Shown here: piece after piece, positions 1 to 64,000 of the stretch
Numbering within the stretch: the stretch's first letter is position 1
Layout: every line of letters begins with the position of its first letter
Assembly: GCA_903855995.1 (NCBI GenBank)
Contig: CAIOAN010000008.1
Coordinates: 62,001-126,000, forward strand
Reading direction: 5' to 3'
From: an uncultured Opitutia bacterium
GTDB lineage: Bacteria > Verrucomicrobiota > Verrucomicrobiia > Opitutales > UBA953
DNA length: 64,000 nucleotides
The notes under the pieces: model-generated
Database searches by the model: none
Told to the model about the DNA's origin: nothing
Seen by the model: the letters and a program-made list of their open reading frames with translations, nothing else
Translations under genes and position numbers: made by a program

Positions 1-261
1 GCTCATTCCAAACCTGTCGGCTTACAAGAAATCGACTATGCCCCGCAGCACGCCGAACTCGGACATGAATTCGTTCGTTCGTATCTTCTCCGCGGAGATT
101 ACTCGGTGGCGCTTGCCCATGATGAGGTCGATTCGCTCCTCTGGCGGACTCCCGCGGAAGTGCTGGATTGGTCCGAACGGTCGCCGGCGATTTTCGCCAT
201 GCCGCTGATACACCTCCTGCGACGTAAGGGTGTTCGCCTCGCCCTAGGCCTACCCGCATAA
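1..261 (+). CDS. C-terminal end of an unrecognised protein (partial)
   Basis: An open frame runs from the first base of the window to a TAA stop, giving the last 86 residues of a protein whose start lies outside. I do not recognise the family. The visible part is soluble-looking, with no membrane segment, rich in acidic and aromatic residues, and ends in a basic stretch (LLRRKGVRLALGLPA). The reading frame has GC-rich codon use like its neighbours, and the next gene starts 39 bases later on the same strand, so the two may be co-transcribed. No function can be assigned from this fragment. Confidence 0.6.
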   Translation, partial: AHSKPVGLQEIDYAPQHAELGHEFVRSYLLRGDYSVALAHDEVDSLLWRTPAEVLDWSERSPAIFAMPLIHLLRRKGVRLALGLPA

Positions 262-300
262 GTATTGAACTAAGGGCTGGGGGGTGCGATACAGGGAACC

Positions 301-951
301 GTGCCGGACGACCCCAAAGCATTCCCTGAAGCCCCCGCTGAGGTGCCCTGGTACCACTGGGTCTGGGTCGTACCCGTTGCCCTCGGCCTTCGGCTCTGGC
401 TCGCAACCCTCAGGGTAAGCACGAATATTCCCAAGGCTGATGACTCCGATGGCCCTGTGGTTATTCTCCTTTGGCACGACAAGCTATTCGTCTCTTCACT
501 GATCGCCAACCGACACTTCAGTCGGCCCATCACCGCCTTGATTAGCACCAGCAAAGACGGCGCCTGGCTAGTCGCTTTCTTCCGCGTCATGGGGCTGACC
601 GCTGTGCGCGGATCCTCCAATCGACGCGGGGCCGCCGCCCTCATCGCCCTTACCCGACGCATGCGAGCCGGGAGTCATGCCGGCATCACCCCCGACGGAC
701 CGAAAGGCCCCGCTCGCAAATTCAAAACCGGGGCGATCTCATTAGCCCGGCTGACTGGCCGGCCCTTCGTCACCATGGGCTTACGCTATCACCATTGCTG
801 GCGACTTCGGAGCTGGGATCAATTTGCTTTGCCACTGCCTTTTTCGAGGGTGGACGCGATTTTCACAACGGAAGCCACGCCGGCAGAAAACGAAAGCGAC
901 GAGGCGATTGCGGCCAGGCTGGAAGAACGCCTCAACGCTGGCTCGGTCTGA
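301..951 (+). CDS. DUF374-type lysophospholipid acyltransferase family protein
   Basis: The 216-residue protein belongs to the DUF374 (COG2121) branch of the LPLAT acyltransferase superfamily. These are thought to transfer acyl chains to lipid A precursors or phospholipids at the inner membrane. The sequence shows the family's LLWHDKLF block (H as the likely catalytic base) near residue 60, TSKDG near 92 and the DGPKGP block near 140. The N-terminal part (WVWVVPVALGLRLWL) is hydrophobic and could anchor it. The start is GTG; no better upstream start is visible in frame. It ends 3 bases before the convergent riboflavin synthase gene. The substrate is not determined by the sequence. Confidence 0.85.
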   Translation: MPDDPKAFPEAPAEVPWYHWVWVVPVALGLRLWLATLRVSTNIPKADDSDGPVVILLWHDKLFVSSLIANRHFSRPITALISTSKDGAWLVAFFRVMGLTAVRGSSNRRGAAALIALTRRMRAGSHAGITPDGPKGPARKFKTGAISLARLTGRPFVTMGLRYHHCWRLRSWDQFALPLPFSRVDAIFTTEATPAENESDEAIAARLEERLNAGSV

Positions 952-954
952 ACG

Positions 955-1545
955 TCAGGATCGGGCGAGCAGTTTTTCGGCGTACTTGGCCAGCAAATCG
1001 GACTCCAGATTGATTCGATCGCCTGGCTTACGCTCCTTTAAATTAGTGACCGCGAGGGTGTGGGGGATGATCCAAATCCGGAAACCGCCGGGAATTAAGT
1101 CAGCTACCGTCAGCGACATGCCATCGACAGTCACGCAGCCCTTGCGAACGACATAACGGAGAAACGCTGGCGCGGCAGAAATATCCAGCCGCCAATCCGC
1201 CCCATCTTGAGCGAAGAAGAGCAGGGTGCCGCAGCCGTCAATATGACCCGTCACAAAGTGCCCGCCCAGACGGTCGGTAGGGAGTAAACTCGGCTCGACG
1301 TTAACCAATGCACCAGGGCCGAGGTCGCCAAGATTTGTCTGACGAAGGGTCTCTTCCAGCAGATCAAAGCTGGCCGATTCCCCAGCCGGATCCACGACCG
1401 TCAGGCAGCACCCGTTGGTGGCGATGCTATCGCCTGGGCGCGCGGTTAGGAAAAGGGGATGGGATAGGGTCAAACGAGCACCGCCTTGAGGGCGTGGCGA
1501 CAAGCCTACCACCTGAGCGGCACCATGGACAAGTCCCGTGAACAT
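955..1545 (-). CDS. ribE: Riboflavin synthase, alpha subunit
   Basis: Dismutates two molecules of 6,7-dimethyl-8-ribityllumazine into riboflavin and the pyrimidinedione precursor, the last step of riboflavin synthesis. The 196 residues match the usual length and begin with the invariant MFTGLV. Two lumazine-binding repeats are visible: the first carries GDSIATNGCCLTV around residues 37-49, the second GCVTVDGMSLTV around 135-146. GHIDG in the middle is also conserved. No other rib gene is near. An intrinsic terminator for tatA sits only a few bases upstream of the ATG, so ribE must either be read through or use a promoter within that short stretch. No FMN riboswitch space exists. Confidence 0.95.
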   Translation of the reverse strand: MFTGLVHGAAQVVGLSPRPQGGARLTLSHPLFLTARPGDSIATNGCCLTVVDPAGESASFDLLEETLRQTNLGDLGPGALVNVEPSLLPTDRLGGHFVTGHIDGCGTLLFFAQDGADWRLDISAAPAFLRYVVRKGCVTVDGMSLTVADLIPGGFRIWIIPHTLAVTNLKERKPGDRINLESDLLAKYAEKLLARS

Positions 1546-1552
1546 GTGACAA

Positions 1553-1576
1553 TAAAAAGGGGCCTTTTCAGGCCCC
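1553..1576 (-). terminator. Rho-independent terminator after tatA
   Basis: Reading on the minus strand, just after the tatA stop, a perfect 6-bp stem GGGGCC/GGCCCC closes a loop TGAAAA and is followed directly by TTTTTATT. This is a textbook intrinsic terminator. The T-run ends only about 7 bases before the ribE start codon on the same strand. Confidence 0.85.
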
Positions 1577-1583
1577 GAAGGTT

Positions 1584-1880
1584 TTAGTTCTGTTTGCCGT
1601 CCTGGGCGCGCTTAGCGCGTTCTTCGGCCTCAATCTTGGCCCGAACCGCAGCACGTTCTTCTTCTTCAATTTGCTTCTTTCGATACTGCTTACGCTCATC
1701 TTCCTCGGCAGCGGAACGAATCTCGGTTTCGACCTCTTCCGAGGCCTTTTTGAATTCGCGCTTAGCCCTACCGAGGCCGCGGGCGAGCTCGGGGATCTTC
1801 GAGCCACCGAACAAAAGGAGAGCTACGGCGAGGATAGCCCAGAAAACTGGGCCGTCGAGCATGGCAAGGGGGAGGTTCAT
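1584..1880 (-). CDS. tatA: Sec-independent translocase protein TatA/TatE
   Basis: Pore-forming component of the twin-arginine translocation system. The 98-residue protein has a short N-terminal membrane helix (PVFWAILAVALLLFGGSKIPE), the conserved FG hinge, and then an amphipathic helix (ELARGLGRAKREFKKA). A long, highly charged, coiled-coil-like tail of Glu, Arg and Lys follows. The frame is open further upstream, but homology begins at the ATG at 1880 (MNLPLAML); a second possible start six codons later gives MLDGPVFW. It is divergent from acyP. tatB and tatC are not in the window. A likely substrate, the Gfo/Idh/MocA protein with an RRSFLR signal, lies at 61874-63253. Confidence 0.9.
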   Translation of the reverse strand: MNLPLAMLDGPVFWAILAVALLLFGGSKIPELARGLGRAKREFKKASEEVETEIRSAAEEDERKQYRKKQIEEEERAAVRAKIEAEERAKRAQDGKQN

Positions 1881-1938
1881 AGTCGGATTGCGGTTGCTGG
1901 GATTGGCTGAGTAGTGAACATTTCCAGAAGTTTCGGCT

Positions 1939-2220
1939 ATGTCAACCCATGTCTCCCATCGCGATGTTTGGTACACTGGACACGTCCAAGGGGTCGGTTT
2001 TAGAGCCCAAGTACTGACTTTAGCTCGTGGATTCGAGGTGACGGGCTTCGTGCAGAATCTCCCCGACGGTCGGGTCTATCTCCATGTGGAGGGTGCCGGC
2101 AAGGACGTCGAAGGCCTCACTGATGAGGTCGCCAAAGCTCTGGATGGTCATATTCGCTCCGAAGAGATTCGTGATTTCTCCGGCCTGCGCACCTGCCGGG
2201 ATTTTTCCATTCGCCGATGA
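1939..2220 (+). CDS. acyP: Acylphosphatase
   Basis: Small (93 aa) enzyme that hydrolyses the carboxyl-phosphate bond of acyl phosphates. The two signature blocks are intact: GHVQGVGFR near residues 15-23, with the catalytic Arg, and GFVQNLPDGRVYLHVEG near 36-52, with the catalytic Asn. Length is standard. Its last bases overlap the start of the next gene (ATGA at 2217-2220), which suggests translational coupling with the ABC transporter. The link between the two functions is not obvious from sequence. Confidence 0.93.
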   Translation: MSTHVSHRDVWYTGHVQGVGFRAQVLTLARGFEVTGFVQNLPDGRVYLHVEGAGKDVEGLTDEVAKALDGHIRSEEIRDFSGLRTCRDFSIRR

Positions 2221-3068
2221 GTTCCGCGATCTCCGTCCAGAACCTGACCAAGGATTTCCGCATCGGCATCCGCAGCCTCAAACTCCGGGCCGTGGATGAC
2301 CTCTCACTGGAAATACCCAGAGGCCAGGTCTACGGACTCCTCGGTCCGAATGGCTGCGGCAAGAGCACCACTTTAAAAATAATCCTCGGACTGGTGACGG
2401 CCACCTCCGGCGCCATCAGCATCCTGGGACACCCTTCGGCGACCAGCGAAGCTCGCCGCCGCACCGGCTTCCTTCCTGAGGCTCCCTATTTCCATAAATT
2501 CTTAAGTGGCCGCGAACTCGTTCGTTATTGCGCACAACTCAGCGGCGTAGATTCCGGGAAGGTCGCGGAAGCAGTCGAAGCAGCCTTGAGCCTCGCCGCG
2601 ATGACGGAAGCCGCGGATCGGCCCATCGGTACATATTCGAAAGGCATGCTCCAACGCATCGGTTTCGCCCAGGCCATCGTCCATGACCCCGAGCTGGTAA
2701 TTCTTGATGAACCCACCGCAGGCGTCGACCCTGTCGGCTCAGCCGCCATCGGCCGCATGATCCACGCCATGCGCGACAAAGGTAAGACCGTCGTCCTCTG
2801 TTCTCACCTACTGGGACAGGTCGAACAAGTCTGCGACCGGGTCGCTATCATGGATCGCGGCAAACTGGTCCTGGAAGGTAAAGTCGATGATGTACTGGCC
2901 CGCCGTGATCGTCACGTGATGACGATCGAGTCACTCACGCCGGCGGCCCGGGAGGCCGCCGAAGCAGCGTTAAGCGCCCATGGTGCCAAAGTCACCTCCA
3001 TCACCCACCCACGTCGCTCTCTGGAAGACCTCTTCCGCGAACTCGTCACCGGTAGCCGCGACGCCTGA
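2217..3068 (+). CDS. ABC transporter ATP-binding protein
   Basis: Nucleotide-binding subunit (283 aa) of an ABC-2-type exporter. Walker A is GPNGCGKST at residues 43-51. The signature loop is degenerate (YSKGMLQRIG, about 140), as is common in ABC-2 ATPases. Walker B is LVILDEPTAGVDP, and the switch His lies in LCSHLL. The C-terminal 70 residues form the accessory domain typical of drug or polysaccharide exporters. It overlaps acyP by 4 bases and is followed 2 bases later by its permease. The exported substrate is unknown. Confidence 0.93.
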   Translation: MSSAISVQNLTKDFRIGIRSLKLRAVDDLSLEIPRGQVYGLLGPNGCGKSTTLKIILGLVTATSGAISILGHPSATSEARRRTGFLPEAPYFHKFLSGRELVRYCAQLSGVDSGKVAEAVEAALSLAAMTEAADRPIGTYSKGMLQRIGFAQAIVHDPELVILDEPTAGVDPVGSAAIGRMIHAMRDKGKTVVLCSHLLGQVEQVCDRVAIMDRGKLVLEGKVDDVLARRDRHVMTIESLTPAAREAAEAALSAHGAKVTSITHPRRSLEDLFRELVTGSRDA

Positions 3069-3070
3069 AC

Positions 3071-3904
3071 ATGAAAGCTTCCTTACAACGCACAATATGG
3101 ATCTGTCGGGTCACCTTCCTTGAAGCAGTTCGCCAACGCTTCTTCGCCTTCCTGCTGATTCTTGGCGCGGCCATGGTGCTGTCGTCCGTTTCGTTCCGCG
3201 TCCTTGATTTCGGGCACGGCGAACTGAAGTTCATCGCTGATTTCGGTTTTGGCGGAATGTTTCTTTTCGGATCTGTGCTGGCGGTCGTTATGACGGCACA
3301 ACTGTTTTTCTCCGAAATGGACAACCGCACCGCGCTCACGCTGTTGGCAAAGCCACTGAGTCGTACTGAATTCCTGTTAGGAAAGTTCTTCGGCACCTGG
3401 GCGGTCCTCGGGGTCTTCGTGTTGATTCTCTCAATCCTGTTGGGGCTGGTTATGTGGGGACGCGAACAAGAGTTGCTGGCCGCCGCCGAACAATCAGGAA
3501 AGATTCCGGCCCAGTTCAGCGCGGGCGGACTGCTTTCGTTCGCGTTACTTCAGTGGTTCCGACTGGGGGTCGTGATTACAATCGTCCTCGCGGTCTGCGC
3601 CGCCGCCCGCACCTTCCTTTTTGCGGTGGTCATGGGCGCCATGGCGGTCGTGGCCGGCCAGTTACAATGGATTGCTCAAGATGCCGTCCTGAAGCCGACC
3701 CAGCACGGCCTCTACAGCACATTCCTGTGGGTGACGAGTCGACTAATTCCCAACCTGCAGCAATTTAACATTGGAGACGCCCTAGTCCTTGAGTCCGCGA
3801 GCGTGCCTTCCGGCGCTGTCGCCATGGCTGTGGGTTCAGGCGGCTTCTACATGGTGGCTTTCCTGGTGCTGGCGGCCCTCATTTTCCGCCGCCGCGAAAT
3901 CTGA
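3071..3904 (+). CDS. ABC transporter permease (ABC-2 type)
   Basis: The 277-residue membrane protein has about six hydrophobic segments, including FFAFLLILGAAMVLSSVSF, FLFGSVLAVVMTAQLFF, AVLGVFVLILSILLGLVMW and a C-terminal GFYMVAFLVLAALIF. The segment TALTLLAKPLSRTEFLLGKF after the second helix is the conserved cytoplasmic loop of the ABC-2 permease family that contacts the ATPase. It forms a transport unit with the preceding gene. The start is the ATG 2 bases after the ATPase stop; no Shine-Dalgarno sequence is visible. Confidence 0.9.
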   Translation: MKASLQRTIWICRVTFLEAVRQRFFAFLLILGAAMVLSSVSFRVLDFGHGELKFIADFGFGGMFLFGSVLAVVMTAQLFFSEMDNRTALTLLAKPLSRTEFLLGKFFGTWAVLGVFVLILSILLGLVMWGREQELLAAAEQSGKIPAQFSAGGLLSFALLQWFRLGVVITIVLAVCAAARTFLFAVVMGAMAVVAGQLQWIAQDAVLKPTQHGLYSTFLWVTSRLIPNLQQFNIGDALVLESASVPSGAVAMAVGSGGFYMVAFLVLAALIFRRREI

Positions 3905-4674
3905 TGCGACGGTCTTCGCCATGGGTCATTGCCGTCGTCTTGATTCTGGGTGCCGGCTACTTTTCAGAATGCTCATGGAAAAAAATCCGCCCGTGCATCC
4001 CGGAGATCGGTCGGAAAGAGCTTGAGCCCACCATCGGGCAAGGCGTTCTCCTAGGCATTCTCGGCGGGTTCCGCACGGTCGTCGCCGACCTGACCTGGAT
4101 TCGGAGTTACGTCATGTGGGAGCGGCGCGATCGAGCCGGCTGCGAGGCCCTGATGCGCGCCGCCTGCGCCCTCGACCCTCATTCACGTTATTTCTGGGAA
4201 AATACCGGCTACTCGATCGGCTATGATCTGGCCCACTGGGAGATCATCCGACGGGGAGGCTACAAAAACGTGCCGCAGGAAACCCAGGAAAGACTGTTCC
4301 GCTCTTATGCGCGGCGCGGACTCGACGTGCTCGACGACGGCCTCAACTATTCCAAATCTAAGCTCCCGCTGCTGGTCTGCGCGGGCCAACTCGCGGAGAT
4401 CAAATTAAAAGACTCAGCCCTAGCTTCGCGCTATTACCACGAAGCCGCCGTTCTTCCCTATGCCCCTTGGTATGCGGCCCGCATTGCCGCCCACCTTGAC
4501 TGGGATCTCGGCAAACGTGAAGAAGCGTATCAGTGGTATCGCGGCTATTGGCTTTCCCGCATGAAAGGTGTCGACGACGGCTATCCGGACGACCTTGTCC
4601 AGATTCGTGAAATGGAGAAACAGCTGAAACTCACTCCACAGGCCCGTCTCCCGAAGCAGGCTTGGGAGAAGTAA
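3904..4674 (+). CDS. Membrane-anchored TPR-like protein next to ABC exporter
   Basis: A 256-residue protein of no family I can name. A single N-terminal hydrophobic segment (VIAVVLILGAGYFSEC) probably anchors it. The remainder is helical with TPR-like periodicity, for example RAACALDPHSRYFWENTGY and EAAVLPYAPWYAARIAAHLDWDLGKREEAYQWYRG. Its ATG shares one base with the permease stop (TGATG), so it is almost certainly translated with the ABC exporter and may be an accessory subunit. Its stop codon abuts the stop of the convergent topB. Confidence 0.6.
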   Translation: MRRSSPWVIAVVLILGAGYFSECSWKKIRPCIPEIGRKELEPTIGQGVLLGILGGFRTVVADLTWIRSYVMWERRDRAGCEALMRAACALDPHSRYFWENTGYSIGYDLAHWEIIRRGGYKNVPQETQERLFRSYARRGLDVLDDGLNYSKSKLPLLVCAGQLAEIKLKDSALASRYYHEAAVLPYAPWYAARIAAHLDWDLGKREEAYQWYRGYWLSRMKGVDDGYPDDLVQIREMEKQLKLTPQARLPKQAWEK

Positions 4675-7410
4675 TCAGAAAGGTTCGTTGTCAGACTTCT
4701 TTTCGGTCGGGGCAGCCTTCGGCGCCTTGGCCTTGCGCGGAGGGAATTCAAACCACCATCCCTTCTGCTTATCGGCGACGAGGAACGCTTCAAAGGTGCG
4801 GCGGGTACGATTCGAGACGAATTTCTTCAGCCCGGTCTTCCCCTCGTTCAGGAGTTTGGAGACATCTTCAGCCGAAATCGGACTCTTCAGCATTTCGGCG
4901 TTCAGGCTGAAGGTCTTCTTCGCTCCGGCTTCGAGGGCCTTCTGCGGACAGACGCGATAACCCGCGGTCGGCGTGTGCTGAACAAGCAAGCCGCTGACAG
5001 GGCAGCTACCGAGGACGGGCCAATCGGCATCGAAAGCGTCGGGATTGCCATCGGCACCTTCGCGCGGAGGGAAGTAGAGCGTGGCCTTCAGTTTGCCGCT
5101 GGGTGCCTTCGGCTTGGTCTTTCGCGGAGCCTTAGCGGGAGCTTCGCCTTCGACGGCGGGCTTCACCTCTGTCTCAGGTTTTACTTCAGTGCCGCGGGGC
5201 TTGATCGTATCAGGGTCAACCAGGTCGATATAACCGGTGAAGTTCTTGCCCGACTTCATCGACTTAAAGTCGGCAAAAGGACCGATACGACGCTTCTCGA
5301 CGAGTTCGGCGACTTCGGCCGGCGTGATCGTGTGGCCGTTCATCGCCACATAGATCACCATCTTGGGACGGTCAGTGGCCCCAGCATTATCCTGGGAGAA
5401 ATATTTCTCACCATCCGTGAGAATCGGCTTACCGTCCGTCGGCGAAAGGACCTCCGGCTGGAGCTGAGAGGAGGGTAGCTTCTGGGCTCCGGCGGCGACC
5501 ATTTCGCGCACCACACGCTTGATCTCAGCGATGAATTCCTCGGCGCTCATCTTGCCGTGTTCGATCTGCTTGAGCTTATATTCCCACTCACCCGTGAGCT
5601 GAGGTTCCGTCAAGAACGCCATCCCCTTGGCATGCAGGAACTGGTGCAACTGGAAGGCCTTCGAGAGCGGCACGAGTTCCTTGCCTTGTCGTTCGATGTA
5701 AGCCTTGGCGAGAAGTTCTTCGATGGTGGCCGCACGGGTGGCGGGCGTCCCGAGGCCACGCTCCTTCATGGCTTCGGCCAAGGCCTCGTCATCGACGAGT
5801 TTACCGGCGTTTTCCATGGCCCCGAGCAAGGAGGCTTCATTGTAGCGGGCTGGTGGCTTGGTGGCGTCTTCCTTGACGTCGACGGCGTGTACCTTGGCTT
5901 TAGCCGGATTGCCATCGGCACCCGCTAGCGCGGGCAGACTGGCGGAACCTTCCTTATCCTTGTCTTCCTCAGCTTCGGCTTCCTGCCCCCAGACCGCGCG
6001 CCAGCCAGCAATAACCAACACTTTTCCCGTCGTACGGAAAGCGTGGGCGCCCACGGTGGTGGTGCGAACGGTTTCTTCGAATTCAGCCATGGGGAAGAAC
6101 ACCCCAACGAATCGGCGAACGACCAGATCGTAGATTTTCTGTTCAACGTCGGTCAGACCATGCGGAACCGTGCCCGTGGGAATGATGGCGAAGTGGTCGC
6201 TGACCTTGCGGTTATCAAACACGCGTCGACCGGCGCTCTCGACCCAGCCCTTGCTCAAGGCTTCGCGAGCGAAGACGCCGGTAGGGTGGGCGCCCTCGAG
6301 GGACTGCAAAGCCGCCTTGGCGTTAGGTAGATAATCTTCGGGAAGATACTGGGAATCCGTACGCGGATAAGTCAGTGCCTTGTGCTTTTCGTAGAGAGCC
6401 TGGGCGACGCCCAACGTCGTCTTAGCGGAGAAGCCGTAGCGCCGATTGCCTTCGCGCTGCAAAGTCGTGAGATCGAAAAGGCGCGGGGCACTTTCTTTCT
6501 TTGGCTTACGTTCATCGGAGACCGTTCCGGCGCCGAGCTTAAGGGCGTCTTCGGCGACCTTGCGGGCCTGTGCCTCATCATAGAAACGCTCAGCTTCCTT
6601 GCGGTCCGTGACACCGGGGACCTGGGCGGCACCACGGTAGTTGCCGTTGGTCACGCCGAAGTCTCCTTCGATTTTCCAAAAAGTTTTGGGGACGAAGCTC
6701 CGGATTTCCAACTCGCGCTTCACAATCAGCATCAGCGTGGGCGTCTGGACGCGGCCGACGGAGAATACGTCGCGCTTGGCGCCGCCGATGATGATCGTCG
6801 TAAAACGGCTGCCATTCATACCGACGAGCCAGTCCGCCTGAGAGCGACTGATGGCGGAACCCAGCAGGCCGGCCTTGGCGGACTCGGGCAGCAGGTTGTC
6901 GAAGCCATCGGCAATGGCCGCATTAGTCATGCTGGTCAGCCAGAGACGCTTAAGGGGCAGGTGGCATTTGGCCAACTGATAGACGTAGTGAAGAATGAGC
7001 TCACCTTCGCGGCCCGCGTCGCAAGCATTGACGACTTCACCGATGTCCTCGCGGGACATGAGTTTTTTCAGTAATTTGAAACGGTCGCCGTTATTGCGCT
7101 CACTGATGACCGCCTTGAGGATGTTTGGACTGGCGGAACCATCGAAAGCCTCAGGCAGGATAGGGAGGTCCTTTAAAGTCCAGCGTTTCCACTTCTCATC
7201 AAGGTCCTGCGGGTCCTTCAGGCGAACGACGTGGCCGATCGAAGAACTGATGACCCACTTGTCATTCTCGTAATAATCATTGGTGGCCTTGGCCACCTTT
7301 AGCACCTTCGCTAAGTCAGCCGCAACCGAAGGCTTTTCGGCGACGACGAGAATCTTGGAGCCCGCGGGGGCGGAGACATCGGACTTGGACTGGGAAGGCT
7401 TCTTGCGCAT
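4675..7410 (-). CDS. topB: DNA topoisomerase III (type IA)
   Basis: Cuts and passes single DNA strands to relax or decatenate DNA. The N-terminal Toprim domain starts at ILVVAEKPSVA (about residue 20) and includes NACDAGREGE (D131, E135). The active-site tyrosine is Y348 in LTYPRTDS. The body up to about residue 640 follows TopB. At 911 aa it is much longer than E. coli TopB. The extra C-terminal part carries degenerate topoisomerase C-terminal repeats (FKSMKSGKNFTGYIDL; GSCPVSGLLVQHTPTAGYRVCPQ; FLVADKQKGWWFEFPPRKA) with only a remnant Cys pair instead of zinc ribbons, and Lys/Pro/Ala-rich linkers. It lies downstream of panD and an aminotransferase on the same strand. Confidence 0.93.
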   Translation of the reverse strand: MRKKPSQSKSDVSAPAGSKILVVAEKPSVAADLAKVLKVAKATNDYYENDKWVISSSIGHVVRLKDPQDLDEKWKRWTLKDLPILPEAFDGSASPNILKAVISERNNGDRFKLLKKLMSREDIGEVVNACDAGREGELILHYVYQLAKCHLPLKRLWLTSMTNAAIADGFDNLLPESAKAGLLGSAISRSQADWLVGMNGSRFTTIIIGGAKRDVFSVGRVQTPTLMLIVKRELEIRSFVPKTFWKIEGDFGVTNGNYRGAAQVPGVTDRKEAERFYDEAQARKVAEDALKLGAGTVSDERKPKKESAPRLFDLTTLQREGNRRYGFSAKTTLGVAQALYEKHKALTYPRTDSQYLPEDYLPNAKAALQSLEGAHPTGVFAREALSKGWVESAGRRVFDNRKVSDHFAIIPTGTVPHGLTDVEQKIYDLVVRRFVGVFFPMAEFEETVRTTTVGAHAFRTTGKVLVIAGWRAVWGQEAEAEEDKDKEGSASLPALAGADGNPAKAKVHAVDVKEDATKPPARYNEASLLGAMENAGKLVDDEALAEAMKERGLGTPATRAATIEELLAKAYIERQGKELVPLSKAFQLHQFLHAKGMAFLTEPQLTGEWEYKLKQIEHGKMSAEEFIAEIKRVVREMVAAGAQKLPSSQLQPEVLSPTDGKPILTDGEKYFSQDNAGATDRPKMVIYVAMNGHTITPAEVAELVEKRRIGPFADFKSMKSGKNFTGYIDLVDPDTIKPRGTEVKPETEVKPAVEGEAPAKAPRKTKPKAPSGKLKATLYFPPREGADGNPDAFDADWPVLGSCPVSGLLVQHTPTAGYRVCPQKALEAGAKKTFSLNAEMLKSPISAEDVSKLLNEGKTGLKKFVSNRTRRTFEAFLVADKQKGWWFEFPPRKAKAPKAAPTEKKSDNEPF

Positions 7411-7441
7411 GCGTAGGATGATAACCGGTGGTCAAGTCCGG

Positions 7442-8521
7442 TTACATTCCTTGCTCGGCGAAGGAGTCATCCAGGGCGGCAATCAGGGTGGCAATAGTGG
7501 CGTCGGTTTCATCCCCCATGTTGGAGATGCGGAAGGTCTTGCCCTTTAACTTGCCGTAACCGCCGTCGATCACGAGCTTATGACGGGACTTCAAGGTCTT
7601 GTTCAGGCGCTCCAGGTCGGCATTCCGATCATTCTTGAAACAATTCAGTCCACGTGTGCCGAACTGGACTTCAGGCAGCAGGGAGAAACCCTTGGCCAGA
7701 CCCCAGGCACGCATGCGTTCGTTGAGGCGGATGTGGCGGGCGTAGCGATTGTCAAGGCCCTCGGCCTCCACTTCAATCAGGCGCTGCTGGAGGCCGTAGA
7801 AAAGAGAGATGCACGGCGTGGAAGGCGTCATGCCCTTCAGGTGATTATCATGAAACTCGATCAGGTCGAAGTAGTAGCCGCGATCAGGCGACTGCTTGGC
7901 ACGCTCACGGGCGCGATCGCTGACGGCGAAAATCGCCAGACCCGGGGGCAGGGCCAAGGCTTTCTGGGAACCGGTCAGGAAGATATCCACGCCGAGTTCG
8001 TCCTTCTTGATGGGAATCGTCGAGAACGAGCTGACCGTATCAGCGATGGAGATCACGTCCGGGAACTCACGGACTACGGCCATGATGTCGGCGATAGGCG
8101 ACAGGGTGCCGGTCGATGTTTCAGAGTGAATAAAGGTGATGCAATCGAACTTTCCGGTGGCGAGCGCCTTACGCACCGCTGCAGGATCCACAGGCTTACC
8201 CCAGTCAAACTGCAAAGCTTCGGCGTATTTGCCGCAACGCTTGGCGACGTCATTCCACTTGTCGGAGAATGCACCGTTCATGCAATTCAGAACACCTTTG
8301 CGGCAGACGTTGCGCAATGCGCCCTCCATGACGCCCCAGGCTGAGCTGGTGCTCAGGTAGACGGGGTCCTGGGTGTAGAACATCGACTGCAGGCGAGGCT
8401 GCATGTCGTTGTAGAGTTTGACGAAGTCGCCGGAACGATGTCCGACCATGGGTTTACCCATGGCCTGGACGATGGAATCGGAGACGGTGAGAGGGCCGGG
8501 TATATATAGACGATAGCTCAT
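7442..8521 (-). CDS. Class V aminotransferase (serine-pyruvate / alanine-glyoxylate type)
   Basis: PLP-dependent aminotransferase of 359 residues. The start (LYIPGPLTVSDSIVQAM) and GHRSGDF match the serine-pyruvate/alanine-glyoxylate group. SETSTGT and ADTVSSF form the cofactor pocket, and K187 in TGSQKALALPPG is the Schiff-base lysine. The exact amino donor and acceptor cannot be read from sequence. Its ATG overlaps the stop of panD by 4 bases, so the two are probably translated together; a role with beta-alanine, glyoxylate or serine metabolism is possible. The family is also used in phosphoserine or 2-aminoethylphosphonate metabolism. Confidence 0.85.
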   Translation of the reverse strand: MSYRLYIPGPLTVSDSIVQAMGKPMVGHRSGDFVKLYNDMQPRLQSMFYTQDPVYLSTSSAWGVMEGALRNVCRKGVLNCMNGAFSDKWNDVAKRCGKYAEALQFDWGKPVDPAAVRKALATGKFDCITFIHSETSTGTLSPIADIMAVVREFPDVISIADTVSSFSTIPIKKDELGVDIFLTGSQKALALPPGLAIFAVSDRARERAKQSPDRGYYFDLIEFHDNHLKGMTPSTPCISLFYGLQQRLIEVEAEGLDNRYARHIRLNERMRAWGLAKGFSLLPEVQFGTRGLNCFKNDRNADLERLNKTLKSRHKLVIDGGYGKLKGKTFRISNMGDETDATIATLIAALDDSFAEQGM

Positions 8522-8919
8522 CGTTGGAAGGTGGTAAGAAGGTCGACAGGGACTTCGGGGTTCTCGAGGCGGACAATCCGGCGGTTACCCTCGGCCAGGG
8601 TGGCCGTGCGGGGCTTCCAGGTAGACGCCTGGGCCAGTTCAACCTCGGCGAAGGTCATGATCACCAGCAGGTCACCAGGCTTGCCCAGATGAGCGGTGGC
8701 ACCGTTTAGGCAGATCTCGCGAGTCCCGGCCGGAGCAGGGATGGCGTAAGTCTCGAATCGCTCCCCATTGGCGAGATTACCCACGAGGATCTTCTCATAG
8801 GGAAGCATGCCGACCAGGGCCATAAGCTCGCGATCGAGGGCGAGGGAACCCTCGTAATCGAGCCGGGCAGCCGTAACCTCGGCTCGGAGAAGTTTGGTGC
8901 GCAACAGGTGGACAAGCAT
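8518..8919 (-). CDS. panD: Aspartate 1-decarboxylase
   Basis: Pyruvoyl-dependent enzyme converting L-aspartate to beta-alanine for pantothenate and CoA synthesis. The self-cleavage site Gly24-Ser25 (YEGSLALD) is present at the classic position; Ser25 becomes the pyruvoyl group. ERFETYAI and the NGATAHL block of the active site are conserved. At 133 aa it is close to normal length. It heads a minus-strand group with the aminotransferase (4-base overlap) and topB, and it diverges from lpxK over a 66-base gap that must hold both promoters. panE lies elsewhere in the window (23856). Confidence 0.92.
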   Translation of the reverse strand: MLVHLLRTKLLRAEVTAARLDYEGSLALDRELMALVGMLPYEKILVGNLANGERFETYAIPAPAGTREICLNGATAHLGKPGDLLVIMTFAEVELAQASTWKPRTATLAEGNRRIVRLENPEVPVDLLTTFQR

Positions 8920-8985
8920 GGCGCTGGGTCGTCCTTCTCAATCGGGATGGTTGCCTTCGTCAAACAACTTTGCATCAATTCGTCT

Positions 8986-10191
8986 ATGTCAGCGAAGCAC
9001 AGAGGGTTCTTTTCCTCGCTCGGGGAGTCCATTGCGAGCTTCGCCGTAGACGTAGTCTATGAGCGCAAGAAAGGGGTCGGCGCCCTCCTCCTAGGGGCCT
9101 TCCTTCGGGTGCTTTCGTGGGTTTTTGAGCTAATCGTCCGGGCTCGTCTCTGGCTCTATCGCAACCGTCTTTTTCGTGACACTCCGCTGGGTTGCAAGGT
9201 CGTGGTCGTCGGAAATCTGACCGTGGGCGGCACGGGCAAGACCCCGATCGTGCTCAAAATGGCCAGGGTCCTCGCCCAACGAGGCCGGAAAGTAGCCATT
9301 CTTTCGCGAGGATATAAAGGGGCTTCCGATTCGATGGTGAAGCGCTTCTGGCGCTGGATGACCCAGGGGAGTCGACCGGACCCACTGGTGGTTTCTGACG
9401 GAAAGAGCGTACTAGTCGGGCCGGATGAAGCCGGCGATGAACCGTTCATGCTTGCCCAGAATCTGACCGGGGAAGGGGTCGTGGTCATCGTCGACCGCGA
9501 CCGCGTGGAGGGCGGACGCTTCGCGCTGCGCCGCTTCGGCGTCGACACGATCTTACTTGATGACGGCCTGCAGTACCTGCCTCTGCGTGGTCAGATTAAT
9601 CTTCTGCTGGTCGATAGCCGCGATCCTTTTGGCAACGGCTCTCTGCTACCCCGCGGGATATTGCGCGAACCTGTGGCCAATCTCAGCCGGGCTTCCTACG
9701 TATTCGTCACGAAATCAGTCGGGCCCCCGTCGGCTGAACTCGTGCAGCTCATCCGCCGGCATAACGCCAAGGCCGAGATCATCGCCTGCGCGCATAGTGC
9801 GACCGAACTCGTCGAAGTCGACGGCCCGGGACGACACCCGATGTCGGCACTGGCCGGCAAGCGCATCGCAGCCTTCTCAGGCATCGCCACGCCCGAGCGT
9901 TTCGAAGAAACCCTGCGCGCCCACGGTGCAGTCATCGTGGCCAATCGGCGCTTCCTCGATCACCACGCCTTTAATGATGAAGATTTGGATGAGGTCCTAG
10001 ACCAGGCCATGCGGTCCAAAGCCGAGATGATCGTCACGACGGAAAAAGACGCGGTCCGCCTGCAGTCTCGATTCCGTCCGCCCATCTCGCTGACGTATGT
10101 CCGCCTGGAAGTCGAAATCCTCGGGGACAGCGAAGGCTTCAACGCGGCCGTCGAACGGATCTGCCTCGGGCCTTCTTCTTCGAGCCGCTGA
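8986..10191 (+). CDS. lpxK: Tetraacyldisaccharide 4'-kinase
   Basis: Phosphorylates the 4' position of the lipid A disaccharide at the inner membrane, the sixth Raetz pathway step. A membrane segment near residues 25-45 (LLLGAFLRVLSWVFELIV) precedes Walker A (GNLTVGGTGKTP). SRGYKG, DGLQ and the C-terminal TEKDAVRL block are conserved. I chose the ATG at 8986 (401 aa, MSAKHRGFF) because earlier in-frame starts overlap the divergent panD start. The last 53 bases overlap the 3' end of ppk on the other strand. It shows that the organism makes an LPS outer membrane. Confidence 0.93.
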   Translation: MSAKHRGFFSSLGESIASFAVDVVYERKKGVGALLLGAFLRVLSWVFELIVRARLWLYRNRLFRDTPLGCKVVVVGNLTVGGTGKTPIVLKMARVLAQRGRKVAILSRGYKGASDSMVKRFWRWMTQGSRPDPLVVSDGKSVLVGPDEAGDEPFMLAQNLTGEGVVVIVDRDRVEGGRFALRRFGVDTILLDDGLQYLPLRGQINLLLVDSRDPFGNGSLLPRGILREPVANLSRASYVFVTKSVGPPSAELVQLIRRHNAKAEIIACAHSATELVEVDGPGRHPMSALAGKRIAAFSGIATPERFEETLRAHGAVIVANRRFLDHHAFNDEDLDEVLDQAMRSKAEMIVTTEKDAVRLQSRFRPPISLTYVRLEVEILGDSEGFNAAVERICLGPSSSSR

Positions 10192-12229
10192 CCGGTTCGG
10201 GGGCAAGTCGTCGAGCCAACCCCAGGAACGCATCCTGCGCACAAGCGGGCAGGCGTCCGGTGGGCTGACAGGAGACATAGCTGCCGTCCGACTGAAGTTC
10301 CTTGGCGTCGCCCGAGCGGTCCTGGTAAGTCGCGATGATTTCAGATTCAATGCGACGACGTAGAGCTTTGTTACGAACTGGGAAAACGCATTCCACTCGG
10401 CGCAAGAAATTACGAGGCATCCAATCGGCGCTGCCCATGAGAATCACGGCGTCGCCGCCAGAATTCTCGAATCGGAAGAGACGGCTATGCTCGAGGAAGC
10501 GACCCAAGAAACTCCGGACGCGGATGTTCTCACTACGACCAGGCACTCCCGGCTTGAGGCAACAGATACCTCGAACGACGAGCTCGACTTTCACCCCGGC
10601 CGCCGAGGCGCGGTAAAGGGCATTGATGACATCCGAGTCCACCAGGCTATTTACTTTGGCGAAAATATTGGCCTTTCGACCAGCCGTCGCGGCAGCAGCT
10701 TCGGCATCGATCATCTCGACGATACGACGAGATAGATCAAAAGGAGCGACCAACAGGTGCTTGAATTTAGGACGTCCCAGATTGCCCGTCAGAACGTTGA
10801 ACAAAAGACCGACATCTTCGGTCACTTCGGAGTCGGCGGTGAAGAGCGAGAAGTCGGTGTAAATGCGGGCGGTCTTAGGATTATAGTTCCCCGTGCCGAG
10901 ATGCGCATACCGCCGGAGACCACCTTTCTCCTGACGGATCACCAGGCAAGCCTTGCAATGCGTCTTTAGTCCCGAAAGGCCGTAGACGACGTGAGCACCC
11001 GCTTCCTCCAACTGTCGCGCCCACTCGATATTATTCAACTCGTCGAAGCGGGCGCGGAGTTCCACCAAGGCGGTGACCTGCTTGCCGCTGCGAGCAGCCT
11101 CCTTCAACGCTTCAACGACCGGAGAATCCCCGCTGGTGCGATAAAGGGTCAACTTAATGGCGACGACTGATTCGTCACGAGCCGCCTGACGGATAAAATC
11201 CACGACGGGGGTGAACGACTCATAGGGATGATGCAGCAAAAGATCTTGCTGGGCGATTCGACCATACAATTTCGCAGGGTCGTTGAATTCCGCGGGCAAT
11301 GCGGGAACAAAAGTCGGGTAAAGCAGATCAGGCCGAGGGACCAAATCGATCAAGCTGGCAAGCCTCAACAGATTGACTGGTCCGCCGACGCGAAAGGCGT
11401 TCTCGAGTTTCAAGCCAATGGATTTAAGCAGCCAGGTCATCTCACCTTCAGGCACGTCGGCCTCGATTTCCAGACGGACCGGGGCACCTTTACGCAAATT
11501 GCGGATCTCGTCCTCGATCGCCTCCAGGAGATTCCCAGCCTCTTCTTCGTCGACATACAAATCGCTGTTGCGCGTGATCCGGAAAGCCCAAGACCCCTGT
11601 AACTCCAGCCCAGGGAATAAGCGGTGAATGAACAGCTGCACGACGTGGCTAAGCAGCGTAAAACAAGCCTGTCCGGCCTGGCCGACAGCCAGCACGCGCG
11701 GTAAAACGCGAGGAATGGGCACGACGGCTCGGCGAATCTCGCCGTCAGTAGGGTCGCGCAAAAGCACCAGCAGATAGAGACCCTTGTTCGTCAAGACAGG
11801 GAAAGGGTGTGAAGGGTCGATTGCCAGAGGCGTCAGCGCCGGGAAGATGTCGGCATCGAAACGCGGAGACAGCTCAGCGCGCTGGCTTTCGTCGAGCTGT
11901 TCGCGGGATTTGAAAACAATCCCCTGGGCAGCCAGAGCCGGAACAAGCTGTTCCTTCCAGCATCGTTGCTCTGCCTCGACCAATTGACGGGCACGCCCGA
12001 GGACTTCGACGAGGAACTCCCGAGTCGCAGAATGGCTGGCCGACTCTTCCTGCTGCATGATGCCCGCGACGCGGATTTCAAAAAACTCGTCCAGATTGGA
12101 ACTTGCGATGGAGAGAAACCGGACCCGCTCGAGCAAAGGGACGCTCGCATCCTCGGCGAGCTCCAGAACCCTTCGGTCGAAGCTCAACCAGCTCAACTCG
12201 CGATTAAACATAGGCATCGAATCAATCAT
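10139..12229 (-). CDS. ppk1: Polyphosphate kinase 1
   Basis: Reversibly makes inorganic polyphosphate from ATP. The sequence starts with the family hallmark FNRELSWLSFDRRVLELA and SNLDEFFEIRVAG. IKLTLYRTSGDSPVVEAL and the HLGTGNYNPKTARIYTDFS block with the phosphorylated His are present, as is a second RCVF-type PLD-like half (ICCLKPGVPG). The frame is open upstream, but homology favours ATG 12229 (696 aa) or 12217. The C terminus carries an added basic tail (SGSKKKARGRSVRRPR) that is encoded in the overlap with lpxK. No phosphate-regulated promoter could be recognised. Confidence 0.93.
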   Translation of the reverse strand: MIDSMPMFNRELSWLSFDRRVLELAEDASVPLLERVRFLSIASSNLDEFFEIRVAGIMQQEESASHSATREFLVEVLGRARQLVEAEQRCWKEQLVPALAAQGIVFKSREQLDESQRAELSPRFDADIFPALTPLAIDPSHPFPVLTNKGLYLLVLLRDPTDGEIRRAVVPIPRVLPRVLAVGQAGQACFTLLSHVVQLFIHRLFPGLELQGSWAFRITRNSDLYVDEEEAGNLLEAIEDEIRNLRKGAPVRLEIEADVPEGEMTWLLKSIGLKLENAFRVGGPVNLLRLASLIDLVPRPDLLYPTFVPALPAEFNDPAKLYGRIAQQDLLLHHPYESFTPVVDFIRQAARDESVVAIKLTLYRTSGDSPVVEALKEAARSGKQVTALVELRARFDELNNIEWARQLEEAGAHVVYGLSGLKTHCKACLVIRQEKGGLRRYAHLGTGNYNPKTARIYTDFSLFTADSEVTEDVGLLFNVLTGNLGRPKFKHLLVAPFDLSRRIVEMIDAEAAAATAGRKANIFAKVNSLVDSDVINALYRASAAGVKVELVVRGICCLKPGVPGRSENIRVRSFLGRFLEHSRLFRFENSGGDAVILMGSADWMPRNFLRRVECVFPVRNKALRRRIESEIIATYQDRSGDAKELQSDGSYVSCQPTGRLPACAQDAFLGLARRLAPEPVSGSKKKARGRSVRRPR

Positions 12230-12305
12230 GGGAGCAGGGTGAGGGCTTGTCAGCAACGACCTCTCATTGACCGCTAAAAGGCCATAACCCGCAAACAAAC
12301 ACAGG

Positions 12306-13502
12306 TTAAATCGCGGTTTCGTTGAGGTTACTTTCCGGCAAACCTTTGTCGGCCGTCCAGAAAACCTTGAAATCCCGATAGTCGATGAGCCTTAACCGCG
12401 GCGAAGGAGGGTGCTCATGCCGAATCACATCCCCGCGCCCGAAAGAGGCCGCCAGCTTTTTGACTTCATGCTTAGAAAGTCCGCGGGTCGGGATTTCCAC
12501 CGCTTCCAGACAGCCGGTGCGAATCGTGATGAACCGCAACAAGCCCTTGATGATTTGGACATCCGAAACCAGACGAGAAAGTCCCGTCGGCAGAGCTGGC
12601 AGTGCCGCATCCGAAAAAGCGGCGAAGCAAAAACGTACCTCTCGGAGATCTCGGTGCAGCCGGCGGTTCACGAACTCTGTAGACGCAGGGGCCTGCCAAG
12701 GCCTGGCCTCATGACTCCAGTGCTCACCAGAACTTAATTGAGGATCGGGCAACTGATCCAAGTCAGGCGCAATCCGCTTGATGAGACCCGTCCCAGCGCA
12801 AACATCGCTCAATCTCTGCAGCTTTTCCGCAGTAATTTTCAAGGCCGGCTCCAAGATGAGCAACATTCCGCCCGGACACAGCCGGCGGCGGACAAGTTCC
12901 ACCCATTTGAGCAGGCCATCCTGGTCCAATAATGGCATCTCGTTGAGCACGAAACCCGCCACAATCAGGTCATACTGACCTTCCGGCCAAGTCTCGGGTC
13001 GAGCGATGTCACCTACGCGCGAACGCACGCCGACGCCGTCGCCCAGCACTTCATGGGCAAAAACTTCCATGGCCACTAAGGCTGAAGGAGATTTATCCAC
13101 CCCCGTAAGACCGAGGGCCGAGAACCCGAGGCTCTTCAGGCGATAAGCGGCGGCGACTCCACACGAACCAGGCCCTGCACCCAAATCAAGAATCGAGGGG
13201 GTTGATGATGCAGGTCGCCATTGCCGCAAACGGCAGGCTTGATCTAAGGCCAACGAGGTACGAATAAAACTCTGCGGCAAAAAAAATACACCGTAGGCGG
13301 CCAGCAGTTTAGGGTCCGCAAAATAATCGGGGAACCGTTTCTCCGGCCGTTCGGTCGTAAAGAGGTCTGACAGTTCTGCGACCCCGAGCATCGTACGCTC
13401 CAGCGCCTCTTCACCGATCGCCGCCATGGCGGCCTCTGCTTCACGCACCCAGAAGGCCTCAGCCTCTAAAGGGTAATGCCTCCAGCCTTCAGTTTCCGAC
13501 AT
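12306..13502 (-). CDS. Rsm22-like small-subunit rRNA methyltransferase family protein
   Basis: A 398-residue SAM-dependent methyltransferase-like protein. Motif I is ILDLGAGPGSCGVAAAY near residue 105, and a motif IV-like YDLIVAGFVLNEMP follows near 175. The C-terminal part (HWSHEARPW, then EVRFCFAAFS and SKHEVKKLAASFGRGDVI) resembles the Rsm22 family associated with assembly of the small ribosomal subunit. The start at 13502 (MSETEGWRHYP) overlaps the end of recR by 14 bases, implying coupling with recR and ebfC. The methylation target is an inference from the family. Some cysteines used for metal binding in mitochondrial Rsm22 are not obvious here. Confidence 0.7.
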   Translation of the reverse strand: MSETEGWRHYPLEAEAFWVREAEAAMAAIGEEALERTMLGVAELSDLFTTERPEKRFPDYFADPKLLAAYGVFFLPQSFIRTSLALDQACRLRQWRPASSTPSILDLGAGPGSCGVAAAYRLKSLGFSALGLTGVDKSPSALVAMEVFAHEVLGDGVGVRSRVGDIARPETWPEGQYDLIVAGFVLNEMPLLDQDGLLKWVELVRRRLCPGGMLLILEPALKITAEKLQRLSDVCAGTGLIKRIAPDLDQLPDPQLSSGEHWSHEARPWQAPASTEFVNRRLHRDLREVRFCFAAFSDAALPALPTGLSRLVSDVQIIKGLLRFITIRTGCLEAVEIPTRGLSKHEVKKLAASFGRGDVIRHEHPPSPRLRLIDYRDFKVFWTADKGLPESNLNETAI

Positions 13503-14091
13503 CGCGACGACCCTCCAAGGCACTGCGGAGGGTTGCCGGATCGGCAAAAGTCAGACCGCTTCCACTAGGTAGCCCGAAACCGATGCGCGAGATTTTGATC
13601 GAAGGACGAACCCCATGGATCGTTTCAGAGATATAATGGCAGGTCGCCTCACCCTCGATGTCATTACCCAACGCAAGGACGATTTCGGTGACAGGCTCAT
13701 CCTTTAGGCGCTGTTCGAACGTGGCAAAATTAAGCTGATCGGGGCCGACCCCGTTGATGGGTGAAAGCCGACCATGTAAAACGTGATACGTACCGCGATA
13801 AGCCGACGAACGCTCGATGGCCATGAGGTCAGGCACCTGCTCGACGACACAGATCACCGCAGGATCGCGTTTGGGGTCGGCGCAAATAGCACAGACTTCC
13901 GACTCCGCCAGACTGCCACAACGTTGGCAGCGGCGGACCGCGGCGGCCGCAGCCTCCAATGATTCCAGTAAAGGTGCTAATTTAGCTGGTCGTTCGACCA
14001 GGAGATGAAGGGCAATACGCTCGGCAGACCGATGGCCCATCCCGGGAAGCATCTTGAGCAACTGTCGGACCTTGTCGAAGGAAGGGGTCAC
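13489..14091 (-). CDS. recR: Recombination mediator RecR
   Basis: Works with RecO/RecF to load RecA at gaps. At 200 aa it has the standard architecture: helix-hairpin-helix region (LLKMLPGMGHRSAERIALHLL), a C4 zinc motif with C55, C58, C67 and C70, the Toprim segment (AVICVVEQVPDLMAIE, then LALGNDIEGEATCHYI) and the C-terminal GFGLPSGSGLTFAD. It lies directly downstream of ebfC (6-base gap), the classic ebfC-recR pairing seen in many bacteria, and overlaps the Rsm22-like gene. Confidence 0.97.
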   Translation of the reverse strand: MTPSFDKVRQLLKMLPGMGHRSAERIALHLLVERPAKLAPLLESLEAAAAAVRRCQRCGSLAESEVCAICADPKRDPAVICVVEQVPDLMAIERSSAYRGTYHVLHGRLSPINGVGPDQLNFATFEQRLKDEPVTEIVLALGNDIEGEATCHYISETIHGVRPSIKISRIGFGLPSGSGLTFADPATLRSALEGRRDVGN

Positions 14092-14097
14092 GTCAGA

Positions 14098-14403
14098 TCA
14101 CATTCCCGGCAGGGAAAACCCGGCCGTAGCCTTGGACATCGTAGACTCGTGAAGTTCGCGGGCCTTAATTGAAGCTTCCTGAAGCGCGGCCACCAGAGCC
14201 TGTTCGACCAATGATTTTTCCTCCTTGAGGAACTCCGGATCGATACTCAGTACATGGACGAAACCGTGCCCGTTCACGGTCACGCGAATAGCGCCCCCGC
14301 CGTGCGAGATCTCAATCCGCTCGTCCGTGAGTTTCTGCTGAGCTTCGGTGATGCCACGTTGCATCTTCTGGGCTTGTTTGAGGAGTTTGCCGACGCCTGC
14401 CAT
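14098..14403 (-). CDS. ebfC: YbaB/EbfC family nucleoid-associated protein
   Basis: Small DNA-binding protein (101 aa) that dimerises and binds DNA without strong sequence preference. The N-terminal LLKQAQKMQRGITEAQQKL is the conserved first helix, and GGGAIRVTVNGHGFV is the central beta-strand block. The C-terminal segment is less conserved (MSKATAGFSLPGM). It precedes recR by 6 bases on the same strand. Its upstream region is shared with the divergent DUF971 gene and holds a perfect 8-bp dyad. Confidence 0.92.
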   Translation of the reverse strand: MAGVGKLLKQAQKMQRGITEAQQKLTDERIEISHGGGAIRVTVNGHGFVHVLSIDPEFLKEEKSLVEQALVAALQEASIKARELHESTMSKATAGFSLPGM

Positions 14404-14431
14404 AGTCGCACCAGCGTCGGCATCAGGGCAG

Positions 14432-14458
14432 GGGAGTCAAGGGTGACCGCTGACTCCC
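14432..14458. promoter_or_regulatory. Perfect inverted repeat in the ebfC / DUF971 divergent region
   Basis: GGGAGTCA and TGACTCCC face each other across 11 bases, midway between two divergent start codons. The position would suit an operator acting on either promoter, but no -10 and -35 pair is clear beside it and no regulator is indicated. Confidence 0.35.
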
Positions 14459-14500
14459 TCCTTGCTTGCCCCCCTGACCCCGGAAGGCTAGTTGCTTCTC

Positions 14501-14797
14501 ATGCGTCCACCGCGCGACCTGCAGATCATCGGGGATTTCGTCGCCATCACCTGGGACGATGGAACCGAGCAGTGCCTCCGCTCCGAGCTCCTGCGGGAGC
14601 ACTCGCCGAGTGCTGAGAACATGGGCGAAGTCGACATCCTCGGCCAACGCTGGGGCGGCGACGGCCCCCGCCGCTTCCCGGGGGTCACGGTCACGGGCAT
14701 GAGCCGCGTTGGCAACTATGCGGTGACATTTGAATTCAGCGACGGACACCGGACCGGCATCTACAGTTGGGAGTACCTGCGTTCACTCGGCTCATAA
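14501..14797 (+). CDS. DUF971 domain protein
   Basis: A 98-residue protein consisting only of DUF971, the domain found at the N terminus of gamma-butyrobetaine hydroxylases and as a free-standing protein in iron-sulfur biology contexts. Diagnostic parts are ITWDDGTEQCL, LREHSPSAENMGE (the CPCA-type cysteine stretch is replaced) and VGNYAVTFEFSDGHRTGIYSWEYLR. I chose the ATG at 14501 over a TTG nine bases upstream; a GGAAGG lies about 14 bases before it. It precedes phoH by 48 bases. Its function is not known. Confidence 0.85.
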   Translation: MRPPRDLQIIGDFVAITWDDGTEQCLRSELLREHSPSAENMGEVDILGQRWGGDGPRRFPGVTVTGMSRVGNYAVTFEFSDGHRTGIYSWEYLRSLGS

Positions 14798-14845
14798 TTA
14801 TTTTACAGGTTGCCCCGGGGGTGGCGACAGGTTCATAATAGGGAC

Positions 14846-16381
14846 GTGAAAAAGACTTACGTCCTGGACACCAACGTTCTGATTCACGATCCAGAGTCCT
14901 TGTTCAAGTTCGACGAGCATATTGTCGCAGTGCCCGTCGAAGTCTTGTCCGAACTGGATCGTCTCAAGACTCAACAAGGCCAGCTCGGCGCCAGCGCCCG
15001 ACGGGTCAATCGCTCCATCCGGAGTCTGTTTGAGAATCGACCGTTGAAGGAAATTGCCGAGGGCGATCCCAGTAAACCGGGCGCCCTTCACGCCAAACTG
15101 CGCGATGGCGGCGAACTCCGCATCGTCATCAACGAGTCCCTCATCCGCGATCACTTTAATGGCGCCAAATCCGAACGCCTCCGCGCCGTTTTCATGCAAG
15201 TCGATGCACCCGACCACCGGATCATCGCCTCGGCGCTTTATCTGCGCGACACTTCCAAAGGACAGGTCGTGCTCGTCACCAAGGACGCCTGCATGGCGAT
15301 GAAGGCCCAGGCCCTTGGCATGGATGTGCAGGACTACCGCAACGACCGCGTTGAGACCAGCGACGTCGGCGACTATCGCACCATCAGTGTCTCGGCCGCC
15401 GCCATGCGAGACTTCCGTGAACTGGCGCAAGTTCAGGTGAAAATCAAAGAAGAGCCCCCGCTGATCATCAACGAATACGTGATGTTCACTTCGGACGCCT
15501 GGAGCGAGCCGGCCCGCCACATCGGCGACGGCATCTTCGTCCCGCTCAGCCTCTACCGAGAATTCATGTCAGCGGACAGCGGCGCGCGCAAGGGGCTGCA
15601 GATGCCCCGTGGAATGCGGGTCATTCCAAAGAATTTTGAACAATGGATCTTCCTGGATGCCTTGCTCAATCCGGACATCAAACTCGTCACCTGCTTCGGC
15701 CGAGCCGGCACTGGCAAGACATTCCTCTCGATCGCCGCAGCGCTCTCTCAGGTCTTAAGCGACTTCTCCCCTTACAAGAAACTCTACGTTTCTCGTCCCG
15801 TCGTTCAGATCGGCAAGGACATCGGTGCGCTGCCTGGCTCCAAGGAGGAGAAACTTTCACCCTACATTCAACCCTACTTCGACAATCTCGAGGTGCTCTT
15901 CTCGAAGAACGGCAACGCAGGCCCGACCCCGACCGCCAAAGAGACCGTTGCGACAGATTCCCAGCGCCGTCAGAAGAAAGCCCAGGCCATGAAGGCGGCC
16001 CAGCCAATCTTCGGCTCACAGTTCCAGGCGATTAACCAGCCCCGCAAACCCTACCAATGGCTGATTGATTCAGGCCTGATTGAAATCGAAGCGATGACCT
16101 TTATCCGCGGCCGATCAATCGGTCATGCCTTCATGATCGTCGACGAAGCCCAGAACATGACCCCGCACGAGGCCAAGACCGTGATCACCCGCATTGGTGA
16201 AGGCTCCAAGGTCGTTCTCATCGGCGACTTGGATCAGGTCGACACCCCTTACCTGGACGGCAAATCCAACGGCCTGATTCATACCCACGAACGCATGAAG
16301 GGGCATTCCGTGATCGCCAACGTGCGCCTACTCCACGGTGTCCGCAGCGCGCTCTCAGAACTTGCCGCCCAGCTGATGTGA
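14846..16381 (+). CDS. PIN-PhoH family ATPase
   Basis: The 511-residue protein joins an N-terminal PIN nuclease domain (VLDTNVLIHDP, with further acidic residues in VLSELDRLK and TKDACMAMKA) to a C-terminal PhoH ATPase. The PhoH part has Walker A CFGRAGTGKTFLS, Walker B AFMIVDEAQNMTPHEAK and GDLDQVD. Proteins of this build (PhoH2 type) have been described as RNA helicases/ribonucleases, and they probably act on RNA in the cytoplasm. The start is probably GTG 14846 just before KKTYVLDTN; an upstream TTG at 14810 is also in frame. No antitoxin-like small gene precedes it. Confidence 0.9.
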   Translation: MKKTYVLDTNVLIHDPESLFKFDEHIVAVPVEVLSELDRLKTQQGQLGASARRVNRSIRSLFENRPLKEIAEGDPSKPGALHAKLRDGGELRIVINESLIRDHFNGAKSERLRAVFMQVDAPDHRIIASALYLRDTSKGQVVLVTKDACMAMKAQALGMDVQDYRNDRVETSDVGDYRTISVSAAAMRDFRELAQVQVKIKEEPPLIINEYVMFTSDAWSEPARHIGDGIFVPLSLYREFMSADSGARKGLQMPRGMRVIPKNFEQWIFLDALLNPDIKLVTCFGRAGTGKTFLSIAAALSQVLSDFSPYKKLYVSRPVVQIGKDIGALPGSKEEKLSPYIQPYFDNLEVLFSKNGNAGPTPTAKETVATDSQRRQKKAQAMKAAQPIFGSQFQAINQPRKPYQWLIDSGLIEIEAMTFIRGRSIGHAFMIVDEAQNMTPHEAKTVITRIGEGSKVVLIGDLDQVDTPYLDGKSNGLIHTHERMKGHSVIANVRLLHGVRSALSELAAQLM

Positions 16382-16460
16382 GCAACTTCTAGCCCGGAGC
16401 AGACGGGCAGCGGCAATCCTTCCTTGCACTGGTCTCGGCGGAGAGTTTCCCTCCGTTGAA

Positions 16461-18995
16461 GTGGAGAAGGAGACCCCCATGCAAAAGCAGTATCGCGAAT
16501 TTCGAGAGAAACTCGCGACGGGGACCATTCTGCTCTTCCGACTAGGTGATTTCTACGAGGTATTTGGCGAGGATGCGGAAGTCGCCGCCCGGGTACTTGG
16601 ACTCACCCTCACAAAACGCCATGAAACGCCCATGGCCGGCCTACCTCACCATGCGGCCCCGGCTTACGTCAACCGACTCCTGGCCGCAGGGTGGAAGGTC
16701 GCCATCTGTGATCAACTCGAAGCCCCAATCGCAGGTAAACTCGTGCGCCGGGGGCTTACCCGCATTCTCACCCCCGGCACCGCCCTCGAAGACTCCCAGC
16801 TCGATTCTCGTCGCGGCAACTACCTCGCCGCCCTGAGTTGGGATAAACATGGCTGGCACGCCTCGTGGCTTGATGTTTCGACGGCCGACTTTCGCCTCGC
16901 CAGCGACACCTCGCCAGCCCGGCTCCTGCCGTTGCTCCATTCCGTCTCCCCCCGGGAAATCATCCTGCCAGAAGGATTGGAACCCTATCCCGAGCACCGT
17001 GAAGCACTGGAAGTCTTTCTGCAGGGCAGGGCGATCTCTCGCCTGCCAGGTTGGAACTTTGAGATCTCTGCAGGCGCCCGTCTGGTCGCTCAGACGCTTT
17101 CAGTGCATGGCCTGGCCGGCTTCGGCCTGACAGACGAACATCCCGCGCTGGGAACGGCCGGAGCCGTCCTAGGCTACGTGACAGACTCCCTCTGTGATCG
17201 ACCAAAGAATCTCTTTCGGCTGATTGAAACGAAACTCGGCTCCTCAGTGCTGCTGGATGCAGCTTCATCCCGAAACCTGGAATTGTTCGCTGCCTCCAAC
17301 GGATCTCGCGAAGGCTCCCTGCTCGAGACGATCGATCGCACCTCGACGCCGGCAGGCTCACGACTCCTCGCTCTATGGCTCGCGGAGCCGTCGACCGATC
17401 TTTCGGTAATCCAACACCGCCAGTCCGCCGTCGCGGAGTTCCACAAACACCCCGGCAGCTCATCGCGCGTCGGCGAGGCCCTGCGCGGTGTCCGTGATAT
17501 CGCACGTATCATCGCACGATTGCAGAATCGACTGCGCAACCCACGTGAACTCGGCGGCGTCCGCGACACCCTGTCCGCGCTCCCGCTGATCAAAGAGGAA
17601 CTGCTGGCACTCCCCGGCGGGGCGCTTTCGGTCCACGCCGACCGCATAGATATTGAAGCAGCTCTCCACGCCCAACTTCAGTCAGCTTTGGCCGATGAAC
17701 TTCCCGTCGACCTGACGGAGGGTGGGGCGCTCCGGATGGGCTATGACGTCGAGCTTGACCGCTTGCGCAGCCTGGCTTCCGACAGCAAAAGCTGGATTGC
17801 TGAATTTGAACGCAAGGAACAGACCCGCACAGGTATTAAGTCCCTGAAGGTGCGGTATAACGGCGCCTTTGGTTACGCCATCGAGATCACGAAATCCAAT
17901 CTCGCGGCCGTACCTCCGGATTACATCCGCAAACAAACGATGGTCAATGCCGAGCGCTTCACGACTGAAGAACTCCGCACGAAAGAACGCGAAGTCCTGC
18001 GCGCTGACGAGCAGGCGCTCGCCCGTGAAACGGAACTCTTTCAAATCCTGCTGGCCGACGTGGTGGCGCGGACGGAATCCCTGCTTGGGACCGCGCTGGC
18101 CATCGCAGAAGTCGATGTTCTGCGCGGATGGGCGGAGCTGGCCCGCGAAGCCAACTGGACCCGTCCGACCGTCGACGACTCTGACGTGCTGGAGATCATC
18201 CAAGGTCGCCACCCCGTGGTGGAACGCATGCTCCAGGACCGCCCTGGCGCAGGTTCCTTCGTGCCAAATGACACGACCCTGAGTAGTTCCGGCGAGCAGA
18301 TCGCCTTGCTGACCGGCCCTAACATGGCCGGCAAATCGACTTACATCCGACAGGTCGCACTGATCGCCTTACTGGCCCACCTCGGCTGCTGGGTGCCCGC
18401 CCAGACAGCCCGCATCGGACTCGTTGACCGCATCTTCTGCCGCGTCGGCGCCTCGGATGAACTCTCCCGCGGCAACTCCACCTTCATGGTGGAAATGAAC
18501 GAGACCGCTAATATTCTTAATAATTCCACGACGCGCTCCTTGGTGGTGCTCGATGAGATCGGCCGTGGCACGAGCACCTACGACGGAATTAGCATCGCCT
18601 GGGCGGTGGCCGAACATCTTCACGGCGGCAATGATGCCGGCCCGCGCACGCTGTTCGCCACGCATTACCACGAACTCACCCGACTCGCCGAATCGATGGG
18701 GCGTCTGCGCAACTGGTCGGTCGCGGTGAAGGAATGGAACGACGAGATTGTGTTCGTCCGCCGCGTCGTCCCCGGCGCTGCCGATCGTTCTTACGGCATC
18801 CAGGTCGCTCGGCTGGCGGGTATGCCTCCGGCCGTGGTGCAACGCGCCCGTGAAATCCTGAGCGGCCTCGAATCAGGGGCCGGCCTGCCTGACAAAGCAG
18901 CGAAATTGTCAGTGCCCCGCCCCGAGGTGCCTCGGAAAATGACGCCTAAACCTTCCGTTCAACCGAAGGGGCCCGAGCTGGATCTCTTCGGTTAA
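16461..18995 (+). CDS. mutS: DNA mismatch repair protein MutS
   Basis: Recognises mismatches and starts repair. At 844 aa it has all MutS parts. The mismatch-reading Phe-X-Glu is F31-Y-E33 in RLGDFYEVF. Connector, lever and clamp regions follow (RYNGAFGYAIEITKSN). The ATPase has Walker A GPNMAGKSTYIRQ at about 617, SRGNSTFMVEM, LDEIGRGTSTYDG, and ATHYHEL. The GTG at 16461 keeps the conserved ETPM residues; an ATG at 16479 has a good AGGAG before it but would lose them. Its TAA stop shares bases with the convergent lipoate ligase stop (TTAA). mutL is not in the window. Confidence 0.96.
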   Translation: MEKETPMQKQYREFREKLATGTILLFRLGDFYEVFGEDAEVAARVLGLTLTKRHETPMAGLPHHAAPAYVNRLLAAGWKVAICDQLEAPIAGKLVRRGLTRILTPGTALEDSQLDSRRGNYLAALSWDKHGWHASWLDVSTADFRLASDTSPARLLPLLHSVSPREIILPEGLEPYPEHREALEVFLQGRAISRLPGWNFEISAGARLVAQTLSVHGLAGFGLTDEHPALGTAGAVLGYVTDSLCDRPKNLFRLIETKLGSSVLLDAASSRNLELFAASNGSREGSLLETIDRTSTPAGSRLLALWLAEPSTDLSVIQHRQSAVAEFHKHPGSSSRVGEALRGVRDIARIIARLQNRLRNPRELGGVRDTLSALPLIKEELLALPGGALSVHADRIDIEAALHAQLQSALADELPVDLTEGGALRMGYDVELDRLRSLASDSKSWIAEFERKEQTRTGIKSLKVRYNGAFGYAIEITKSNLAAVPPDYIRKQTMVNAERFTTEELRTKEREVLRADEQALARETELFQILLADVVARTESLLGTALAIAEVDVLRGWAELAREANWTRPTVDDSDVLEIIQGRHPVVERMLQDRPGAGSFVPNDTTLSSSGEQIALLTGPNMAGKSTYIRQVALIALLAHLGCWVPAQTARIGLVDRIFCRVGASDELSRGNSTFMVEMNETANILNNSTTRSLVVLDEIGRGTSTYDGISIAWAVAEHLHGGNDAGPRTLFATHYHELTRLAESMGRLRNWSVAVKEWNDEIVFVRRVVPGAADRSYGIQVARLAGMPPAVVQRAREILSGLESGAGLPDKAAKLSVPRPEVPRKMTPKPSVQPKGPELDLFG

Positions 18996-19687
18996 ATCCG
19001 CTGATTCCACTCCGGCGAGGCGAACTTCGCCCATGTGCCTTCATGATCGAATTGATTGTAGACCGGCTCAGCGACGGCCACAGGCGAACTGTCCAGCACC
19101 TGACCGAGGGCAGTGGCAAAATCTTTCTCAAAGCGGAGCCAGTCGCAACCCGTTAGGAACGGACGCCACACGTAGCCCTCGATGAGTAGGCCGTGTCGGT
19201 TGCGCTTCTGGGCCGCTCCCGCCACTTTCCGGCCGTCGTCCGAGCGCACTAAATCATTCGGCTCAGCTCGAAGAGCACAACTGTCTGGAGCATGAAACTC
19301 ACGCGTGCCTGCCGGTGCGGGCGCAAGCTTAACGGGCTGACCTTGAGCCTGTAAAGCCTTGCCCAGGGCTTCATGCACGGCCGCATAGGCCGCCATGGCA
19401 TCCGCCTTAAAGAGCCGGTGAGACGAGGGAATAACCAAGGCGAAAGTCCAGTCGTCGAGGTGCGAAACCAGCCCGCCGCCGGTGCAACGCCGCACCAAAG
19501 GATACTGCGCAGGAACCTGCGGACGATACTTGGCCCATGGTTGCGAGACGCCGAAAGTATAGGCCGGATCAGACCAGGCAAAGGGCCGAAAGCGAATGTG
19601 GTCAGGCTGGGGGTAATGATCCAGCAAGAGCAGATCCGCCGACATATTGACGACGGCATCGGCGGTCTGACGAGGAAGGACGTCCAT
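18992..19687 (-). CDS. Lipoate-protein ligase A-like (BPL/LplA family)
   Basis: Likely transfers lipoate or octanoate to lipoyl domains. The 231-residue protein shows the family core: WSDPAYTFGVSQP, RRCTGGGLVSH, and GRKVAGAAQKRNRHGLLIEG, where the Lys is the expected catalytic lysine. RCTGGG replaces the usual RRxxGGG only slightly. The start at ATG 19687 lies 2 bases after the stop of the upstream reductase gene. It is shorter than E. coli LplA and lacks the C-terminal accessory domain, so an octanoyltransferase role (LipM/LipL-like) is possible. Its stop overlaps mutS. Confidence 0.8.
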   Translation of the reverse strand: MDVLPRQTADAVVNMSADLLLLDHYPQPDHIRFRPFAWSDPAYTFGVSQPWAKYRPQVPAQYPLVRRCTGGGLVSHLDDWTFALVIPSSHRLFKADAMAAYAAVHEALGKALQAQGQPVKLAPAPAGTREFHAPDSCALRAEPNDLVRSDDGRKVAGAAQKRNRHGLLIEGYVWRPFLTGCDWLRFEKDFATALGQVLDSSPVAVAEPVYNQFDHEGTWAKFASPEWNQRI

Positions 19688-19689
19688 CT

Positions 19690-20655
19690 CTAGAAGTCTA
19701 TCCCTTTTTCCAAAAGACGCACGACCTTTCGGCCGGTTTCCTTTTCGTACCAATCTTCGCATCCACGGGGAACGCGCAGTTCACTAAGCTGTTCGGCAAA
19801 AGCCTGCGCTGGGGTGCGCAGTTTGCCGGCCAGAGGGTGCAACTGCATGCTTAATTCGCGCGGGCGAGCCCCTAGGTTAGGCATGGCTGAGCGTTCGCTC
19901 GCTTTGATGAGCTTCGAAGGATCCAGTGCGAAATGCTCCGCGAGGCGAACCCCGAGCTCATGCCGACTCAGCGCCTCGGCGCCCGCCCAATGATAGACAC
20001 CTGAAAGATTGCTGCGTTCGCAAAGTTCGACCGTGACATCCGCCAGATTAGTCAATCCCACGGGCTGACGAATCTCATCGGTAAAAAGTGTCGTCGTTTT
20101 GCCCGCCGCCCAATCCAGGAATAGACGCTCATGCAGCCCGCGCCTCCCGCTGGGCGAGTTACCGTTCAGGAGGGTCGTCCGGATGACGGCCGCATGCTCG
20201 CGCCCAAACTTAAGGACCTCTACCTCGCCCGCCGCCTTGGTCTGACCATATTGATGCAATGGCCTCGGCTGATCGGTATGCTGGTAACGACCGGCTTCGC
20301 CGTTGAAGACCATGTCCGTTGAAAGGTGGACGAACTTGGCGCCGACGTGAAAACTCAGTTGGGCCAGCCGACGGGGTACATCCACATTGAGCTTAGCCGC
20401 CAGCTCCGGATTGCGCTCACATTCATCGATCGTCGGAAGTGCCGCGCAATTAATGACCGCTAGGGGGAATTCCTCGAGCAGGAAGGCTTCCAAAGTTCCG
20501 GCAGCCGTTAAATCAAGAGAAAGGGCGCGGGCGACTCCTGGGACACTGGGTAATTTCGTACCACCAATCGCAATCACCTCATGCCCACGCCGCATGGCTG
20601 CGAGGCAGACTTCCCGGCCGAGGAATCCGGAGGCGCCAGTCACGACGAGTTTCAT
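19690..20655 (-). CDS. NAD-dependent sugar epimerase/reductase, RmlD-like
   Basis: A 321-residue extended SDR similar to dTDP-4-dehydrorhamnose reductases. It starts with the dinucleotide fold MKLVVTGASGFLGREV. NCAALPTIDECERNPELA matches the RmlD block, HLSTDMVFNGEAGRY follows, and the catalytic pair is YGQTK. The true start is ATG 20655; the longer open frame upstream has no homology. RmlA, B and C are not adjacent, so the substrate is uncertain and it may not make dTDP-rhamnose. It is followed by the lipoate ligase-like gene 2 bases later, and it diverges from hisC. Confidence 0.8.
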   Translation of the reverse strand: MKLVVTGASGFLGREVCLAAMRRGHEVIAIGGTKLPSVPGVARALSLDLTAAGTLEAFLLEEFPLAVINCAALPTIDECERNPELAAKLNVDVPRRLAQLSFHVGAKFVHLSTDMVFNGEAGRYQHTDQPRPLHQYGQTKAAGEVEVLKFGREHAAVIRTTLLNGNSPSGRRGLHERLFLDWAAGKTTTLFTDEIRQPVGLTNLADVTVELCERSNLSGVYHWAGAEALSRHELGVRLAEHFALDPSKLIKASERSAMPNLGARPRELSMQLHPLAGKLRTPAQAFAEQLSELRVPRGCEDWYEKETGRKVVRLLEKGIDF

Positions 20656-20752
20656 ACTGCACGCATAAGCCGCACCGCTGGCATAGGCAAGCGGGGAGGG
20701 CCGTCGCTCACGCTTGCCAAGCACGACAACTGTCGCATTGATTACCCTATTC

Positions 20753-21841
20753 ATGGCTTCTTATTCAGATCTAGCCAACCGGCCCGTGCTCACCCAGCCC
20801 GTCTACGAAGCGGGCCGACCCATCGAAGTGGTTGCGCGTGAATTCGGCCTGGACCCAGCCTCGGTCATCAAACTGGCTTCCAACGAAAACCCGCTGGGGC
20901 CTTCTCCGCTCGGTCTGGCCGCGGCACGCAAAGCACTGGACCATTGCCACCTTTATCCCGACGGGGGCTGCACCTTCCTGCGCGAGAAACTCGCACGTAA
21001 ATGGTCCATGGAGCCCGGCAATTTCGTCATCGGCAATGGCTCCAACGAAGTGATGATCCTGCTCGCTCAGGCTTTCCTCCGACCAGGCGATGAAGTCGTC
21101 TTCGGGGCCCAAGCCTTCATCGTCTACAAACTTGCCACCATGCTCTTCGGGGCCACACCCGTGGAAGTGCCAATGCCAGGCTACCGCCACGACCTCAAGG
21201 CCTTGCGCGCGGCAATCACACCGAAGACCCGCATCCTCTTCCTCGCCAGCCCGAACAACCCGACCGGCGGCACGGATTCGCCTGCGGACATCTTGGCTCT
21301 CGCGGCGTCACTGCCAGAAGACGTTATTTTCTGCCTCGATGAGGCTTACACCGAATACCTCGAAGCCTCGGCTGACCTTCGTCCGCTGATGCAATCCGGA
21401 CGCAAGGTGGTGCTTTCACGCACATTTTCAAAAGCATACGGCTTGGCCGGATTACGCGTAGGTTACCTGATGGGCTCCACCGAGGTGTGCAGCCTGTTGA
21501 ATCGAGTCCGCCAGCCCTTCAACGTCAACTTACCAGCCTTAGCCGCCGCCGAAGCCGCCCTCGATGACGATGCTTTCGTACGCCAGACCCGTGAGGTCAA
21601 CGCGGCCGGCATTGCCCAACTCTCGGCCGGCCTCCAAAAGCTCGGCTACGCCTACATCGACGGAAAGGCCAACTTCCTTGCCGTCCAAGTTCCCAAGGCA
21701 GAAGAGGCTTTCACCTTGTTGCAATGCGCAGGCGTCATCGTCCGCCCGCTCCGGGGCTACGGCATGATCGGATGGCTGCGCCTTACCGTGGGCACCGCCG
21801 CCCAGAACAGTCGTCTGCTGGAAGAACTGGGTAAACTCTGA
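20753..21841 (+). CDS. hisC: Histidinol-phosphate aminotransferase
   Basis: Class I/II PLP aminotransferase of histidine synthesis, 362 aa. LASNENPLGPSPL, YPDGGC, the AGxP-type F-substituted SPNNPTGG, DEAYTEY and the PLP lysine K227 in SRTFSKAYGLAGLRVGY are present, as is the C-terminal RPLRGYGMIGWLRLTVG. The chosen start is ATG 20753 because the family alignment begins at MASYSDLANRPVL. Other his genes are dispersed (hisF at 27776), so histidine genes do not form one operon here. The downstream gene begins 2 bases after its stop. Confidence 0.93.
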   Translation: MASYSDLANRPVLTQPVYEAGRPIEVVAREFGLDPASVIKLASNENPLGPSPLGLAAARKALDHCHLYPDGGCTFLREKLARKWSMEPGNFVIGNGSNEVMILLAQAFLRPGDEVVFGAQAFIVYKLATMLFGATPVEVPMPGYRHDLKALRAAITPKTRILFLASPNNPTGGTDSPADILALAASLPEDVIFCLDEAYTEYLEASADLRPLMQSGRKVVLSRTFSKAYGLAGLRVGYLMGSTEVCSLLNRVRQPFNVNLPALAAAEAALDDDAFVRQTREVNAAGIAQLSAGLQKLGYAYIDGKANFLAVQVPKAEEAFTLLQCAGVIVRPLRGYGMIGWLRLTVGTAAQNSRLLEELGKL

Positions 21842-21843
21842 AC

Positions 21844-22236
21844 ATGAACTTCGACGAAGCCGTTAGGATCATCCGACTGAAAGACCCTCGCTACCTCCCG
21901 CAGGCCTACGAGGTCGTCCGGCTCGGCCTGGATCATGCCCAGAAAATCGTCCACGGGGAGCCGAAGAAAGGGAAGAGTGCGACCAACCGGCACGTGACTG
22001 GTCCGCAGTTGCTGGAAGGATTTCGCCAGCATGTGCTCGATGCCTACGGCCCCATGTCTTACCCGCTCTTGCACAACTGGGGCCTCCGCAAATCAGCCGA
22101 CGTCGGCAACATCGTCTTTAATATTATCGATACCGGATTATTCGGCAGATCGCCCGAGGATAACCTCGATGACTTCAGCAACGTCTACGACTTCAAGGAG
22201 GTTTTCCAAAAACCTTTTGAACCGGGGGCGAACTGA
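21844..22236 (+). CDS. Conserved protein of the Minf_1886 family
   Basis: A 130-residue protein matching my memory of a family named after a Methylacidiphilum gene and found mainly in the PVC group. It has no signal peptide or membrane segment. Recognisable blocks are IRLKDPRYLPQAYEVV near the start, TGPQLLEGFRQHVLDAYGP in the middle and LRKSADVGNIVFNIIDTG later. No function is known. It starts 2 bases after hisC, so it is probably co-translated, and its TGA stop abuts the TCA (reverse stop) of the HAD-DUF721 gene, forming TGATCA. Confidence 0.75.
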   Translation: MNFDEAVRIIRLKDPRYLPQAYEVVRLGLDHAQKIVHGEPKKGKSATNRHVTGPQLLEGFRQHVLDAYGPMSYPLLHNWGLRKSADVGNIVFNIIDTGLFGRSPEDNLDDFSNVYDFKEVFQKPFEPGAN

Positions 22237-23292
22237 TCAGGCGTTGACGAAGCTAATCGACTTAACCTCAAGGCAGCCGCGAAGGGTCCGGATCTTGGCG
22301 AGCAGGGCGCGCTCGTGAAAGCGTACTTCTGATTTCACCACGGAATTCTCGCACTGCACGACCAGCCGGCCGCCCTCGAGGACGCGAAGCGGAGCGCAAC
22401 GCTTGGCGAGTTTCAACGGGAGCAGCTCGAGCCAATGGGCGACGATGGCGTCCTCGGGCACCGGCTTGTCCAAGCGCAACTTACGGAAGGCATCCTGGAC
22501 GGCATCATCCATGCTTTTAAGAGGCCGATCCGTCGAGCGACCGCGGTCTTCCGGGAGCCCCCTGAGATTCGCGAGAAGATTGAGCACGGTTCGCGAGAAT
22601 CGTCCCTTCTGACGACCTTCGGTCAACAAGGCGCGGACCGCGTAAGGCGCTTCCAAAATCTTCTCCAACCGCAGGCAACGCTCCGGAGCATGCGCCCCAC
22701 CTGCGACGATACCCGTCGCCCCAGCATCACGAGCAGCGGCACCATCTTCAGCGGGACTATCGCCAATATGAACCAAAGTCGCACAAGTTCCGCCGAGCTC
22801 ACGTGCGGCGTGGGCGAAGGCCCTAGGGTCGGGCTTGGTAAAACCTGTTTCCGACGAAAGGAACACCCCGTCCAACTGTCGCAGGATTCCCTTGCCGGCC
22901 AGCACCGTGCGCATGCGTGCATCGGCATTCGACAAGACTCCCACCTTGATGCCAAGGAAACGGATGGCCGAAATCGCGTTCAACGCCCCCGGCGCCACCC
23001 GCCACGCCGTTGGCTTACCGAATTCTTCCCAGCACTCTTTGAAAACCGGTTCCAGCAACGCCGAGGGCAGGGCTGGACCGAAACAACGTTGCACTACCTC
23101 GCGCCAGAAAACCTCCGGCTGTGCATTCTTGGGGCCGCCCTTAAATGCCAGCGGAAAAGAGGCCTCAAGAACAGCGGCCTCCACTTCGACCCCATGACGC
23201 CGTGCACATGCCGCATAGACCGCGCCCACCGAGGGGTGCGGAAAGAGCAACGTGCCGGCGAGATCGAAGGTGACGGCGTGAACTTTAGCCAT
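22237..23292 (-). CDS. HAD hydrolase fused to a DUF721/DciA-like domain
   Basis: A 351-residue two-domain protein. Residues 1-225 form a HAD hydrolase: motif I FDLAGTLL (D10; the second Asp of DxD is Ala12, as in REG-2-like members), motif II VLSNAD, motif III Lys in GFTKPDP and motif IV VHIGDSPAED. Residues from about 255 to the end resemble DUF721: DAFRKLRL, VAHWLELLPLKLAKRCAPLRV, then GGRLVVQCENSVVKSEVRF. DUF721 proteins include DciA, the ancestral loader of the replicative helicase DnaB. An internal ATG at 22512 could start a separate 91-residue DciA-like product. The fusion is unusual; the domain calls are mine from motifs. Confidence 0.75.
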   Translation of the reverse strand: MAKVHAVTFDLAGTLLFPHPSVGAVYAACARRHGVEVEAAVLEASFPLAFKGGPKNAQPEVFWREVVQRCFGPALPSALLEPVFKECWEEFGKPTAWRVAPGALNAISAIRFLGIKVGVLSNADARMRTVLAGKGILRQLDGVFLSSETGFTKPDPRAFAHAARELGGTCATLVHIGDSPAEDGAAARDAGATGIVAGGAHAPERCLRLEKILEAPYAVRALLTEGRQKGRFSRTVLNLLANLRGLPEDRGRSTDRPLKSMDDAVQDAFRKLRLDKPVPEDAIVAHWLELLPLKLAKRCAPLRVLEGGRLVVQCENSVVKSEVRFHERALLAKIRTLRGCLEVKSISFVNA

Positions 23293-23374
23293 GGAGCGTA
23301 GGGGAGCGGGGGCGGCCTAAAGGTCAATCCCCGTGACCCCAGCATGTCCCGGCTTGTCTAATTGCGAGAATCGG

Positions 23375-23387
23375 TAATAAACAACTT
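23375..23387 (+). promoter_or_regulatory. Possible -10 box directly before a lipoprotein gene
   Basis: TAATAA at 23375-23380 lies only 7 bases from the ATG at 23388, with TTGTCT 15 bases further upstream. If real, the mRNA would have almost no leader. No Shine-Dalgarno sequence is present. Confidence 0.3.
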
Positions 23388-23855
23388 ATGCACCTACCCC
23401 GTAAGCCTGTTGCCTTTGCCCTGGCAGCCTTTGCCGCTCTTTTCGCTGGTTGTGCCACTTCCAGCCAGTCCGGAGGCTCCCTGAAGGGCGTTTCGCGGGT
23501 TTACGTAGCCGAGACCATCGGTGCGACCACCCCCGAGACCACAGGGGCCACCAACGCCGTCCACGACGCAGCCGTCCGCGAACTGGGAGCCCGCGGCTAT
23601 GTCGTGGTTCCTGCCGCCGCCCAAGCCGACGCCGTCCTGCGGAGCAGCTGGCGCATCCGCCAGAGCGAGACCAACAACTCGAACATCCCTGTCGTCTCGC
23701 TCTCGGTCAGCCTATTCGACAAATCCGGCCACCGCCTCTTTGACGCCGACTCCGGCTCTTCCGTTCCGACCAGCTTCTGGAACGAATCGCGCGCCGCCCA
23801 AGAGGCTTCGGTGATGCTGGGTCGCCTGACGAAGGCTTCGGTCCAGCAGAAGTAA
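23388..23855 (+). CDS. Predicted small outer-membrane/periplasmic lipoprotein
   Basis: A 155-residue protein with a typical lipoprotein signal: basic start (PRKP), a hydrophobic stretch (FALAAFAALFAGC) and lipobox FAGC, so the mature protein begins at Cys22 and would be lipid-anchored. The rest resembles small DUF-type lipoproteins with a mixed alpha/beta domain (VYVAETIG, AVRELGARGYVVV, AVLRSSWRIRQSE). I do not recognise a named family. It diverges from the HAD-DUF721 gene and abuts the stop of the convergent panE. Confidence 0.7.
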   Translation: MHLPRKPVAFALAAFAALFAGCATSSQSGGSLKGVSRVYVAETIGATTPETTGATNAVHDAAVRELGARGYVVVPAAAQADAVLRSSWRIRQSETNNSNIPVVSLSVSLFDKSGHRLFDADSGSSVPTSFWNESRAAQEASVMLGRLTKASVQQK

Positions 23856-24773
23856 TCACCGTCCCCGCTGCGCGAGTTTCGTTCGGATATCCGTGATCAG
23901 CTGCTTGATCGCTGGCATCTCCGCACCGGCGGCCAAGCCCCTGCGAAGCGGCTCGCCCCAGATACCCTCGACTTCAACGTCCCTGCCTTCGACAAAATCA
24001 ATGAGGCTCGACGGACGGTAAGGACCCATTCCGACCGTCACATCAAACTGACGTTGAATATGGGCCTCATCAAAACCGCACCCCCGGGCAATTGAAGCCG
24101 CGCGGACCTCTTCCATGAGCAAACGAACGCGGGCCTTGAGCGCCGGGTCCGCCAGAATGAGATCCGTGGTAATCGCACCGGCTGCGATCGAAAGACCGTT
24201 GAAAGGGATATTCCAGCAGAGCTTCTTCCAGAGCACGGCTTCCAACGATACCTCGGCGGCCGCGTCGATGCTCGCGGCAACAAAAGTACGCACACACGTA
24301 TCCACCGCAGGGTTAATAGCGCCGCGGGCGGCCGCCATGCGCACATAGCCTGCCAGGGTCACGTCAATATAGGCAGGGGCAGTGCGATTGATGCACACGA
24401 AACAAAGACCGGCCACGATCCGGTCAAAGGAGAGCACCTGGGAAATCACCTCTACGTTGCCCATGCCATTCTGCAAGGTCAGCACGAGGGTCGCCGGGCC
24501 CACCAAGGGACGTAACAATTCTGGCAGGATGGCGTTAGATGTCGACTTCGTGGTCACGACCACGAGTTCACAAGGCCCTACCGCACGAGCATCCGGCTGC
24601 GCCGACGCCACCTGGACGATACGCTCCTGCCCCTGGCGTTTGATGACCAAGCCACGGCGTGTGATGACCTCATGGTCGCTGCGCGCGATGCAGTGAACCT
24701 CATTGCCAGCCTGCGCAAGCATGGCGGCATACCAACCCCCGAGCGCACCTGTACCGACGACGGCAATTTTCAT
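23856..24773 (-). CDS. panE: 2-dehydropantoate 2-reductase
   Basis: NADPH-dependent reduction of ketopantoate to pantoate in pantothenate synthesis. At 305 aa it starts with the Rossmann motif IAVVGTGALGGWYAAMLAQAG. VVTTKS and LQNGMGN are conserved. The catalytic lysine lies in EAVLWKKLCWNIPFNGLSI, and the C-terminal PSSLIDFVEGRDVEVEGIWGEP matches the family's PSMLQDxxxGRxTEID block. KetoPant reductase and related reductases of other 2-oxo acids share this fold, so substrate is probable rather than proven. It overlaps nadB by 4 bases (ATGA) and is probably co-translated with it. panD is in the same window but not adjacent. Confidence 0.85.
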   Translation of the reverse strand: MKIAVVGTGALGGWYAAMLAQAGNEVHCIARSDHEVITRRGLVIKRQGQERIVQVASAQPDARAVGPCELVVVTTKSTSNAILPELLRPLVGPATLVLTLQNGMGNVEVISQVLSFDRIVAGLCFVCINRTAPAYIDVTLAGYVRMAAARGAINPAVDTCVRTFVAASIDAAAEVSLEAVLWKKLCWNIPFNGLSIAAGAITTDLILADPALKARVRLLMEEVRAASIARGCGFDEAHIQRQFDVTVGMGPYRPSSLIDFVEGRDVEVEGIWGEPLRRGLAAGAEMPAIKQLITDIRTKLAQRGR

Positions 24774-26380
24774 GGGCGACTTTGTGGTCGGCGAACGGAA
24801 GTATGCCTAGCGACCGATAGTTTCTTCGGGTAATCCAACGTGAAATGTAGCCCGCGACTTTCATGACGTTGTAGGGCGCAATCGATGATGAGTTCTGCCA
24901 CTTGGATGAGGTTGCGAAGTTCGAGTAAGCGAGGCTCAACCCGGAAATTCCAGTAATACTCGCGCACCTCATCGGCGAGCATGCCGATGCGTGTCCGGGC
25001 CCGCTGCAGGCGCTTGGTCGAACGAACGATGCCCACGTAATCCCACATGGTGCGGCGCAGCTCATCCCAATTATGCGTAAGGACTACGCGCTCATCAGGA
25101 TCGCCGGCGGAACCGTCAATCCAAGCGGGCAGGGTGGTCGTCGGCTTGGGCGTCCGTCCGATTTCCAGATCAGCCGCCAAGGCGCCATCATGGGCCAGCA
25201 CCACCGCCTCGAGCAGGGAGTTAGAGGCCAGGCGATTGGCACCATGTAAACCCGTGCAAGCCACCTCGCCAACGGCGAAGAGACCGGGCAGGGAGGTCTG
25301 GCCGCGGAGGTCCGTGGCCACGCCGCCGCAAAGATAGTGAGCAGCCGGCACGACCGGTACAGGCTCTGTTGCTAGATCGAAACCGGCCTTGCGACAGGTT
25401 TCGTAAATATGAGGAAATCGCTCCGAAAGGTGACCCTTGGCGACTTGGGTGGCGTCGAGCAAAACGTGCGGAGCACCGTCGCGCTTCATGACGGAATCAA
25501 TCGCCCGGGCGACGATATCGCGGGGGGCGAGATCAGCGAGCGGGTGAAAATCCTTCATGAAGGGACGTAGTGAAAGGTCCCGCAGGATGGCGCCCTCGCC
25601 GCGCACGGCCTCTGAAATCAGGGCGCGACCGCCATCGGGAGCTTTCAAGGCGGTCGGATGAAACTGCACCATCTCCATGTCGCGGACTTCGGCGCCTGCT
25701 CGGTATGCCATGGCGATACCGTCGCCGGTCGCGATATCCGGATTCGTCGTAAATTGATAAACCTGCCCCATGCCGCCCGTCGCGAGCACCACGACAGAAG
25801 CGGACAGGGTCTCGACCCGGCCGGCCTTGGTGTTCAAGACATGCAAACCAAGAACGCGATCCTCCGGTGCGCCCACCTGACATTGTCCGAGCTTGGCTCG
25901 CGTAATTAAATCGATGGCGAGGTGATGCTCTAAAGTCGTGACATTGGCCAGGGCGCCGACCGCGCGGAGGAGTGCTGATTCAATCGCCCGCCCGGTCATA
26001 TCACGGGCATGTAAAATACGGCGACGGGAATGGCCGCCTTCGCGCCCCAAGTCCGGATGACCATCGGCACCATTCTCAAATTCCACGCCCCAGCTGATCA
26101 ACTCCGCCACGCGCTCCGGACCAGACTCAATGATGTGGGTGACTGCGGCGAGATCGCACAAGCCGTCGCCGGCATCCAAGGTATCCTGGACGTGACTCTT
26201 GAAGTCATCGGTCTTGTCCGTGACACAAGCGATGCCGCCCTGCGCCCAATTCGTGTTGGATTCTGAACTCGTCTTCTTGGTCACGATAGCGACGGCATGG
26301 CCGCGCTTGGCCAGATTGAGCGCAAAGCTCAGCCCACCGATGCCGCTGCCGACGATGATTGCCTCATAATGAGTCGCCAT
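24770..26380 (-). CDS. nadB: L-aspartate oxidase
   Basis: FAD enzyme oxidising L-aspartate to iminoaspartate, the first step of de novo NAD synthesis. The 536-residue length is standard. The FAD-binding start IIVGSGIGGLSFALNLAKRG, NTNWAQGGIAC, and HSRRRILHARDMTGRAIE are diagnostic of NadB within the succinate dehydrogenase flavoprotein family. HPTALKAPDG, and the substrate His/Arg region AAHYLCGGV and GLHGANRLASNSLLE also match. nadA and nadC are not in the window. It is the first gene of a pair with panE and diverges from the CNNM gene. Confidence 0.95.
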   Translation of the reverse strand: MATHYEAIIVGSGIGGLSFALNLAKRGHAVAIVTKKTSSESNTNWAQGGIACVTDKTDDFKSHVQDTLDAGDGLCDLAAVTHIIESGPERVAELISWGVEFENGADGHPDLGREGGHSRRRILHARDMTGRAIESALLRAVGALANVTTLEHHLAIDLITRAKLGQCQVGAPEDRVLGLHVLNTKAGRVETLSASVVVLATGGMGQVYQFTTNPDIATGDGIAMAYRAGAEVRDMEMVQFHPTALKAPDGGRALISEAVRGEGAILRDLSLRPFMKDFHPLADLAPRDIVARAIDSVMKRDGAPHVLLDATQVAKGHLSERFPHIYETCRKAGFDLATEPVPVVPAAHYLCGGVATDLRGQTSLPGLFAVGEVACTGLHGANRLASNSLLEAVVLAHDGALAADLEIGRTPKPTTTLPAWIDGSAGDPDERVVLTHNWDELRRTMWDYVGIVRSTKRLQRARTRIGMLADEVREYYWNFRVEPRLLELRNLIQVAELIIDCALQRHESRGLHFTLDYPKKLSVARHTSVRRPQSRP

Positions 26381-26423
26381 TCAGTCCAAACGGTAGGGCG
26401 GGACGGGTTGTGAACAAGCGGAT

Positions 26424-26452
26424 TTGACGACCGGGCGCCTATCGACTAAAAA
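26424..26452 (+). promoter_or_regulatory. Candidate sigma-70 promoter of the CNNM gene
   Basis: TTGACG at 26424-26429, a 17-base spacer, then TAAAAA at 26447-26452, about 10 bases before the GTG start at 26463. The spacing is ideal and the -35 is 5 of 6 consensus. The very short leader would leave no room for a ribosome binding site. An in-frame TTG coincides with the -35, which argues against using that TTG as start. Confidence 0.45.
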
Positions 26453-26462
26453 CACCTGCAAA

Positions 26463-27779
26463 GTGGAAATTCTACTCATAGCGGCCTGCCTGCTCGTCAC
26501 GGCCTTATTCGTGCTCGCTGAGATGGCCTTGGTGTCTTCCAACCGCCGTCGGCTGGCTAAGATGGCCGAAGGGGGCGACAAAGGAGCTGCTCGGGCTCTG
26601 ACACTGCTGGCTGACCCTTCCAAATTCCTTTCAACGGTGCAGGTGGGGATGACTTTCGGCGGAATCATCGCCGCCATCTACGGCGGACCCCCTCTGGCCA
26701 AACGGCTTTACCCCGTCATAAAGGAACTTCCGTGGGACTGGATTTCCGGCCATTACACTGTCGTCACCGACGGATTGATATCTTTTCTGATTGGAGCACT
26801 GACGGTGATCTTCGCTGAAATTGTGCCGAAGCGACTGGCGCTCATCAAACCGGAGGCGATGGCCTCCACCTTGGCACGCCCTATGGCAGTGGTCGCCTCG
26901 ATGGCCTCACCTCTGGTTGGTTCGATGAGCTGGTGCGCTGACATCGTGATGCTACTGTTCGGACGCAGGCGTGCCCCTGAAGACACGATGTCGGAAGACG
27001 AATTACGCATGATGGTCGATCAAGGCATGGCTTCCGGCGTGCTGCACGCCGCCGAGCATCGCATGGTGCACGGCGCCCTGTCACTCGATCTTGTCACGGC
27101 CGAACAGCTGATGACGCCGAGCAACCGGGTCGTTTGGCTCAACCTGGATGACTCCGACGAAGTGAACTGGCGCAAGGTCGTGGCCTCCGGGCATACTTGG
27201 TTCCCCGTCTACCGAGGCTCGCCTGACAAACCCCTCGGCGTCGTCTCCGTTAAGCGCCTCTGGGCGAACCTCTCGCTAGCTGGCTCCGCCTCCATCAAAG
27301 ACCTTCTGACCGAACCTCCGACCGTCATACCCGCTACGACCGGCACTCAACTGCTCGAACGTTTCCGTAAAGATAAGATTCATATCGCCCTGGTCACGGA
27401 TGAGTTCGGACGCACCCGCGGCGTGGTCTCCCTTAACGACGTCTTGGAATCCGTTGTCGGTGAATTACCCAACGAGGGGTCGCCGGTGGCGCAACCCAAG
27501 CCCGTGCGGAGGCGCGAAGATGGCAGCTGGCTCGTGGATGCGGTGGTCTCCTTGGATGATTTTCGTGAAGCCACGGGCATCATCGGCCGCTTCCCCGGCG
27601 AAGGCTCGGGGCGGTTCACGGCGCTCTCTGGCTTCATCATGCGCACGCTCGGCCGAATCCCCGAGGAAGGTAATCGCGTGGAGGCCCTGGGGTATATTTT
27701 CGAAGTCGTTGACATGGATGGTCATCGACTAGACAAAATCCTCGTAATGCCCAAGGCGCCAACGAAAGAAGCGACTTAA
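26463..27779 (+). CDS. Hemolysin C / CNNM-type transporter (DUF21-CBS-CorC)
   Basis: A 438-residue membrane protein of the family that includes CorC/CNNM magnesium-cobalt transport-linked proteins and the misnamed hemolysin TlyC. Residues 1-180 carry four hydrophobic segments ([57 protein letters not shown]). Then come two CBS motifs ([21 protein letters not shown] and [23 protein letters not shown]) and a C-terminal CorC/HlyC domain ([17 protein letters not shown] to [15 protein letters not shown]). GTG 26463 is the likely start because it lies at the first hydrophobic residue of the family. Its stop overlaps hisF (shared TTAA). Confidence 0.9.
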
Positions 27780-28534
27780 AGCCGCACGGGCAAACCAACC
27801 GATTGAAGGTATTCCTTGGCCTGACGAACAGTATAGGTCCCGAAGTGAAAGATGCTGGCTGCGAGCACCGCACTGGCGCCTCCTTGCTTCAGGACCTCAG
27901 CGAGGTGCTCCAAGGCCCCGGCACCACCAGAGGCGATGACAGGCACTTCGACGGCAGACGAGATGGCCAGATTGAGCGGCACATCATAACCGACGGCCGT
28001 GCCATCCCGGTCCATACTGGTCAGCAGGATCTCGCCTGCCCCCAAAGAGTGCGCCTTGCGCGCCCATTCCACGGCGTCGAGGCCCGTCGCATTACGGCCA
28101 CCATGGGTGAATACCTCCCATTTTGCGGGTCCGACGTTCTTAGCATCGATCGCCACAACGATGCACTGGCTGCCAAATTTGCGAGCGGCCTCGAGCACGA
28201 GTTCAGGATTCTTGATCGCCGAGGTGTTGAGGGAAACCTTGTCAGCACCAGCATTCAGCATCGTGCGGATATCCTCCACCGAGCGGAGCCCGCCCCCGAC
28301 CGTCAAAGGCATGAAGACCTGGTCCGCGGTGCGTTCCACGACATCCACCATGGTGCGGCGCTCATCACTTGATGCGGTAATATCTAGGAAGACCAGTTCA
28401 TCGGCGCCTTGCTTTTCGTAGGCAGCTGCCACCGCTACCGGGTCGCCGGCATCACGCAGTTCCTCAAACTTCACACCTTTAACCACGCGACCTGCGTGGA
28501 CATCGAGACAAGGGATGATGCGGACGGAAAGCAT
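27776..28534 (-). CDS. hisF: Imidazole glycerol phosphate synthase, cyclase subunit
   Basis: Builds imidazole glycerol phosphate and AICAR from PRFAR and ammonia supplied by HisH. The (beta/alpha)8 barrel shows its duplicated phosphate sites; catalytic D11 sits in [16 protein letters not shown] and the second Asp in [24 protein letters not shown] and [13 protein letters not shown] are conserved. At 252 aa it has the normal length. hisH and the other his genes are not adjacent. Its stop shares TTAA with the convergent CNNM gene. Confidence 0.96.
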
Positions 28535-28582
28535 GGAAAGATTGAAGCCGTAGGGCTGTGGCTGTGGAAGGTTAAGCCTAAA

Positions 28583-29020
28583 CTACTCCAGGACGACGGT
28601 TACCGGTCCGTCGTTGAGGAGTTCGACCTTCATGTCGGCTCCGAAAACACCCGTCGGGACGGGACGTCCCAGATGAACCATCAGTTGGCTGACAAAGAGA
28701 TTAAACAGCGGACGCGCGATGTCGGGCTTAGCGGCGCCATTAAAGGAAGGGCGATTCCCTTTGGAGAAATCGGCGAGGAGGGTAAATTGGCTCACCGCCA
28801 AGGCTTCGCCACCGGCTTCGGCCAGCGCCACCCCCATCTTGCCCGCCGCATCCTCCATCAAGCGAGCCTTCGAAACATCGCATGCCAGACGACGGACGGT
28901 CTGCTCATCATCGTCGGCGGCGATACCGACGAAGAGTAGATATCCGCGACCGATGGCTCCGACGACGACACCATCGACCTTGACCGAAGCAGACAGGACA
29001 CGCTGCAGGACAATTTTCAT
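28583..29020 (-). CDS. dtd: D-aminoacyl-tRNA deacylase
   Basis: Removes D-amino acids (and glycine) wrongly attached to tRNA. The 145-residue length is standard. The active-site SQFTL block (AVSQFTLLAD) and the C-terminal Gly-cisPro-type motif LLNDGPVTVVLE are intact, as is the start MKIVLQRVLSASVKVDG. It follows the menF gene 3 bases after its stop on the minus strand, so the two may be co-transcribed. Confidence 0.95.
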   Translation of the reverse strand: MKIVLQRVLSASVKVDGVVVGAIGRGYLLFVGIAADDDEQTVRRLACDVSKARLMEDAAGKMGVALAEAGGEALAVSQFTLLADFSKGNRPSFNGAAKPDIARPLFNLFVSQLMVHLGRPVPTGVFGADMKVELLNDGPVTVVLE

Positions 29021-29023
29021 CCT

Positions 29024-30364
29024 TCAAATGAGCGCCTCGAGAATGGTTCGAAGTTTCATCTCCGTCTCGGTCGATTCGGCCTGCGGATCAGAACCCGCGA
29101 CAATGCCGGCACCGGCGAAAACTCGCGCCTCGGAACCACGTAGGCGCGCGCAGCGGAGAGCGACAAACAGTTTCCCGGTTCGTCCGTCCGACCCCACCCA
29201 ACCCACCGCCCCCGTATAGAGTCCGCGGTTGTGTGGTTCGAACCCGGGAATGAAAGGCAAAGCCAAGGCGCGGGGCTTTCCGCCGACGGCCGGCGTCGGG
29301 TGTAATTCGCCGGCGACCTCCAAGAATCGGCGATCGGCAGGCATCGTGCCTTCGATGGGCGTGCGCAGGTGCATCACGTTACCCAACCTGAGCAACTCAG
29401 CATTACGCGAGGTGGCGGCGAGTACGCCGACCATGTGCAGGCGGCGCAAAATAGAGGCAGTCACCGCGCTGTGCTCGCGCAAGTCTTTCTCACTCGAGAG
29501 CAAGGCTTCTGCCAAGCTGGCATCCTCCGAAGCGGATTCGCCTCGACGAGTGGTGCCGGCGACTGATTCCGAACGCACAGAACCATCAAAAAGCGATAGC
29601 AGTGTCTCCGGGGTGGCTCCGACCAAAGCACCGTCGGGCTCATCGACCAGGAAGGTATGGCAGGGTGGATTGCCGCGGCGAAGACGGTGCAAGGTTGCGT
29701 AAAGACTAAAGGGCTCACTGCGACGCCAATCAAAGGCACGCGTCAGCACGATTTTCTCAAAGGAACCCTCTTTGATCAATTCCGTAGCACGATTCACGGC
29801 GGAGGGGAACCAGGCGCCACCGACTTCACTAAGCACCGTGGGGACCGGGGCCCGCGGGGAAGGCGGGGTGGGGCGATAAGCAAACTTCCGGAAACTCTCC
29901 GCACGGATGGCGAGCCGGGCGGCGCAACCAAGGGAGGCAACTTCAACTAAGGTGACTTTAGTGACAGAGCCCTCCGTGACTACCTGCCAGCCGGGAAGGA
30001 ACAGGCGGGCATCCGCCCCTTGCTGATCATCCCCAGGATAAAAGGGAAACGTGGCGATGATCCGCGGACGGGGACCCACGCAAGTGAGACTTGCATCGAG
30101 CGCTCGCAGCCATTTGTCAGCCTTCTGAAAGCGCAGCTCTCCGCGCCCAGCCCACTGCGCGACGGGTGCGCCGGCGGCATGAGCACGCTGACGTGAGGGG
30201 TTTTCAAAATAGCCGCGGGGGGCAGGCTCATCAAGCGTCTCCAGGACCGCCAGGGGATCGAGTTCCGGTACGCCAAACGTGAAGGCGACAAAGCCTACGC
30301 CACCGGCCGAAGCTTCGGCCTCGGCCAGTAAAGCCGACTCATCAATGACATCTGCCTCAGCCAC
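29024..30364 (-). CDS. menF: Isochorismate synthase
   Basis: Converts chorismate to isochorismate; in the absence of siderophore genes nearby this most likely serves menaquinone synthesis. The 446-residue protein has the chorismate-binding core: FEKIVLTRAFDW with the catalytic Lys, LVGATPETLLSL, SVAGTTRRGES, LHPTPAVGGKPR, and the Mg2+-binding end ARVFAGAGIVAGSDPQAESTETEMK. The N-terminal 170 residues are variable, as in other MenF. It lies between metG and dtd on the same strand. No other men gene is in the window. Salicylate or siderophore synthesis remains an alternative. Confidence 0.9.
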   Translation of the reverse strand: MAEADVIDESALLAEAEASAGGVGFVAFTFGVPELDPLAVLETLDEPAPRGYFENPSRQRAHAAGAPVAQWAGRGELRFQKADKWLRALDASLTCVGPRPRIIATFPFYPGDDQQGADARLFLPGWQVVTEGSVTKVTLVEVASLGCAARLAIRAESFRKFAYRPTPPSPRAPVPTVLSEVGGAWFPSAVNRATELIKEGSFEKIVLTRAFDWRRSEPFSLYATLHRLRRGNPPCHTFLVDEPDGALVGATPETLLSLFDGSVRSESVAGTTRRGESASEDASLAEALLSSEKDLREHSAVTASILRRLHMVGVLAATSRNAELLRLGNVMHLRTPIEGTMPADRRFLEVAGELHPTPAVGGKPRALALPFIPGFEPHNRGLYTGAVGWVGSDGRTGKLFVALRCARLRGSEARVFAGAGIVAGSDPQAESTETEMKLRTILEALI

Positions 30365-30401
30365 GGTGAATAAAGTTATCGCGGGCGGGCGGAATGTGCA
30401 A

Positions 30402-31943
30402 TCACGCCTGCGCGATTACGGAAGGTGGCTCGACCGGGGGGAAAAGAATGCACTTTTCAGCCACTTTGGAGCCAGTGCATACATTCGACCAGGCTAGCTG
30501 GCCGTCAAAATAGGTGGCCACGGGCCGTCCAATATTGATCAAAAGTTTATCGCAGGTGGCTGGCATCACCGGGGTCAACACCGTGGCGACGAGACGGAGC
30601 CCTTCGGCGACATGCGCCAAACAGGAATCGAGACGGGCACGATCCGCGGGTTCGGCGGACTTCGCCAACTTCCAAGGGGCACGTGCCTCAATGTAGGCGT
30701 TCATCGCACTAATGAAGACCCAGAGTGCTTCGAGGGCATGGCTTAGTTGATATTCCAGGAAATCCGCGGAGAACTTCTTCTCCGTGTCGATCCATAGTTT
30801 GCGGAGATTCTGCTCCAACTCCTCGTCAGCCGCGGCGGCGGGAATCACGCCCGCGTAACTGCGTCCCACCATGTTCAGCAGCCGGTTTACGAGATTACCG
30901 AGATTATTACCAAGGTCGGCCTTGTAGCGATTTTCGAAAGTCGTCGCGGAGAAATCAGCATCCTGACCGACGACCATTTCACGGCAAAGATAGAAACGGA
31001 AAGCGTCGGCACCATGTGAAGCGGCGAATCCCAGGGTGTTCGTCGCATTGCCCGTGCTCTTGGAAGCCTTCTGATTATTCACGGTCCACCATCCATGGAC
31101 GAGCAGCTGGCGCGGCGTTTCAATACCCAGAGCCTTGAGCATACAGGGCCAATAAACCGCATGGGGAGGGGACAGGATATCCTTACCGATCACATGCACA
31201 TCCGCGGGCCACAATCCCTTTTCCGCCACGGCGGAGTAGTAATTGGTCAAGGCATCGAACCAGACGTAAGTCACGAAACCAGAATCAAAAGGCAGTTCGA
31301 TGCCCCAGGTGAGCCGGGATTTCGGGCGTGAAATGCAAAGATCATTCATCGGCTCCTTGAGGAATTCCAGGACCTGATTCTGCCGAAAGCGAGGCGTGAT
31401 AAAATCCGGGTGGGTTTTAATATGCTCGATCAACCAAGGCTGGAACTGCCCCAGTTTGAAATAATAATTCTCCTCGGTCGTTTGGGTGACCTCGCCATAG
31501 ATTTCCGGCCACGAGCCGTCGGGATCACGATCTTTATCCGTGAGAAACTGTTCCTGCCGGGTCGAATACCAATCGGTCTTCTGGCCCTTGTAGATGAGAC
31601 CTTTATCGAAAAGACGCTGCAAGAAATCCTGCACGACCCGCTTATGCCGGGGTTCGGTCGTTCGGATATAGTCGTCGTTCGAAATATTCAAATCCGTCAG
31701 CATCGCCCGAAACACGGCGGCGACCTCGTCGACCAGAACCTGCGGCTCAATGGCACGCTTCTGGGCGGTCTGCTGAACCTTCTGGCCGTGTTCATCAAGG
31801 CCGGTCAGGAAATAGGTGGTGCGGCCGCGCATCCGCATGTGACGAGCCACCACATCGGCGAGCACTTTCTCGTAGGCATGACCTAGGTGCGGCGCGCCGT
31901 TGGCGTAGTCGATGGCCGTGGTGATATAGAACGAACTAGGCAT
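30402..31943 (-). CDS. metG: Methionyl-tRNA synthetase
   Basis: Class I aminoacyl-tRNA synthetase. At 513 aa it has the catalytic domain and anticodon-binding helices but no C-terminal EMAP-type tRNA-binding domain. HIGH is HLGH (19-22), DYANGAPHLGH is typical. The KMSKS loop reads K292-A-S-K-S296, an A for M substitution. The connective peptide (WYSTRQEQFLT) lacks the cysteines of zinc-binding MetRS. VHGWWTVNNQK and WFDALTNYYSA are conserved. It lies upstream of menF and dtd on the minus strand. Confidence 0.94.
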   Translation of the reverse strand: MPSSFYITTAIDYANGAPHLGHAYEKVLADVVARHMRMRGRTTYFLTGLDEHGQKVQQTAQKRAIEPQVLVDEVAAVFRAMLTDLNISNDDYIRTTEPRHKRVVQDFLQRLFDKGLIYKGQKTDWYSTRQEQFLTDKDRDPDGSWPEIYGEVTQTTEENYYFKLGQFQPWLIEHIKTHPDFITPRFRQNQVLEFLKEPMNDLCISRPKSRLTWGIELPFDSGFVTYVWFDALTNYYSAVAEKGLWPADVHVIGKDILSPPHAVYWPCMLKALGIETPRQLLVHGWWTVNNQKASKSTGNATNTLGFAASHGADAFRFYLCREMVVGQDADFSATTFENRYKADLGNNLGNLVNRLLNMVGRSYAGVIPAAAADEELEQNLRKLWIDTEKKFSADFLEYQLSHALEALWVFISAMNAYIEARAPWKLAKSAEPADRARLDSCLAHVAEGLRLVATVLTPVMPATCDKLLINIGRPVATYFDGQLAWSNVCTGSKVAEKCILFPPVEPPSVIAQA

Positions 31944-32032
31944 GAAGACAGGCCCATGGATAGGGCAGGATACGGGGGAAGGACAACCCCGAAGGCTAAG
32001 CGAAGGCCCGTGGCCAGAAGGCTGCGCTTAAA

Positions 32033-33817
32033 TCAGACCCCATCGCCGGCCCGCACCACGTGGGGCTGGTAGGCGATTTCAAAGACGTAAGTCATACCGG
32101 CCCGCAGAGGCATCGGCTTATCACGCTCGAGAGTCTGGTAGAAATGGACCTTTCCCCAGCAGGTCCGATGTTTCGGATTGTCCGACACCACCTTGGTTTC
32201 GGCCCAGTTGGCGTGGAAATCATCCTTCAAGACTTCGCAGCGATGGGATTCGGGCCCGAGCACCAGGGCACTACCTGGGGTCATGCGTGAGTGGGTCGCG
32301 GCGATCGGCAGGATGAGCCGGAACTCCTCAAGCTGGACGGCGGATTTGGCCGTGAGCGAGAAACGCCCGACGATGCGACCGCCGTTGAAATCCCAGTCGA
32401 CCTTCAATGAGGCGATGTTGGCGGAAAGCTTCTCATCGCGATCAATCAAGTCAGGCTGGTCGTAACGGAAGTGATAGGTGCCAGCCTTGGTGCCCATGGC
32501 CACCTGGGCGTTCTTACCGTAGAAAGACGGGGTGTAGACCTTGCCGGCGATCGTGAACTCTGGGATGAACGGCGAAGAGGCCTGGTTGGAAGGCCAATCG
32601 AACACACCCGGCATGTGTGGAAATGCGAGAGAATCGCAGAAGCGGTGGGCCCCGGCGGAGACCAGTGGCAGGATCACATGGAGGCCGGAGGCGGGGTCCA
32701 TGTATGAAAGCAATCCCTGTTCCTTGCGGGGAGATTTGTCGTAAGAAAAATAACGGCAGACGGGCAGGCGGTTGGCCGGCTTCACGACGTCGAGCGAACC
32801 GCCGATGGTCTTCGCGAGGCGGGACCACTGGGACAGATAACGAGCGGCGTCGAAATTTGCCATGCGGGTAGTGTGCCCCGGAATTGTATCGCGCTCGGCG
32901 TCGCGGATCACGATCAGGCCGTGTTCGGCGTCGAAGAAGGTGGTGAAGAAATTGGCGTAGAGCCGGCGCACGAGATCACGGGCAAGCGGCTCCTTGTCGA
33001 CCGGGACCCAGCGATCGCGGAGTGCCTGCAGGAGCAGGGTGATGCAATGCATCTGCCCGTAGGCGCCGATGCCGCGGCCGTAACACCAACCGAGACCGTC
33101 GTCGCGCACCGTATCCATGATCACGCGGATGTATTTTTCAGCCAAGGCCCGTATTTTGGGGAGCTTGGAATCACGGAGCTGGATATTGGCGTGCAGCTGG
33201 AGGGACTGGCGAATGAAGATCAACGAAACCACGCCGTAGAGATCAAATACCCCGCCGAAATTATCCGCATGGGCGGCCTTGGAAGCCTCGTCATGGAAGC
33301 CGCCCGTGGAGGCAGCCGCGATACGATCCATGAACCGGTCAACCAGCGGGCCGGTTTCATCCTTCTTAGTCAGGCCAAAGGAGAAGCGGCAGACCGCCTT
33401 GGCGATGTCAAATGCTTGGACATGGTCATGGTGATCATGCTCCACCGCCAAGCGCTCATCAATCAGCGCACGGGTCGGCTCATCGAGCAATTCCCAGACC
33501 GGATTGCGCTCCCGCGTCGGACCAAAGGCCAATAAACCCAGACAGGCGAAAGCCATGCCGTTATCCGAACCCTTACTGGTCTTGACCTGGGCGGTGATAG
33601 AACGGGCGACGATCTGGGGGATGTTCTGGCGATCCATGGCCAGCTCGCCGGTGGCACGGAAGTACTCGCCAAAAGCTAGGGCCGCATGACCGGGCTCGTC
33701 GGCACGGGAAACCTCTCCTTCGACTGGCATAACGGAGCCGTCGGAAGAAAGAGCGTAGAAGTTGAGTTTGAGGAGGGCCTTGGTCTGGTCCAGGCACTGG
33801 CTCGCAAAATTCTGCAT
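32033..33817 (-). CDS. Large protein of unknown function, possible carbohydrate-active toroid plus beta-sandwich
   Basis: A 594-residue protein I do not recognise. It has no signal peptide. The first 340 residues are helix-rich with repeated hairpins reminiscent of (alpha/alpha) toroid enzymes: MAFACLGLLAF, HDHHDHVQAFDIAKAVCRFSF, and the glycine-aromatic GWCYGRGIGAYGQMH. Residues from 360 on look beta-rich (LHVILPLVSAGAHRF; WDFNGGRIVGRFSLTAKS; GMTYVFEIAYQPHV), as in polysaccharide lyases and heparinase-like proteins. This resemblance is structural and weak. It is preceded by a TTGACA-like box within a hairpin region on the same strand. Confidence 0.45.
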   Translation of the reverse strand: MQNFASQCLDQTKALLKLNFYALSSDGSVMPVEGEVSRADEPGHAALAFGEYFRATGELAMDRQNIPQIVARSITAQVKTSKGSDNGMAFACLGLLAFGPTRERNPVWELLDEPTRALIDERLAVEHDHHDHVQAFDIAKAVCRFSFGLTKKDETGPLVDRFMDRIAAASTGGFHDEASKAAHADNFGGVFDLYGVVSLIFIRQSLQLHANIQLRDSKLPKIRALAEKYIRVIMDTVRDDGLGWCYGRGIGAYGQMHCITLLLQALRDRWVPVDKEPLARDLVRRLYANFFTTFFDAEHGLIVIRDAERDTIPGHTTRMANFDAARYLSQWSRLAKTIGGSLDVVKPANRLPVCRYFSYDKSPRKEQGLLSYMDPASGLHVILPLVSAGAHRFCDSLAFPHMPGVFDWPSNQASSPFIPEFTIAGKVYTPSFYGKNAQVAMGTKAGTYHFRYDQPDLIDRDEKLSANIASLKVDWDFNGGRIVGRFSLTAKSAVQLEEFRLILPIAATHSRMTPGSALVLGPESHRCEVLKDDFHANWAETKVVSDNPKHRTCWGKVHFYQTLERDKPMPLRAGMTYVFEIAYQPHVVRAGDGV

Positions 33818-33834
33818 GTGAGAGGTTTGGGATT

Positions 33835-33857
33835 GGGGGATGCCTCCCCCCTGTCAA
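33835..33857 (-). promoter_or_regulatory. Consensus -35 box with adjacent hairpin upstream of the 594-aa gene
   Basis: On the minus strand a perfect TTGACA (33852-33857) is followed by a compact stem GGGGGA/TCCCCC with a TGCC loop (33835-33850), then the gene start at 33817. A -10 match is poor (AATCCC), so the promoter call is tentative. No terminator T-run follows the hairpin. Confidence 0.25.
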
Positions 33858-33916
33858 TGCCTCACTGTAAAAAATTGGTAATTTAAGCCGACTAGAAGCC
33901 CGTCCTTACCGACCGA

Positions 33917-34462
33917 TTAGCGTGGGGGCGCGACAGACTCGTAGACAACCTCCACCAAGGCCTCAGAAAGGCGCCTTTGTAGGCCCTGCTGACGGCGTAG
34001 CGGCCACCAACGATAGAGCATGATATCTATAGGCTTCCAGAGCCCCACCCACCCGCAGATGGTCAATCCTTCGCGAATCCAGCTCCCCCAAGGCTGATCG
34101 CCCGGCACCAGGCGGCGCAGTGCAAGGGTGCCAGCCAGAAACACCAGCCCAATGGCTAGGGTCGTCCTGCCTTCGCGAAACAACTCTAGGAGGTCACGCC
34201 CGGTGATCCGTGACCGATAATCAAAATAGTGTCGGATGGATTCGGTGATCTGGGCGGCCACGACAGGATCAGCAGGACCAGGCAACACGACACGCACCTT
34301 TAACTCGCTCAACGCGTCGTGCTCGCGCGCCCACCCAACGATGAACTCCTCGGCGTCATGGTCAAGATCCCGCTCGTGAAAGGGCGAGGGATCCATGGTG
34401 TTGAAGAGCTGCCCCGCGTGGGACAACCGTAGTTCGATGAGACCAGAAGAGGGTGGGGTCAT
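33917..34462 (-). CDS. Conserved small inner-membrane protein of unknown function
   Basis: A 181-residue protein with a soluble N-terminal half (QLFNTMDPSPFHERDLDHDAEEFIVGWA), then two hydrophobic segments (TTLAIGLVFLAGTLALRRLV and GLTICGWVGLWKPIDIML) and a basic C terminus. The LFN(T/S)xDPSPFxERDLDxDAEEFI start is conserved in several unrelated phyla, in my recollection, but has no known function. Its ATG overlaps the stop of the peptidase gene by 4 bases, so the two are likely co-translated. Confidence 0.6.
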   Translation of the reverse strand: MTPPSSGLIELRLSHAGQLFNTMDPSPFHERDLDHDAEEFIVGWAREHDALSELKVRVVLPGPADPVVAAQITESIRHYFDYRSRITGRDLLELFREGRTTLAIGLVFLAGTLALRRLVPGDQPWGSWIREGLTICGWVGLWKPIDIMLYRWWPLRRQQGLQRRLSEALVEVVYESVAPPR

Positions 34463-36678
34463 TTAAGTGAAAACGGTGCCCCCAGGGCAGACAGGAAGAA
34501 ACGCGCGCGCTTCTCGCGGAACTCATTGGCTTCACCGGCTCCGTGGTTGGCGCCCGGGATCACGTGGAATTCGAACTGATCCTTCTTGCCGGCCGCGAGC
34601 AATGCATCACGGAAATCGTAGCTGCATTTCACGTCGACGTTCGTGTCGGACTCGCCGACGGAAAGGAACAAACGGCCGCGCAGGTTGGCCGCATAATGTG
34701 CGCAGGAATTCTCTTCATACCACGACCCAACCGGGTAACCCAGCCATTGCTCGTTCCACCAGAGTTTATCGATGCGGTTGTCGTAACAGCCGCAGTCGGC
34801 TGCACCTGCTTTGTAGAAATCGCCGTGTAACAGCAAGGCGTGTGCAGTATTCTGGCCGCCCGCTGAACCACCGAAAATACCCACGCGGGTCAGATCCACG
34901 CCGGGCTCGACCTTGGCGAGAGCCTTCATCCAGGCGATGCGATCTTCAAAACCCCCGTCCTTGAGATTGCGCCAACTGACCTGATGGAACTCCTTGCCGC
35001 GGTTGCTGGTGCCGCGTCCGTCCATCTGGACGACATAGAAGCCGAGCATGGACAGCTCGCGGTGGTTGCGATTCCACCAGTTGAAGGCATGCGGGGCGAA
35101 GGAGCCGTGAGGCCCGGCATAGATGTTTTCGATGACGGGATACTTCTTCTTGGGATCGAAGGGATAAGGGCGAGTGACGACACCCCAGATGTCGGTCTTG
35201 CCGTCGCGATCCTTGGCGACGAAGGGCATTGCGGGCGTCCAGCCCGCTGTTTTCAGCGGCGTAAGATCGCCCGCGCCCAGGGCGGCGATGGCGCGACCGT
35301 CGACACCACTGCGCAGCACATAGGAGGGCGCTTGGTCGATGCGGGACGCGGCGTCAATCAAGGTACGTCGATCAGGCGAGAAGGTCGCTTCGTGGTTGCC
35401 ATCGGAAGGAGTGAGGTCGACCACAGCATGCCCGGAGACTACTTTACAAAAGTGCTGATGATAAGGATTCTCACCCGCATTGCGTCCAAGCGCGATGAAG
35501 GTGACGGCGCCCGCTTTCTCGTCCACCTTGATGACTTCTTTCATCACCCATGTCCCCGAAGTGACGGCATCCATGGTTTTTCCATCTATGAGATTCACCA
35601 TATACAGATGGAGCCAGCCGCTTCGTTCCGAGAGCCAGAGCGTGCGACCCTCGTTGAGATCATAACGGAAGCGGGTCGCAAAGGAGTAGACAAACTTGGG
35701 GTCCTCTTCGACAAGGAGCCGACGCCAGCTCCGGCGCTCGACGTCGAATTCGATAATGCCATGTCCGGTGAAGCCACGCTTGATGAATTCGGAAAGCAGC
35801 CGCTTGGAGTCCGCGGACCAATCGAGTCGATCGGTCGTATGCGACAGCGGAAGGACGTCCAGCGTCGGGCGGGCGGCGATCTTACCATCGACCGAAAAGA
35901 CCCAAGGAATGCGCTCCGTACGGTCATCCCCTGGCTTGTCGTAAGACATCGCCTTCTTGGTCTGCTTCACAGAGTCCGTCACGAGGTATTGGCGCACGGG
36001 CACCGTGCGTTCGCGCCAAAGTGCGAAATGCCGTCCGTCAGGCGACCAGCTGACGGGACCGACCCATCCATCCTTGCCGTCGACGCCATCCCGGGTGAGC
36101 TGGGTCTCGGTGCTGGATTTTTTAAGGTCAATCAGGACCACGTTGCCACCGCGGAGTTCCACCTTGTGCTCACGGGTAGGCGATTCGGCACGCAGACGTG
36201 AGAAAGAGAGCCGGTGCGACTCGCCGGGACCTTTGCCCGTCTTCTCGGCTACAGCCGGGTCAGTCTTCTTGCCTGGTTGCGCAGAAGTGACGCGTTGGCT
36301 AGCTTCGACGACCCAGGCTGCGCTATCGGATTCGAGACGGACGCGCCCGTCATCCGAGGCGATCACACGGGTGAACGGCCACTTCTTCGGAGTGATGTTA
36401 GCCTTCGTGAGCTCAGATAATGCCGCGGCGACTTTCTCGTGATCGAAGGCCGGCCGGACTTGTCCTGACGAACAGTCCACCAGTTTCCAGGCCAGCCCTG
36501 ACTTCTCACGCCACGAGTAGACCAACAGCCGACCTGAATCAGACCAACGCACATTCTCCGGCCGGGACAACTGAGCAGGCCAATACCAGGCGTCATATTG
36601 CTTCTGCCAATCCTGCACCAAGGACGCCTGCGGATAGGCGAGGATCGGAGCAAGCAGCCACAGGGCACGGAGCAGCAT
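34459..36678 (-). CDS. Dipeptidyl peptidase IV-type S9 serine peptidase, exported
   Basis: Serine exopeptidase removing N-terminal dipeptides, probably periplasmic. A cleavable signal is visible (LLRALWLLAPILAYPQA). The central part has beta-propeller features (DPPIV_N), and the C-terminal catalytic domain is intact: Ser in FGGSAGGQ (about residue 605), Asp in VGESDTNVDVKC, His in PGANHGAGEANE. HAFNWWNRNHRELSMLGFYVVQMDGRGTSNRG precedes the nucleophile. The 739-residue length is standard for DPP IV. A minus-strand -10 box (TATAAT) lies just upstream of the ATG. Confidence 0.88.
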   Translation of the reverse strand: MLLRALWLLAPILAYPQASLVQDWQKQYDAWYWPAQLSRPENVRWSDSGRLLVYSWREKSGLAWKLVDCSSGQVRPAFDHEKVAAALSELTKANITPKKWPFTRVIASDDGRVRLESDSAAWVVEASQRVTSAQPGKKTDPAVAEKTGKGPGESHRLSFSRLRAESPTREHKVELRGGNVVLIDLKKSSTETQLTRDGVDGKDGWVGPVSWSPDGRHFALWRERTVPVRQYLVTDSVKQTKKAMSYDKPGDDRTERIPWVFSVDGKIAARPTLDVLPLSHTTDRLDWSADSKRLLSEFIKRGFTGHGIIEFDVERRSWRRLLVEEDPKFVYSFATRFRYDLNEGRTLWLSERSGWLHLYMVNLIDGKTMDAVTSGTWVMKEVIKVDEKAGAVTFIALGRNAGENPYHQHFCKVVSGHAVVDLTPSDGNHEATFSPDRRTLIDAASRIDQAPSYVLRSGVDGRAIAALGAGDLTPLKTAGWTPAMPFVAKDRDGKTDIWGVVTRPYPFDPKKKYPVIENIYAGPHGSFAPHAFNWWNRNHRELSMLGFYVVQMDGRGTSNRGKEFHQVSWRNLKDGGFEDRIAWMKALAKVEPGVDLTRVGIFGGSAGGQNTAHALLLHGDFYKAGAADCGCYDNRIDKLWWNEQWLGYPVGSWYEENSCAHYAANLRGRLFLSVGESDTNVDVKCSYDFRDALLAAGKKDQFEFHVIPGANHGAGEANEFREKRARFFLSALGAPFSLK

Positions 36679-36692
36679 GTCGTCATATCATC

Positions 36693-36698
36693 ATTATA
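36693..36698 (-). promoter_or_regulatory. Perfect -10 box upstream of the S9 peptidase
   Basis: TATAAT on the minus strand, 14 bases before the ATG at 36678. A partner -35 at normal spacing is poor (AATGAA). It implies a leader of about 7 bases and is consistent with the short leaders suggested at other genes in the window. Confidence 0.35.
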
Positions 36699-36731
36699 AA
36701 CTGCCGACTCAACCCTTCATTCCACCGTAGC

Positions 36732-39700
36732 TTACTTCTTCGGTTTTAGTTCCTTGGGCTTGGCATCCTTCGACTTCGGCGCCTTGGGCTTCAACGTCGA
36801 TAGGTAAGCCACCACATCCCGGATTTCGGCGGGAGTAAGTATGCCTAACATCGGCGGCATGATGGAAAGAGGCTTCGTGCGCGCGGATACCTGGGCAGTC
36901 TTGAGTTTCATGATCTTGCCGTCAGGCAGACGCAGGTCCAGCGATTTGGCGTCCTCTTTAGTGACGTTGCCGCTTAAGAACGTACCATCCTTCAACGTCA
37001 GCGTCTCCAGGCCAAAACCAGGTACGATGACGGCGGAAGGTTCGACCAAGGATTCGGCGAGCTCGGCCTTGGTGCGGAGGAAGCCGACGGCGCGAAGCAG
37101 GGGGCCGACCTCGCTGCCCTCATCCGAATCAACACGATGGCAGGCAATGCAGTTGGCTGCCAGATTCCCGGTGATAATTTCGCGACCGCGCAGCGCGTCA
37201 CCACCCTCCAGCAGGAGTTCGTACGGAAGATCAGGTGAAGCCATGCGCATACCGGACTTGCTCGCTCCCGCAAGATACTTCTGTAGGCCTTCCTTCACCG
37301 CAGCCTGGGCGGAATCGTTCGCCAATTGATAGACCTCAAGTTTCAGGCCCGCGTCGAGCTTCCGATTGTTCAGCCGATCGAGGAGCACCAAGATCATCTT
37401 CACCGAAGCGGGATGCTGACTGGCCCGAAGCAGCGCGATCACGGCCTGCTTTTCCGGAATCTTGGCGGATTTTGAATCAATGATATCGCCCGCAAGACGC
37501 AGGGCGATGGCGAGATCACGGGCGAACAACTGATGCATCGCCTCAATGCGCACTTCGGAGGGATTACCTTCACCCGCGGCTTTTTGCAGGGTTTGCAGGA
37601 TGGCATCAGGCTCGACCTTCTTAGCCCCAAGCAGACGAAGGGTCTGCAAGCGCACGGACGGGCTTGCTTTCAGGTTCTGGGCTAAGGCCAGCAGGACATC
37701 AAAGGGGACCTCTAATTCATATTTTACCATGAGCTCTAAGGCTAAGGCCCGCTCTTCGGGCTTTTGGATTTTAAGAAACTCCGCCTGGTGAGCGTGCAGC
37801 ATCTCGGCCAAAGCAGCCTTATCACGCGGAGCGTATCGTTTGGCCGTCCCATCCACGAGGTCAAGGTCGGGAGGAACATCGAAATTCACCAGGTGGCGCA
37901 ACGCGACCGGACGCAGTACATCATCATCAGCCATCTGGAAATAACTGTGGACCAGCCGTTCGGCGGCGGCGACCGTGCCTTCACGCAGGTTAGCGTTGAG
38001 GGCGCGACGGGCGGCTTGAAACGGAAGAGCCGGAGTCCAGGCCGACGCAAGGGCGGATGACGCCGCCGGAATCCCTTCATCGTCATGGATGGCACGGGCC
38101 GCTTCGTTCACGACGGCCTGGCAGGAATGCGTGAGTAATTTTGCGAGCAACGGAGATTTCTGTCGGGCCAGGGCCAGCGCGGCAAAGGTCGCGACAGCCT
38201 CATCAGAACTCGCAGCCATAGCCAGCAAGTCCTCGGAAGACTGGGTGCCGGCGAGGCCTGACACCAGGCCGTGGCGCAACCATGGCATGGCTAAGTCTGC
38301 GGAAGGATTCTGCAGAAACATTGCCGCAGGAACCGGAACTGCGAGCCGACCCAATGTGATGCCAGCTTGCGTGCGTACCCTGACGTGAGACTGCCCCAGC
38401 TGGGCGACAATCCGAGTTGTCTGGGCGCGGCTAAGCTTGGTCTCACTCAAAACCTTCAACGCCTGCACCCGGATCTCCATATCATTATCATCAAGTAAGG
38501 GTGCCATTCTTTCGGCCAGACCGACGGCCGCGTCGTGGCGCAAACCCATGCCGCAGCCCCAGATGGCATGTATCCTTTGCAACGGCACGGCCTGCTGGTT
38601 CAGCGCTAAGTTCAACATATCATCCCAGGCCGCCATGCGATCCAGTCGAATCGAAGCGTGGACGCGGACACGCTGATCACGATGCCCTAGTAAGCCGAGC
38701 AGCTCTTCTTTCGGGAAAGAAACACTAAATGGCTTGGAAAGAAACTGTTCCGACGTCGGATCGATATGTGGCGCCACGTCCATCCGCCACACGGCGCCTT
38801 TTTGCTTAAGGGGATAACCGCCCATCCAATCAACGAAGTAAGCCCGGCCATCCGTGCCCCACGACATCCCGATGAACATCTTGTCGCTGTTTACCGTCCG
38901 CAATCCGGCCATCTTGAAGGTATCCCTCTCCGGCTCGAGCGTAAAGGCATCCATCTTGCCCTTGGGGAACTGATTCAGGAGGAAGTGATGTCGCAAGGTC
39001 CCGTCTAAGGCATGGCCAGGCTCATGGAGAAAACCGCAAGGGCCGTCGGAATAATTGGCGATGGGAGGGGTAATGAATAGGGGCTGGTCGGGCTGGCCGG
39101 CAGGCATCCACATGTTCTCCTTCATCCAGCGGCTCTCCAGTTTCATGTACTGATGCTGGCAGCGCCAGCCAGAGTCCGAACCTTCCAGAAGATAGACCAG
39201 CCGTTCGCGCTCCCTAGGCTGATCCGCGTCATTATCCACGCCGATCACGTCTCCGAAATCATCAAAGGCGATTTCCTGGATATTCCGGACACCGTGCGCA
39301 AAAACCTCGAAATTCCGGCCATCCGGCTCGCATCGCAGGACGGCGCCGCGATGAGGATAATAGAAACGCTTACCTTCCTTGCTGACGACATTCAGACCCT
39401 TGTCGCCGATCGTCCAGTAGATGCGCCCGTCGGGCCCGAGCCGAAGGCCGTGCATGTCATGACCGGCGTAGGCGATGTGACAACCGAAGCCGCTGGCGAC
39501 GATTTCCTGAATGTCCGCGACCCCGTCGCCGTCCACATCTTTCAGTCGATAGAGGTTCGGCAGGGCGGTCACATAAACCCAGCCGTCAAAATAGAGGATC
39601 CCGGCCGCGATGCCGGCGTTGGGCAGGTTGAAACCATCCGCGAAAACGGTAAGCTTATCAGCGATGCCCGCTCCTTTAGTGTCGGATAATTTGTAAACTT

Positions 39701-40061
39701 TCTCTTTATTGAACGCCAAGTCCTTCCAATCAATGACGCCATCGCCATTGAAATCCTTGATGCCTCCCTTGGGCGAACGCATCCTCCCTGGAGCCAATTC
39801 ACGCTGAAAAAAGGCTAGCTTATCTTCCGGGGAAGTCAGCGCCACGTCGTAAGGTATCCACAGGGGATGCTCGCGGATATCGACATCGCCGGCCTTACGG
39901 CGACTCGTGGAGGTGGCGTAGACGTTCCCGAATTCATCGACCGTACATGCAACCGGGTCGGGCACATTTAGAGTGCCCGACCATTTTTCGGGCGTCACTT
40001 CTGCACCCTGCAGCACAACCGCCAAGAGTGCGGATAGTAACTGGAGGCGGGCGCGGCGCAT
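36732..40061 (-). CDS. PVC-type c-type cytochrome with dehydrogenase propeller and HEAT-like repeats
   Basis: A very large (1109 aa) exported protein of the PVC heme-binding family. An N-terminal signal (LQLLSALLAVVLQGAEV) leads to a propeller resembling membrane-bound/PQQ-type dehydrogenases: DFNGDGVIDWKDLAF, AYAGHDMHGLRLGPDGRIYWTIGDKG and DFGDVIGVDNDADQPRERERL. A middle region of helical repeats follows. One c-type heme site, CIACH, lies near residue 970 with the usual downstream G-P and Met-rich ligand region (IMPPMLGILTPAEI). The C terminus is a Lys/Pro-rich tail (KAPKSKDAKPKELKPKK). It starts 9 bases after the lutC stop, so it may belong to the sugar operon. Substrate unknown. Confidence 0.9.
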   Translation of the reverse strand: MRRARLQLLSALLAVVLQGAEVTPEKWSGTLNVPDPVACTVDEFGNVYATSTSRRKAGDVDIREHPLWIPYDVALTSPEDKLAFFQRELAPGRMRSPKGGIKDFNGDGVIDWKDLAFNKEKVYKLSDTKGAGIADKLTVFADGFNLPNAGIAAGILYFDGWVYVTALPNLYRLKDVDGDGVADIQEIVASGFGCHIAYAGHDMHGLRLGPDGRIYWTIGDKGLNVVSKEGKRFYYPHRGAVLRCEPDGRNFEVFAHGVRNIQEIAFDDFGDVIGVDNDADQPRERERLVYLLEGSDSGWRCQHQYMKLESRWMKENMWMPAGQPDQPLFITPPIANYSDGPCGFLHEPGHALDGTLRHHFLLNQFPKGKMDAFTLEPERDTFKMAGLRTVNSDKMFIGMSWGTDGRAYFVDWMGGYPLKQKGAVWRMDVAPHIDPTSEQFLSKPFSVSFPKEELLGLLGHRDQRVRVHASIRLDRMAAWDDMLNLALNQQAVPLQRIHAIWGCGMGLRHDAAVGLAERMAPLLDDNDMEIRVQALKVLSETKLSRAQTTRIVAQLGQSHVRVRTQAGITLGRLAVPVPAAMFLQNPSADLAMPWLRHGLVSGLAGTQSSEDLLAMAASSDEAVATFAALALARQKSPLLAKLLTHSCQAVVNEAARAIHDDEGIPAASSALASAWTPALPFQAARRALNANLREGTVAAAERLVHSYFQMADDDVLRPVALRHLVNFDVPPDLDLVDGTAKRYAPRDKAALAEMLHAHQAEFLKIQKPEERALALELMVKYELEVPFDVLLALAQNLKASPSVRLQTLRLLGAKKVEPDAILQTLQKAAGEGNPSEVRIEAMHQLFARDLAIALRLAGDIIDSKSAKIPEKQAVIALLRASQHPASVKMILVLLDRLNNRKLDAGLKLEVYQLANDSAQAAVKEGLQKYLAGASKSGMRMASPDLPYELLLEGGDALRGREIITGNLAANCIACHRVDSDEGSEVGPLLRAVGFLRTKAELAESLVEPSAVIVPGFGLETLTLKDGTFLSGNVTKEDAKSLDLRLPDGKIMKLKTAQVSARTKPLSIMPPMLGILTPAEIRDVVAYLSTLKPKAPKSKDAKPKELKPKK

Positions 40062-40070
40062 GGGCTGAGG

Positions 40071-40751
40071 TTAACCCACCAAAATGAGGAAGAGTTCCTT
40101 GGGGCCGTGAGCGCCCAGGACCAGAATACGTTCGATATCACCCGTCCGGCTCGGACCGGTGATATAGGAAAGCATGCTCGGCATGCTCTCGCCGTGCCGT
40201 GATTTAGCGAGGGCGAGTGAAGCCCCGAGATCGGGAACGACCTGTGCGACCTCTGCGATGACCACGTGGGCATGCGGAAGAACGGAGAGTGCGCGGCCAC
40301 CCGAACTCTGGCTCGAAACGAGGATGGAGCCCAGCTGGGCGACGATCGATTCGCAGGTCGTCAAACCGGCATCGCAACCTTCCAGGCGTTGCTTGTCGAA
40401 ACTCTTGTCAGCCTCCCAAACTTCACAAGGCAGGGCAGCGACCAGCGGTTGAATCATCGGATGACCGTGGAAGGCGACTTTCTTCCAGGATTTCTGTGTC
40501 GCCAACTCAGCAAGTGCGCGGGCTGCCGCGGCATGATCCGGCACACGAATCAAGACGGCCTTGAGCTTGGCCAGCTGCTCCGAGAGGATCTGCAGGCTCG
40601 CTTCGATCGTCTCACCACCATCAGGAAGCCAAGGCTTGGCGGCGACGGAAGTCTTGGGTGAGGAGGTCTCAGCCTTGAGATGCGGGCGCGGCGCCTTGAC
40701 CTTGAGAGCCTCGCGGATGCGGGCGAAAATATCAGTGCGGGCGTCAGACAT
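40071..40751 (-). CDS. lutC: Lactate utilisation protein C (LUD domain)
   Basis: Third component of the LutABC iron-sulfur complex that oxidises L-lactate to pyruvate in the cytoplasm. The 226-residue protein is a single LUD domain: DIFARIREAL at the start, GCDAGLTTCESIVAQLGSILV, LPHAHVVIAEVAQVVPDL and the end block ITGPSRTGDIERILVLGAHGPKELFLILV. The start is ATG 40751; the frame is open slightly upstream. It overlaps the lutB end by 8 bases. In this operon it acts on lactate produced from the 6-deoxyhexose. Confidence 0.92.
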   Translation of the reverse strand: MSDARTDIFARIREALKVKAPRPHLKAETSSPKTSVAAKPWLPDGGETIEASLQILSEQLAKLKAVLIRVPDHAAAARALAELATQKSWKKVAFHGHPMIQPLVAALPCEVWEADKSFDKQRLEGCDAGLTTCESIVAQLGSILVSSQSSGGRALSVLPHAHVVIAEVAQVVPDLGASLALAKSRHGESMPSMLSYITGPSRTGDIERILVLGAHGPKELFLILVG

Positions 40752-42135
40752 TTTCGTGGTTCTTCCATTCATCGCGGAAGGATTTAGCGGGGGCTTTGGG
40801 CAGGTCGCGGGTCTTCATCCAGGCCGACATGTAGGGCAGCGGAAGTTTCTGCAACAAAGGCAAGGTCGCCCGGAAAAGACGCCCGCCGGTCGCAAAGAGC
40901 CATGGACGTTTAATCACGAAATTAAAACCGTTGTGAAAAACACGGTCAAAGAGTGTCGGCGATTCCTTGGCAGCGTTGCGACGGTTATGCAGAAGGTGAT
41001 GGTGCAGATCGATACGCACCGGACAGGCGTCCGTGCAGGCGCCACAGAGCGAAGAAGCGCCTGAGAGATGATTCCACTGCTTGAGGCCGCGTAGATGAGG
41101 CGTGATCACCGAGCCGATCGGCCCTTGGTAGGTCGTGCCATAAGCCAAGCCGCCGATGTTTTTGAAAATCGGGCAGACGTTGAGACAGGCACCGCAACGG
41201 ATACAGTGAAGCGCGTCCCGCTGCTCAGGATCCGCGAGCAGGCGCGTACGTGCGTTATCCAGCAGGACGATGTGGAACTGTTCGGGGCCATCGCACTCCC
41301 CAGGCTTACGCGGACCCGAATAAAGGGTATTGTAACAAGTCATCGGCTGGCCGGCGCCCGCGGTGGCCAGCATCGGGAGCAGAACCGAAAGATCGTCGAG
41401 ATGGTTCACGACCTTCTCGATGCCCGACAGGGCGATATGAATGCGGGGCAGGGCGGCGGTAAGGCGGGCGTTGCCCTCGTTTTCCGTGATGGAAATCTGG
41501 CCGGTCTCCGCGACCAGGAAGTTCGCCCCCGTGATGCCGATATCGGCGTCAATGTACAACTGGCGCAGATGCCGGCGCGCGATCATCGTCAATTCCTCGG
41601 GACTGTCCGTCGGGGCGGTGCCGAGATGCTTGGTGAAAAGTTCGCTAATGGCCTCACGCTTCACGTGCATGCACGGGAAGACGAAATGATAGGGGGCTTC
41701 GCCGCGCAGCTGCTGGATGAACTCACCCAGGTCGCTTTCAACGACGCCGTAACCGGCTTTCTCCAAGGCATCGTTGAGGTGAATCTCCTCAGAGGTCATG
41801 CACTTGGATTTGACGATAGCCTTGGCCTTGGCGTCCTCAGCAATCTTCAGGATGATGGCGCGTGCTTCGGCCGCATCACGCGCCCAATGGACCACCCCGC
41901 CGTTGCGTTCGAAGTTGGCGACGAATTTCTCCAGGACATTCGCAAGATCGTTGACTGCGCTCCACTTGGCCATCGAGGCCGCGTCGCGGGCGCGCTCCCA
42001 GTCGCGGTAACGGGCCTTCTGCAGGTCGCGATTGGTGTAATAACCACCCAGGGCCTTGCGGATGAAGGCACGCTGATCTCCGTCCGCGGCGTTTACCGTC
42101 GCGTCCTTCAGAAAGATACCTTTGGAGTCGGACAT
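40744..42135 (-). CDS. lutB: Lactate utilisation iron-sulfur protein B
   Basis: Iron-sulfur electron-transfer subunit of LutABC, 463 aa. The N-terminal LUD part (KCMTSEEIHLNDALEKAGY; LRQLYIDADIGITGANFLVAETG) is followed by ferredoxin-type [4Fe-4S] sites: C311, C314, C317 and C321 (CIRCGACLNVCP), and C364, C367 and C371 (CGACTDACP). The C-terminal part binds a further partner in the complex. It starts 2 bases after lutA. Confidence 0.94.
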   Translation of the reverse strand: MSDSKGIFLKDATVNAADGDQRAFIRKALGGYYTNRDLQKARYRDWERARDAASMAKWSAVNDLANVLEKFVANFERNGGVVHWARDAAEARAIILKIAEDAKAKAIVKSKCMTSEEIHLNDALEKAGYGVVESDLGEFIQQLRGEAPYHFVFPCMHVKREAISELFTKHLGTAPTDSPEELTMIARRHLRQLYIDADIGITGANFLVAETGQISITENEGNARLTAALPRIHIALSGIEKVVNHLDDLSVLLPMLATAGAGQPMTCYNTLYSGPRKPGECDGPEQFHIVLLDNARTRLLADPEQRDALHCIRCGACLNVCPIFKNIGGLAYGTTYQGPIGSVITPHLRGLKQWNHLSGASSLCGACTDACPVRIDLHHHLLHNRRNAAKESPTLFDRVFHNGFNFVIKRPWLFATGGRLFRATLPLLQKLPLPYMSAWMKTRDLPKAPAKSFRDEWKNHENV

Positions 42136-42137
42136 GA

Positions 42138-42857
42138 CTAGGCGTCGTTGGCCAAGACTTCGGCGATATGCAGAGGAAGAATCGGCTTACCTTCACGCGA
42201 CAGCCAGCCGCCGATCTGCAGCAGGCAGGAAGGGTCAGACGAAACGACGAAATCGGCGCCCGTCCGGGCCAGAGCGCCGCCTTTGACCTGGACCATGGCA
42301 GTCGAGATCATGGGGAACTTGGCGGAAAATAAGCCGCCAAAGCCGCAGCAAGTCTCCGCTTCTTCGGTCTCGATGAGCTCAAGTCCTTTAACCGCGCGAA
42401 GGAGCTGACGCGGCTCCTCCTTCAGACGGAGTTCACGGAGCGCATGGCAACCATCGTGGTAAGTCACTTTCTTCGCGAACTTAGCCCCGACATCGGTGAC
42501 GCCGAGTTTCTTGACCAAGAATTCTGAAAACTCAAACGTACGGGCCGCCAGATCATCTGCTTCCGCAGCGTAGGGCGTACCTTTCAGCAATTCAGGATAG
42601 AAATTACGCATCATCGCGACACACGAACCTGAAGGACCCACGACGACTTCGGTACCACGGAAAACCTCAAGCGCCCGGACAGCCGCCTCGCGGGCCACGT
42701 CCCATTGTCCGGAATTAAACGAAGGCTGACCGCAGCAGGTCTGCGCGGTGCGGAATTCCACCTGATGCCCGAGCCGCTTCAATACCTTGGCCGTGGCCAG
42801 TCCGACCTTGGGGGTCAGCTGATCAACGAAGCAAGGGATGAAGAGAGAAACGCGCAC
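42138..42857 (-). CDS. lutA: Lactate utilisation protein A (cysteine-rich)
   Basis: Cysteine-rich subunit of LutABC resembling GlpC/HdrB proteins, 239 aa. Two CCG-type blocks that bind iron-sulfur clusters are visible: TAQTCCGQPSFNSGQW and EAETCCGFGGLFSAKFP; CF at position 9 (FIPCFVDQL) is the expected first Cys. It sits directly after the fused aldolase-dehydrogenase (gap 4 bases) and before lutB, which makes it part of the sugar operon. Confidence 0.92.
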   Translation of the reverse strand: MRVSLFIPCFVDQLTPKVGLATAKVLKRLGHQVEFRTAQTCCGQPSFNSGQWDVAREAAVRALEVFRGTEVVVGPSGSCVAMMRNFYPELLKGTPYAAEADDLAARTFEFSEFLVKKLGVTDVGAKFAKKVTYHDGCHALRELRLKEEPRQLLRAVKGLELIETEEAETCCGFGGLFSAKFPMISTAMVQVKGGALARTGADFVVSSDPSCLLQIGGWLSREGKPILPLHIAEVLANDA

Positions 42858-42861
42858 AGGG

Positions 42862-45054
42862 TTAGCGCAGGAACGCTTCGTGCAGGCCGCCGTCGACCGT
42901 GATGACCTGTCCGGTCGTCTTACTGAGGCGATTGGTCACGAGAAGGAAGTAGGCTTCAGCCTGGTCGGCAGGGGTGATGGGGTTTTTGGTCAGGGTGCGA
43001 TCAGCGTAGAAGCGGGAAAGCTTCGTCGTGAGCGAGTCCGTTGCCTCATCATCGGTGTAAGGAATGTTGTACTTAGCAAGCGAGGCAATCACTCGGTCGC
43101 GAGGGAACATCGCGGAGCCCTGGACAACCGTGGCCGGCGCCACACCGTTGACGCGGATGAGAGGGGAGAGCTCCATGGCCATCTCGCGAACGAGGTGGTT
43201 GGCCGCAGCCTTGGAGGTGTCGTAGGCGACCGAACCCTTCTTGGCAACGGCAGCGTTGGCGCTGGTGGTCAAAACGAGATTACCGCGCAGACCCTGCTCC
43301 TTCCAGGTTTTGAACGCTTCGTCGGCGACCAGGTAACTTCCGGTGACATTAAGGGCAAAGGTGAGAGCCCACTTGTCGTCGGGGATGTGTCCCGTGGTAT
43401 CCGGGGACACGAAGATGCCGGCGGTGACGCAGATGGAATCAAAACCTCCGTAAGCAAGGGCAACCTGGTCGAGCATCTTGCGAATCGAATTACGATCCAT
43501 GATGTCACCGGAAAGGCCGATGGCAGGGCCGCAATTAGAAAGACCCGTGCCAGCGACACCGATGCCGGCGCCGAACTTGTCGGTGATTTCCTTGGCCGTG
43601 GCCTGGGCAGCTTCGACGTTCTTGTCGACGCACACGATGTGGGCGCCTTCCTTGACCAGCCGGTGGGCGGTTTCCTTGCCGATGCCGGAGCCGGCCCCGA
43701 CGACGATGATCACCTGGCGGGCGAGTTCCTTTTCCGCCGGCATGCGCTTCAATTTGGCCTCTTCGAGGAGCCAATATTCAATATCAAACGCCTCCTGCTG
43801 GGGCAGGGCGATGTACTGATCAATGGCCTCGGCGCCGCGCATGACCTCGACGGCACAATTGTAGAATTCGGCGGTGACACGGGATTCGGACTTATCCTTC
43901 CCCCAGGCGACCATGCCTAGTCCCGGGATCAACACGACCGTCGGATTCGGGTCGCGCATCGCGGGAGAATTGGCGCGCTTGCAGGCGCTGTAATAAGAAG
44001 CGTAGTCCTTGCGGTACTGCTCGAGACCCGCGGCCAGCTTGGTCTTCAGGGCGGCGGCGTCTTCCGTCTGCGGATTCCAGTTCACGTAGAGAGGCTTGAT
44101 CTTCGTGCGCAGGAAATGGTCGGGACAGGAAGTGCCGAGTTCGGCCAGACGAGGAGCGTCCTTGGAGTTCACGAAGCGGAGGATTTTTTCATCATCCTGG
44201 ATGGTGCCCACGAAACGCTTCTCCTTGGAAACTTGACCGCGCAACCACGGTAGGATCGCGGCAAAAGCGGCGTGTCGCGGCTCGGTATCGAGCGTCTGGT
44301 AAAGAGCGCCGCCGAAGACCTTGGCATCGCCGCCCTTGGCCTGATACTTGGCGTCGATATAGGCCGAAGCCTGCTCGATCATCGCAAGCGTGAGGTCGTA
44401 ACAGGCCTTGTCGTCGTTGTCCCACGAGATGAAGCCGTGCTGGCCCATCATGATGGCCTTGATGTCGGGCTGCTTGCGGGAGATATCCTGCATCGCCAGA
44501 CCGAGTTCGAAACCTGGGCGCATCCAAGGAACATAAGCCATTTTGCCCGCGAAAATCTGCTGGGTAAGTGCTTCGCAATTCTTTGATGCGGCGATCGAGA
44601 TGATCGCGTTTGGATGCATGTGGTCGACATGCTTCCCAGGGAGGAAGCTGTGCAACGGGGTGTCGATCGACGAAGCACGTGGGTTCAGGTTGAAAGTCGT
44701 GTGGTTATACATCCCGACCATGTCATCTTCCGCCTGGGATTTCAGACCCTTGTCGGCGCGAGAGGCGTAAGACTGCTGGAGGCCGACCAACTTATCCTGA
44801 TAAAGGGAGGAGAAGTTCTCGCGATTGCTGGTGCGGAGGTCGCCGCCCGAGCCCTTGACCCAGAGGACCGGCGTATCGAGGCCGGTCAGAGGATCCTTCT
44901 CGACGATCTTGGAAGAGGTGTTTCCGCCGCCAGTGTTGGTGATGCGCTGGTCGGCCCCGAGCTTGTTGGAGCGGTAGACAAGGCGGCCGACCGGATCGAG
45001 CTTCGCGGCTTCGGCATCGTTCCAGAGGTTAGAGACGTACTTATAGGATGACAT
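42862..45054 (-). CDS. rhaEW: Bifunctional rhamnulose-1-phosphate aldolase / L-lactaldehyde dehydrogenase
   Basis: A 730-residue fusion. Residues 1-430 are a class II aldolase: TNTGGGNTSSK, LWVKGSGGDL, DHMHPNAIISIAAS and MMGQHGFISW hold the Zn-binding and active residues. Residues from about 440 are an SDR dehydrogenase: IIVVGAGSGIGKETAHRL, and the catalytic Ser-Tyr-Lys (TTSANAAV ... YDTSKAA), with ITVDGGLHEAF at the end. The known family (YuxG/RhaE-like) splits L-rhamnulose-1-P to DHAP and L-lactaldehyde, and oxidises the latter to L-lactate. Fusion links both steps. LutABC downstream would consume the lactate. Gene symbol is descriptive. Confidence 0.92.
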   Translation of the reverse strand: MSSYKYVSNLWNDAEAAKLDPVGRLVYRSNKLGADQRITNTGGGNTSSKIVEKDPLTGLDTPVLWVKGSGGDLRTSNRENFSSLYQDKLVGLQQSYASRADKGLKSQAEDDMVGMYNHTTFNLNPRASSIDTPLHSFLPGKHVDHMHPNAIISIAASKNCEALTQQIFAGKMAYVPWMRPGFELGLAMQDISRKQPDIKAIMMGQHGFISWDNDDKACYDLTLAMIEQASAYIDAKYQAKGGDAKVFGGALYQTLDTEPRHAAFAAILPWLRGQVSKEKRFVGTIQDDEKILRFVNSKDAPRLAELGTSCPDHFLRTKIKPLYVNWNPQTEDAAALKTKLAAGLEQYRKDYASYYSACKRANSPAMRDPNPTVVLIPGLGMVAWGKDKSESRVTAEFYNCAVEVMRGAEAIDQYIALPQQEAFDIEYWLLEEAKLKRMPAEKELARQVIIVVGAGSGIGKETAHRLVKEGAHIVCVDKNVEAAQATAKEITDKFGAGIGVAGTGLSNCGPAIGLSGDIMDRNSIRKMLDQVALAYGGFDSICVTAGIFVSPDTTGHIPDDKWALTFALNVTGSYLVADEAFKTWKEQGLRGNLVLTTSANAAVAKKGSVAYDTSKAAANHLVREMAMELSPLIRVNGVAPATVVQGSAMFPRDRVIASLAKYNIPYTDDEATDSLTTKLSRFYADRTLTKNPITPADQAEAYFLLVTNRLSKTTGQVITVDGGLHEAFLR

Positions 45055-45092
45055 GGTGGTTACGTGGAAAGGAGGGGAGGGAGTAAGGGGGG

Positions 45093-46562
45093 TTATGACT
45101 TCTTTAAACCATTAAACTTCGCCGAGGCGGCCGCCCATGCAACCGTCGTCCGGGGCTCGTACGTCACGACTTCAAAGGAATTTCGGACAATTTTACGTAA
45201 AGCATCGAGATTCTTGACCTCTTTCATCGCGATGGCCTGGACGAGAATATTACCCGCGGCGGTGGCCTCGACGGGTCCGGCGATGACGGTGCGCCCGGTA
45301 GCGTCAGCGGTGGCCTGATTAAGCAGGGCGTTACGGCAACCGCCGCCGACGATATGAAGGCGCTTCAATTTGCGCCCCGTGAGCTTCTCGATGCCATCCA
45401 TCTCGACGCGGTAAAGCAGGGCCAGCGACTCGAGGACACAACGGGCGACCTCGCCGTGCGACTTCGGGATAGGCTGCTTTGTCTCGCGACAGAAGGCCTG
45501 GACCTTGGCGACCATATCACCGCGTTTAGCGAACCGAACGTCATCCGGGCGAATAAAGGAACGCAAAGAAGGAGCCTTGAGGGCGAGTTTCACGATTTCA
45601 CCGTAATCGGACACTTCGCCTTTCTCCATCCATTCGCGACGGCATTCCTGGAGTACCCAGAGGCCGACGAGATTTTTGAGGAAGCGCGAGGTCCCTCCAA
45701 AACCGACTTCGTTCGTATACTTCGCCTTGCGCACGGTCTCATTGACCAGCGGGCGATCGAGTTCGACGCCGAGCAGCGACCAGGTGCCGGAAGAAAGATA
45801 GGCCCAGTCATCCCCCTTCGTGGCGGGCACCGCGGCCACCGCAGCCGCGGTATCGTGCGCACAGGTCGTCACGACCTCCGTCTTTCTCAAACCGGTTTCC
45901 TCCGCGAGGTAGGGAAGCATCTTGCCGAGTTTGACGCCCGGCGCCACTGGCTTCGGCAGGATATGTTTCGGGATGCCGAGTTTCTTCAGAACAGGCAAAG
46001 CCCAGGCTCGCTTGCGCGTATCCCAGCATTGGCTGCCGGAAATCAAAGTCTCTTCGGCGCGTGCCTTGCCGGTCAGCAGCCAGGTGATGTAATCGCCGAT
46101 GAGAAGGAACTTGTCGGCGAACTTCAACATCTTGGGACGATGCAACGCATCATCAAATAACTGGTAGAGCGTGTTGATGGAAATCGAGGCGATTCCGGTA
46201 CCTTCAAAAATCTCCCGCTGCGAGAAGCGACGCATCGCCAGTTCATAGGACTTGAAGCTGCGTTCGTCGCGGTAGGTAAAAGGAAGGGATAACAGCGGAC
46301 CATCACCTTTCAGCAGAACATAATCGACGCCCCAGGAATCACAGGCGACGGACTTGATCGGTCCGGTCTTGGCACCCTTGGCCAGACCGATGCGGATTTC
46401 CCGAAAGATGCGGATGATATCCCAGCGCAAGGTCCCGTTGGCAGTGATGGCACCGTTAGAAAAGCGGTGGATTTCCTTCATACTGAATTTGCCGGCTTTG
46501 AGGGTGCCGAGGATGACGCGGCCGGATTCAGCTCCGAGGTCGATGGCTAGATAATTGGACAT
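45093..46562 (-). CDS. rhaB: Rhamnulokinase
   Basis: FGGY-type kinase phosphorylating L-rhamnulose to L-rhamnulose-1-P with ATP. The 489-residue protein starts with YLAIDLGAESGRVILG, the RhaB phosphate-binding start. VACDSWGVDYVLL, YRDERS, SSGTWSLLGVE, and the ATP-site block LHIVGGGCRNALLNQATADATGR match the family. I chose ATG 46562, the family start, over a GTG at 46592 that overlaps the preceding gene. L-fuculokinases are related, but the AESGR start favours RhaB. Confidence 0.92.
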   Translation of the reverse strand: MSNYLAIDLGAESGRVILGTLKAGKFSMKEIHRFSNGAITANGTLRWDIIRIFREIRIGLAKGAKTGPIKSVACDSWGVDYVLLKGDGPLLSLPFTYRDERSFKSYELAMRRFSQREIFEGTGIASISINTLYQLFDDALHRPKMLKFADKFLLIGDYITWLLTGKARAEETLISGSQCWDTRKRAWALPVLKKLGIPKHILPKPVAPGVKLGKMLPYLAEETGLRKTEVVTTCAHDTAAAVAAVPATKGDDWAYLSSGTWSLLGVELDRPLVNETVRKAKYTNEVGFGGTSRFLKNLVGLWVLQECRREWMEKGEVSDYGEIVKLALKAPSLRSFIRPDDVRFAKRGDMVAKVQAFCRETKQPIPKSHGEVARCVLESLALLYRVEMDGIEKLTGRKLKRLHIVGGGCRNALLNQATADATGRTVIAGPVEATAAGNILVQAIAMKEVKNLDALRKIVRNSFEVVTYEPRTTVAWAAASAKFNGLKKS

Positions 46563-46588
46563 AGGGGCGAGAGGGGAGGGGGCGGACT

Positions 46589-47344
46589 TCACAAACCGAG
46601 CATTTTCTGCCGATAATGCTCATCAGGGCGGCCGGCGATGCGTGCGCATTGCTCCGAGGTGAGGAAGACCGGTCCGTCCAAAGCGGCGGCACCGATAAAA
46701 ATTTCCGCGGCTTTTTCTGCCATCAACAGGGAGCCAAGGACCGCTTTCGGCGAAGGCCCCACGGCAATGATCCCATGATTTTGGAGGAGGATGATCTTGG
46801 GGTCCCGGCCGGTCCGCTGCACGAATGCCAAGACCTCCCGGCGGATGCTCTGAGAAAGGCCCAGACCCGGATCAGCGTAAGGCACGAAAACGGATTCGAC
46901 TCCGCACATGACGATTTCATCAGGGCAGGCTCGCCTCTCGGCAAAATCACGGGCCCGGGGGGAACATAAAATCTTGTTCACGGCGATTGCATGGACATGC
47001 CCCACGCAATTCACGCCTGGCAGGGTCAATAGATAGGCATGAAATAAAGCCTCGATCGATGGCTTCTTCGCCTGAGCATCCACGCGGGCGGAAAAAAGCG
47101 CGGCGTCGACCTGTGCGTCAGTCGCCCCCTGGGCTTCAATCAGCGGAAGCAACTTATCAAAACGACATTGCGTCACGTCGCCTGGACGGAGGGCGGCAAG
47201 ATTAGACCCTGAGGCCTTGACCGCGAAGGTGTCCGCATCGAGCCGCACGGAGGTATTACCTTCACCCAGAATGGCCATGCGCAGACGGTCGCCGCCCAGT
47301 TGATGGGAGAGTTCAAGCAGACCTTGGATGGATTCGACGGACAT
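46589..47344 (-). CDS. Class II aldolase/adducin family protein (FucA/RhaD-like)
   Basis: A single-domain class II aldolase of 251 aa. The family motifs are all present: MAILGEGNTSVRL, VKASGSNLAAL, the Zn-binding HVHAIAVN and LLQNHGIIAVG. It could act on L-fuculose-1-phosphate or another sugar phosphate; the neighbouring fused enzyme already has a rhamnulose-1-P aldolase domain, so this one adds a second activity or is a paralogue with other specificity. It follows the isomerase by 2 bases. Confidence 0.88.
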   Translation of the reverse strand: MSVESIQGLLELSHQLGGDRLRMAILGEGNTSVRLDADTFAVKASGSNLAALRPGDVTQCRFDKLLPLIEAQGATDAQVDAALFSARVDAQAKKPSIEALFHAYLLTLPGVNCVGHVHAIAVNKILCSPRARDFAERRACPDEIVMCGVESVFVPYADPGLGLSQSIRREVLAFVQRTGRDPKIILLQNHGIIAVGPSPKAVLGSLLMAEKAAEIFIGAAALDGPVFLTSEQCARIAGRPDEHYRQKMLGL

Positions 47345-47346
47345 GC

Positions 47347-48957
47347 TTAGTCTTTTCCGCAGAGAGAAACATTAAGGCCGAGTTCGGCGAACGCGGCTGC
47401 CTTGGCGGCTAAACCTCGACGCGCTGCGGCTTGCGTAGGGGCATACACGACCTGAATGTGGTTGGAGGGATGGCGGGCCATCATCTCGTCACGCGAGATC
47501 CCAGGCAGGACGACATGCATGATAGGCCACTGCGAAGTTGTGAGCTTCCAGCGCTCTTCGGTTTCGGCCTTTGGAAGTTCGACGACTTCGCCGAGCCCGA
47601 GGTCCGCATGCAACTTACCACCCTGGACGAAGACCCGCGACCACACGATCCAACCTGGCTTAGAGATTCCCTTCAGGGTCCCGCCGCCGAGACGGAAATA
47701 CATCGAAGGCTGACGCTCGGAACGGGCGCCTTTGTAGCCGCCAATAAAATGCTTGGCCGGAGCTGCGCCTGAAATCAGGAAGACCCAGACATACTCATCG
47801 ATCAAGCGGCTCCCCGATTTACCCTTATATTGACGGCCCCAGCGTAAGTCATGGAGCGTGTTTTCAGGATCGAACCCGAGTTCCTTCCAAAGGTGATAGG
47901 TAATGAGACCATCCAGGCCGGCGCACTCATCGACTTCATTAAAATGGGGCAGGGCTTCCCCTTTGAAAAGCTCCTGGCGAGTCTTCGCCCGGAAGACCGG
48001 CGGGCGCTCGCGATTGTTGAGCAGTCCCTCGACCAAGTCCGAAGCAGGGGCGAGATCCTTCAAGCCTTGCTGATATTGGATGCCAATCGTGGCGCAGCCG
48101 AATTCATCGGCGAGTCGGACGGCGGCGATATACATCTTTAGCTGCGTGAGGGTCTGGCGGCGGGTGAGTTCCGTCTTTTCATTCTTACCCCAGTCAAAAA
48201 CAAGCCCCTTGCGCTGCAACCAACGCAAGGCGGCGGAAGCTTCAGCATCCTTCACCGTCAACATTGCAGCATAGAGACTGGACTGACTCATCCGTTCCTT
48301 AAAGACGCCGGTCTGATGGAGAATCTCGTCGGGAATAATGGCGTTATACATCCCCATACATCCTTCGTCGAAGACACCCATGATCGCCTGACGACGGCGG
48401 AATGCCTGGGCGAAACGCCGGCCCAACACAGCATCCTGGCCCGAGGCCCTGCCGAGCTTGCGCACATGCGGGGTAGGGTGGCGGACGATGCCCGCCTTCA
48501 GCCAGGATCGCAGCCCTTGAAGGAATTTAGCATCCGTGAAATCCTCGCTCCACAGGGTCGAGAATTTCACCCCGGCCTTGAGCAAGGAGCCATTGAGGTT
48601 CAGCATACCCACCAAGCCAGGCCAAGTGCCGGACCAGTTAGCCACGGTAAGAATTGGCCCACGATGCGAGAGCAGGCCGGGCAGGACGTGATGAGAATAT
48701 TGCCAGACCGCTTCGGCGACAATCAACGGGGCGTCGGAGGGAATACCTCGAAACACCTCCATGCCATACTTCTGGGAATCAATGAAACTGTGGCCAATCT
48801 CAGGTCGGTAGCCGTGGGCGCGCTTCACCTGCCAACCTTCAAGACACAAAGCCTTGGCGAGCAGTGCCTCCATCGCCAATTGCTCGGTTTCACACTTTTG
48901 GTTGGCGGAGGCGCGCAGGTCGCCGTTCGCCACCAGATAGACGGTTCGGTTTTTCAC
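47347..48957 (-). CDS. L-fucose/L-arabinose isomerase family protein
   Basis: Probable ketol-isomerase that converts the aldose (L-fucose, L-rhamnose or related) to its ketose. At 536 aa it is slightly longer than FucI families of about 480. The metal-binding features of the FucI fold are visible: HHVLPGLLSHRG and LVGMLNLNGSLL early, MGVFDEGCMGMYNAII, the NEVDECAGLDGLITYHLWK block and a C-terminal HPSNHIQVVYA. It resembles neither RhaA nor RhaI, so if the substrate is L-rhamnose this would be a third isomerase family for that step. It is the first enzyme gene after the regulator. Confidence 0.8.
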   Translation of the reverse strand: MKNRTVYLVANGDLRASANQKCETEQLAMEALLAKALCLEGWQVKRAHGYRPEIGHSFIDSQKYGMEVFRGIPSDAPLIVAEAVWQYSHHVLPGLLSHRGPILTVANWSGTWPGLVGMLNLNGSLLKAGVKFSTLWSEDFTDAKFLQGLRSWLKAGIVRHPTPHVRKLGRASGQDAVLGRRFAQAFRRRQAIMGVFDEGCMGMYNAIIPDEILHQTGVFKERMSQSSLYAAMLTVKDAEASAALRWLQRKGLVFDWGKNEKTELTRRQTLTQLKMYIAAVRLADEFGCATIGIQYQQGLKDLAPASDLVEGLLNNRERPPVFRAKTRQELFKGEALPHFNEVDECAGLDGLITYHLWKELGFDPENTLHDLRWGRQYKGKSGSRLIDEYVWVFLISGAAPAKHFIGGYKGARSERQPSMYFRLGGGTLKGISKPGWIVWSRVFVQGGKLHADLGLGEVVELPKAETEERWKLTTSQWPIMHVVLPGISRDEMMARHPSNHIQVVYAPTQAAARRGLAAKAAAFAELGLNVSLCGKD

Positions 48958-48973
48958 GGAAACAGATCGGGGA

Positions 48974-49753
48974 TTAAACGGCCGTCAGCACGCGTTCGGC
49001 CGGCAGCTTAACTTTGGCCTTCTGCACGGCGGCCGCATCGGCATCCGTGACCAAGAATAAGGAACTCACGTCACGCGTCACCGCGCAGGGTCCGCCGCGG
49101 CCGAGTTTGACCTTATTCATGCAGATAAGGATTTCATCTGACCGACGGATGACTTCGCGCTGTTGATGGGAGATGTCGCGCTGGGAATTCCACAGACCGT
49201 TCTCATCGATGCCTTCGGCACCCAGGAGGGCGACGTCGAAATTCCAGCGAGCAACTTCCTCAAGGGTACGATCGCCGGCGACCATCGCATGGCGTGTCAG
49301 GAAAAGACCGCCGGGGATATAGACCTCGACCCCAGGCAAACAGGAAATCAGCTGGGCCGTCGGTAGGCAGGTCGTGACAATCTGGAGGTCAGGGACACCA
49401 GCGGCGGCGATGGCTTCGGCGGCGAAGAAAATCGTGGAGCCGGAATCCAGATAAACAGTCATGCCAGCCTTGACGCGCGAAGCAGCCATATTGCCGATAC
49501 GTCGCTTAGCGTCGGCATCTTCGATTTTACGATCATCGAGCGGCGGGAAGTTGCGGTTGAAATCCGAAAGCGCGCCGCCATGAGTACGCGTGATGCGTCG
49601 CTGGTTTTCTAATTCAGTCAGATCGCGCCGGGCGGTGGCCTCGGAGACGTTGAACTGTTTGCAGATTTCCAAAACGGGGACGTATCCGACTTTGGACAGA
49701 AGCTTAGCAATTGCCTCGCGGCGGGCTTCGATGATGTGGCGGGCAACTTTCAT
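48974..49753 (-). CDS. DeoR-family transcriptional regulator of the sugar operon
   Basis: A 259-residue regulator. The N-terminal helix-turn-helix is LEICKQFNVSEATARRDLTELE (about residues 28-49) followed by RRITRTHGGA, the DeoR hallmark. The sugar-phosphate-binding part shows VYLDSGSTIFFAAEAI and DVALLGAEGIDENGLW. DeoR proteins usually repress sugar operons and release DNA when the phosphorylated sugar binds. It is the first gene of the operon and so is probably autoregulated; the 21-base dyad at 49876-49896 is a good operator candidate. Confidence 0.92.
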   Translation of the reverse strand: MKVARHIIEARREAIAKLLSKVGYVPVLEICKQFNVSEATARRDLTELENQRRITRTHGGALSDFNRNFPPLDDRKIEDADAKRRIGNMAASRVKAGMTVYLDSGSTIFFAAEAIAAAGVPDLQIVTTCLPTAQLISCLPGVEVYIPGGLFLTRHAMVAGDRTLEEVARWNFDVALLGAEGIDENGLWNSQRDISHQQREVIRRSDEILICMNKVKLGRGGPCAVTRDVSSLFLVTDADAAAVQKAKVKLPAERVLTAV

Positions 49754-49973
49754 AAATTGGGTCGTTACTCAGGGGGTTAAGCCACTGGATATGAGCGTAT
49801 CCAATCGACCAATCAATAACGCTTTTACCCCCTGGCCGACCCACCCCATGTATTTCGCACAATATACATTATGTCTAATTAGATAATATCTAATTATATA
49901 TGAACATAATGGCTGTTAACTGTATTATCTTGGGACCAATCAACATTCACCCTACCTTTATGAACCATTAGGT
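49754..49973. promoter_or_regulatory. AT-rich divergent control region of the deoxyhexose operon and amidase
   Basis: The 220 bases between the DeoR and amidase start codons are much richer in A and T than the rest of the window. A minus-strand TATAAT lies at 49893-49898. Inverted repeats CAGGGGGT/ACCCCCTG (49770-49777 and 49827-49834) and TGGATA/TATCCA (49786-49803) lie in the would-be leader of the operon. CCAAT-type repeats (49801-49814) may be chance. No gene is visible in this stretch. Confidence 0.65.
49876..49896. promoter_or_regulatory. Perfect 21-base dyad, probable DeoR operator
   Basis: Arms TAATTAGATA and TATCTAATTA are exactly complementary around a single A. The dyad overlaps the minus-strand -10 box TATAAT (49893-49898) and the expected start of transcription, the classical place for a repressor. 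It lies about 120 bases upstream of the regulator start codon and 77 bases before the amidase ATG. Confidence 0.6.
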
Positions 49974-50861
49974 ATGAATCAATTGAATCGGTCATATTAT
50001 GGGCATTTAAACGTTTGGGTGTTTTTAGCACTTTTTCTGACCGGTTGCGCCACCGCTCCGAAGCCCGCTGCCATTAACCCAGCCGCCTCGAAGACTCCCG
50101 TCTATACTGGACTAAATATTATCCAAGGACCGACCTCCCAAGGTGCTGAACCACGCAAAGATAAGATCACCCACCTGGTCCTCCACTATACCGCGGGAAC
50201 CCTGCCCTCTTCCTTAGACATCCTCCAAGGCAAGGACCGAGCCCATAAGGTCGGAGTCCACTATGTCCTGACGGATGAACCAAACCCACGGATTATCCGC
50301 ATGGTCCCCGAATCCCTAGCTGCCTTCCATGCCGGCAAAAGCGGCTGGGCAGATACGACCAGCCTGAACCAACGGTCAATCGGGATCGAGATCATCAACT
50401 TGGATGGAAACGTGCATTCATATTCCGCGGCGCAGGCTGACATGCTTTTCACGCTGTGCTCCGACATCATCCGTCGATATGGCATCAGACCGGAAAATGT
50501 CGTCGGACATTCCGATATCGCCGTGGGCCGCAAGGTCGACCCTGGCTCGCTCTTCCCCTGGCCGAAACTCGCTTCGCTAGGCGTCGGCGCCTGGCCGTTA
50601 CCAGAGGAAGTAAAAGCAAATCTGGCTAAACCCAGAACGTTACCCCCTGCCGAAATCCGCCAACTTCTCACCGTCTACGGTTACCACCTCGAAGCAGGCG
50701 ACGCAGGACTAAAACTTGGCCTCGAAGCTTTTCAACGCCACTTCCGTCCTTCCAGAATCGATGGCCTCGCGGACCCTGAGAGCCTCGCTATCCTGCAGGC
50801 TCTTGTGCGTCGCTATCGCTCCGAAGACCTCCGCAAAGCCAGATTGCAACGCAAGGTCTGA
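49974..50861 (+). CDS. Lipoprotein N-acetylmuramoyl-L-alanine amidase (AmiD-like)
   Basis: A 295-residue zinc amidase predicted to cleave the bond between MurNAc and the stem peptide, or act on recycled anhydro-muropeptides, from the envelope. A lipoprotein signal ends at the lipobox LTGC (Cys near 25). The Amidase_2 domain shows zinc ligands in LVLHYTAGTL, FHAGKSGW, SIGIEIINLD and VGHSDIAVGRKVDPG. Residues about 230-285 resemble a peptidoglycan-binding domain (QLLTVYGYHLEAG to SLAILQALVRRY). It diverges from the sugar operon and its stop is one base from the phosphopantetheinyl transferase stop. Confidence 0.88.
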   Translation: MNQLNRSYYGHLNVWVFLALFLTGCATAPKPAAINPAASKTPVYTGLNIIQGPTSQGAEPRKDKITHLVLHYTAGTLPSSLDILQGKDRAHKVGVHYVLTDEPNPRIIRMVPESLAAFHAGKSGWADTTSLNQRSIGIEIINLDGNVHSYSAAQADMLFTLCSDIIRRYGIRPENVVGHSDIAVGRKVDPGSLFPWPKLASLGVGAWPLPEEVKANLAKPRTLPPAEIRQLLTVYGYHLEAGDAGLKLGLEAFQRHFRPSRIDGLADPESLAILQALVRRYRSEDLRKARLQRKV

Positions 50862-50862
50862 C

Positions 50863-51369
50863 TTAGTGCGCGACCGTCAGCATGCAGTTGCCCACTCGTA
50901 GATGATCGACGCGTGCACGACGAGATGCGCCTGAACATTCCAACTTATAGCGTGCTTCCAACGTCGTCCATTTTCGTGTGAAGGCGACTTCCGGAGATTC
51001 AAGCGGAGATGTGAATGTATCTTCAGCGGACAGGAATTGGCAGGAGACTTCCGCCATATCTGGGAAAGTCCGGATAGGTTCGACGTCCAGACCAATCGCC
51101 CCAGACGCGGACCAAGCCACCCAGCCATCTAAACCGTCATAACTGATGGACAGTGACCAAGGCGCACCGACAAGCACAGGCAGGTTTGAGTTCTCATTCA
51201 AAACAACCCCCGGGCCATGCCAGGCCTTGGCCAGCGTTAAGACCGCCAAGCGAAGCAGTTTGCGAGCGGTGGCGTCGCGACCAATCCCGGGAATCCGGAG
51301 AATCCACACCTTGTCAGCAGGTGCTCGCACGCGCGTCATCGCCTCATCATGATTAATAACAGAAATCAT
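50863..51369 (-). CDS. 4'-phosphopantetheinyl transferase-like protein, short Sfp type
   Basis: Probably attaches phosphopantetheine to the carrier domain of the synthetase encoded just upstream, whose stop overlaps its ATG by 4 bases. It is only 168 aa, less than the 210 or more of Sfp. The magnesium-binding IGLDVEPIR (D95, E97) and the family end block FTRKWTTLEARYK (W134, E138, K142) are visible; the Lys before the Glu of the WxxKEA motif is Leu. The N-terminal half is short and the first conserved His-like segment is poorly matched. Function is inferred from motifs and context. Confidence 0.75.
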   Translation of the reverse strand: MISVINHDEAMTRVRAPADKVWILRIPGIGRDATARKLLRLAVLTLAKAWHGPGVVLNENSNLPVLVGAPWSLSISYDGLDGWVAWSASGAIGLDVEPIRTFPDMAEVSCQFLSAEDTFTSPLESPEVAFTRKWTTLEARYKLECSGASRRARVDHLRVGNCMLTVAH

Positions 51370-54300
51370 CTTAGGCGCACCGCCGGAGCCGACGGGGTTC
51401 CCTCCCAGCTGGTGGCGGCGGGAATCTGCTCGCCCTTAGCGACCAAGGTCAACGGACCGAGATGAACGCCTTCGCCGACTGAAGAAGAATAAAGGACGGT
51501 GCTGCGGACACCGATGGTCGTGCGTGCGCCGATCTCGACCATACCGATCCGCATGACACGATCCTCAAACAAATGCGTCTGCGGGCCGCTATGATCATTG
51601 AGTTCGGCTTCGTCGCCGATTGTGACGCAATCAAACTCCGTCAAGTCCGTGGTGTTCATCCAGACGCCCCGGCCGATTTTAGCGCCAAGCAGGCGCAAGG
51701 CCCAAGGGAGCATCGGAGTTCCTCGCAGAAGATTGAGGATCGCCGGCACCGCCAACGATTCATGTAGCGTCGTGACAGCCTCGCTTACCCAGACGAACAT
51801 CGTCCACATCGGCGCCAGCCGAGGACGGTAGCGTCCGATGAGCAACCACTTGGCCGTCCAGACAAAGGCAAAAGAAACCGCGGCATAAAGAATGCCGGCG
51901 GCGGTCAGCGTCATTAAAAAACCGGTGACATCATCGTCCTCAAGATACGGCATGGTCTCAAATACGGTCACATAACCAGCGGCGATAACGAAAGCCAGAG
52001 GCACAATGATGCGGAGTCCTTCAACAAATCCGCGGGCACAACGACGGGCCCATGACGGGCGGAAAGTTAACGTAGGATCCTGAGCCTGGATGGTCTCGCG
52101 CGCCGGCAGCAGCATCGGTGGCGACCCCATCCAGGTCTGACCAGGCTTTAGCAGATCATTCGCCGGGGCGCTTGATTGGACGCCAAGCAACACATCGTCG
52201 GGGAAAACCGCCCCGTCGGGAACATAGGCGCCATTGCCGACAAATGAACGGCTCCCAATTCGCGTATGATTCAGTGTCATCCAACCATCCTGCTGGCCCT
52301 CATCGCCCAACATCGCCCCGTCGGCGATAAAGGACTCATCACCCAGCTCCAATAATTCCGGGACAATACCCTCCGCGGTCGAAACTTCCGCATCCCGGCC
52401 TACCTTCGTGCCCATCAGCCGCAACCACGTGCCGACGTAAATCGAAGCATAAAGACCGTGCAAGATCTGCAGAGAAGCGTCCAACACGGCCGACAGCTGC
52501 CATTTCCAAAAGTATGCGCGACCTTCCAGGGAGTAGCGGCCAGGGAGCTGGCGGGGCAGGCACTGACGCAGCACGCCCGCCAGCCCCACCGTGATAAGCA
52601 GGAGGATGGCCGAGGCAGGCAGAGCCAAAAGGAAGAAAACTGGGAAGGCTTTCCACCATTCATCGAAATTTTCGAAGATATCCAACCAGCGCAAATCCAC
52701 CGAGTCGATCACCACGAAGCTCGGAAAAATCGGTACATAGAAAAGAAGGGCCACGACGGCGGCACCTAAAATGAAACCTCCATTACGTAAGCCGGCCATC
52801 AACTTGCTAAGTCGAGGCGGCGGTGGCGTGAAGACGCTCTCCGCGACCTTGCGTGCTGGCGCGCCTGCCCAGACTTCACCATCAGGAATGCATCTCCCTT
52901 CGGCGAGGGCCGATTGGCCGCCGAGCCTCGCCCGATCACCGATACGGGTGTCTCCCTCGATAACTGCGTAGGAATCGACGGCGGCATTATCACCGATGCA
53001 CACCCGGCCGATGACGAGCCGCCCACCCTCTACTTTCGCATTCTCAATATTGACGAAAGTACCCAGGCATACGCCTTCACCGATTTCGAGCAGCTCAGGC
53101 ACCGAGGCCGTCACAGCATTGATGGTACAATGACGACCCACCTTAGCTCCGAGCATCCGGAAATGCCAGGCCTTCCAAGGCGTACCAGCAATAAGATGAA
53201 CAGCCGGGATTTCATTTAAGCGCACGCCGAGCCACCAACGGAAATACGTGCCCCCCCACAAAGGGTAATTCCCCGGAGACAAGCGGCCGACCAGCAAACG
53301 TCGCAGCAGGACACCCAGCGGGAAAGTCAGCGCCAAGGCAGCCAGATAAGTCCCGAGGGCGACCACAATGGCCCAGGCGATACTATCCTCGGCATCACCG
53401 GTGAGCCAATGATAGGCAAAAAATGGCGAGAGCCACTGCAGCATCTGCAAAAGAATGAGGAACGGAAGGCAGAGCGCCTGGGCCAATCCGCAAAGGAAGC
53501 GACGCACCAACGGAGCCGACTCGTGCCGAGGAGCGGTCGCCTTGCTCGCACCAACCGCTGCCAAATCGCGGAGGGCCTGGGCGATGGCCGCCAGACGCCG
53601 GTTACGGTAAACATGCTGGACGCCCATCCCCGCATAGCACGGATTCCGCCGGAGAATGGAAACGAGTCGGGCCGCGAGCAAAGAGTGCCCACCGAGATCA
53701 GAGAAGAAATCGGCGTCCGACGATAGCCGGCGTCCGGGCAGCAGTTCCGACAACACCATACGAAGGGCCGCTTCATGTGCATCCGCAGGCGGAGGCAACT
53801 CAGAACCAGCATCCGCACGGATCGTCAATTCCCGGCGACGCAAGGCACCGAGGTCGATCTTGCCCGAACTCAGACGCGGCATCTCCGCGATGAATTCAAA
53901 GTGCGCGGGCACCATGTAGGTCGGTAATCGCGCAGTCAATGCACGCCGCAATGCCTCCACATCGGGTCCACCGCTGGTGAGTACGACGAAAGCCGCGATT
54001 TCATCGTTGCCTGCGACAGGTCGGACGACCGCGGCTGCCGTCCCTACTCCCGGCTGGTCTGCCAGGGCGGCAGAAATCTCATCGAGCTCGATCCGGAAGC
54101 CCCGCAATTTTATCTGATTATCCACTCGGCCAAGACAACGGATCTCGCCGTCGGCCTCGATGATACCCAGATCCCCGGTGAGATAGGCAGACTGTCCATC
54201 GATGACCACGAAACGTGCGGCCGTCAGTTCGGCACGCCCCACGTAGCCCTTCGAGACACCCGGTCCAAAGACAACCAGCTCACCGGTCTGCCCGGAAGGC

Positions 54301-55307
54301 AGAAGTCGATGCTCGGCATCGCAGACACCCATGCCGTAATTCGGTAGCGGGATTCCAATGTTAACCGACTTCCCTGGTAGCAGACGCGCGATGGTCGCCG
54401 TCACGGTGGTTTCCGTCGGCCCATAAGTATTGTAAACTTCAAACGTCCTGCCGGTCAATTTGGCCGCCAAAGCATCCGGGCAAGCCTCACCGCCCAGATT
54501 CAACAAACGCAACGCAGGCGGAAAGGCGGGGATCAAGGCCGCCAGCGTCGGCACAGCATGCATGACTGTGATCCGCTGGGCGGCAAGCACCTGGGCGATG
54601 GCATCAGGATCGCCGACCGTGTCAGCGGGAGCGACCCAGAGCGTGGCACCAGCAAAGAATGAAATCCAGATTTCTTCCAGCGACATGTCAAAGGCCACCG
54701 AGAAACCTTGGTAGACTCGGTCGATCTCCCTGACCTTAATGACTTCGTTCTCACTCCGGATAAAGTGGCAGACGTTGCGCTGAGAAATGGCGATCCCCTT
54801 CGGCTCCCCGGTCGAACCCGACGTATAAATCACGTAGGCGATGTCATTCGAAGCAGCCTGACGAATCTGTGCCGTCGATTCCTCAAACTCCAACTCAGCT
54901 AAGACCAAGGGCGTCAGGCCTCTCGCTTTCACGCCTTCGGCGCCCGCGGCGTTGGTCAGCACGTATCTACCCTTGGCATCGCGCATGCAGGTCGCCAGAC
55001 GATCAAGCGGAATTGCGGCATCAAACGGCAGCCAGGCTGCGCCGGAAAGAGCGATGGCGACCTGCCCGACGATGAGCTCAGCACCTCGGGGCATCCACAA
55101 CCCCAGACACTCCCCCGGCCCGCAGCCACGCGCCGCCAAGGCCCGGGCGATGAATTCGGCCCGGGACCATAACTGAAAATAAGTTAACGAAACCGAGCCG
55201 TCCTCAATCGCGACATGTTGAGGTTGACGGTCAACCGTGGACTTCAGCAAGTCAGGCAGCGTCTCAGCGCGGATGAATTCTGGTCGCGATGTCCCCGGAA
55301 GAATCAT
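51366..55307 (-). CDS. Pls/PosA-type non-ribosomal peptide synthetase with membrane and beta-helix domains
   Basis: A 1313-residue enzyme. Residues 1-500 are an adenylation domain (YTSGSTGEPKG, YNTYGPTE, SGKID). By hand alignment to GrsA the specificity code is DMEHNGTVTK; Asp235 with Glu239 points to a basic amino acid. A carrier domain follows (DLGGHSLLAARL, Ser near 541). The C-terminal half has six hydrophobic segments in three pairs, each followed by a hexapeptide left-handed beta-helix region (GAKVGRHCTINA; GTKVGRDAEVST; GAKIGRGVWMNT). This is the architecture of epsilon-poly-lysine synthetase, where tandem C-terminal domains extend the chain. A thioesterase is absent. It overlaps murJ and the PPTase by 4 bases each. 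Confidence 0.88.
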   Translation of the reverse strand: MILPGTSRPEFIRAETLPDLLKSTVDRQPQHVAIEDGSVSLTYFQLWSRAEFIARALAARGCGPGECLGLWMPRGAELIVGQVAIALSGAAWLPFDAAIPLDRLATCMRDAKGRYVLTNAAGAEGVKARGLTPLVLAELEFEESTAQIRQAASNDIAYVIYTSGSTGEPKGIAISQRNVCHFIRSENEVIKVREIDRVYQGFSVAFDMSLEEIWISFFAGATLWVAPADTVGDPDAIAQVLAAQRITVMHAVPTLAALIPAFPPALRLLNLGGEACPDALAAKLTGRTFEVYNTYGPTETTVTATIARLLPGKSVNIGIPLPNYGMGVCDAEHRLLPSGQTGELVVFGPGVSKGYVGRAELTAARFVVIDGQSAYLTGDLGIIEADGEIRCLGRVDNQIKLRGFRIELDEISAALADQPGVGTAAAVVRPVAGNDEIAAFVVLTSGGPDVEALRRALTARLPTYMVPAHFEFIAEMPRLSSGKIDLGALRRRELTIRADAGSELPPPADAHEAALRMVLSELLPGRRLSSDADFFSDLGGHSLLAARLVSILRRNPCYAGMGVQHVYRNRRLAAIAQALRDLAAVGASKATAPRHESAPLVRRFLCGLAQALCLPFLILLQMLQWLSPFFAYHWLTGDAEDSIAWAIVVALGTYLAALALTFPLGVLLRRLLVGRLSPGNYPLWGGTYFRWWLGVRLNEIPAVHLIAGTPWKAWHFRMLGAKVGRHCTINAVTASVPELLEIGEGVCLGTFVNIENAKVEGGRLVIGRVCIGDNAAVDSYAVIEGDTRIGDRARLGGQSALAEGRCIPDGEVWAGAPARKVAESVFTPPPPRLSKLMAGLRNGGFILGAAVVALLFYVPIFPSFVVIDSVDLRWLDIFENFDEWWKAFPVFFLLALPASAILLLITVGLAGVLRQCLPRQLPGRYSLEGRAYFWKWQLSAVLDASLQILHGLYASIYVGTWLRLMGTKVGRDAEVSTAEGIVPELLELGDESFIADGAMLGDEGQQDGWMTLNHTRIGSRSFVGNGAYVPDGAVFPDDVLLGVQSSAPANDLLKPGQTWMGSPPMLLPARETIQAQDPTLTFRPSWARRCARGFVEGLRIIVPLAFVIAAGYVTVFETMPYLEDDDVTGFLMTLTAAGILYAAVSFAFVWTAKWLLIGRYRPRLAPMWTMFVWVSEAVTTLHESLAVPAILNLLRGTPMLPWALRLLGAKIGRGVWMNTTDLTEFDCVTIGDEAELNDHSGPQTHLFEDRVMRIGMVEIGARTTIGVRSTVLYSSSVGEGVHLGPLTLVAKGEQIPAATSWEGTPSAPAVRLR

Positions 55308-56893
55308 CGTCGTAGTCGGAGAAGGCGCAGCATCTTGTCACGATAAGTAATCACCAAATCCTTCTCCGGATAATTCCACGCGCACAGAATCCACGCATAA
55401 ATCGATGCCGCCAGTCCAGCTGCGATCAACATGGCGGCAAAAAGAGCCAGTTTCTTTGGCATGAACGGCAAGGCACCTTGGCTCAGGTAATGATACCCCT
55501 GAAAGGCAACCGCACCCAGCACGAGCGAACCGACAAGCACCTTCATGACTGACCCAAGCAGGCTCTCGCCCAGAAACGCTGGCGCACTGCGTTGGAGCAT
55601 CCGTCGGAGGACTATGTATTGCCAGACGGTGGAAAGTCCGTTGGCAATGGCCAAACCCACGATACCCGCCCCCATCATCACTGCGATCAAGGAAGCGACC
55701 ACATTGACACCAAACGCATGACCAGCCGCCCAGAAAGTCGCCTTGGTATTACCCGAAACGTTCAACGCCCGGGTTGCGAGCGAGATCAACGCATAGAAAG
55801 GCATCGCAAACGCAAACAGCACCAGAATGAGCTGAGTTCTTTCGCAATCATCCGCCGTGAAACGACCGAATTCAAAAAGAAGCTGCACGATCGGCCCGGA
55901 GAGAACGATTAATCCGACGGCCGCGGCGATATTTATGGCGAGCACCAGCCGGACTCCCCGGGCGTAGTTACGCGCCAGGGCCGCATCATCCTTGGCGGCA
56001 TAAGCAGTGGCCAGAGCCGGGAACATCACCGTGGCGATCGAAGCGGAAAACAAACCGATGGGGAGCTCAACGATGCGGTTCGCGATGTAGTAATAGGTCA
56101 GCGCCGCATCCGAAACGCCGAAGGCCAGGCAACGCGAAACAAGGAAATTAACCTGTTGGATACCGGCGCCGAGGGCGGCGGGAATGAAGGCCATCCATAG
56201 AACCGACCATGCGGCGGCATCGGCTACCACCGGACGCGGGCGCCAACCTTCCTGACGCAATCCCCAGACCGGAATCATCAGCTGCAAAGCACCCCCGACG
56301 ATGGCACCTGCACAGAGCCAGCGGGCCTGGGCCATCATGTCAACGCCGGCGAAGGCCCAACCGAAGAACCCAAGCGCGATGATCATGCACAAGTTGAGCA
56401 TCGCGGAGGCGAACTCCGCCAAACCAAAACGGCCGCTGAGATTGACGGCGGAAGTGAACAGCGCCGCCAGACAGATCAACGGCATGTACGGCATGCAATA
56501 GGCGGTCAGCTCAGCGGCCCGGGCGGTCGAAGAATTTGCCGGTGCCAGGTAAGCCCACGACAAGGCGACGCCCATGCAAATCAAGGTGATACCAATCATC
56601 CAAGGCAGGACCCGTCGCACGACATGATTGAGAAAAGCAAAAGCCGAGGCCTTCCCCTCTTTGGCGGTCTTATCCGCCAGCACCGGGACCACCGCGACCG
56701 TCAACGCGCCTTCACCCAGTAAACGTCGGAATAAATTGGGAATCTGGAAGGCGAAAAGGAAAGCCGCGCCCACCGGGCCGGCGCCGAAGAATGCCGTTGT
56801 CACCTGGTCTCGCACCAAACCGAGCACTCGCGAAACCAAGGTCCAGGAGGCGGTCTTCGCCATGTCCCGGTATTGGCGCGTCTGCTCGCTCAT
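55304..56893 (-). CDS. murJ: Lipid II flippase MurJ
   Basis: Flips lipid II across the inner membrane for peptidoglycan synthesis. At 529 aa it has about 14 hydrophobic segments. The start (ASWTLVSRVLGLVRDQVTTAFFGAG), IPNLFRRLLGEGALTVAVVPVL, and the region QVNFLVSRCLAF with conserved basic residues are diagnostic of MurJ/MviN. Its stop overlaps the Pls start by 4 bases, so the synthetase is translated with it. It starts 6 bases after hisS. Confidence 0.95.
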   Translation of the reverse strand: MSEQTRQYRDMAKTASWTLVSRVLGLVRDQVTTAFFGAGPVGAAFLFAFQIPNLFRRLLGEGALTVAVVPVLADKTAKEGKASAFAFLNHVVRRVLPWMIGITLICMGVALSWAYLAPANSSTARAAELTAYCMPYMPLICLAALFTSAVNLSGRFGLAEFASAMLNLCMIIALGFFGWAFAGVDMMAQARWLCAGAIVGGALQLMIPVWGLRQEGWRPRPVVADAAAWSVLWMAFIPAALGAGIQQVNFLVSRCLAFGVSDAALTYYYIANRIVELPIGLFSASIATVMFPALATAYAAKDDAALARNYARGVRLVLAINIAAAVGLIVLSGPIVQLLFEFGRFTADDCERTQLILVLFAFAMPFYALISLATRALNVSGNTKATFWAAGHAFGVNVVASLIAVMMGAGIVGLAIANGLSTVWQYIVLRRMLQRSAPAFLGESLLGSVMKVLVGSLVLGAVAFQGYHYLSQGALPFMPKKLALFAAMLIAAGLAASIYAWILCAWNYPEKDLVITYRDKMLRLLRLRR

Positions 56894-56899
56894 CGCAAA

Positions 56900-58237
56900 T
56901 CAGGGTTGAATAGCGCGCATGCCTTCTTCCAGGACGGCCCGCAAGGCCGGTACGAGATCACTCCGCGGGACCTCTGCCTCGGCGCGATCCTGCAGGCTGC
57001 GCACCTTGGCGACACCCTTGGCAACCTCGGCACCGCCGTAGATAAGCGCATACTTCGCGCCCGCGACCTCGGCCGACTGGATGAGTTTGGGGAACTTTCC
57101 GTCCTTGAGATTATATTCCACACGGAAACCGGCCCGGCGAAGATTCGCAATATCCTCCAAGGCCGCATTGCGGGCATCCTCACCGAGAATCATCACGTAA
57201 AAATCTGGGCCGTCGGCGTAAGCCGGAATAAGTTTCTTCAGGTCGAGCAAGTCACGGAGGGTGACATCCCCCATGCCGAAGCCGACGGCAGGCAAATCCG
57301 GGCCGCCGAGTTTCTTCACCAGAGCGTCATAACGACCGCCACCGGCCAAGGCACGGGCTTCGCCACCCGTCTCAAAAGCCTCGAAGACGAACCCCGTGTA
57401 ATAGGCGAGACCGCGGACAATCGTAAGGTCAATGGCCACGCATTCCGCAAACCCCATGCACTGGAGCGCGCCGAGCAACTGCTTCCATTCGGCGATGCGG
57501 AGCGTCATGGCTTCGTCATCGGCGGCCAACTTCTCCAATTCAGCCAAAGATTTGGTATTGGCAAAAGAGCGGGCGGATTCGAGCGCCTGAACCGGATCGA
57601 CGGATGTGCCAACCAAAGCGGCCGTCATGGCCTCCAGCAAATCCTTAGGGGCGCCTCGTTCGAGTTTGTCGACTACACCCAGCACTGCCGTGGCCTGGGC
57701 CTCCGGAATACCGAGGCTGCCCAGGTACCGGAACCAAAGCGTCCGGTCAGAGATACGTATCCGGAAGTCGGCCTGAGTCAGACCGAAACCGAGCAGACAA
57801 TCCGCGCATAGCGCAATAATCTCAGCATCCGCGGCCGGACCAGCCTCGCCGAGCAAATCGGCATTCAGCTGATAAAAGGCACGAAGGCGGCCCTTCTGAG
57901 GTTTTTCGTAACGGTAGTTTTCGCCAATCGCGAACCAGCGGATCGGCTTAGGCATCCCATTCGCCTTGGCGCCGACCATGCGCGCCAAGGAGGGAGTCAT
58001 TTCCGGACGCAGGCTGACCTTCCGGCCCCCCTTATCCTCGAAATTAAAAAGCTGTCGGACGATCTCCTCGCCCGACTTCTCCGTGAACAGCTCCAACGGC
58101 TCGAGCACGGGGGATTCCCATTCCCGGAAACCATATCGGCGGCAGGCCCGACGCCACACATCCATGACGTGACCCAGAATCGCACGATCCTCAGGGTAAA
58201 ACTCCCGGAAACCGGGGAGCGTTCTAATGTCGGACAT
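56900..58237 (-). CDS. hisS: Histidyl-tRNA synthetase
   Basis: Class II synthetase for histidine. The 445-residue length is standard. Motif 1 begins at FREFYPEDRA (GFREFYP), motif 2 includes RWFAIGENYRYEKPQKGRLRAFYQLNADLLGEAG, and the histidine motif is LTIVRGLAYYTGFVFEAFE with AGGGRYDAL. An anticodon-binding domain ends the protein (DFYVMILGEDARNAALEDIANLRR). It starts 11 bases before the HU-like gene ends on the same strand. Confidence 0.96.
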   Translation of the reverse strand: MSDIRTLPGFREFYPEDRAILGHVMDVWRRACRRYGFREWESPVLEPLELFTEKSGEEIVRQLFNFEDKGGRKVSLRPEMTPSLARMVGAKANGMPKPIRWFAIGENYRYEKPQKGRLRAFYQLNADLLGEAGPAADAEIIALCADCLLGFGLTQADFRIRISDRTLWFRYLGSLGIPEAQATAVLGVVDKLERGAPKDLLEAMTAALVGTSVDPVQALESARSFANTKSLAELEKLAADDEAMTLRIAEWKQLLGALQCMGFAECVAIDLTIVRGLAYYTGFVFEAFETGGEARALAGGGRYDALVKKLGGPDLPAVGFGMGDVTLRDLLDLKKLIPAYADGPDFYVMILGEDARNAALEDIANLRRAGFRVEYNLKDGKFPKLIQSAEVAGAKYALIYGGAEVAKGVAKVRSLQDRAEAEVPRSDLVPALRAVLEEGMRAIQP

Positions 58238-58248
58238 CGCGAAGCGAA

Positions 58249-58563
58249 TTACTGTGCGGGCTTCTCAACGTCGTACGACTTCAGCTTGGCCTTCAATTCC
58301 TTGCCGGCCTTGAACTTGATCACGGCGCGCTTAGGAATCACGACATCCGTCTCGGGGCGATTCGGATTGCGCCCGATGCGACTTTTACGGACCTGCACCT
58401 GGAAGACGCCGAAGTTACGCAGCTCAACATCGCGGCCAGAAAGAAGCGCCTCGCTGATGGCATCGAGGGTCATCTGAACGGAATCGCGGATATGCTTCTG
58501 CGGGTAGCCCTTGTCCGTAAAAATCTTGAGGACGATGTCGCGCTTGGTGAGGTTGTTGGACAT
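58249..58563 (-). CDS. HU/IHF-family DNA-binding protein
   Basis: A 104-residue histone-like protein. The start NNLTKRDIVLKIF, the body QMTLDAISEALLSGRDVELRNFGVFQV and the DNA-binding arm RIGRNPNRPETDVVIPKRAVIKFKAGKELK, with the conserved Pro in RNP, identify the HU/IHF family. ATG 58563 fits the family start. A C-terminal extension (LKSYDVEKPAQ) is short. It precedes hisS by 11 bases and has an upstream gap of 70 bases after yicC. Confidence 0.93.
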   Translation of the reverse strand: MSNNLTKRDIVLKIFTDKGYPQKHIRDSVQMTLDAISEALLSGRDVELRNFGVFQVQVRKSRIGRNPNRPETDVVIPKRAVIKFKAGKELKAKLKSYDVEKPAQ

Positions 58564-58602
58564 AGATGTTGCGTAAGCGTTGATAGACAAAGGCATGGGA
58601 AA

Positions 58603-58626
58603 GGGGCGGTGGCAATACCGCACCCC
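58603..58626 (-). terminator. Weak stem-loop between yicC and the HU-like gene
   Basis: On the minus strand GGGG-T-GCGGT pairs with ACCGCCCC across ATTGCC, with one bulged base. Only TTT follows, so this may be a weak terminator or attenuating hairpin between yicC and the downstream genes. Confidence 0.35.
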
Positions 58627-58633
58627 AAAAACC

Positions 58634-59509
58634 TTACTCGAGGTTTTGGACCTGCTCCCGGATGCGCTCTATCTCGGTTTTCGCCTCCAAAACCAGCTTG
58701 GTCGTGGCGATTTCGGCCGCTTTGCTGCCGATTGTATTAACCTCTCGCAGGAGCTCCTGCACGAGGAAATCAAGTTTTCGGCCTCCATTTGCCTGGCTCA
58801 GCTCATCGATGAACTGAGCGAAATGGCTTTTGAGACGGACAACCTCCTCGGTGATGTCCGAACGGTCGGCGAACAAGGCCAGCTCCTTGAGAACACGTTC
58901 GTCGCCGACATCCAGACCCAGACCGGCCTCCTTCAGCCGCTTTAACAGCGCCTCACGGTGCCGCCCCGAGGCACCCTTCTCGGCCAAGGCCATCCCCTCC
59001 ACCATCTGTCCGATTCGCGAAATACGCTGCGTAAGGTCAGCCGACAATGAAGCACCCTCTTGCGCCCGCATGGTGACCAGTCCGGACAAGGCCGACTCGA
59101 AGGCAGCCTTGATCTGAGATTCTACCTCTGCCATCTCGGGTAAGGCTACCGAGGTTCGGCGACTCGATTCCGCCAGACGATGAATCAAGTCCGTGTCTGG
59201 AGAAAATTTCACCCCCACGCGCTGGGCGATTTTGGAAAGCTCGTCCACGGAAGCCGCGACGGCCTCGGCATCCCATTGACGGGACGAAGCGGAGGCGGCC
59301 GCCTGCGTGATGCGTGCGGTCACCTTACCCCGCTGTAATCGACCCCTGATCCAGCCCGAGGCGGCGGATTCAAGCGCCGGCCACGCTTCCGGTCCGAAGA
59401 CCGAAACCTGCAGATTCTTCTGATTAACCGAGGCAATTTCAACCGATAGTCGAACGCTCGGTAGGTTCAATTCCGCCCGCCCGAAACCCGTCATCGATGA
59501 AGCCGCCAT
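58634..59509 (-). CDS. YicC family protein (endoribonuclease YicC-like)
   Basis: A 291-residue protein of the YicC family, reported in E. coli to act in RNA turnover. It starts SMTGFGRAELN, and SVEIASVNQKNLQVSV (normally VNxRxLD) follows. The C-terminal signature SDITEEVVRLKSHFAQF and KLDFLVQELLREVNTIGSKA is intact. ATG 59509 is the likely start because SMTGFG begins at the fifth codon; the longer frame into trpB is spurious. trpB ends 1 base upstream. Confidence 0.92.
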   Translation of the reverse strand: MAASSMTGFGRAELNLPSVRLSVEIASVNQKNLQVSVFGPEAWPALESAASGWIRGRLQRGKVTARITQAAASASSRQWDAEAVAASVDELSKIAQRVGVKFSPDTDLIHRLAESSRRTSVALPEMAEVESQIKAAFESALSGLVTMRAQEGASLSADLTQRISRIGQMVEGMALAEKGASGRHREALLKRLKEAGLGLDVGDERVLKELALFADRSDITEEVVRLKSHFAQFIDELSQANGGRKLDFLVQELLREVNTIGSKAAEIATTKLVLEAKTEIERIREQVQNLE

Positions 59510-59510
59510 G

Positions 59511-60746
59511 TCAGAGCTTGATTTCCGTACCCATGGCCCGTGCCGCGCTCCAGACATCCTTATCACCGCGACCAGACAAGTTGATCATGACGACGTCGTC
59601 CTTTTTTCCCGCCGCCGCGACTTTGCAGCCATGGGCGACGGCGTGGCTTGATTCGAGGGCCGGGATGATACCTTCCGTCCGGGAGAGCAGCTGGAAGGCG
59701 TCCAGACATTCCGTGTCCGTCGCGTAGGCAAAATCAATGCGTCCTCGCTCACGGTAGTAAGCATGCTCCGGGCCGACGGCGGCGTAATCGAGACCCGCGG
59801 AAACTGAGTGCGTACCCTCGATCTGACCTTCGCCATCCATCAAAATATTGGTCATGCATCCCTGCAGCACACCGAGTCGACCGCCCGCGAAACGCGCGGC
59901 ATGTTCGCCCTTCGCAATCCCCCGACCACCCGCCTCCACGCCGATGAGCCTGACATTAGGCTCATCGAGATATTCGAAGAAGGCGCCAATGGCATTCGAG
60001 CCACCGCCGACACAGGCCACCACGCTGTCGGGCAAGCGACCTTCCGCGCGGAGGATCTGCTGCTTAGATTCGATGGAAATGATGCGGTGAAAATCTCGGA
60101 CCATCATCGGGTAAGGGTGTGAGCCGTAAGCGGTTCCCAGGATGTAATGCGTCTCACGGACATTCGTCACCCAGTCGCGCATGGCTTCGTTGACGGCCTC
60201 TTTCAAGGTACGCTGACCCGCCTCGACGCCCCGCACCTCGGCGCCCATCAGTCGCATGCGATAGACGTTGAGGGCTTGGCGTTCCATGTCCGTCGCGCCC
60301 ATGTAAATCACGCACTTTAACCCGAAACGGGCGCAGACCGCGGCCGTGGCGGTACCGTGCTGACCGGCCCCGGTCTCAGCGATGATCCGCTGCTTGCCCA
60401 TGCGGCGGGCCAGCAGCGCCTGGCCGATGACGTTATTAATCTTATGAGCCCCGGTATGGAGCATGTCCTCGCGTTTCAGGTAGATGCGGGCGCCCCCGAC
60501 ATGCTGGGTGAGCGATTCCGCGAAATAAAGACCGGTCGGTCGGCCGGCGTAATCGCGCAGCATGTCCGTGAAGGCCTTCTGGAAGGAGGGATCGCGGCGA
60601 GCCTCATCGTAGGCCTTCGTGAGATCCAATAGCGGCGTCATGAGCGTCTCTGGGACATACATGCCCCCGAACTGGCCGAAACGACCGCGGGCATCCGGAA
60701 CGGCGAAGCGCGGCTCGGTGGTCGGAATGAGACTGGAGGCCGACAT
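59511..60746 (-). CDS. trpB: Tryptophan synthase beta subunit
   Basis: Condenses indole and serine to tryptophan with PLP. At 411 aa it is slightly longer than usual. [14 protein letters not shown], the PLP lysine K102 in [21 protein letters not shown], and [11 protein letters not shown] are conserved; SLSGRGDKD appears as [11 protein letters not shown] at the end. ATG 60746 ([12 protein letters not shown]) is the correct start; the frame continues upstream without homology. trpA is not next to it: the downstream gene is yicC. Possibly an unlinked trpA, or TrpB works alone with indole. Confidence 0.95.
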
Positions 60747-60807
60747 GGGAATACCCACATAAAGAGAGAAGCCAACCCAAGGGCAAGCGACAAGGGGGAA
60801 TCGGCGG

Positions 60808-60824
60808 AGGCTTGCCGAAAGCCT
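60808..60824. repeat. Inverted repeat in the trpB / uppP divergent region
   Basis: AGGCTT and AAGCCT flank GCCGA within the 100-base gap between two divergent genes. A TTGCCG that could serve as a -35 for uppP lies in it. No firm promoter call is possible. Confidence 0.25.
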
Positions 60825-60846
60825 GTCGTTCGGACAATCCTGCTTC

Positions 60847-61815
60847 ATGCGTCGACTTGTCTGTGCCCTGCTGCTCCTCACGGCCTGCACCTCCTTTGCC
60901 ACGGAACAGACAGAAACACCGGCCGAGACGCGCGCAGGTTTCACTTATGGCCGAGCCCTCATCACCGGCACCGTCGAAGGCGTGACTGAATTCCTCCCCG
61001 TAAGTTCGACCGGGCACATGATCATCAGCGACCGACTGATGCACGTCCCCGATGACGCACACATCACTGTGAGCGGCGTCACCGACCGCAAAGGCCGGCC
61101 GGTCACCCAGGAGCGCGTGGCCGATGACTACATCGTCATCATCCAAGTTGGGGCGATCGCCGCCGTCCTGGTGGTCTTTTTTAGCCGCGTCCGTGGCGTA
61201 CTCTTCGGACTACTGCGAGCTGAACGCCCTGCCCTGCACCTCTCGATCGCACTCCTGATCGCGTTCTTCCCCTCCGCACTGCTCGGGCTCTTCTTTAAAG
61301 AAGCCATCGGCGCATATCTCTTCTCCGTGGAAGTCGTCGCCGCCGCCCTGATGGTGGGCGGCGTGGTCATCTTAGGCGCCGAACAACTGCTGCCCAAGGT
61401 CAAGTTCAGCGAGAAGGAGGTGGCGCAAATCAACCCGCGGCAGGCCCTGACCGTCGGCCTCTGCCAATGCTTGGCCCTTATCCCAGGCACCAGTCGATCA
61501 CTGTCGACGATCCTCGGCGGACGCCTTGCCGGGCTCTCGAATCCCGCGGCAACCGAGTTCTCATTTCTCGTCGGTCTCATCACGCTGACCGCCGCTTCCG
61601 TCTACAAGATGTGGTCGCTCGGCCCCGCCTTGATGCAGGTCTATCCGGCTGGTCCGGCCGGACTGGGGCTGCTCGTCGCGGCCCTCACCGCCTTCATTGC
61701 CGTCAAGTGGATGATCGGCTTTGTCTCACGTCGCGGCATGGGCCCTTTCGCCTGGTATCGCATCGTGCTGGGCGGAGCGCTCCTCCTCTCCTTGTTGCTG
61801 GGCTATAAGTTCTAA
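60847..61815 (+). CDS. uppP: Undecaprenyl-diphosphatase with N-terminal lipobox/signal extension
   Basis: Dephosphorylates undecaprenyl diphosphate so the lipid carrier can be reused. The core motifs are intact: [14 protein letters not shown] (E44, E48) and PGTSRS (about 217). About seven hydrophobic segments follow. At 322 aa it is about 50 residues longer than E. coli UppP, for two reasons: an N-terminal signal-like stretch with lipobox LTAC (Cys14, [16 protein letters not shown]), and an insertion of about 25 residues ([20 protein letters not shown]) before [16 protein letters not shown]. No other start codon fits between, so the extension appears to be real. Confidence 0.9.
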
Positions 61816-61853
61816 AAAACATGCCCCGGGCCGCGTTTGCGCCCCGGAGCATG
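61814..61853 (-). terminator. Rho-independent terminator after the Gfo/Idh/MocA gene
   Basis: On the minus strand, beginning 21 bases after the stop codon, CATGCTCCGGG pairs with CCCGGGGCATG with one mismatch around a G/C-rich loop, followed by TTTTTT. It lies in the only convergent pair of this window with room between the genes and would also help uppP end. Confidence 0.8.
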
Positions 61854-61873
61854 TAAATGCTAGCAACGTCGAA

Positions 61874-63253
61874 TTAGACGCCGAGTTCGAAGCCCGCGCG
61901 GTATTCGCGACGCACGTAGGCGTTGGCGCCCTGGTCGTTCGTGACCTGCATCTTCTCACCATCCCAGAGGAGTTTGCGGTCAGGGAAGCGCGAAGCCAGA
62001 TTACCCATCAGCACCATTTCGGAAAGCGGGCCGGAGTAATCGAAGTTCGATGACGCGGCGACGCCACCCTTACAGGCGCGAATCCAATCCTTCTCGTGAC
62101 CCGAGGAATTCCCCGGGATGCGCGGGATGGTCTTCTCCATCTTCTTCGCGACCTCACGGAGGTCGGCGTTGAGGAGCCGGGGCTTTTCGCCATAGCAGCC
62201 GCAGACGATCTTACCCTTGTCGCCGATGAAGTAACATCCGCCGTTAGAATCGCCGAAAGGCATGTCATCCTCGAGTTCATCGGGGCGCTGAGGCATGAGA
62301 CCACCGTCCCACCACGTCATGGTCACCGGAGGCATTTCGCCACGGGCAGGGAATTTGAACCGGACGATGGAAGAACGAGGGTAGCACTCGTTCTTGCCGA
62401 TCGTCTTCTTACCGAAGGTCTCGTAAACGGTGGAGACATTGCCTTCGACGCTTTCGGGGTAGCGAAGGTTGAGAGCCTGGAAGGCCGGATCGATAATGTG
62501 GCAGCCCATGTCGCCGAGCGAGCCGGTGCCGAAATCGCACCAAGCGCGCCACTTGCCCGGGTGATAGGCAGCGTGGAACGGACGCAATTTCGCCGGACCA
62601 CACCAAGCATTCCAATCCATGCCTTCAGGGGCTTTCTGCTCCTCGGTCGGACGATCCATCTCGAGGCTCTGGGGCCAGATTGGACGATTGGTCCAGGTGT
62701 GCACTTCGCGGACCTTGCCGATGAGACCGGCGGCGATCCACTCGGTGACAAGGCGGATGCCTTCGCCAGAGTGACCCTGATTACCCATCTGGGTCACAAC
62801 TTTGTATTTACGGGCGGTCTCGGTCAGAATGCGGGCCTCGAACACGGAGTGGGCGATCGGCTTCTGCACGTAGACGTTCTTGCCGCGGCGCATGCACTCC
62901 ATCGCGATGTAGGCGTGCGAATGGTCGGGGGTGGCGATAATGACGGCGTCGATGTCTTTCTGCTCATCGAGCATTTTACGGAAGTCCGTGTAGAGCGCAG
63001 CCTTGGGCTGAGTCTTAATCGTGCCGGCGCAGCGCTTCAGGTCGAGATCGCACAGCGCGATGATGTTTTCATCCGCGGAGTTGCGGACATTACTACCCCC
63101 CACGCCGCCAAAACCAATCGCCGCGACATTCAGCTTCGCGTTCGGCGAAACCGTGCGGGCGGTGGAATTGAGCCAGGGACGGGTCACCGCGAAAGCGGCG
63201 GCCGCCATGCCGGTGTTACGAAGAAAGCTACGCCGATTTAGTTGGGGTGTCAT
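61874..63253 (-). CDS. Tat-exported Gfo/Idh/MocA family oxidoreductase
   Basis: NAD(P)-dependent sugar or inositol oxidoreductase, 459 aa, exported folded by Tat. The signal has RRSFLR (R7, R8) then a hydrophobic stretch (TGMAAAAFAVTRP). The Rossmann motif is NVAAIGFGGVGGSN; the EKP-type catalytic lysine appears as NVYVQKPIAHS. GSLGDMGCHIIDPAFQALNL contains the usual active-site His of the family. Such periplasmic oxidoreductases are amplified in Planctomycetes and Verrucomicrobia. The substrate is unknown. A strong terminator follows it. Confidence 0.92.
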   Translation of the reverse strand: MTPQLNRRSFLRNTGMAAAAFAVTRPWLNSTARTVSPNAKLNVAAIGFGGVGGSNVRNSADENIIALCDLDLKRCAGTIKTQPKAALYTDFRKMLDEQKDIDAVIIATPDHSHAYIAMECMRRGKNVYVQKPIAHSVFEARILTETARKYKVVTQMGNQGHSGEGIRLVTEWIAAGLIGKVREVHTWTNRPIWPQSLEMDRPTEEQKAPEGMDWNAWCGPAKLRPFHAAYHPGKWRAWCDFGTGSLGDMGCHIIDPAFQALNLRYPESVEGNVSTVYETFGKKTIGKNECYPRSSIVRFKFPARGEMPPVTMTWWDGGLMPQRPDELEDDMPFGDSNGGCYFIGDKGKIVCGCYGEKPRLLNADLREVAKKMEKTIPRIPGNSSGHEKDWIRACKGGVAASSNFDYSGPLSEMVLMGNLASRFPDRKLLWDGEKMQVTNDQGANAYVRREYRAGFELGV

Positions 63254-63590
63254 GGGTTGGGGTGAGGTTTAACTACGACCCCACGCCCCCCTCGCAAGTT
63301 CCATGCTCCAGACTGACAAAAGTAATCTTTGGTTCATTGCTCCACTTCCGATCGCTGTGCTTTAAACGACCCCGCCGGCACCCAATCCAGCCCGGTGCGG
63401 CGAAAGAACGCCTAGGCCCATTTAATGGCTTAATAGTCCGCCTGTGGGTAACTCCCGAGATTGCCGACCAGCACCACGCCTATCTCACTGTCTGAATGAA
63501 TCTTATGACATCAGCACTGGGTCGTTCTGGCTCACTTTCCTTTTGACTATGCTGTGAATAAGATGTTCATAAAGGAAACCAACGACCCTG
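63254..63590. other. Non-coding 337-base region between oxidoreductase and mreB
   Basis: I see no convincing gene here; open frames that cover part of it lack recognisable content. One imperfect stem (CGCCGGCACC at 63373-63382 against GGTGCGGCG at 63394-63402, one bulged G) lies in the middle. TTGACT at 63543-63548 looks like a -35 for mreB, but no -10 lies at the correct distance (TAAGAT at 63559 is too close). The region must hold the promoter of mreB and probably that of the oxidoreductase. Confidence 0.5.
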
Positions 63591-64000
63591 ATGTTCAAGC
63601 GTTTCCCTGGGCTATTCACCCAAGCCATCGGCATCGACCTTGGCACGGCCAACACTCTCGTGTTCCTCAAGGACCGCGGCGTCGTCCTGCGCGAGCCCAG
63701 CGTGGTGGCGATTCGCACCAGCACCCGCAAGCCCATCGCCGTCGGTAATGAAGCCCGCATGATGCTCGGCCGCACCCCCGGGGACATTCAGGCACTTCGA
63801 CCCATGAAAGACGGCGTCATCGCCGACTTTGAAATCAGCGAGCACATGCTCCGCTACTTCATCGGGAAAGTCGCCCGCAAGTCGCTCTTCACCAATCTCA
63901 CCGTAGTCGTCGCCGTGCCCTACGGCATCACTGCCGTCGAAAAGCGCGCCGTCATGGATTCCGCCTACCGCGCCGGTGCCGATGACGTTCTTCTCATCCC
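63591..64000 (+). CDS. mreB: Rod shape-determining protein MreB (partial, 5' end)
   Basis: Actin-like protein that guides cell-wall synthesis along the lateral wall. The first 136 residues are in the window, cut by its end. The start FKRFPGLFTQAIGIDLGTANTLVF carries the phosphate-1 motif GIDLGTANT. LREPSVVAI, AVGNEARMMLGRTPG and RPMKDGVIADFEISEHMLRYFI are conserved MreB blocks, and VAVPYGITAVEKRAVMD ends the piece. The start codon is the ATG at 63591; an AAGGA lies 14 bases upstream, too distant for a strong ribosome binding site. mreC and mreD would follow outside. Confidence 0.96.
   Translation, partial: MFKRFPGLFTQAIGIDLGTANTLVFLKDRGVVLREPSVVAIRTSTRKPIAVGNEARMMLGRTPGDIQALRPMKDGVIADFEISEHMLRYFIGKVARKSLFTNLTVVVAVPYGITAVEKRAVMDSAYRAGADDVLLI

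Follow-up and report, generated by a model that had tools for sequence, protein, structure and literature searches.

A predicted delta-poly-L-ornithine cassette, a PosA-type synthetase gene with an adjacent phosphopantetheinyl transferase gene, at a murJ/amidase junction in an uncultured Opitutia bacterium

The closest described relatives of the enzyme treated here are PosA of Acinetobacter baumannii (PMC10522769; PDB 8G95-8G98), a delta-poly-L-ornithine synthetase, and Pls (PDB 7WEW), with which Streptomyces albulus makes epsilon-poly-L-lysine. The code of an adenylation (A) domain forecasts the amino acid that is activated, not the polymer. That of PosA reads DMEHNGTVSK, its contacting residues are Asp217, Met218, Glu221, Thr304 and Ser313, and the choice of chain length has been ascribed to Met218; at code position 2 the ornithine group has Met, the Lys enzymes have Ala and the Dap/Dab enzymes have Phe (PMC10522769). 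The substitution M218A raised the use of lysine about tenfold (PMC10522769), and the specificity is therefore changeable by few substitutions. The posA gene of A. baumannii has been reported as a single-gene operon with no phosphopantetheinyl transferase (PPTase) as a neighbour, and a dedicated PPTase is therefore not required by the family.

In the window (the whole stretch of 64,000 nucleotides that was analysed here), a synthetase gene of this family is, in contrast to posA, followed by a gene for a PPTase that is most likely dedicated to it (Table 1). We read the two genes as a PosA-type cassette that would make delta-poly-L-ornithine and would be activated by its own PPTase, seated at the murJ/amidase junction, and give this reading, in which the substrate, the product, the activation by the PPTase, co-transcription and the role are inferred, a probability of about 0.75. 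The cassette stands at the 3' end of the gene string trpB-yicC-HU-hisS-murJ; murJ has the HisRS gene upstream, and the PPTase gene is faced by a convergent Amidase_2 gene. As had been claimed in an earlier note on this DNA, the three minus-strand genes are joined by 4-base overlaps: the reading frames are exact, and both junctions, murJ/synthetase and synthetase/PPTase, are ATGA. From the overlap, co-transcription of the cassette with the murJ string in the source genome is plausible; scans for promoters and terminators stayed at chance level. The flippase itself is matched by the NCBIfam profile TIGR01695 with 290.2 bits (cut-off 235.55). The cassette has no peptidase gene as a partner, unlike what has been reported for Streptomyces and Corynebacterium. 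We also considered the cassette as recent foreign DNA; its GC content is the same as that of the window (59.0% in both), and the composition thus carries no sign of recent transfer.

Table 1. Features of the cassette, its domains and its flanks (positions in the window)
Feature	Position	Strand	Basis
Amidase_2 gene (N-acetylmuramoyl-L-alanine amidase), convergent; other flank of the cassette site	49974..50861	+	domain search
PPTase (Sfp-type 4'-phosphopantetheinyl transferase, short, 168 aa)	50863..51369	-	ORF exact
Pls/PosA family synthetase, 1313 aa, predicted to activate L-ornithine (code DMEHNGTVTK)	51366..55307	-	ORF exact
Adenylation domain, residues 23-483	53859..55241	-	PF00501 240.6 bits, PF13193 33.2 bits
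Carrier (PP-binding) domain, about residues 516-580, attachment Ser542 in GGHSLL	53568..53762	-	domain search, alignment
C-terminal polymerisation/membrane domain, residues 609-1305; six membrane helices, three left-handed beta-helices	51393..53483	-	TIGR02353, model
Left-handed beta-helix 1, about residues 732-823	52839..53114	-	profile and model
Left-handed beta-helix 2, about residues 986-1067	52107..52352	-	profile and model
Left-handed beta-helix 3, about residues 1228-1302	51402..51626	-	profile and model
MurJ lipid II flippase; neighbour at the site with or without the cassette	55304..56893	-	ORF exact

By its domain content the synthetase is assigned to the Pls/PosA family of nonribosomal peptide synthetases. 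Profiles for AMP-binding, PP-binding, Hexapep and TIGR02353 (Pfam and NCBIfam) are all matched, which bears out the Pls-type enzyme proposed earlier, and the C-terminal domain scores 679.2 bits against TIGR02353 (Pls/PosA; cut-off 423.1). The order is A domain, carrier and C-terminal domain, with no condensation domain; PF00668, the condensation domain profile, finds no match anywhere in the source genome. This domain order and the NCBI family are also those of Pls, and both the domain order and the C-terminal architecture are common to PosA. In an AlphaFold model of residues 585-1313 (41 homologues; pLDDT 92.1), the C-terminal part consists of three repeats, each with a pair of long helices ahead of a left-handed beta-helix; these repeats support the six membrane helices and three beta-helices that had been read from the sequence alone, and the model matches the one published for PosA (PMC10522769). 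The beta-helices are also found by profile at three separate places. Their fold matches (Foldseek) are hexapeptide acyltransferases, and we considered whether they are ordinary acyltransferase modules; the fold is alike, but the Pls/PosA terminal domain is matched along the full length of the region.

Alignment of the A domain reproduces the code DMEHNGTVTK, exactly as it had been derived by hand and taken to be cation-accepting. It differs from that of PosA only at code position 9, where Ser is replaced by Thr and the hydroxyl is retained; the same Thr variant is present in several Acinetobacter homologues (L129, L134, L141, L153). The pocket keeps Asp207, Met208, Glu211 and Thr294 of the PosA-type contacts. 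At code position 2 the S. albulus Pls has Ala and the window enzyme Met. Among solved A domains PosA is the closest (409 bits; 48% identity over 394 aa), with epsilon-poly-lysine synthetase at 224 bits; thus, the family to which the earlier note had assigned the enzyme, that of epsilon-poly-lysine synthetase and its relatives, was right, but its nearest characterised member is PosA. Given the code match and the proximity to PosA, ornithine is a likelier monomer than lysine, and L-ornithine is the best substrate forecast that we can infer. It should also be available, since ArgJ and ornithine carbamoyltransferase are encoded in the source genome. With this locus, a verrucomicrobial genus gains a predicted synthetase of a cationic homopolymer, and the likely substrate is narrowed to ornithine.

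In the alternative that survives best the enzyme type is kept, and the monomer is a diamino acid other than L-ornithine (L-Lys, L-Dab, D-Orn) or a mixture. PosA crystals were found also to bind D-Orn and L-Lys (PMC10522769), a single pocket mutation shifts the preference, and the Ser to Thr change lies at an interacting position of the pocket. However, this is the one such position that differs, the four other contacts are kept, and the Met at code position 2 is that of the ornithine group and not of the Lys (Ala) or Dap/Dab (Phe) enzymes, so that we regard another monomer as unlikely, though deserving some weight.

The small protein encoded behind the synthetase gene is, by its family profile, its homologues and its fold, an Sfp-type PPTase, as had been supposed. 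Taken alone, it scores 20.7 bits against Pfam ACPS, below the 25-bit cut-off, but ACPS is matched by 38 of 40 of its homologues, its family profile finds Sfp at 5e-9, and the 34 best fold matches of its predicted structure (pLDDT 92.5) are Sfp-type PPTases. Gly93, Asp95, Trp134, Glu138 and Lys142 are invariant in the 40 homologues. With Sfp (PDB 1QR0, 4MRT) it has in common the fold and the signature Asp, Glu and Lys; it differs in length (168 aa vs about 225 aa for Sfp) and in having Leu where a Lys usually precedes the motif Glu, and its relatives likewise lack this Lys. A separate AcpS is encoded elsewhere in the source genome, which also has no condensation domain, and the PPTase is therefore predicted to be most likely dedicated to the synthetase.

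The steps by which the delta-poly-L-ornithine cassette might work are taken from the characterised family (PMC10522769); what the sequence shows is the anatomy of the two proteins. The PPTase would use CoA to place a phosphopantetheine on Ser542 of the carrier domain. L-Ornithine would next be activated with ATP by the A domain and loaded by it onto the carrier, and the membrane-embedded C-terminal domain, with its six helices under three packed beta-helices, would join ornithine residues via the delta-amino group. The product is predicted to be delta-poly-L-ornithine in short cationic chains, whose release probably takes place at the cytoplasmic membrane or across it. Antimicrobial, biofilm and envelope functions are all candidate roles.

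The conserved unit is the pair of synthetase and PPTase. Both are present in the same 14 of the 55 genomes of the genus, none of which has one alone, and among the loci with room downstream the PPTase gene follows the synthetase gene in 55 of 82, in agreement with the coupling of the two genes that had been noticed in the window. According to NCBI annotation, the pair is also present in Sphingomonas and Rhizobium plasmids (NZ_CP155753, NZ_CP032686), where a 4'-phosphopantetheinyl transferase superfamily gene directly follows the synthetase gene as it does in the window; these synthetases are 37-39% identical to that of the window, the flanking genes differ, and the code of the Rhizobium enzyme is DLEDIGTVVK vs DMEHNGTVTK. 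We found no description of the pair in the open-access literature, and neither product nor activity data for any member from Verrucomicrobia. We give even odds to a broader idea, according to which the short PPTases behind PosA-type synthetases in Verrucomicrobia and Proteobacteria would form a dedicated subfamily that lacks the usual Lys and acts only on the PosA-type carrier, and the pair would be a self-sufficient two-gene cassette, gained and lost at different sites. In many bacteria the conserved unit is this predicted self-activating pair, a synthetase with its own PPTase, which offers a practical pointer for expression in a heterologous host.

Relatives of the synthetase are widespread. 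At least 571 were found in a collection of 84,980 species, and the 80 kept of these are mostly from Verrucomicrobia and Proteobacteria; the family is thus not mainly one of Streptomyces, where the earlier note had placed most of its descriptions. A sample of 388 genomes of the phylum yields 5 with a match, of which four exceed the cut-off, and within the order full-length relatives were found in the window's own genus alone, other families matching in the A-domain region alone. Most of the 80 relatives and the genus members have the code DMEHNGTVSK (59) or DMEHNGTVTK (21), in a sample whose scan patterns favour the PosA branch. In a FastTree phylogeny of relatives drawn with the same patterns, and without characterised Pls or PDAP sequences, the window enzyme and PosA fall in one clade of 57 of the 64 sequences (support 0.997), outside which are enzymes of Rhizobium, Azospirillum, Sphingomonas, Rhodococcus and Skermanella.

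Within the genus, two subtypes of the cassette can be told apart. Subtype A (about 70-76% identity) is seated between MurJ and the amidase; six relatives (L035, L036, L037, L039, L041, L043) have both flanks in place, and in two more (L034, L015) the contigs end short of murJ. Subtype B (about 52-53% identity), in five genomes, is seated elsewhere, and murJ is not nearby; none of the relatives examined outside the genus has murJ near the cassette either. In all 20 genus genomes examined that have no cassette at the site, HisRS, MurJ and the amidase are contiguous. A tree built from eight genes of the site places subtype A in two clades that are apart from each other, and species without the cassette stand both between these clades and inside them; such a pattern would result from ancestral presence followed by losses as well as from recombination at the common site that moved the cassette within the genus. 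In two genomes without the cassette that branch inside a cassette-bearing clade (L182, genome G025; L188, genome G030), the murJ and amidase frames are about 38 bases apart, whereas in most other cassette-less genomes they overlap by a few bases; the gap is possibly a trace of cassette loss.

The link to murJ is thus one of position, not of a common pathway. The earlier note had paired the cassette with MurJ and seen a trio that might be conserved in relatives; murJ is adjacent in one subtype and one genus only, the 20 cassette-less genomes, subtype B and the relatives outside the genus speak against a conserved trio, and the tempting MurJ link is removed as unsupported. The same observations bear on a second alternative, in which the enzyme would release no free polymer and would instead attach cationic residues to a component of the envelope, much as D-alanylation and lipid aminoacylation do; MurJ and the amidase would then tie it to wall synthesis. 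The catalytic domain is predicted by the model to be membrane-embedded, its beta-helix folds resemble acyltransferases, and murJ and amidase genes flank the cassette; characterised Pls/PosA relatives, however, release free homopolymers (PMC10522769), the two flanking genes are fixed at the site and present without the cassette, and neither subtype B nor the relatives outside the genus have murJ nearby, which leaves this alternative very improbable. Even less probable is that selection has kept MurJ, synthetase and PPTase together as a functional unit in which wall and polymer synthesis are coordinated. The 4-base overlaps of the window could be adduced for it, as could the gene order, which recurs in two clades of the genus; against it stand the adjacency of murJ to the amidase in 20 of 20 genomes without the cassette at the site, the five subtype B genomes with the pair elsewhere, the short gaps that replace the murJ overlap in several relatives, and the lack of a nearby murJ in all relatives examined outside the genus.

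Some further observations were made along the way. In the window, an isomerase-like gene (47347-48957) lies between a DeoR-like regulator and an aldolase-like gene (names guessed from the reading frames); it is absent in several genus members (e.g. L035, L185, L186), in which the regulator, aldolase-like and kinase-like genes are kept. The contig CALQLO010000001.1 (L099), apparently the same as contig C1 of genome G068, matches the window's genus across the whole neighbourhood, and its title, Akkermansia muciniphila, therefore looks wrong. A Pls/PosA relative in a genome of the same class (G579; L200/L201, synthetase at L201, 4150-8151) scores 407 bits, just under the cut-off of 423, and no PPTase was found near it; its code, DSECYGGVTK, is that of a Bdellovibrionales enzyme with modest arginine activity (PMC10522769). 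On plasmid pSR-1 of Skermanella rosea (L208, 1358-6888), ectB (diaminobutyrate transaminase) directly precedes a Pls/PosA synthetase gene with the code DFECLSVVTK, which suggests a poly-diaminobutyrate pathway.
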